From positions 1 through 22,099 of the IMG/VR virus record IMGVR_UViG_3300027969_000453: a stretch of DNA of 22,099 nucleotides, one strand, 5' to 3'. Below the pieces are notes generated by a model. That model saw only the letters and a program-made list of their open reading frames with translations, had not been told where the DNA came from and did no database searches. Both the position numbers and the translations under genes were made by a program. The stretch comes from a virus. Shown here piece by piece: positions 1 through 22,099 of the stretch (position 1 is the stretch's first letter; every line of letters begins with the position of its first letter).

Positions 1-2
1 AA

Positions 3-1139
3 ACCCCTGAAACTGCTGATTTAGCTCGTCAGCGCAAGATTGCTGAATTGCTTATGACTCAAGCTACTGAGCAACCACAAGGTCAAATGATTAGTGGTCA
101 TTATGTAGCTCCATCTTGGAGTCAACAGATTGCGCCTTTAGCTAAAGCAGCGATTGGCACAGGATTAAGCCAATCTTTAGATGAAAAACAACTTAAATTG
201 GCTGAAGCATTGCGTGGCAAACAAGCTGAACAAATACAACAATATGGCGAATTAGAAAAATCTGACAAAGCTGCTGCTTTGCGTTTTGCATTATCTACTG
301 ATAATCCTATTTTGCGTGATATTGCTAAAGAAGAATTAAAAGGAATTACACTTAAAAAAGGCGATATATTTACTCGCACAAGTTTAGGTGGCGGCGTTAC
401 TAAAATGGAAGGCACTCCAGACATTCCAGATGCCATTCAATATGCAATAAGCGTTGGAGGATTGCCAGCCAATCCATCTACATGGAACGACCAGCAAAGA
501 GCTATGGCAAAACAATTGGTTGAATCTAAAGGAGCTGCTTCAGCTGGAAGAAATATTACTTATGTTGGTAATAAATCTATTGCTGAACGAGTTGGCCCAA
601 TTATGGAAAAAGAACAAGAAAAAACTCTTGCTGCTAATAAAATTTATGATTCAGCTTCAAATTTAACTAGAGCTTTAGATACTAATAAAATTTATACAGG
701 TTCAGGGGCAAATGTTCGACTAGGTATTGCTCAAATAGCAAATACAGCAGGATTTGGTGGAAATACATTAGAAGAAAAGATTGCAAATACTCGTACTGGA
801 ATTCAAAGTCTTGCTCAATTAACCTTACAAGGCCGTAAAGAAATGAAAGGTGAAGGCGCAATTCAAGTGCAGGAAAGTAATTTAGCTGAAAGAGCAATTT
901 CTGGTGACATTAACTTTACTCCTACAGAATTGAAAATACTTGCTAATGCAGCAAAACGCTCTGCCGAATACACACAACAGCAATATGACCGCAAATTAAA
1001 ACATATGGCTTCTGATGAAGAAACTGCTAAATTAGTTCCTTATTTTGAAGTTCCTCCAATGCAGCCTATTGGTAACAATTCAATGCCAAACCAATCTGCT
1101 ATTGATGCTGAAATTGCTCGCAGACAAGGAAAAAGATAA
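3..1139 (+). CDS. Probable internal virion / structural protein, 5' end outside window
   Basis: The reading frame is open from base 3, upstream of the first possible start codons (TTG at 48, ATG at 54), so the true start lies before the window and at least 378 residues are present. The visible protein is hydrophilic, rich in Gln, Ala, Lys and Glu, mostly helical in character, and has no obvious membrane segment, signal peptide or catalytic motif. It is followed with a one-base overlap (TAATG) by a Gly/Ala-rich ejection-type protein and then by a fibre gene, which places it in the late structural block. By position and composition it is most likely a virion component, perhaps a DNA-ejection protein. 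I do not recognise a named domain, and the function is inferred from context only. Confidence 0.75.
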   Translation, partial: TPETADLARQRKIAELLMTQATEQPQGQMISGHYVAPSWSQQIAPLAKAAIGTGLSQSLDEKQLKLAEALRGKQAEQIQQYGELEKSDKAAALRFALSTDNPILRDIAKEELKGITLKKGDIFTRTSLGGGVTKMEGTPDIPDAIQYAISVGGLPANPSTWNDQQRAMAKQLVESKGAASAGRNITYVGNKSIAERVGPIMEKEQEKTLAANKIYDSASNLTRALDTNKIYTGSGANVRLGIAQIANTAGFGGNTLEEKIANTRTGIQSLAQLTLQGRKEMKGEGAIQVQESNLAERAISGDINFTPTELKILANAAKRSAEYTQQQYDRKLKHMASDEETAKLVPYFEVPPMQPIGNNSMPNQSAIDAEIARRQGKR

Positions 1140-2779
1140 TGGATTTATCTCAACTATCTGACGCTGATTTGATGGCTTTAAAAGCCAATGATTTATCAAA
1201 AATGTCTGATGCTGGATTGATGGCTTTAAAAGGTCAACCTGCTGCACAGCCACAAGCGCAAACGCTAAGAGAAATTCCAGCTTATCAATCAGCTATTGTT
1301 GGTGCTGGAAAAGGTATAACCGACCCATTATTGGCGGCTGGTCAATATATGGGAGGCAAACCTGCTGAATTGTCTAATTTAGTTTTGAATAAAATGAAGC
1401 CTTTTCAAGAAGCCAATCCAATGACATTTGGAGCTGGTCAAATTGGTGGCGGAGTATTAACTGGTGGCGCTTTAATGAAAGGCGCTGGCATGATTCCTAG
1501 TTTTGCTAGGGCAAACCCTTATATTCAAGGAGCAGCAATTGGTGGCGCTACTGGCGCATTAACCCCTACAGAAACAGGCGTTAGTGGTATAAAAGCGGTT
1601 CAAGAAATACCGCAAAAATTAAGCATGGGCGCATTGGGTGGAGTTGGTGGAACGGCTGTTGGGCGTGGAATAGGAAATATAGTAGCTCCAAAACTATCTG
1701 AAGCAGCTCAAAAGTTAATTGGCGAAGGTGTTAATTTAACCCCAGGTCAAATGATGGGTGGCGCACTTAGAAAAATAGAAGATAAATTAACTAGCGTTCC
1801 GTTACTTGGCGATATTATTGATTATTCTCGCACCAAAGGAATTGAAGAATTTAATAAAGCCGCATACAAACGAGCTTTAGAGCCTATTGGCGGCATAATG
1901 CCTAAAGAAACAGGTCGTGCTGGTGTAGAGGCTGTAAAGACACAAATTAGTGATGCTTACAATACTTTATTACCAAAAATGAAATTTGTGCCTGACCAAG
2001 ATTTAATAAAAGGTATTAATAATTTACCTAACGCTGTAACTGGTTTACCAAAAACTGAAGGTAAAGTAGTTGTTGATAACATTAAAGAAATTATTAAAAA
2101 ACATACGCCTGATGAAGGAGTAATTACTGGTAAATCTTATCAAGCTATTGAGCAAGATATAGATAAACTAGCTTCTGCATTTAAAGGTGGTAGAGGCACA
2201 GATGCTTTTGTATATGATGCTTATAAAAACGCTTTAGGCCAAGTAAGGCAAGGTTTACAAAGAAGTAATCCAGAATTTGCTGATGAATTAGGAAATATTA
2301 ATACAGCGTTTGCTAATTTTGCAAGGATTCGCAGAGCTGGCTCTATGGCTAATACACAAGAAATGATTACACCTAGTCAATTAGCAGCCGCAGTAAAAGC
2401 TGCTGATGAATCTTCTGGTAAAGGAGCTACGGCTACAGGAAAAGCATTAATGCAAGACCTTACAGACGCTGGCGTTCAAGTATTGCCTAGTAAAATACCT
2501 GATTCTGGTACTGCTGGAAGAAGTGCATTAGTTAATGCTTTATTGGGAGCTGGTGCTGGTGCTGGCGGTGCTGGTGCTTATCAAGCGTTTCCTACAATAA
2601 CTACTTTAGGTGCTGGTTTAGCTGGCGCTGCCGCTACACCATATATGCCAGGTGTAAGAAATTTGGTTACATCTGCTGTAGGAAAGCGACCAGAAAGCGC
2701 TAAAAAATTAGCAGATGCAATTCGTGAATTAGCCCCTTATCTAGCTGCACCTGCGGCTCAAAAATCAGTCGGAGAATAG
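1139..2779 (+). CDS. Putative DNA-ejection / internal virion protein
   Basis: This is a 546-residue protein whose ATG overlaps the preceding TAA. Residues 2-17 and 18-33 form a 16-residue tandem repeat built on (L/M)SDA(D/G)LMALK. Residues about 95-140 and 465-500 are Gly/Ala-rich hydrophobic stretches of the kind that insert in membranes. The middle is Lys-rich and helical. Short N-terminal repeats plus Gly/Ala hydrophobic blocks are typical of podovirus ejection proteins that leave the capsid with the DNA and help it cross the envelope. No lytic transglycosylase motif is visible, so any peptidoglycan-degrading role is unsupported. Neighbours are another structural protein and a tail fibre, which fits a late virion operon. 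Assignment to a specific family is inference. Confidence 0.7.
   Translation: MDLSQLSDADLMALKANDLSKMSDAGLMALKGQPAAQPQAQTLREIPAYQSAIVGAGKGITDPLLAAGQYMGGKPAELSNLVLNKMKPFQEANPMTFGAGQIGGGVLTGGALMKGAGMIPSFARANPYIQGAAIGGATGALTPTETGVSGIKAVQEIPQKLSMGALGGVGGTAVGRGIGNIVAPKLSEAAQKLIGEGVNLTPGQMMGGALRKIEDKLTSVPLLGDIIDYSRTKGIEEFNKAAYKRALEPIGGIMPKETGRAGVEAVKTQISDAYNTLLPKMKFVPDQDLIKGINNLPNAVTGLPKTEGKVVVDNIKEIIKKHTPDEGVITGKSYQAIEQDIDKLASAFKGGRGTDAFVYDAYKNALGQVRQGLQRSNPEFADELGNINTAFANFARIRRAGSMANTQEMITPSQLAAAVKAADESSGKGATATGKALMQDLTDAGVQVLPSKIPDSGTAGRSALVNALLGAGAGAGGAGAYQAFPTITTLGAGLAGAAATPYMPGVRNLVTSAVGKRPESAKKLADAIRELAPYLAAPAAQKSVGE
1142..1237 (+). repeat. Two tandem 48-bp coding repeats at the start of the ejection protein
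   Basis: Units 1142-1189 and 1190-1237 encode residues 2-17 and 18-33. Both read as a short leader, then (L/M)SDA(D/G)LMALK. The DNA copies have diverged at several positions while the peptide pattern is kept, which suggests selection on the protein and not a recent slippage event. Confidence 0.8.
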
Positions 2780-2782
2780 AAA

Positions 2783-4000
2783 ATGAGTAGAAACGGTAGC
2801 GGTACTTATGTATTACCAGTAGGAAACCCTGTAGTCACAGGTACTACAATCACTTCTAACTGGGCTAATACTACTTTTTCTGATGTAGCCACAGCCTTAA
2901 CTGGCTCTGTAGCTGCGGATGGTCAGACTCCAATGACAGGCCCATTAGCTATGGGTAATAACAAGATTACAGGTGTAGCTAACGGCACGGCAGCTACTGA
3001 TGTAGCTACAATTTATCAAATTTCTAACCCCAATATTACTGGTGGTTCTATTGACGGAACTCCTATTGGTAACATTAGCCCATCTACAGGAAAATTTACT
3101 ACTTTAAGTGCTAATGCTGGTGCTACTTTTACAGGCACTTGTACAGCTCCTACAGTAACTCCAGGCTCTGATAACTCTACAAAGATAGCTACTACAGCGT
3201 TTGTACAGTCAGCTATTTCTGCCGTATCTTCAGGTGTTACTAGCTTTAATACTCGTACAGGCGTAGTTACTTTATCTTCTGGTGATGTTACTACCGCATT
3301 AGGGTATACCCCATATAACGCTGGTGGCACTACCGTTATTAATACAGGCAACATTGCTACTTATGCTCCTAGCCCAACAGGTACAGGCGCTTCTGGTAAC
3401 TGGGGTATTAACATTACAGGTAACGCTGCAACTGTAACTAACGGTGTTTATACTACTGGCACTCAAACAATTACAGGAGATAAAACATTTTCTGGGTTAG
3501 TTCTTTCCCCTGCTTATAACTTTACTTCTAATACCAGTATTTACTATTCTGGCGGTCAATATACTTTTGCTGCTGTCGGTTCTAATATAGCCTTTTTAAC
3601 TTCTAGCGGTAATTTTGAAATTACAGGTGCTACCGCTACTAAGGCTTCAGGAACAACTTGGGCAAATCCTTCAGATGTTCGTTTAAAGGACAATATTACA
3701 GCGTTTAATAAAGGTTTAGATGTTCTTACTCAAATCAACCCTAAGACTTGGGTTTATAACGGTAAAGGTGGCACAACTTCTGGCACTAAAGGTTTAGGTG
3801 TTATTGCTGATGAAGTTTTAAGCATATTGCCAGAATCGGTTGACACTTACAGAGCAAAACTTAATAAAGAAGATTCAGTAGAAATTGATATTAAACGCTT
3901 TGATGCAACAGAAATTACTTGGTTATTGGTCAACGCTGTAAAAGAGCTAAAAGCTGGTCTTGATGCAGCTAACGCTGAAATTGCCGCATTGAAAGGTTAA
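2783..4000 (+). CDS. Tail fibre protein with C-terminal S74 intramolecular chaperone domain
   Basis: This is a 405-residue fibre. The N-terminus (residues about 1-75, starting MSRNGSGTYVLP) is a Thr/Asn/Gly-rich virion-attachment type seen in many podovirus fibres. The centre is beta-rich with the GYTPYN motif typical of trimeric fibre shafts. At residue 297 begins SDVRLKDNI, the signature of the peptidase S74 (endosialidase-type) chaperone. Ser297 and Lys302 are the expected catalytic dyad, and self-cleavage just before Ser297 would release a domain of about 109 residues after trimer folding. The last 25 residues are a heptad-like helix. The start is ATG with GGAG nine bases upstream, four bases after the previous stop. 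It binds a host surface receptor, identity unknown. Confidence 0.93.
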   Translation: MSRNGSGTYVLPVGNPVVTGTTITSNWANTTFSDVATALTGSVAADGQTPMTGPLAMGNNKITGVANGTAATDVATIYQISNPNITGGSIDGTPIGNISPSTGKFTTLSANAGATFTGTCTAPTVTPGSDNSTKIATTAFVQSAISAVSSGVTSFNTRTGVVTLSSGDVTTALGYTPYNAGGTTVINTGNIATYAPSPTGTGASGNWGINITGNAATVTNGVYTTGTQTITGDKTFSGLVLSPAYNFTSNTSIYYSGGQYTFAAVGSNIAFLTSSGNFEITGATATKASGTTWANPSDVRLKDNITAFNKGLDVLTQINPKTWVYNGKGGTTSGTKGLGVIADEVLSILPESVDTYRAKLNKEDSVEIDIKRFDATEITWLLVNAVKELKAGLDAANAEIAALKG

Positions 4001-4002
4001 TT

Positions 4003-4149
4003 ATGAACTTTACATTTACATGGATACTAGACAAATTTGGTTTGCAACCAAAGTTTGAAATAAACAAACCAGTTGCTAAGCCACCTGCTGCCAAAAAACC
4101 AGCCGCTAAAAAACAAGCAACTAAGAAAACTGTACGAAAGAAAACCTAA
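4003..4149 (+). CDS. Small Lys/Ala/Pro-rich basic protein (48 aa)
   Basis: ATG lies two bases after the fibre stop codon. The first 20 residues are ordinary and partly hydrophobic (MNFTFTWILDKFGL). The rest is a low-complexity basic tail with repeated AKKPAAKK-type units, like histone H1 or basic DNA-packing tails. The gene ends three bases before the next start, so it is part of the late operon. The basic tail suggests nucleic acid or acidic-surface binding, but no family is recognised and the function is unknown. Confidence 0.6.
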   Translation: MNFTFTWILDKFGLQPKFEINKPVAKPPAAKKPAAKKQATKKTVRKKT

Positions 4150-4151
4150 TC

Positions 4152-4334
4152 ATGCCTAACCTAACTGACAAAGAAATAGAAGATATTGTTGAAAAAGTAA
4201 CAGAAAGAGTTATTGAAAATGTCTATACCTCTGTTGGTAGGTCTGTTGTTACCAAGTTTTTTTGGTTTGTTGGCGTTGCAGCAATAGGAGTGGTTACCTA
4301 TCTTGCTGGCGTAGGCCATATCAAGGTGGGCTAA
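4152..4334 (+). CDS. Small one-TM membrane protein in the lysis block (60 aa)
   Basis: The N-terminal half is acidic and helical (residues 1-30). Residues about 35-55 form a hydrophobic segment rich in Phe, Val, Gly and Ala, followed by a short polar end. It lies immediately upstream of a coiled-coil membrane protein, holin and endolysin, so a lysis-related role (antiholin or accessory holin) is possible but not shown. Spacing to its neighbours is two to four bases, which supports a real gene. Confidence 0.65.
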   Translation: MPNLTDKEIEDIVEKVTERVIENVYTSVGRSVVTKFFWFVGVAAIGVVTYLAGVGHIKVG

Positions 4335-4338
4335 GAAT

Positions 4339-4788
4339 GTGGCATACGGAATACCTGAAGGCGTCAAAAGCCTTACAGACAGCATTGAAGCAAGCAGAGC
4401 TGCAAGTAAGGGCCTGTCTGAGTCTATTGAACACATACAGCAAGATGGATTGGATGTTGCTCAAAGACAAGCAAGACAAAGACAAATAAACAAGCGTGAA
4501 GCTGAAGTAAAAAAGCAGTTAGCAATACATAAAGCCCTTGCAGAATACAGAAAAAAACGGTTAATTACTGAAGAAGAATTTAAATTAAAGTCTGAATTTA
4601 TAAAAAAATATGGTGCAAAAGAGTGGGAAGCAGTATTAAAAATTAAGCTAGATATTGAAAATATGCAACGCAAAGAAAATGAAGAATATCAGCATGATTT
4701 AAAAGCAGTTAGAAGGGTTCAAATATGGTGTTTTATTGCTGCATTGATTGTTACTTTGTGGCTTAAATTTGTTTTAGGAGCTTTTTAA
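4339..4788 (+). CDS. Coiled-coil protein with C-terminal membrane anchor, lysis block (149 aa)
   Basis: The protein starts with GTG at 4339, four bases after the previous stop and about nine bases after GGTGG. An ATG two bases earlier (4337) opens a different frame that ends after about 50 codons with no sensible composition. Residues 10-125 are highly charged and helical (many Lys, Glu, Gln, Arg), consistent with coiled coil. Residues about 128-147 are a single hydrophobic helix at the very C-terminus. The gene ends exactly where the holin starts. Topology and position suggest a tail-anchored partner of the lysis system. It is not a recognisable Rz-type spanin, whose anchor is N-terminal. 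Function unknown. Confidence 0.72.
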   Translation: MAYGIPEGVKSLTDSIEASRAASKGLSESIEHIQQDGLDVAQRQARQRQINKREAEVKKQLAIHKALAEYRKKRLITEEEFKLKSEFIKKYGAKEWEAVLKIKLDIENMQRKENEEYQHDLKAVRRVQIWCFIAALIVTLWLKFVLGAF

Positions 4789-5187
4789 ATGTTTCCATTA
4801 GCCGCATTACTAGACATTGGTGGCAAGATTTTAGATAAAGTCTTTCCTGACCCTGTACAAGCAGAACAAGCTAAACTTAAATTGTTGGAAATGCAACAGA
4901 ATGGTGAGTTAGCTCAAATTAACGCTGATATTGCTGAATCCCAAGAAATTACAAAACGCTGGCAATCAGATATGTCAAGCGATTCTTGGTTGTCTAAGAA
5001 TATTCGCCCAATGACATTAATAGCTATTTTGGCAGGATACTTTATATTTGCTACATCTTCTGCATTTGAATTAAATGTAAAACAGGCTTATGTTGAGTTG
5101 CTTGGGCAATGGGGTATGCTAATCATGTCTGCGTACTTTGGTGGCAGAACATTAGAAAAGATTATGGATAAAAAGAATGGCAAATGA
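4789..5187 (+). CDS. Holin, GTA/3-TM holin-like family
   Basis: This is a 132-residue protein. The N-terminal 65 residues are amphipathic and charged, followed by SWLSKNIRPMT and two clear hydrophobic helices at about 74-92 and 101-119, then a basic tail. The SWLSKNIRP block and the GGRTLEKI ending are characteristic of the family described as the 3-TM holin used for gene-transfer-agent release (Pfam GTA_holin_3TM). It would make inner-membrane holes that let the endolysin reach the cell wall. The RBS TTAGGAG sits nine bases before the ATG, and the stop codon of the upstream gene abuts the start. Its 3' end overlaps the endolysin by 11 bases. Confidence 0.85.
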   Translation: MFPLAALLDIGGKILDKVFPDPVQAEQAKLKLLEMQQNGELAQINADIAESQEITKRWQSDMSSDSWLSKNIRPMTLIAILAGYFIFATSSAFELNVKQAYVELLGQWGMLIMSAYFGGRTLEKIMDKKNGK

Positions 5188-5689
5188 TTTTCAAGAGTGT
5201 TTAGATTTAGTTTTACAGTCTGAAGGTGGTTGGGTTAATCATCCTAGCGACCCTGGTGGTGAAACAAATTTAGGGGTCACCAAGGCTGTTTGGGAAGAAT
5301 ATGTAGGTCATTCTGTTAAGACCATGAAAAACCTTACCAAAGACGATGTAGCCCCCTTATATGAGCTTAAATATTGGAGAACAGCATATTGTGAAGTATT
5401 ACCTAGGGGACTCGACTTTGTTGTATTTTCAATGGCAGTTAACGCAGGCCCAGGAAGAAGCGTTAAACTTCTTCAGTCTGCTATTGGCTGCGTACCTGAC
5501 GGAGTTATTGGCCCTAGAACAAGAGAACTCATTTCCGCCAGTATTAGCGCAAATCTTATCGAGAAATTCTGTACCGCTAGGCGTGAATACTACAAGTCAT
5601 TAAAAACATTCCCTGTTTTTGGTAAGGGATGGCTTGCTAGGGTAGACAGAGAAGAAAAAGAAGCACTAGATATGATTAAAAACGGCTAA
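5177..5689 (+). CDS. Endolysin, glycoside hydrolase 108 N-acetylmuramidase
   Basis: This is a 170-residue soluble lysin with no signal peptide, so it depends on the holin for export. The N-terminal catalytic domain holds the EGGW motif with the expected catalytic Glu16, followed by DPGGETNLGVT at 25-35, both hallmarks of GH108 (ZliS-type). Residues about 95-165 (DGVIGPRT onwards) match the C-terminal peptidoglycan-binding domain normally fused to GH108. It cleaves the beta-1,4 bond between MurNAc and GlcNAc. It overlaps the holin by 11 bases. Its stop codon overlaps the stop of a convergent leftward gene, so there is no room for a conventional terminator between the two operons. Confidence 0.93.
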   Translation: MANDFQECLDLVLQSEGGWVNHPSDPGGETNLGVTKAVWEEYVGHSVKTMKNLTKDDVAPLYELKYWRTAYCEVLPRGLDFVVFSMAVNAGPGRSVKLLQSAIGCVPDGVIGPRTRELISASISANLIEKFCTARREYYKSLKTFPVFGKGWLARVDREEKEALDMIKNG

Positions 5690-5892
5690 CGAATACGCAT
5701 TACTTTAGCTTTTTTCATTACTAATTCGTACTCTTTTTTAGCATTGTCATCTAATTTGCGTAATGGCAGCTCTTGAAAGTGTTTCCATTTAGCCAAATAT
5801 TCTGGTAATTCAGAAGGTGGAATCCAACCAGTTAATCTCCAGCGTACCGTAATGTCTGTGCCTGTTGGCGTGTAAATGTAATCGTTATCCAT
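5686..5892 (-). CDS. Hypothetical protein, last gene of leftward accessory chain (68 aa)
   Basis: A longer frame exists up to 5943, but the ATG at 5892 has GGAGAG eight bases upstream and its first base sits in the TAATG overlap with the next upstream gene, so the shorter form is preferred. The product begins MDNDYIYTPTGTDITVRWR and has a Trp/Pro-rich middle (GWIPPSELPEYL) and a basic helical C-terminus. No domain is recognised. It is soluble and small, in a region where phages keep host-interaction genes. Its stop overlaps that of the convergent endolysin gene. Confidence 0.65.
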   Translation of the reverse strand: MDNDYIYTPTGTDITVRWRLTGWIPPSELPEYLAKWKHFQELPLRKLDDNAKKEYELVMKKAKVMRIR

Positions 5893-5987
5893 TATTTGCT
5901 CTCCATGTGAATTAGAACAACAATCACAATCATTATTGACCAAGCTATTATTCCGCTTAAAGCCATAGCTGATATAAATATAGTCAT
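5892..5987 (-). CDS. 31-residue single-TM micro-protein
   Basis: The product is a 31-residue peptide that is almost wholly hydrophobic (Ile, Val, Ala, Leu, Met, one Trp) and ends HMESK. AAGGTG lies six bases before the ATG. The start forms an ATGA overlap with the stop of the upstream gene, and the stop forms TAATG with the downstream start, so it is coupled on both sides. Such peptides can be membrane regulators, toxins or superinfection-exclusion factors; which one applies here is unknown. Confidence 0.6.
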   Translation of the reverse strand: MTIFISAMALSGIIAWSIMIVIVVLIHMESK

Positions 5988-6214
5988 AATTTCACCTTTT
6001 TAGTGATTACTTTGCCGTTTTTATGATGGGCTACCTCTAACTCTTTTCTTAATTTAATGCCTTCTTGAGCGTTTTTATTGTGCTTTATTGCTTGTTCTAA
6101 TACAGATATAAGGCCTTCTTGCACTAAAAACTCAAGCCCTTCTTTATCAAAGTTAACAGCTGCATCTGCTGACCCATCTTTATGCTCTTTTGTTATCTTA
6201 ATTTCAATTTGCAT
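5984..6214 (-). CDS. Hypothetical small soluble protein (76 aa)
   Basis: The product begins MQIEIKITKEHKDGSADAAVNFD and has alternating beta-like and helical stretches with a strongly basic C-terminus (KNGKVITKKVKL). No Cys, no membrane segment and no catalytic motif are visible. The stop overlaps the next start as ATGA, and the 5' end overlaps the upstream micro-gene by 22 bases, consistent with translational coupling. Function not recognised. Confidence 0.65.
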   Translation of the reverse strand: MQIEIKITKEHKDGSADAAVNFDKEGLEFLVQEGLISVLEQAIKHNKNAQEGIKLRKELEVAHHKNGKVITKKVKL

Positions 6215-6348
6215 AAATTCCTCACATCTGCTGGTGCATTACTAGGAAGGTCGCTACAAGCAAAAACCTCTGTAGAAGGTGCGCTATGCGACCACATTAA
6301 AAACATAATCGCTATAAACCAAAATACCGCTATGAATAGCTTAAACAT
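6193..6348 (-). CDS. 51-residue membrane or secreted micro-protein
   Basis: The ATG at 6348 has GAGGAA seven bases upstream. Residues 4-19 (LFIAVFWFIAIMFLMW) are a strong hydrophobic helix, followed by a polar Ser/Pro/Thr tail with two cysteines at 31 and 46 and a basic end. This could be a membrane protein with an external tail that carries a disulfide, or a cleaved secreted peptide (VFA before Cys31). The sequence VFAC is a poor lipobox because it lies too far from the hydrophobic core. It overlaps the genes on both sides (8 and 22 bases). Function unknown. Confidence 0.6.
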   Translation of the reverse strand: MFKLFIAVFWFIAIMFLMWSHSAPSTEVFACSDLPSNAPADVRNLCKLKLR

Positions 6349-6523
6349 ACATTTCCTCGTAAGTTAACCAAGGTTTTTGCTGTAATTTATACCCAAATAT
6401 GTAAAACAATGGATTAAAGTTAGAAACTATGCGTCTTTTAGCGTCTAATGTAGTGCCGCTAATCTTTATAACGCTGTCAATTTGCCCAGACATCTTAAAC
6501 ATATCATTCTTCAAAGAGGTCAT
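6341..6523 (-). CDS. Hypothetical protein (60 aa)
   Basis: The ATG at 6523 has GGGGAT five bases upstream, inside the 3' end of the preceding gene. The product is mixed in composition, with basic residues in the middle (DAKRRIVSNF) and an aromatic C-terminus (YIFGYKLQQKPWLTYEEMYV). There is no recognisable domain. It overlaps the upstream gene by 20 bases and the downstream micro-gene by 8, so it belongs to the coupled chain. Confidence 0.55.
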   Translation of the reverse strand: MTSLKNDMFKMSGQIDSVIKISGTTLDAKRRIVSNFNPLFYIFGYKLQQKPWLTYEEMYV

Positions 6524-6764
6524 GTATCCCCATTTCTTCTTTAGCTTTAACAGATTTTAAGTAATTTTTAAGGGCAGTATCATCTTCTTTAAACACCTTG
6601 TTAAAAATGTACCTGGTTGGCTGCCTAACTGTATATTCCTCAAATCTGCCATTTAATACATAAAAAGAAAACGCTCTACAAGCCCATTCATTTTCTTTGC
6701 AATCTTGAGCTTGGTCGCATTTATCACAAGGGGCTTCCCCCTCAAACACTTTCCTAATATCCAT
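6504..6764 (-). CDS. Small four-cysteine (zinc-finger-like) protein (86 aa)
   Basis: An in-frame TTG exists at 6773, but the ATG at 6764 is chosen because it forms TAATG with the upstream stop. Near the N-terminus, Cys13, Cys16, Cys22 and Cys29 give C-x2-C-x5-C-x6-C followed by RAFSFYVLNG. This arrangement resembles small metal-binding phage proteins and could hold zinc or, less likely, an iron-sulphur cluster. The rest is helical and charged. It could be a host-interaction or regulatory protein; no target can be named. Confidence 0.68.
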   Translation of the reverse strand: MDIRKVFEGEAPCDKCDQAQDCKENEWACRAFSFYVLNGRFEEYTVRQPTRYIFNKVFKEDDTALKNYLKSVKAKEEMGIHDLFEE

Positions 6765-6949
6765 TATGACCAAGGCTTTTCGTTTTCAGCCAATTCTTCA
6801 ACCTGAGGCCAAACATCGAGGTAATGTAACATTTCTGTTATGTTTTCATCGCCAATGTATGCGTATTCTATCTCTTGGTTGTAGCCGTACAGGTCAACTG
6901 AAGTGTTGCCAATATATACGCTGCAAATGTGATAACCGTCTTTTTCCAT
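6764..6949 (-). CDS. Hypothetical acidic protein, first gene of leftward accessory chain (61 aa)
   Basis: The product is acidic and Tyr-rich (MEKDGYHICSVYIGN, then EIEYAYIGDENITEML), with no membrane segment or known motif. The RBS AGGGGA is five bases before the ATG. It is the first gene after a 320-base non-coding gap, so any promoter for the chain to 5686 should lie in that gap. TATAAA-like AT-rich hexamers are present on the leftward strand around 6992-7055, but no convincing -35 partner was found. Confidence 0.65.
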   Translation of the reverse strand: MEKDGYHICSVYIGNTSVDLYGYNQEIEYAYIGDENITEMLHYLDVWPQVEELAENEKPWS

Positions 6950-7269
6950 GATTTTCCCCTTTAAAAATTCAGTTTCTTAAAGTTTCATGCACTTTTATAT
7001 AGGTGAAAACCCTAAGTGTTGTATTTATGCAAATGTATATAAGTATTTATATAAATTGGGCTGTATTTGGCAGTTGCTGACAATGGGCGAGAAAGCCGCA
7101 AAAGTACCCAATTACTGCATCCTACATTGACGGCTTAACGCCCAAAATAAGAATGGGCGGTTTATAAACCTTTAACTGGCAGAAAATGCACAGACCCGAA
7201 TAAGGTGAGGTGGCAGGACTCCGTGATGTATGGTTGTGCAAAGGGGATAGCACACCCACCACCTCTTGA
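6950..7269. other. 320-base intergenic region between exonuclease and accessory chain
   Basis: No gene is supported here. A 47-codon rightward frame (6987-7130) lacks a ribosome binding site. The left third (6950-7060) is very AT-rich and may hold the leftward promoter for the accessory genes. The right two thirds (7082-7265) are about 48 percent GC by my count and contain several nested inverted repeats, described separately. Confidence 0.7.
7082..7265. ncRNA. Candidate structured RNA or cis element, strand uncertain
   Basis: Inverted repeats seen: GGGCG 7085-7089 with CGCCC 7139-7143, enclosing AAGCCG 7093-7098 with CGGCTT 7131-7136 (offsets of three and two bases); GAGGTGG 7207-7213 with CCACCTC 7259-7265, enclosing TGTGC 7235-7239 with GCACA 7250-7254. 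The octamer AATGGGCG occurs twice (7082-7089 and 7152-7159), and either copy can pair with CGCCC, so two exclusive folds are possible. A perfect 12-base palindrome GGTTTATAAACC lies at 7159-7170. The region is GC-richer than its surroundings. The stems work on either strand. Leftward transcription from the exonuclease gene would enter it five bases after that gene's stop. No known RNA family is recognised. Confidence 0.4.
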
Positions 7270-8016
7270 TTAGTTTAACCCAGTTTTAAGTTTGTATATT
7301 TTGAGCAAGGCTAAAAACATCTCATACCCATCTCTAATGTCTTGTTCTTTATGCTCGTAAATGGCAACTTCATTTGTAGTGCCATTAATGTAAACATTAG
7401 CGCATCGTGCAGAAGGGGCTAAAACCTCTCTGTAAGCTGCTAACTGTAGTGTATGCTCTAGATAGGGTGTTAAATCACCAGGGGATTTTTCCGTAGTTTT
7501 AAAGTCAATTACGACCCCACCAAAGTCATGTGTTGCTTTGCAATATAAATCGCATTTACCACCATAGCCTTCTTGGTTAACTAAAGACTGTTCAGGAATC
7601 CATAGCTGAGTGCCAAAATGGGCTGTTATGGCGTCATCTACCTTGCGGATATAGGTAGGCATCTCTGGCATATATTCTTGGTTGTAAAACGCTTCTATGA
7701 AGTCATGTATAAGAGTACCCCTAGTCATGGCTTCTTGGGATTTTTGCTTTGCCAGTTCTAATATTCTGGCTACATAATCTTTTTCTTCTTCTTGCAGACC
7801 CCTTGGGTTTTCTGCGGCAGCTTTTATGGCTTCAGTTTGCAACCATGTATTAAGGCCATCTTTTGATAATTGTCCATTAATTGTAGATACGCTTGGGACA
7901 AGTGAACCTGGGTTTGCTTTGGCATCTCTAAGTGTAGTGTTTCTTTCTTTACCGTTTTTGCCAATGGTTGTATAGCGTGGTGCGCCTGTTTGGGCGCAAT
8001 ACCAATGCTGTGACAT
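7270..8016 (-). CDS. PD-(D/E)XK exonuclease (RecB/Cas4-like), phage recombination
   Basis: This is a 248-residue nuclease. Conserved elements in order: GTLIHD with His104 (RecB/Cas4-type N-terminal His), Asp156 in GGKCD, Asp171-x-Lys173 in VVIDFKT (the catalytic core), then Gln191 and Tyr195 in HTLQLAAYREV (the QxxxY motif). These match the RecB-like PD-(D/E)XK exonucleases that phages pair with single-strand annealing proteins. With the ERF protein and the SSB-like protein in the same leftward operon, it probably resects double-strand ends to give 3' tails for annealing. The RBS AGGGGAT lies before the ATG. It is separated by 21 bases from the upstream gene. Confidence 0.9.
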   Translation of the reverse strand: MSQHWYCAQTGAPRYTTIGKNGKERNTTLRDAKANPGSLVPSVSTINGQLSKDGLNTWLQTEAIKAAAENPRGLQEEEKDYVARILELAKQKSQEAMTRGTLIHDFIEAFYNQEYMPEMPTYIRKVDDAITAHFGTQLWIPEQSLVNQEGYGGKCDLYCKATHDFGGVVIDFKTTEKSPGDLTPYLEHTLQLAAYREVLAPSARCANVYINGTTNEVAIYEHKEQDIRDGYEMFLALLKIYKLKTGLN

Positions 8017-8037
8017 GAATATCCCCTTATTTGCATC

Positions 8038-8238
8038 TTAGTTACACATCTTTAAAATTTCGGCTCTTTCAGCCTCGTTTGTTACTTTTTCTGCCGCTGC
8101 TTTGACAACCGTATTAATGACACCAACCAACCCTTCTAAGGTCATAGAAATCAACTGTCTTTCTTCATCCACATGGTATTCCTCAGTATGAATAGAAACA
8201 ATGTTTTGTTGGATAGCATCATTAATAGCGGTTTTCAT
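8038..8238 (-). CDS. Hypothetical small protein in recombination operon (66 aa)
   Basis: The product is a small acidic, mostly helical protein (MKTAINDAIQQNIVSIHTEE, later GLVGVINTVVKAAAEKVTNEA). No motif or membrane segment is visible. GGAG lies eight bases before the ATG. It sits between the SSB-like gene and the exonuclease, so it may be an accessory subunit or regulator of that module. Function not recognised. Confidence 0.65.
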   Translation of the reverse strand: MKTAINDAIQQNIVSIHTEEYHVDEERQLISMTLEGLVGVINTVVKAAAEKVTNEAERAEILKMCN

Positions 8239-8247
8239 GCTTATCTC

Positions 8248-8496
8248 CTAAAAAGGGACATCGTCAAGGTCTTTTGGCATTTCATCAGCACCTTTAGCGG
8301 TAAAGCCTTTAGGTTGTTTTTCTTTGCCAATAGATACGCTAAAAAACTTGCCTTTTGCGCCTTCCTTAACCCACGCAGAAAGATAATGTTCACGGTTATT
8401 GACCATAATAGAACCTTGGTAATCTGGGTGATTTTCAGTTGTTTTGCGGTCATTTTTAAATAAGCTCCCAGAGCCTTCTTTTGGTACATAAGCCAT
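8248..8496 (-). CDS. DUF736-like / SSB-like protein with acidic C-terminal tip
   Basis: This is an 82-residue protein beginning MAYVPKEGSGSLFKNDRKTT and continuing with HPDYQGSIMV and AWVKEGAKGKFFSVSI. This pattern resembles DUF736-type proteins and small beta-barrel (OB-like) phage proteins. It ends DLDDVPF, which closely resembles the acidic DDIPF tip that bacterial SSB uses to recruit partner enzymes. Placed between the exonuclease and the ERF annealing protein, it is probably a single-strand DNA-binding protein of the recombination pathway. AAAGGA lies nine bases before the ATG. Binding activity is inferred from similarity and context. Confidence 0.75.
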   Translation of the reverse strand: MAYVPKEGSGSLFKNDRKTTENHPDYQGSIMVNNREHYLSAWVKEGAKGKFFSVSIGKEKQPKGFTAKGADEMPKDLDDVPF

Positions 8497-8498
8497 GA

Positions 8499-8921
8499 TT
8501 AAATATCCTTTGCTTTTACTACTGGTTTAGGTGACGAAGCGGCATTACCGTCATCGTCTGCTTGTACTACTCCTACTACTGCTGCTAAACAAATTCTTCT
8601 CATGTATGTCACAGCACTTGCACATCCATGCGAGTCAGGTTTAGATACAGGAAAAGATGCTTCTTGGCCTATCCATTCGCCAGACTTGTGCGTTAGGATA
8701 GTAGTTAAGGACATAGCCCCATCATAATATTCCCCTGGAAATTGCAAAACTGCCAACCCATTTTCAGAAAGAAGGCTACGACAAGCATCCCAAACAGACT
8801 CAAGGTCAGCATACCTAGACTTAAAAAAAGGATTAGCAGAGTCTTTAACCGCATAAGTAAGTTTTCCTTGTACGATAGATAAAGCTAAAGCAAGGTTAGC
8901 AATAGAGTCAGATTGGTTCAT
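8499..8921 (-). CDS. erf: ERF-family single-strand annealing protein
   Basis: This is a 140-residue protein with the ERF pattern: LALALSIVQGKLTYAVKDSAN, then NPFFKSRYADLESVWDACRSLLSENGLAVLQFP, then LTTILTHKSGEWI and a C-terminal SAVTYMRRICLAAVVGV block. ERF proteins bind single-stranded DNA as rings and anneal complementary strands without RecA. This one is shorter than the roughly 200-residue P22 Erf and lacks much of the C-terminal domain, ending in a short Pro/Lys tail. GAGG precedes the ATG, which overlaps the upstream gene by 14 bases. Together with the exonuclease it makes a two-component recombination system. Confidence 0.9.
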   Translation of the reverse strand: MNQSDSIANLALALSIVQGKLTYAVKDSANPFFKSRYADLESVWDACRSLLSENGLAVLQFPGEYYDGAMSLTTILTHKSGEWIGQEASFPVSKPDSHGCASAVTYMRRICLAAVVGVVQADDDGNAASSPKPVVKAKDI

Positions 8922-9099
8922 TGCGAGCCTCCATCATTGCGTCAGCCATTCTGTAAGCAGATTCAGCTATAAACTCTAATGACACTCCTGATTCAATAGA
9001 ACTGTCAATCATTCCTTGCATAGCTTTAGCTGCCATATAATCACGAAAATTTATTTCTATAGGCCCAATAAAGTCATTTATTTCTAAAAATGATTTCAT
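8908..9099 (-). CDS. Hypothetical helical protein (63 aa)
   Basis: The product is helical, with a Met/Ala-rich body (DYMAAKAMQGMIDSSIESGV, later AESAYRMADAMMEARNEPI). Similar short proteins ending in MADAMMEAR are common in phage early regions, but I know of no assigned function. The start overlaps the upstream stop as ATGA, with a G-rich RBS upstream. Its 3' end overlaps the ERF start. Confidence 0.65.
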   Translation of the reverse strand: MKSFLEINDFIGPIEINFRDYMAAKAMQGMIDSSIESGVSLEFIAESAYRMADAMMEARNEPI

Positions 9100-9290
9100 T
9101 TTGCACCCCCAAAGATTGCGCCAAAGTCATCAAACAATTCTTTTAAGACTACATTGCGCTTTGGTTTGCCACAAGCCTGGCGTATACAGTCGACTTGCTC
9201 TTGTGTAAGCTCGCCACCGTATTCCATGTCATCGAGCGATGACTCTAAAAATTCTTCATGCTCTAGCATTAATTGGTTTAATTCACCCAT
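9096..9290 (-). CDS. Hypothetical acidic protein, first gene of leftward recombination operon (64 aa)
   Basis: An ATG exists at 9311, but the ATG at 9290 is preceded by AAGGGG with five to six bases of spacing, so it is preferred. The product is acidic and helical (MGELNQLMLEHEEFLESSLD) with an EELTQEQVD-like segment and a basic patch (CGKPKRNVVLKELFDDF). No domain is recognised. It is the first gene read leftward from the divergent control region next to the repressor. Confidence 0.65.
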   Translation of the reverse strand: MGELNQLMLEHEEFLESSLDDMEYGGELTQEQVDCIRQACGKPKRNVVLKELFDDFGAIFGGAK

Positions 9291-9403
9291 AAAATTCCCC
9301 TTTAATGGCATAGCAAAATTGCTATAGTTCTACTTTAAAGTAAATTTACAAAAAGTGCAAGCGTGTCGTTAAAATAAAACAAATAGGGTAAACTTAACTT
9401 ACT
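9291..9403. promoter_or_regulatory. Divergent early control region with operator-like palindromes
   Basis: Three inverted repeats occur within 40 bases: ATAGCAA-AA-TTGCTAT (9310-9325), TACTTTAAAGTA (9331-9342) and GTAAATTTAC (9340-9349), the last two sharing three bases. Rightward, TTTACA (9345-9350) and TAAAAT (9370-9375) make a promoter-like pair with a 19-base spacer, and the -35 element overlaps the third palindrome. Leftward, TTGCAC and TAAAGT hexamers with a 17-base spacer cover the second palindrome. This is the usual layout for a Cro/CI-type switch. Binding by the adjacent repressor is inferred. Confidence 0.6.
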
Positions 9404-9667
9404 ATGAAAAATAAATTTACCGCAGAACAAATGATTGAGCTACTTGGTGGGGCTAAAAAAGTGGCTATGAAAACCAATGTCACCGTACAAGCGGTATACC
9501 AATGGCGCAATAGCACCATTCCAGTTGATAAACTAATGATGTTGGCAGCATTGCTAGAAAAAGAATCTCATGGGCTTATTACACGCCAAGAAATGTTTCC
9601 AGAATGTTGGCATTGGATATGGCCTGAGCTTGTGCCAAAAAACAACGCTTTCATAGAAAGAATTTAG
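9404..9667 (+). CDS. Cro/YdaS-like helix-turn-helix repressor
   Basis: This is an 87-residue protein. Residues about 6-50 form a Cro/YdaS-type helix-turn-helix: AEQMIELLGGAKKVAMKTNVTVQAVYQWRN, where VTVQAVYQWRN is the recognition helix, followed by IPVDKLMMLAALL. The C-terminus carries FPECWHWIWPEL, an aromatic ending often seen in phage Cro-like proteins. It faces a divergent leftward operon across a palindrome-rich region, so it most likely represses one or both early promoters. No dimerisation or protease-sensitive domain is present, so it is Cro-like and not a full CI repressor. Confidence 0.85.
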   Translation: MKNKFTAEQMIELLGGAKKVAMKTNVTVQAVYQWRNSTIPVDKLMMLAALLEKESHGLITRQEMFPECWHWIWPELVPKNNAFIERI

Positions 9668-9675
9668 TGTAGAAT
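9648..9675 (+). promoter_or_regulatory. Possible promoter for the 9683-9967 RNA/leader
   Basis: CTTTCA (9648-9653) and TAGAAT (9670-9675) are separated by 16 bases. The -10-like element matches five of six consensus bases; the -35 match is weak. Transcription would begin near 9682, where the inverted-repeat-rich stretch begins. It is inside and just after the end of the repressor gene. Confidence 0.3.
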
Positions 9676-9682
9676 TCATATC

Positions 9683-9967
9683 CCTTGTGCTGGCGGCTCT
9701 AACGACATCGTAGCGGCATAAGGTTATAGCGTTACTAGTAGGGTAAGAGGCTGAAACAGCGCAATACAGGTGGCGAAATTAGTGCCTGTGCCTCGCAAGA
9801 CTGATGGGTAAGCGATTCCTCAATGGAAGAACTTTGAAGGCAACCTAGGTAGGCTAGGTTCGCTCAAACCTCTTGGAAGTTGTATTTTAACAACTAGGGA
9901 TAAATACTAGTGGACTATTACAAGACTATTGGGGAAACTACATTTACTCAATAACGAGTAAACATTT
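9683..9967 (+). ncRNA. Candidate structured RNA or long regulatory leader
   Basis: This is a 310-base gap with no supported gene but many possible helices in order: UUAC 9732-9735/GUAA 9743-9746; GAGGC 9747-9751/GCCUC 9790-9794 stacked on ACAGG 9766-9770/CCUGU 9785-9789; UUCC 9816-9819/GGAA 9825-9828; UUUGA 9833-9837/UCAAA 9864-9868 enclosing AACCUA 9842-9847/UAGGUU 9855-9860; AGUUGU 9878-9883/ACAACU 9890-9895; and a 7-bp hairpin UUUACUC 9943-9949/GAGUAAA 9956-9962. CCCUU at 9682-9686 could pair with the AAGGG Shine-Dalgarno (9968-9972) of the next gene. No tRNA, tmRNA, RNase P, group I or group II intron signature is recognised. Either a free RNA or a leader of the secreted-protein gene is possible. 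Confidence 0.45.
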
Positions 9968-9979
9968 AAGGGGATTTAA

Positions 9980-10303
9980 ATGAAAACTACAGTAAAAGAC
10001 TTTTTAGGCGCTTGTTTACTAGGTGCAGTATTAGGAGGTTTGTTTGCATATGCAATACCTTCTAAAGCTCAAACTGTACAACTAACTAACTCTGCTGGGT
10101 ACAATGTTGGCACAGTTCAAATAAACGGCAATACAGCACAGTTTGTAAACCCTATGGGCGTTACTACTCAAGTAGCTACTTTGTACCCAGGTCAAGTTGT
10201 TATTCAAACCCCAAGCGGTATAACAACTTCGGTGGTTGGTAACACAAGCTACACAGTACCGCCAAGCCCACCAACACCATCAAGCCCAAGGGTGCTGCAA
10301 TGA
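9980..10303 (+). CDS. Secreted or periplasmic small protein (107 aa)
   Basis: There is a clear Sec-type signal peptide: basic start (MKTTVK), hydrophobic core at about 8-25, then AIPSKA with probable cleavage after Ala30. The mature part is Thr/Val/Gln/Gly-rich with repeated beta-like phrases (GYNVGTVQING, then GVTTQVATLYPGQVV, then GITTSVVGNTSY) and a Pro/Ser tail (PPSPPTPSSP). AAGGGGA lies five bases before the ATG. It follows a 310-base structured gap and overlaps the next gene as ATGA. A secreted early phage protein could act in superinfection exclusion or envelope change, but no family is recognised. Confidence 0.7.
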   Translation: MKTTVKDFLGACLLGAVLGGLFAYAIPSKAQTVQLTNSAGYNVGTVQINGNTAQFVNPMGVTTQVATLYPGQVVIQTPSGITTSVVGNTSYTVPPSPPTPSSPRVLQ

Positions 10304-10491
10304 ACAGTTTGAAAATACTTTCAGTTGCCGCAAAAGAATTAAAAAATGCTTATGAAGCTGATTTGTGTGATGGCCCAGATTGGTATAGCGAAGAAGAACA
10401 GCGTACATTTCATGTTAAATATCCTCATTTAATGCAAGTAATTGTGGGTATTATGGAATTTGCAGATGATGACGGAGAGGAAGATGTTTGA
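10300..10491 (+). CDS. Hypothetical acidic protein (63 aa)
   Basis: The product is acidic, with a helical start (MNSLKILSVAAKELKNAYEAD), a central DGPDWYSEEE segment and a highly acidic tail (EFADDDGEEDV). It is coupled by ATGA to the secreted-protein gene, with AAGGG eight bases before its ATG, and overlaps the replication gene by eight bases. No domain is recognised. Confidence 0.65.
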   Translation: MNSLKILSVAAKELKNAYEADLCDGPDWYSEEEQRTFHVKYPHLMQVIVGIMEFADDDGEEDV

Positions 10492-10855
10492 AGAATTCTG
10501 GTCTTTATACCCAAGAAAGATAGCCAAAGCAGTTGCTCGTAAAGCATTTGCTAAGTTAACAGAACAACAACAATTAGACGCTTGTAGGGCTATAGATGAC
10601 CATTTAGCGTATTGGAAAGCTAAAGAAACTGATTTAGAATACATACCCCATCCAGCTACCTGGCTAAACCAAGAGCGCTGGGAAGATGAATTAGTCATTG
10701 AACCTAGGAGAGAGAAAATTGACAAAAAGTGGATGTTTACTAATGAAGGTATTGAATCTAAAGCTAAAGAGTTGGGTGTAATTGGCAATGGTTACGACAC
10801 TTATCAAACGCTTAAAGAAAAATGTCTGAGGAAGTTAAGCATCGCTGTGGAGTAA
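10484..10855 (+). CDS. Replication protein, helicase-loader / replisome-organiser type
   Basis: The frame is open from 10442, but the ATG at 10484 follows GGAGAGGAAG and starts at MFEEFWSLYPRK, the usual N-terminus of this protein type. The FWxxYPRK motif, then AKAVARKAFAKLTEQQQ, and then YIPHPATWLNQERWEDE are characteristic of the C-terminal DNA-binding or loader region of phage replication proteins related to lambda O/DnaT-like organisers. The product has 123 residues, so only this domain is present. It would help load the host helicase at the phage origin. No phage helicase or polymerase is visible in the window, so host DNA synthesis enzymes are presumably used. Confidence 0.75.
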   Translation: MFEEFWSLYPRKIAKAVARKAFAKLTEQQQLDACRAIDDHLAYWKAKETDLEYIPHPATWLNQERWEDELVIEPRREKIDKKWMFTNEGIESKAKELGVIGNGYDTYQTLKEKCLRKLSIAVE

Positions 10856-10995
10856 GATTTTTGTGTAATTTACGACACAAAAAAGGTCTTAAATGGTTTA
10901 GGGAATACATAAGCAAATCACCAAATATTCACCATTTGCTTAATGATTTTATAGACCAATACGCTAAAGGAAATAGGGGACAGGGATGGAAATAG
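10822..10995 (+). CDS. Small basic protein (57 aa)
   Basis: The ATG at 10822 lies within the end of the replication gene (34-base overlap). The product is basic, with a CGVRFLCNLRHKKGLKWFREYI segment containing two cysteines, then a helical HHLLNDFIDQYAKG tail. Phages of this type often carry a similar short Arg-rich protein next to the replication gene. The RBS is weak (AAAGAAA), so expression may rely on coupling. Function unknown. Confidence 0.5.
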   Translation: MSEEVKHRCGVRFLCNLRHKKGLKWFREYISKSPNIHHLLNDFIDQYAKGNRGQGWK

Positions 10996-11135
10996 AAAAA
11001 ATTATTGTTGCAGCTACTGGTTTGGGTTATCTAGTTGTAGGATTGGCCCAATACTTTAAAGGCTCTATTCCTAACGCAATGATTTGGATTGGCTACAGCT
11101 TTGCTCAAGTCGGTTTATGGATGACACTTAAATGA
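10986..11135 (+). CDS. 49-residue two-TM micro-protein
   Basis: The ATG at 10986 follows AGGGGACAGGG. The product has a short charged start (MEIEK) and two hydrophobic stretches at about 6-21 and 31-47, separated by a Lys/Pro loop (YFKGSIPN), giving a hairpin membrane protein. Its stop overlaps the next start as ATGA, and its start overlaps the upstream gene by ten bases. It lies in the early region, far from the lysis genes, so a role in membrane takeover or exclusion is more likely than lysis. No family is recognised. Confidence 0.6.
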   Translation: MEIEKIIVAATGLGYLVVGLAQYFKGSIPNAMIWIGYSFAQVGLWMTLK

Positions 11136-11455
11136 AAGACCCAAATGATGCAATTGACTTCATTTTCAAGAAAGCGCCAGATTATGCGGCTGCAAAAGGC
11201 AGATTGGCAGAGTTGGAAAATTTTAGACATTCTCTTAGAGCAATTAAAGCTACCGAATCAAAAGGTTCTAGCATTGCTGCAAAAGAAATGGAAGCCTACG
11301 CAAGCCAAGAATACCAAGACTTATGCAAAGCCATTGGAATAGCCACAGAGCAAACAGAAGCGCTTAGATGGCAATTAGAAGCAGCTAAGATGAGATTTGA
11401 AGCCTGGCGTACAACAGAAGCAAGCAACCGTAACATTGAAAGACTGACTAGATGA
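11132..11455 (+). CDS. Coiled-coil hypothetical protein (107 aa)
   Basis: The product is entirely helical and charged, with heptad-like Leu/Ala spacing (GRLAELENFRHSLRAIKATE, then EQTEALRWQLEAAKMRFEAWR). ATGA coupling exists on both sides. Similar proteins occur in many phage early regions without a known function. It could be a structural adaptor or a nucleic-acid accessory; no catalytic motif is visible. Confidence 0.7.
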   Translation: MKDPNDAIDFIFKKAPDYAAAKGRLAELENFRHSLRAIKATESKGSSIAAKEMEAYASQEYQDLCKAIGIATEQTEALRWQLEAAKMRFEAWRTTEASNRNIERLTR

Positions 11456-11628
11456 CTGACTACTCTGAAAACTATTTGCGTATACAAAAACTATTAAAGT
11501 GCTATCACACCGCTACACTTAAAAACCAATACGAAAAAGCTACAAGAATAGCCCATGATTTAGCAGATGAAACCATTAAATTAGAGTTTGCTACATACGA
11601 ACAGATAAGAAAGCAATGGCTAAGCTAA
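11452..11628 (+). CDS. Small helical protein (58 aa)
   Basis: The start forms ATGA with the upstream stop. The product is helical and basic (MTDYSENYLRIQKLLKCYHT, then YEKATRIAHDLADETIKLEF). Its end overlaps the next gene by 13 bases. No recognised domain. It is supported mainly by its place in an unbroken overlapping gene chain. Confidence 0.55.
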   Translation: MTDYSENYLRIQKLLKCYHTATLKNQYEKATRIAHDLADETIKLEFATYEQIRKQWLS

Positions 11629-11993
11629 TGCGTAATATCTTGGCTAAACACCAAGATTACTCTGATTTTAAAGGGCTTATACTTGATAACCCATGCTTTG
11701 TACCATGTGACATAGATGGTGTTGTAGAGCGCAATGGTCAATTCCTAATTATGGAATGGAAAAACCCTGGCGAAAAGTTAAGCGAAGGCCAAAAGATTAT
11801 GCTTAAATCTTTAGCTAGTAAAGAAGGTTTTATAGTGCTTATCATTGTTGGCAATACCGATAATGACACCGTTGTAGAAAGCTATTGGCAAATTACCAAA
11901 GACGGTGAGTTTATGAAGTGCGGTACTAGCTTTACAGAATTAAAACAATTTTATAGAGATTGGTACACACTAGCAAATGGCTACAAAAAATGA
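11616..11993 (+). CDS. Putative PD-(D/E)XK-fold nuclease (125 aa)
   Basis: The central sequence DIDGVVERNGQFLIMEWK places Asp34 ahead of a beta hairpin and Glu47-x-Lys49 on the next strand, the spacing expected for a minimal PD-(D/E)XK active site. The following segment (EGQKIMLKSLA, then FIVLIIVGNTDN) fits the remaining alpha/beta core. Two cysteines (27 and 31) precede Asp34. A restriction-like or resolvase-like role in DNA processing is inferred from this motif only; a non-catalytic relative is possible. It overlaps the upstream gene by 13 bases and the Ref-like gene by 17. Confidence 0.6.
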   Translation: MAKLMRNILAKHQDYSDFKGLILDNPCFVPCDIDGVVERNGQFLIMEWKNPGEKLSEGQKIMLKSLASKEGFIVLIIVGNTDNDTVVESYWQITKDGEFMKCGTSFTELKQFYRDWYTLANGYKK

Positions 11994-12267
11994 AAAGAAA
12001 TCACTTAACAAAATTGCAGGACTCGGATGTATTCTCTGCTCCGAAATCCTTGGGTTTGAAGGCACTCCGAGCGAACTCCATCATGTTCGCAGACATGGAA
12101 ATGTTCGGTCTGCATCCCCTGTGCTTGCACTATGCCCTGAGCATCATCGGAACGGAAACGATAGTATTCACCGAATGGGTGTCAATGGTTTTGAAAAAAA
12201 ATGGGGAATATCCTGTGAGGAGTTGTTGGAACGACAAAATCAAAAACTTGGAAAATTTACTGAGTGA
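11977..12267 (+). CDS. Ref-like HNH (RecA-dependent) nuclease
   Basis: This is a 96-residue protein with the pattern of the P1 Ref family: GCILC (Cys18, Cys21), ELHHVRRHG (His35, His36, His40), CPEHHRNGNDSIH (Cys53, His56, His57, His65) and FEKKWG. Cys pairs would bind zinc and the His-rich HNH core would bind the catalytic metal. Ref cleaves DNA within RecA-made displacement loops, so a recombination-linked role is likely. At 96 residues it is shorter than P1 Ref (186), with little more than the nuclease core. It overlaps the previous gene and is the last rightward gene before the convergent pair. Confidence 0.82.
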   Translation: MATKNEKKSLNKIAGLGCILCSEILGFEGTPSELHHVRRHGNVRSASPVLALCPEHHRNGNDSIHRMGVNGFEKKWGISCEELLERQNQKLGKFTE

Positions 12268-12300
12268 AGATGAGGTTCGTTGGGGTAGACCGTTTGGTAC

Positions 12301-12648
12301 TTAAAGCTCTAAGCTATCCCAGCCAAACTCCCTAGCAACTTGTCTAGTGCGTGTTTTAAACGCTTTACCATGCTTATCCCATGCCCCTGTTTTCCAAAAG
12401 CTCATGTGGACAATTTCATGGGCCAAACTTCTTTGAACCGTATCAAAATGTTCATTTTTTAATCTGCTGACAGTAATGATATGAGGCTTTTCTAGCTCAT
12501 CATCATGCCGATAGCTTGCCATAGCATCAGTTTCCCTAGTTACGGAAAATGTAATTAGCTCTGGTGGCGGCAAATCCCAATTACGCATCGGATAGCAAGA
12601 AGCCATACATAGGTATAGGTTTTCAAGTATCTTAGGCGTTAATTTCAT
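12301..12648 (-). CDS. SprT-like zinc metalloprotease
   Basis: This is a 115-residue protein with SLAHEIVHM, giving the zinc-binding HEIVH (His77, Glu78, His81), and a probable third ligand in KHGKAF (His93), as in SprT/Spartan-type proteases. Only the protease core is present; no C-terminal zinc finger or DNA-binding domain is visible. Cellular relatives cut proteins cross-linked to DNA. In a phage it may clear proteins from DNA or process a virion or host protein. The start overlaps the stop of the exonuclease gene as ATGA, so the two are translationally coupled. Confidence 0.82.
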   Translation of the reverse strand: MKLTPKILENLYLCMASCYPMRNWDLPPPELITFSVTRETDAMASYRHDDELEKPHIITVSRLKNEHFDTVQRSLAHEIVHMSFWKTGAWDKHGKAFKTRTRQVAREFGWDSLEL

Positions 12649-13391
12649 GCTAAATGTTTAAGTTTTGCGTGGGGAATGACTGTTCTAGTATCTGTAGAAT
12701 ATGCGCCACAGGATTTACATTGATAGCGCTGATATGCTCCAGTAGTTGTATATCTAAATCCTTTGCTAAGTAATGATGGTTTACTACAAGTAGGACAATT
12801 AAACCCATTCCTATCTTTCATCATTATGTTTAGATTTATTGGTTGTTTTATCCAAGGCAATAAGCGTTTGTACAGTTTTTCAAGCAATAACACATCCTGA
12901 ATATTGTATTCTTTCATTGTTGCCCAGGCTTTTTTATCATTAGCCATACATTTAATCCACAGCGTATGGCCTTCATGCTCTTTCTTTTTACCAAGACCTA
13001 AGCGCTGCGCTACATAATCTAGTTTATTACTAGGGAATCTAAACTGACTTTTAACCACTCTGAGCAAATCTATTTGTTTCATTGGTGGCGGTGGCGTCAT
13101 TTTATGCAGCAAGAATTCTTTGTTTAAAGTGGGCATATCAAACTTTGTGCCGTTGTAGTGGCAAACTCCATCCGCTTCTTCTAAAAGTTCATGTATGCCT
13201 TTTAACATTGATTTAGGGGTACTTTCGTAAACAGAATCAAAGTAAATGTCTTTTTCCCCAAGCCATTTGGCTGAATAACACATTGTGTAAGAGGACTCTA
13301 AAAGTTGGGATAACCCAACATTTTGCTGCCATATACCCCACACATGAGCCACATTGGGCGAGGTTTCTATGTCAAGCAACAGGATTTTCAA
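12645..13391 (-). CDS. DEDD 3'-5' exonuclease (RNase H-like) with C-terminal zinc ribbon
   Basis: This is a 248-residue protein. ILLLDIET gives Asp7 and Glu9, HYNGTKFDMP gives Asp85, and YNIQDVLLLEKLY gives Tyr162 and Asp166, together a DEDD active site of the RNase_H_2/DnaQ-like superfamily. The C-terminal part carries CPTC (199, 202) and CKSC (225, 228), a zinc ribbon that probably binds nucleic acid. The start codon is TTG at 13391, with AGGGGA five bases upstream; no better ATG lies nearby. No DNA polymerase accompanies it, so it is not simply a proofreading subunit and more likely trims recombination or repair intermediates. Confidence 0.85.
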   Translation of the reverse strand: MKILLLDIETSPNVAHVWGIWQQNVGLSQLLESSYTMCYSAKWLGEKDIYFDSVYESTPKSMLKGIHELLEEADGVCHYNGTKFDMPTLNKEFLLHKMTPPPPMKQIDLLRVVKSQFRFPSNKLDYVAQRLGLGKKKEHEGHTLWIKCMANDKKAWATMKEYNIQDVLLLEKLYKRLLPWIKQPINLNIMMKDRNGFNCPTCSKPSLLSKGFRYTTTGAYQRYQCKSCGAYSTDTRTVIPHAKLKHLA

Positions 13392-13437
13392 TTTATTCCC
13401 CTATAATCAATAAGTTACCAAATACTAACTGAAAAAC
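13392..13437. promoter_or_regulatory. Short divergent intergenic region
   Basis: These 46 bases separate a leftward and a rightward gene, so at least one promoter is expected here or inside a neighbour. Rightward, a perfect TATAAT is at 13402-13407 without a clear -35 partner, which would place a start about 25 bases before the next ATG. The leftward gene's AGGGGA RBS lies at about 13397-13402, leaving little space for its own promoter. Confidence 0.4.
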
Positions 13438-13722
13438 ATGACATATAACAAGAAAGTAGATAAAAATCAAGCCATTGTTGTTAAAGCGCTACGAGACAAT
13501 GGAGCTGATGTTTACTTGTTACACATGGTTGGTAAAGGAATACCAGATGTTTTGGTTGCTTACGAAGGACATACTATTTTAATAGAAATTAAAGATGGGC
13601 CTAATAAAAAATTTACCCCTGACCAATTAAAGTTTATTGCTGGTTGGAAAGGTGGGCATTTATACAGGGTAGATTCTAGCGAAGAAGCTATTGAAGTGTT
13701 AAAATCATTAAAAATGGAGTGA
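13438..13722 (+). CDS. VRR-NUC-type PD-(D/E)XK nuclease
   Basis: This is a 94-residue protein with all core elements: NQAIVVKALRDNGADVYLLHMVGKGIPDVLVAY gives Pro36-Asp37 and HTILIEIKDG gives Glu50-x-Lys52. KFTPDQLKFIAGWKGGHLYRV completes the fold with the Gln and the final strands. Stand-alone VRR-NUC proteins of this size are common in phages and can cut branched DNA such as Holliday junctions. It could resolve replication or recombination branches before packaging. The RBS is weak. It ends three bases before the next gene. Confidence 0.85.
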   Translation: MTYNKKVDKNQAIVVKALRDNGADVYLLHMVGKGIPDVLVAYEGHTILIEIKDGPNKKFTPDQLKFIAGWKGGHLYRVDSSEEAIEVLKSLKME

Positions 13723-13725
13723 TTT

Positions 13726-14085
13726 ATGAATGAAAATATGGCTATGTTTGCCTCAACCTTATTGCACAGCGCAACAAATACCCACTTTTTTCATTGGTCA
13801 ACCGACTCCTTTAGTAAACACATGGCGCTTGGCACTTATTACGATGAAATCGTTCCATTGGTAGATGACTTAGTAGAAGCCTATATGGGCTGTTATGACA
13901 AGCTGACTAGCTTTCCATCTACCTACCATCAACCCAAAGAACCGCTTAAATACTTGGAATCATTGAAGAATTTTGTAGATGCTGCTCGCCAAGATTTGCC
14001 GCAAGAAACCCAAATTCAGAATATTATTGATGAAATAGCTCAATTAATAGACTCTACCCTTTACAAGCTACGCTTTTTAAAATAG
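13726..14085 (+). CDS. Ferritin/Dps-like helical protein (DUF5856 type)
   Basis: This is a 119-residue all-helical protein. LLHSATNTHFFHWSTDSFSKHMALGTYYDEIVPLVDDLVEAYMG resembles the first helices of Dps/ferritin-like four-helix bundles, with candidate metal ligands His14, His20, His23, His32, Asp40, Glu41 and Glu51. Similar phage proteins are catalogued as DUF5856. Iron oxidation or DNA protection is only inferred; the catalogued family has no proven role that I know of. The RBS GGAGTGATTT precedes the ATG. Confidence 0.7.
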   Translation: MNENMAMFASTLLHSATNTHFFHWSTDSFSKHMALGTYYDEIVPLVDDLVEAYMGCYDKLTSFPSTYHQPKEPLKYLESLKNFVDAARQDLPQETQIQNIIDEIAQLIDSTLYKLRFLK

Positions 14086-14094
14086 GAATACATT

Positions 14095-14271
14095 ATGCCA
14101 ATGGACAAATCAGGCTCGGCACAGAGCGTAGGTAAGAACTACAAGACAGAAGTTGCCGCAGGAAAGCCAAAGAAACAAGCATTGGCAATAGCATTAAGCG
14201 AAGAACGCACCCATGCCAAAGGCAAACGCAAGGCTAAATTACAAGCTGCTTACGAAAAGTACATGAAATGA
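14095..14271 (+). CDS. Small Lys-rich protein (DUF6496-like, 58 aa)
   Basis: The product begins MPMDKSGSAQSVGKNYKTEV and continues AAGKPKKQALAIALSEERTHAKGKRKAK, the pattern of short Lys-rich phage proteins catalogued as DUF6496. It is strongly basic, so nucleic acid binding or virion DNA neutralisation is plausible but unproven. The stop overlaps the next start as ATGA. TAGGAATACATT precedes the start. Confidence 0.7.
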   Translation: MPMDKSGSAQSVGKNYKTEVAAGKPKKQALAIALSEERTHAKGKRKAKLQAAYEKYMK

Positions 14272-14534
14272 GTAGACAAGACCAAATTCGTGCCGCAGTA
14301 GAAAAGCACGATAAGCCTATTCCAAAGACCACAGTCGGCAAAGGCAAGAACTATTTGCCTACCGAACAAGGTGCAGGAATGACGGCTAAAGGTCGAGCAG
14401 CTTATAACGCTAAAAACAATAGTAATTTACAAGCACCTCAATCATCCGGCCCAAGACACGATAGTTTCTGTGCAAGGTCTAAAGGATGGAATGGGGAACG
14501 AGGCAAGGCAGCTAGAGCAAGGTGGAAATGCTAA
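14268..14534 (+). CDS. Small basic protein with conserved Gly/Arg/Cys C-terminus (DUF6321-like, 88 aa)
   Basis: The product is hydrophilic. The block GAGMTAKGRAAYNAKNNSNL, then RHDSFCARSKGWNGERGKAARARW and a final Lys-Cys is a highly conserved phage sequence that I associate with DUF6321. Cys68 and the terminal Cys88 may bind metal. It is coupled by ATGA to the gene before and TAATG to the gene after. Its function is not established; its place just upstream of terminase suggests a role linked to DNA packaging or the virion. Confidence 0.75.
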   Translation: MSRQDQIRAAVEKHDKPIPKTTVGKGKNYLPTEQGAGMTAKGRAAYNAKNNSNLQAPQSSGPRHDSFCARSKGWNGERGKAARARWKC

Positions 14535-14704
14535 TGAAAAACGGACTTTATGCCAATATCCACCGAAAGCAAGAACGGATTAAGAATGGCTCTGGCGAAA
14601 AGATGCGTAAAGTAGGTTCTAAAGGCGCTCCTAGTGCATCAGACTTTAAACAAGCCGCCAAAACAAGAAAAGAAATCATTACTGACAAAATGAAGGGTAT
14701 GTAA
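14534..14704 (+). CDS. Small basic protein (56 aa)
   Basis: In-frame GTG (14522) and ATG (14528) exist upstream, but ATG 14534 makes TAATG with the previous stop and follows AGGTGG at good spacing. The product reads MKNGLYANIHRKQERIKNGS, then GEKMRKVGSKGAPSASDFKQ, a conserved phage motif that often accompanies the two preceding genes. It is strongly basic, and no function is assigned. Confidence 0.7.
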   Translation: MKNGLYANIHRKQERIKNGSGEKMRKVGSKGAPSASDFKQAAKTRKEIITDKMKGM

Positions 14705-14928
14705 TGAAACACATGACAAGAAGCTATCCGCCAGAAAACGCTATGCTTAGACCCCATGTAGAGTCTACGCTTGAAAAACAAGAAAAGAAGCGTAATAAGC
14801 CAAAGCCACAAGAACTAGCAGTAGGCGGTAAGGGCGAAACACTTAATGCTAAAGAGAACGCAAGAATGAGGCGTAAACAAGCATTACATGACGCAATGAA
14901 CAAAGTTTACGACCCTGATATTGCATAA
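14704..14928 (+). CDS. Small basic protein upstream of terminase (74 aa)
   Basis: The start overlaps the previous stop as TAATG. The product is Lys/Arg-rich and helical (MKHMTRSYPPENAMLRPHVE, then KQEKKRNKPKPQELAVGGKG, then RMRRKQALHDAMNKVYDPDIA). No catalytic motif is present. It is the fourth in a row of small basic genes before the packaging genes. Confidence 0.65.
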   Translation: MKHMTRSYPPENAMLRPHVESTLEKQEKKRNKPKPQELAVGGKGETLNAKENARMRRKQALHDAMNKVYDPDIA

Positions 14929-14976
14929 AAATATGTAGTAGAATAAAGTCCTTATAAATCAACACCTTGAGTTTAT

Positions 14977-15279
14977 ATGACAAATAAAGTATCAAAATCT
15001 GTAGAAGGCAATCTAAATAGAGCTGGCAGACCTAAAGGAACGCCTAATAAAGCTACTGCGAAGGCTCGAGAGGCGTTTGCTAATTTCGTTGATGCTAACT
15101 CTGAGCGTATGCAAGAGTGGCTAGAATCCATTGCTAGTGACCCTAAGCATGGCCCTAAAGTTGCATTTGATTGCCTAATGGCAGTATCTGAATACCATGT
15201 CCCTAAACTAGCTCGTACTGAAGTAGTAGGTGATGCTAAAGCTCCTCAACGAATGGTGGTGTCTTGGAAGAAGTCCTAG
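14977..15279 (+). CDS. terS: Putative terminase small subunit
   Basis: This is a 100-residue protein just before the large terminase. NRAGRPKGTPNKATAKAR at about 14-31 is an AT-hook-like Arg/Lys/Gly/Pro segment typical of small terminase-type proteins that bind the packaging site. A helical middle (AFANFVDANSERMQEWLESI) and a C-terminal PKLARTEVVGDAKAP segment follow. It overlaps the large subunit by 16 bases. The 48 bases upstream are AT-rich and hold no convincing promoter pair. The identification rests on motif and position. Confidence 0.78.
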   Translation: MTNKVSKSVEGNLNRAGRPKGTPNKATAKAREAFANFVDANSERMQEWLESIASDPKHGPKVAFDCLMAVSEYHVPKLARTEVVGDAKAPQRMVVSWKKS

Positions 15280-16610
15280 ATATTGAATTGGACTATTGTC
15301 CAAGAGATGTATTCTTAGACTTCCATGAACGCCAAGAACGCTGGGCTGTCATCGTAGCGCATAGACGCTGTGGTAAAACTGTTTCCTGTATTAATGAGTT
15401 GATATATAAAGCACTTATTGAAAACAAAGAGGATGGGAGATACGCTTATGTTGCCCCTTATTACAGCCAAGCTAAAAACATTGCTTGGGACTATCTCCTT
15501 AGGTTCTCTAAGCCTGTTATGGCAAAGGCTAATCAAAGCGAACTTTGGGTCGAACTCATTAATGGTGCGAGGATTCGACTGTTTGGTGCTGACAATGCTG
15601 ATTCCTTGCGTGGTCTTTACCTTGATGGCATCGTACTTGATGAATATGCTGATATGCGCCCTCGTATTTGGGGTGAAATTATTAGACCACTCCTCGCAGA
15701 CAGACTAGGTTGGGCAGTATTTATTGGTACACCAAAGGGTCATAATGCCTTTTGGGATGTGTATAGCAATGCTTTACAGTCACCAGATTGGTACGCCAAA
15801 ACCCTAAGAGCTAGTAAGACAGGGTTATTGCCGCCGGAAGAATTAGCCGATGCTGCTAAGTCAATGACTCAAGACCAATACTTACAAGAGTTTGAATGTG
15901 ACTTTGAAAGCGCTATTTTAGGGGCTTATTACGGTAAAGAGATGCGAGCCTTGACCGATGCTGGTCGTATTACCGAGGTAGAGTATGACCCACTATTCCC
16001 TGTACATACCGCCTGGGACTTAGGTTACTCAGACGATACAAGCATTTGGTGGTATCAAGTGGTACATGGCGAAATAAGGGTTCTTGACTACCATTCATCC
16101 AATGGACAGGCTATTGCTTACTACACAGGGCTAATTCAAGCTAAAGAACAAGAGTACAAATACAAATATGGAACGCATTGGCTGCCCCATGATGCAAGAG
16201 CAAAGACTTTAGCAAGCGGTGGTAAAAGCATCATTGAGCAATTAAGTGTTAAAATTCCTATAGAAAAGATGAAGATTGTCCCAAGTTTATCGTTACAAGA
16301 CGGAATTCAAGCAAGTAGGCTTGCATTACTGCGTTGCTGGTTCGATACAAAATGTGACGATGGCATTGAATGTTTACGGCAATATCAGCGTGAGTACGAT
16401 GAAGATAGAAAAGTATTTAGGGATAAACCTAGGCACGATTGGACTTCTCACGGTGCAGACGCATTTAGAATGATGAGTATTGCTTGGCGTGAAGAAGAAA
16501 AAGCATTGCCCAAAGATGACAAGATTAGAGGGTTGTTTGTAGGTAAAACTGATGTAACGCTGAACGAGATGTGGAAAACAAATCCCACTCGCTCAACAGG
16601 GAGATATTAA
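15264..16610 (+). CDS. terL: Terminase large subunit
   Basis: This is a 448-residue packaging motor. Walker A is AHRRCGKT (about 32-39, Lys38), and Walker B is GIVLDEYAD with Asp126 and catalytic Glu127. The C-terminal RNase H-like nuclease shows Asp252 in AWDLG and Asp399 in SHGADAF. The ATPase pumps DNA into the prohead through the portal and the nuclease cuts the concatemer. The start is TTG at 15264, because no ATG or GTG lies in frame nearby upstream; GGTGG sits a few bases before it. The stop overlaps the portal start as TAATG. Confidence 0.95.
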   Translation: MEEVLDIELDYCPRDVFLDFHERQERWAVIVAHRRCGKTVSCINELIYKALIENKEDGRYAYVAPYYSQAKNIAWDYLLRFSKPVMAKANQSELWVELINGARIRLFGADNADSLRGLYLDGIVLDEYADMRPRIWGEIIRPLLADRLGWAVFIGTPKGHNAFWDVYSNALQSPDWYAKTLRASKTGLLPPEELADAAKSMTQDQYLQEFECDFESAILGAYYGKEMRALTDAGRITEVEYDPLFPVHTAWDLGYSDDTSIWWYQVVHGEIRVLDYHSSNGQAIAYYTGLIQAKEQEYKYKYGTHWLPHDARAKTLASGGKSIIEQLSVKIPIEKMKIVPSLSLQDGIQASRLALLRCWFDTKCDDGIECLRQYQREYDEDRKVFRDKPRHDWTSHGADAFRMMSIAWREEEKALPKDDKIRGLFVGKTDVTLNEMWKTNPTRSTGRY

Positions 16611-18871
16611 TGACGCATACATACGAAAAGTGGTACAACACCATTATGGGTTACGAAAGAACCTATAAGAAGTGGGAAAACCGCACAGACCGCATAATTC
16701 GTAGGTACAAAGATGATAGTCGCTTCCAAAACAACCCTAATGCTCGCTTCAATATCCTATGGAGCAATGTACAAACAATCCAACCTGCTATCTTTGCTAG
16801 ACTTCCAAGACCTGATGTATCTCGTAGATTTAGGGATAATGACCCTATAGGCCGTGTAGCATCAATGATGCTTGAAAGAGCTTTAGAGTTTGAGATTGAG
16901 CATTACGGTGATTACAAAGCCTCAATGAACTACGCTGTACTTGACCGTTTATTAGGCGGCAGAGGCACAGCTTGGGTTCGTTATGAGCCGCATATTGCTG
17001 GTGAAGTAGAGGATGAGCCTGAAGATGGCTACCAAGTTACCGAAGATACCGATGAAGCTGAAACTGAAGGCGGCATGGAGAATGAGAACCAGGAGCGCAT
17101 TGAGTATGAGTGCTGCCCTGTAGACTATGTTCATTGGCGTGACTTTGGTCATACCGTAGGTAGAACTTGGGAAGAAGTAACCGCAGTCTGGCGTAAGGTT
17201 TACATGAACCGCCCTGCATTGGTAGAGCGTTTCGGTGAAGAAGTTGGCGGTAAAGTGCCACTTGACACTAAGCCAGAAGATTTAAAGCGTTCAGAAAAGC
17301 CAGTAGAAGGTTCTTACGAAGCCCTTATCTATGAGATTTGGGATAAAGAAACAGGCAAAGTCCTGTGGATTAGCAAGTCATTAGGCAAGATTCTTGATGA
17401 GCGTGATGACCCATTGCAATTAGAAGGATTCTGGCCTTGTCCAAAACCTTTGTATTCCACAATTACTACAGATAGTCTTGAGCCAATCCCTGACTTTACA
17501 ATGTACCAAGACCAAGCTAGAGAGCTTGACACCTTGGCAGACCGCATTGATGGCTTGATTAACGCATTAAAAGTGCGTGGTGTATACGATGCTTCTAACT
17601 CTGAGCTACAGCGTTTATTCTCCGAAGGCGAAAACAATACCCTAATCCCTGTTAAAAACTGGGGTGCATTTGCTGAGAAGCAAGGCATGAAAGGCGCTAT
17701 TGACCTAGTAGACATCGCTCCTTTTGCTTCTGCTTTAGTGTCCTGCTATCAGGCTATGGAGCAGGTTAAGGGTCAAATTTACGAAATCATGGGTATTGCC
17801 GATATTCAGCGTGGTCAAACTGACCCCAATGAAACGCTTGGCGCTCAAATTATTAAGTCAAATAACGCTGCCGGTCGTTTAAAGACTATGCAGCACAATG
17901 TAGTGGATTTTGCTACTAAGCTGTTGCAAATCAAAGCGCAGATTATCTGCAATCATTTTACCGATGACACAATATTAAAAATATCTGGTGCATCACAGTT
18001 GAGTCAACAAGACCAACAAGTGATTCCACAGGCTTTAGAACTGCTTAGAAACGAAACAGCGGCAAACTTCCGTATCGAGGTTACTACTGATTCAATGATT
18101 TTCCAAGATGAGGAAGCTGAAAAGAATAACCGTATGGCTTTCTTGGCGGCAGTCGGTGGATTTATGCAAACCGCATTACCTGCGGCTTCTGCCCAGCCTG
18201 AACTAGCTCCAATGCTTATGGAGATGCTCAAGTTTAGCGTTACCGCATTTAGAGCTGGCAAGCAATTAGAAGGCATTATTGACGAAACAGCAGACCAAAT
18301 TAGAGAAGTAGCACAGCAATCTAAGGGTCAGCCTAAGCCGCCTCCTCCTGAAATTCAGAAAATGCAAATGCAAATCCAAGCTGAACAGCAGAAGATGCAA
18401 CAACAGGCTCAGATGGAGCAACAGAAGATGCAGATGCAAAATGAGCTGGAGAAAGCCAAACAAGAGTACCAGGCTCAAGAAAATCAGCTTAAGTTCCAGT
18501 TAGAAGAAAAGCGCAACATGGAAGAAATGAACATGGAAGCGCAATTAACTAAAATGAAGTTAGAGCTGGAGAATAATAAAGCTATCCTCTTAGCTTACTT
18601 GGATAATTCGACTAAAATAGAAACTGCTCGAATTGGTCAAGGATTAACTGACGGCTCAGATGCTTATATTGAGGCAGTAGAGCAAGCTCGCAACCTACAA
18701 GATACGATGGGATTCTCACAAATGGCAAATCATCCACTACAGCCAGCAATGGAAAATATGCAACAAACCAACGCTCAGTTGACCCAAATGGTAGCTGCAT
18801 TGATGCAGAAACTATCCCAACCTAAGCAAGTTATCCGTGATGAAAACGGTAAGATTATTGGAGTTAACTAA
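16610..18871 (+). CDS. Portal protein, P22-like length
   Basis: An upstream in-frame start at 16571 is possible, but ATG 16610 follows CAGGGAGATATT and forms TAATG with the terminase stop. The 753 residues fit a P22-type portal. The N-terminal part (YEKWYNTIMGYERTYKKWEN, NNPNARFNILWSNVQTIQPA) and the central core (DPNETLGAQIIKSNNAAGRL) are typical of podovirus portals. Residues about 580-680 form a long Gln/Met/Glu/Lys-rich coiled coil, matching the helical barrel that extends into the capsid. It forms the dodecameric DNA channel at one capsid vertex. Confidence 0.9.
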   Translation: MTHTYEKWYNTIMGYERTYKKWENRTDRIIRRYKDDSRFQNNPNARFNILWSNVQTIQPAIFARLPRPDVSRRFRDNDPIGRVASMMLERALEFEIEHYGDYKASMNYAVLDRLLGGRGTAWVRYEPHIAGEVEDEPEDGYQVTEDTDEAETEGGMENENQERIEYECCPVDYVHWRDFGHTVGRTWEEVTAVWRKVYMNRPALVERFGEEVGGKVPLDTKPEDLKRSEKPVEGSYEALIYEIWDKETGKVLWISKSLGKILDERDDPLQLEGFWPCPKPLYSTITTDSLEPIPDFTMYQDQARELDTLADRIDGLINALKVRGVYDASNSELQRLFSEGENNTLIPVKNWGAFAEKQGMKGAIDLVDIAPFASALVSCYQAMEQVKGQIYEIMGIADIQRGQTDPNETLGAQIIKSNNAAGRLKTMQHNVVDFATKLLQIKAQIICNHFTDDTILKISGASQLSQQDQQVIPQALELLRNETAANFRIEVTTDSMIFQDEEAEKNNRMAFLAAVGGFMQTALPAASAQPELAPMLMEMLKFSVTAFRAGKQLEGIIDETADQIREVAQQSKGQPKPPPPEIQKMQMQIQAEQQKMQQQAQMEQQKMQMQNELEKAKQEYQAQENQLKFQLEEKRNMEEMNMEAQLTKMKLELENNKAILLAYLDNSTKIETARIGQGLTDGSDAYIEAVEQARNLQDTMGFSQMANHPLQPAMENMQQTNAQLTQMVAALMQKLSQPKQVIRDENGKIIGVN

Positions 18872-19275
18872 TGGCCTCAAACTTAAAGTATTCAAACGGT
18901 ACTAGAGATGCCCAGCAAACAGGGTTAATTACCTATGCTGGTTCAGGTTCTATTATTCGCTTATATGACGGCACTCAACCAGCTAACGCTAATACTGCTA
19001 TCTCTACCCAAACCCTATTAGTTAGCCTAACGGTTGCCGGTTCTTTTGGTACAGATTCTAACGGTACGATTACTTTAGGCTCAGTTACAAGCGGAACAGC
19101 CGTAGCATCAAGCACAGCTACCTTTTTTCGCATAGTTAAATCTGATGGCACAACCGTAGTGATGGATGGCTCAGTTGGCACTTCTGGCGCTGATATGAAC
19201 TTAAACAGCACAGTTATATCATCAGGTCAAACTGTTGCCATTACTGCTGGTACATTTATTCGTGGTAATGCTTAA
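18871..19275 (+). CDS. Putative virion structural protein (134 aa)
   Basis: The product is rich in Thr, Ser, Gly and Val with regular beta-like stretches (LITYAGSGSIIRLYDGTQPA, then SLTVAGSFGTDSNGTITLGS, then TVAITAGTFIRGNA). It has no Cys and no membrane segment. Proteins like this sit next to portal or fibre genes in many environmental phages. It may be a head-decoration, connector or fibre-base protein. It is coupled to the portal by TAATG. Confidence 0.7.
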   Translation: MASNLKYSNGTRDAQQTGLITYAGSGSIIRLYDGTQPANANTAISTQTLLVSLTVAGSFGTDSNGTITLGSVTSGTAVASSTATFFRIVKSDGTTVVMDGSVGTSGADMNLNSTVISSGQTVAITAGTFIRGNA

Positions 19276-19283
19276 AGGCTTAT

Positions 19284-20393
19284 ATGGCTCTTATTCTTAA
19301 AGACAGAGTACAAGAAACAAGTACAACGACAGGCACAGGGACATTGACCCTTGCTGGCGCTGTTACTCAGTTTCAGACTTTTTCTAGCGCAATTGGTAAC
19401 GGCAATACAACTTATTACACTATCTACAACGCTGGGGCTTCAGATTGGGAAGTGGGTATTGGTACTGTAGGTGCAGGAACTTTAGCTAGAACTACTGTAC
19501 TTGCATCCAGTAACGCTGGTTCTTTAGTTAGTTTTACAGGTACTTTGTATGTGTTTTGCGATTACCCTGCTGGCAAAGCAGCGTACCAAGATGCTAGTGG
19601 TGTTATTAACAACGCTACATTTAACGCTACAACTAGCGTCATTACTCCTATTGTCCAGGCTACAAACTCAGGTGGTTTAGCGCTTAAAAATTCCGCAGGT
19701 ACAACCCAAATAAGCATGGGTGCTGGCGGTGGCGATAATGTGTCAGTTAATGTATCTACTAACTTAAATGGTGCAAACGCACAAATAGACATTAGCCCTA
19801 CTGGAACAGGTCATGTACACATGAACCCTTCTGGTTCAGGCTCAGTTGAGATTAATCCTACAAGCGTAGGCACAATAAATAATATGACCATTGGAGCTAC
19901 AACTCCTAAAAATGGTAGTTTTGTAGATTTAAGCGTAACAGGCACAACCAGTTTTGATGGTAGCCAGGGAACTGCTGGTCAAGTATTAACTTCTGCTGGC
20001 ACAGGCGCTACGCCTACATGGTCTACACCAACTACAGGCACAGTCACTTCTGTAAGCGCTACAGTACCTTCTATATTCTCAGTATCAGGCGTACCAATTA
20101 CAGGTTCTGGCACTATTGCCATGACTTATAGCGGTACAGCATTACCAGCCGCCAATGGAGGCACAGGACTTACAAGCCCAGGCACAGCAGGTAATGTATT
20201 GACATCTACAGGTACTGGTTGGTCTAGTGTTGTTTTTTCTGGTTCTGCCACACCAATTACACAAAACCTAGACATCGTATCTACAAATCAAACAATAGCT
20301 GCCGGAAGCAATGGATTCTCTGTAGGCCCTATGACTATTAATAGTGGTATTACAGTAACCGTAGCTTCTGGACAAAGATGGGTGGTAATTTAA
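19284..20393 (+). CDS. Tail fibre protein
   Basis: This is a 369-residue protein. The N-terminal domain (LKDRVQETSTTTGTGTLTLA, then YYTIYNAGASDWEVGIGTVG, then FCDYPAGKAAY) is a common fibre virion-attachment module. The middle and C-terminus are low-complexity beta-rich fibre repeats, including two related GTAGxVLTSxGTG units and an AANGGTG motif. The ending (NGFSVGPMTINSGITVTVAS, then GQRWVVI) is shared by many phage fibres. No S74 chaperone or Cys is present. It is followed one base later by the first glycine-rich adhesin. Confidence 0.85.
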   Translation: MALILKDRVQETSTTTGTGTLTLAGAVTQFQTFSSAIGNGNTTYYTIYNAGASDWEVGIGTVGAGTLARTTVLASSNAGSLVSFTGTLYVFCDYPAGKAAYQDASGVINNATFNATTSVITPIVQATNSGGLALKNSAGTTQISMGAGGGDNVSVNVSTNLNGANAQIDISPTGTGHVHMNPSGSGSVEINPTSVGTINNMTIGATTPKNGSFVDLSVTGTTSFDGSQGTAGQVLTSAGTGATPTWSTPTTGTVTSVSATVPSIFSVSGVPITGSGTIAMTYSGTALPAANGGTGLTSPGTAGNVLTSTGTGWSSVVFSGSATPITQNLDIVSTNQTIAAGSNGFSVGPMTINSGITVTVASGQRWVVI

Positions 20394-20394
20394 T

Positions 20395-21447
20395 ATGGCA
20401 CTTACATTAACTGGAACATCTGGCACAGCTTCAGTAAATTCTTCTACTGGCGTTGGTTTTGCTACTTGGGCAACAGGCGGTAGACCTAGTTCACCTGTAA
20501 CAGGACAAACAGGATACAACACTTCATTTGGTGGTTTAGAAACTTGGAATGGAAGCTCTTGGATTCTTGTTGCTAATCAAAATGGAAATTATTCTGCATC
20601 ATATTTAGTTATTGGCGGTGGCGGAGCTGGAGGAGGTGGTAATTCTGCTTCATCAGGTGGCGGAGGAGGAGGAGCTGGTGGTTATCGTTCTTCAGTTTCT
20701 GGAGAATCTTCTGGTGGAGGTGCATCTGCGGAATCAGCTCTTAGTTTAGCTGTTGGAACTACTTACACAATTACTGTCGGTGCTGGTGGTGCTGGGGTTA
20801 CAGGTGGTAATGCAGGTAACAACGGAAGTTCATCTGTATTTGCTTCTATTACTAGTTCAGGCGGTGGAGGTGGAGGCGGTTCAGGTTCAGGTGCAAACCA
20901 ACCAAATGGAGTTGCTGGTGGCTCTGGTGGTGGCGGTTGCGGAGAAAACACTATTGCTACAACAGGTGGCTCAGGAACTACAGGACAAGGCTACGCTGGT
21001 GGCTCAACTACCAGTAGTACAGGCGCACCAAATTATCCATCAGCAGGCGGCGGTGGCGCTGGAGCAGTCGGTAGTGGAACAAACAATACAAGCGTTGCTG
21101 GAGCTGGTGGCGTTGGTGTTGCATCTTCTGTAACTGGCACTTCTGTTTATCGTGCTGGAGGCGGTGGTGGCGGAACTTATGCTGGTGGTACTGTAGGTGC
21201 TGGTGGTAATGGAGGCGGAGGAACTGGTGGTAGTCCATCTGGAGCTACTGCTGGAACAGCTAACACAGGTGGTGGCGGTGGTGGAACTTGTAACGGAATT
21301 ACTAGTGCTAATGGTGGTTCAGGTGTGGTTATAGTATTAGTACCTACAGCAAACTATTCAGGTACAACTTCTGGTAGCCCCACAGTAACTACTTTAGGCT
21401 CTAATACAATTATGACTTTTACATCTTCAGGAAGCTATACAGCATGA
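20395..21447 (+). CDS. Glycine-rich receptor-binding adhesin (first of tandem pair)
   Basis: This is a 350-residue protein. A fibre-base segment near residues 25-60 carries RPSSPVTGQTGYNT, then ETWNGSSW. Residues about 75-300 are extremely Gly/Ser/Thr-rich with GGGGGGAGG-type runs, recalling polyglycine sandwich adhesin tips such as T2-type gp38. The C-terminus (GGSGVVIVLVP, then TIMTFTSSGSYTA) is a conserved closing motif of these glycine-rich tips. Such domains bind the host receptor and vary quickly between relatives. It overlaps the following paralogue as ATGA. Confidence 0.83.
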   Translation: MALTLTGTSGTASVNSSTGVGFATWATGGRPSSPVTGQTGYNTSFGGLETWNGSSWILVANQNGNYSASYLVIGGGGAGGGGNSASSGGGGGGAGGYRSSVSGESSGGGASAESALSLAVGTTYTITVGAGGAGVTGGNAGNNGSSSVFASITSSGGGGGGGSGSGANQPNGVAGGSGGGGCGENTIATTGGSGTTGQGYAGGSTTSSTGAPNYPSAGGGGAGAVGSGTNNTSVAGAGGVGVASSVTGTSVYRAGGGGGGTYAGGTVGAGGNGGGGTGGSPSGATAGTANTGGGGGGTCNGITSANGGSGVVIVLVPTANYSGTTSGSPTVTTLGSNTIMTFTSSGSYTA

Positions 21448-22099
21448 GTACAATAAACGCTGGAACTACCTCGACTACAGCATTTTCAGTAACTGGTGAC
21501 ACTACTGGAAATATTGCTTTAGCTCCTACAGGTGGAATTGTTGATGCTGGAAGTGCTACTGGTGCGTTTAATCCACCAAGAGGAACAACCGCTGAAAGAC
21601 CAGCTAGTCCGTCTAACGGAGCAACAAGATATAACACCACTTTAAATACTTATGAGGTCTATAACGGAAGCTGGCAAACTTTAGCGGCACAAGCATATTC
21701 TGCATCTTATTTAATTGTTGCTGGTGGTGCTGGAGGTGGAGGTACTGGAGCAGGAAACGGTATTGCTGGAGGCGGTGGTGCTGGCGGATTACTTACTAAT
21801 ACAACAACATTAAATGTAGGAACAACATATACCATTACTGTTGGAGCTGGCGGTGCTGGTGGAGCATCTGGAAGTAATGTAGGAGTTAATGGTTCAAATT
21901 CAGTATTTAATTCTTTAACTGCTATTGGCGGTGGTGGAGGTTCTCCTGGTCGTGATGCAAATATAGCTGGAGCTTCAGGCGGTTCTGGTGGCGGCGGTGG
22001 TGGAGGCGGAGGTGGTAGCGGAACAACTCCTGGCTCTGGCACAAGTGGTCAAGGATTTGCTGGCGGAACTGGAAGTGGCTCTGCAGCCAACTATGGTGG
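21444..22099 (+). CDS. Glycine-rich receptor-binding adhesin (second of tandem pair), 3' end outside window
   Basis: The ATG at 21444 overlaps the previous stop. The frame runs off the window at 22099, giving at least 218 residues. It has the same plan as the gene before it: RPASPSNGATRYNT, then YNGSW, then ASYLIVAGGAGGGG, then LNVGTTYTITVGAGGAGG and long Gly runs. The paralogues differ in the exposed Gly-rich loops and are closest around TTYTITVGAGGAG. It is a second receptor-binding tip or an alternative to the first. Confidence 0.83.
   Translation, partial: MSTINAGTTSTTAFSVTGDTTGNIALAPTGGIVDAGSATGAFNPPRGTTAERPASPSNGATRYNTTLNTYEVYNGSWQTLAAQAYSASYLIVAGGAGGGGTGAGNGIAGGGGAGGLLTNTTTLNVGTTYTITVGAGGAGGASGSNVGVNGSNSVFNSLTAIGGGGGSPGRDANIAGASGGSGGGGGGGGGGSGTTPGSGTSGQGFAGGTGSGSAANYG

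Follow-up and report, generated by a model that had tools for sequence, protein, structure and literature searches.

A gene-free gap downstream of a Cro-like gene

The window analyzed here, a 22,099-nucleotide (nt) stretch of viral DNA from IMG/VR, carries a leftward recombination operon (Erf, exonuclease) and genes for a Cro-like repressor, a replication initiator, terminase, portal and lysis proteins, and we read it as belonging to a tailed, podovirus-like phage. As the earlier note had described, a gap without a gene lies between the stop of the Cro-like open reading frame (ORF) at 9667 and an ORF at 9980 that encodes a secreted protein of 107 amino acids. The RNA found in this gap (Table 1) begins 15 nt past the Cro-like stop and approximately 280 nt past the Cro-like start, and the secreted-protein ORF starts about 110 nt 3′ of it. 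Comparison with relatives placed the end of the conserved RNA near 9870, and the segment from 9870 to 9979 represents a poorly conserved leader of the next gene. The 7-bp hairpin previously drawn in this leader (TTTACTC-loop-GAGTAAA, at approximately 9943 to 9963, just 5′ of the ribosome-binding site of the 9980 ORF) is present, but its conservation does not extend beyond the nearest relatives. In L014, a different hairpin (TAACCAATTTTGGTTA) takes its place.

The gap does not contain a conserved translated frame. In the window, each of the three forward frames is interrupted by stops within the RNA core, any anchored forward frame is open in at most 8 of 65 homologues, and indels among these homologues are almost never multiples of three, which ruled out a coding region. 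The region is also neither a tRNA nor a tmRNA, as proposed before: ARAGORN found 0 such genes in the window.

Table 1. Coordinates of the RNA, its helices and the flanking features in the window
Feature	Position	Strand	Basis or remark
Cro-like repressor gene, directly 5′ of the RNA	9404..9667	+	phrog_35, phrog_409, Pfam P22_Cro
−10-like hexamer TAGAAT	9670..9675	+	Clade-specific, not kept family-wide
Complete structured RNA, ~190 nt	9683..9870	+	R1 match 9677-9871, conservation in relatives, alignment A2
Part covered by RF02932 (Betaproteobacteria-1)	9683..9809	+	cmscan, 84.6 bits, E value of 1.3e-14
P1 hairpin, 9683-9692 with 9714-9723	9683..9723	+	82.4% paired; 5 of 5 tested pairs changed on both sides
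P9 pseudoknot, P1 loop 9711-9713 with P2 loop 9735-9737	9711..9737	+	99.5% paired; 2 of 3 pairs compensatory; longer form also scored
P2, 9729-9733 with 9758-9762	9729..9762	+	91.6% paired; 4 of 5 pairs compensatory
P8 pseudoknot, P2 loop 9747-9751 with 9790-9794 (3′ of P3)	9747..9794	+	87.0% paired; 4 of 5 compensatory
P3, 9766-9771 with 9784-9789, loop GGCGAA...	9766..9789	+	93.1% paired; 3 of 3 variable pairs compensatory
P4 pseudoknot, P3 loop 9778-9783 with 9800-9805 (3′ of P8)	9778..9805	+	99.2% paired; 3 of 6 compensatory
P5a, 3′ domain; 3 bp in the window, as a rule 4-6 bp elsewhere	9810..9834	+	Helix-length test
P6 hairpin, 3′ domain, 9842-9848/9854-9860, conserved AGGCT at loop	9842..9860	+	78.8% paired; 4 of 7 compensatory
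Hairpin 5′ of the ribosome-binding site of the 9980 ORF	9943..9963	+	Clade-specific, outside the RNA family

The RNA belongs to Rfam family RF02932

The region had been regarded as an unrecognised structured RNA, and an Rfam covariance search, named beforehand as a possible refutation of that view, matched a known family. RF02932 scored 84.6 bits (gathering cut-off, 49.4 bits), and the match spans all 120 positions of the model, ending at GGGU (9809). It was the only family to reach its cut-off in the window, and cmscan returned no match there to any other RNA family. Because of this match, the RNA is not unrecognised, at least in its 5′ two thirds. From this match, the covariation described below and the number of copies in other phages, we regard it as virtually certain that the segment from 9683 to approximately 9870 specifies a structured noncoding RNA belonging to RF02932. 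Rfam classes the family as "Gene; sRNA," and we found no description of its function in the literature searched.

The RF02932 model takes in only about two thirds of the conserved RNA. The RNA described here and the Rfam family agree in sequence and in helices P1, P2 and P4, which in 65 sequences are 82 to 99% paired and show compensatory changes. In contrast, the Rfam consensus structure contains neither P3, P8 and P9 nor the 3′ continuation of about 60 nt (P5a, P6). Conservation and covariation persist past the Rfam end to approximately 9870, through a GGCTCC-type segment (P5a), an AAGG motif and P6.

Covariation supports three pseudoknots and a 3′ domain

The structure was assessed on an alignment of 65 representatives with less than 88% pairwise identity, made with MAFFT without structural guidance (A2), from which we built a covariance model of 189 positions (R1). 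Members of A2, including the window, match R1 by construction; the window, as one of the 65 source sequences, scored 129.6 bits at 9677 to 9871, and a search with R1 recovered all 65 members and the phage sequence MW202545. Over the six core helices (P1, P9, P2, P8, P3 and P4), 91.9% of the cells in A2 hold standard pairs, and both sides have changed in 435 cells compared with a mean of 134 after shuffling. The covariation score was 0.551, against 0.161 for shuffled alignments and 0.075 to 0.122 after the structure had been slid along one to three columns; when P6 was swapped in for P9, the score was 0.500 versus 0.08 to 0.11. Since the structures were named after inspecting the same sequences, they have an advantage over the slid versions in the number of cells paired, but this choice does not explain the number of compensatory changes. 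Covariation is the decisive evidence; the folding energy of the window sequence by itself departs only moderately from that of shuffled sequences (z = −2.4, with 5 of 200 shuffles reaching an equally low value).

The core thus comprises three pseudoknots, namely, P9, P8 and P3 crossed by P4, followed by the 3′ domain. In that domain, the longest P5a helix averages 4.6 bp over the 65 sequences compared with 3.4 bp (sd 0.1) for shuffled partners. The helices drawn previously from the window alone were largely right in the light of A2: the 11-base strand at 9784 to 9794 does have two partners (9766-9771 in P3 and 9747-9751 in P8), both covarying, and a stem-loop, P6, does lie inside the segment 9833 to 9868. 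An outer helix, P7 (GGGU with ACC), was dropped, as its partners vary in A2 without compensation. Altogether, the earlier observation was confirmed while its interpretation was half right: compensatory changes across 65 diverse homologues strongly support a structured RNA, but it belongs to a catalogued family, and a role as the leader of the secreted-protein gene is, as described below, not supported.

Copies in other phages

Exact-pattern scans of IMG/VR, together with the window and Acidovorax phage AP1, yielded at least 161 full-length copies. Of the records tested in three batches, 11 of 13, 9 of 26 and 45 of 50 exceeded the RF02932 cut-off. The copies in AP1 and in the metagenomic phage MW202545 were located with blastn using a divergent copy as the query, whereas the window RNA used as the query found no match among named phages and plasmids. 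The 55.7-kb genome of AP1, a phage of Paracidovorax oryzae, has a single copy (R1, 109 bits) in an unannotated gap 3′ of the primase gene. MW202545, whose sequence lies outside A2, carries one copy as well (R1, 125.6 bits, at L233:6953-7141); this copy is overlapped by two genes annotated as encoding hypothetical proteins (6795-7022 and 7016-7252), both of them probably spurious.

A divergent subfamily with an enlarged P2 loop occurs in phages of approximately 55 to 67 kb (L191, L194, L209, L212, L225 and L228, plus the fragment L167). It scored 47 to 55 bits with R1, and the two members scored with RF02932 reached 47 to 48 bits, just below the cut-off; other Rfam families gave only chance-level matches to divergent members. 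The copy at L189:1555-1699 is devoid of most of the 3′ domain, with about 45 nt absent between GGGG and CTGAGTC, and is either a natural variant or an assembly error. One contig of 44,384 bases holds two copies with the same score 35.2 kb apart (L190 and L204) and is possibly an over-long assembly of a circular genome of about 35 kb. In MW202674, an unannotated Cro-like gene (L097:4001-4213) is 49% identical to that of the window, and a hypothetical protein was called on the opposite strand; searches of this genome with RF02932 and R1 gave no match. The exact-pattern scan of bacterial genomes gave eight chance-like matches, outside the Betaproteobacteria judging by their titles, and RF02932 did not match the two of these genomes that were searched.

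The RNA recurs in early operons beside unrelated genes

Gene order places the RNA in the rightward early operon and shows that it is not tied to one gene. In one arrangement, a Cro-like gene is followed by the RNA (6 to 20 or approximately 150 nt further on) and then by replication genes. In the other, found in larger phages, the RNA follows ParB-like, helicase and primase genes, often within about 15 nt. Among 56 nearest upstream genes on the same strand, primases (about 18) were followed in number by Cro-like (about 10) and RusA (about 5) genes, and the downstream genes were a mixture encoding replication initiators, helicases, recombination proteins and methyltransferases. Where strand could be judged, from crude ORF calls, 41 of the 59 genes on the upstream side and 44 of the 52 on the downstream side shared the strand of the RNA.

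These neighborhoods bear on the earlier proposal that the RNA is the leader of the secreted-protein gene. A cis-regulatory leader or riboswitch would fit the next ORF, about 110 nt on, and the small clade-specific hairpin before its ribosome-binding site. However, the RNA recurs beside unrelated genes both upstream and downstream, and since there is no constant neighbor it is not a gene-specific leader; the family has no common downstream gene, in most loci neither a terminator nor a sequestering structure is associated with the core, and the conserved core stops well short of the ribosome-binding site. We consider a leader function improbable. Only slightly less improbable is an RNA acting at a replication origin as a primer precursor or regulator. 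It was suggested by the proximity to replication genes, and many contexts do adjoin genes for a primase, a helicase, a ParB-like protein or a replication initiator, but such genes belong to early operons anyway. Moreover, the cumulative GC skew reaches its minimum near 9 kb, where the divergent early promoters lie, and offers no specific pointer to the RNA.

Ends of the RNA

The −10-like hexamer TAGAAT pointed out previously does end seven bases 5′ of the first helix, but it is conserved only in the clade of the window, where TAGAAT, TATACT or TATAGT stands 11 to 13 nt 5′ of P1. No complete sigma-70 promoter was predicted for the RNA. At the other end, terminator-like sites were found 3′ of the RNA at 3 of 64 loci, the same number as at random positions, and a downstream U-tract at 5 of 65 loci (7.6 expected). 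On these grounds, we rejected an independent sRNA with a sigma-70 promoter and a terminator of its own.

Directly upstream of the RNA, a U-tract was present at 40 of 65 loci versus 7.6 expected, in some cases with a recognisable hairpin, and no explanation proposed here accounts for it well. A weak terminator-like element (e.g., AACCCCAAGGGGTTTTTC) abuts the 5′ end of the RNA in L142, L144, L146, L153, L165, L175, L193, L226 and others; elements of the AACCCCAAGGGGTTTTTC type are conserved and lie 10 to 40 nt 5′ of the RNA. A longer terminator-like element (AAGCCGTTACTCATGCA...TGCAGTAGTAACGGCTTTTT) extends from about 75 to 15 nt 5′ of the RNA in L169, L180, L188 and L199; judging by covariation apparent by eye, it may be a second structured RNA.

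Possible modes of action

Our leading but tentative reading is that the nascent RNA modifies the transcription complex in cis, by analogy with the put RNA of phage HK022. The RNA would form one segment of the rightward early transcript, which would run from a promoter before cro through cro and the RNA into the replication genes, and the segment would act as RNA and not as the leader of a single gene. Folding as it leaves RNA polymerase, it would alter that same transcription complex, which might, for example, become less prone to pause or terminate in the remainder of the early or middle operon. We favor such a nascent-transcript element because the RNA is without its own terminator, lies in the early operon and has no constant neighbor; both the early and replication genes around it and the chance-level frequency of terminator-like sites 3′ of it support cotranscription. 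Against put-like action, the upstream U-tract is not explained by it, and there is hardly any terminator to read through in the early operon of the window: between 9300 and 15300, we found one weak plus-strand terminator-like site downstream, fewer than in shuffled sequences. In addition, the RNA is unlike put in being about 190 nt long, knotted and present in a single copy, and some neighboring genes lie on the opposite strand.

We rank as nearly as likely as this cis-acting element an RNA that acts in trans. Such an RNA would be cut from the early transcript or outlast its decay, stabilised by its knotted fold, and would bind a host or phage protein in favor of infection, candidate partners being RNA polymerase, the ribosome, a nuclease or a defence protein. 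In its favor, phages of great diversity have retained the compact pseudoknotted fold, and Rfam classes the RNA as an sRNA gene. The placement shifts as well (after cro, after primase, before large replication genes), and because the position moves between operon contexts, linkage to a given gene would not be needed; the upstream U-tracts could cut the RNA off from the preceding transcript. However, neither a terminator of its own nor a family-wide promoter was found among the loci analyzed, so that processing would be required at both ends.

Mimicry of 16S rRNA, with the RNA serving as a decoy for a ribosomal protein or a ribosome factor, appears highly improbable. In 100 kb of Escherichia coli DNA (both strands), the best match to the family profile was 16S rRNA at positions 713 to 755, in both rRNA operons, with 6.2 bits versus 2.4 for the next match and at most 3.5 for 1,542-base shuffles. 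The E value in that search was only 0.33, however, R1 gave no 16S match at E values up to 10, and 16S rRNA is without the P4 partner strand. Furthermore, betaproteobacterial 16S rRNA differs from that of E. coli in part of this stretch, so the likely hosts match worse. The weak resemblance, between E. coli 16S 713-755 (L234) and profile positions 79 to 124 (GGTGGCGAAG ... CGAAGACTGACG), is probably a coincidence.

On a guarded estimate, the RNA may be widespread among phages as a modifier, in cis or in trans, of the host transcription complex early in infection; relying on a fold with three pseudoknots that differs from put, nut and every other phage RNA described, it would then constitute a new mechanistic class of phage regulatory RNA. 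RF02932, an orphan family named for a bacterial class, is now located in early operons of phages that are numerous and diverse and is extended by about 60 nt, with a secondary structure of three pseudoknots backed by covariation in 65 sequences. The large-scale phage association, which comes from the copies reported here, the 3′ domain, the pseudoknots, the early-operon placement and a named phage are thereby added to the catalogue entry, although the original description of the family may already report some of the structure or some link to phages. The entry becomes a directly testable object, with Acidovorax phage AP1 as the one named record with a stated host.

Comparison with known systems

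In the rightward early operon of phage lambda, cro is immediately followed by the nutR/tR1 region. The RNA described here occupies the same place, and many of its relatives have a U-tract there, but 5′ and not 3′ of the RNA. Lambda nut is a short boxA/boxB element that requires the N protein, whereas the present RNA is large and self-structured. The EAR element of the Bacillus eps operon is likewise an intra-operon structured RNA with a pseudoknot; the analogy is functional only, as host and operon are unrelated. GOLLD and ROOL are large structured RNAs of unknown function borne by phages and prophages; both are often found close to tRNA islands, and lengths above 800 nt are common for GOLLD (PMC12286853). 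Neither matched the window in cmscan, and the window has no tRNA genes.

The closest working analogue is, we infer, the put RNA of HK022, which renders RNA polymerase termination-resistant with no help from any phage protein (PMC9378689). It is approximately 70 nt long, forms two stem-loops with a triplex and occurs in two copies, putL and putR, both downstream of early promoters; putR lies about 270 nt past the start of PR (PMC9378689). The two RNAs are alike in being structured elements of an early transcript that need no dedicated protein, and in the window the distance is similar, about 280 nt after the cro start; in AP1, in contrast, the RNA follows primase. Unlike put, the RNA described here is about 190 nt long, combines three pseudoknots with a 3′ domain and is present once per genome; no sequence relation to put was found. 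While put acts through the beta′ zinc-binding domain of RNA polymerase, antitermination by the RNA of the window would be its counterpart by analogy.
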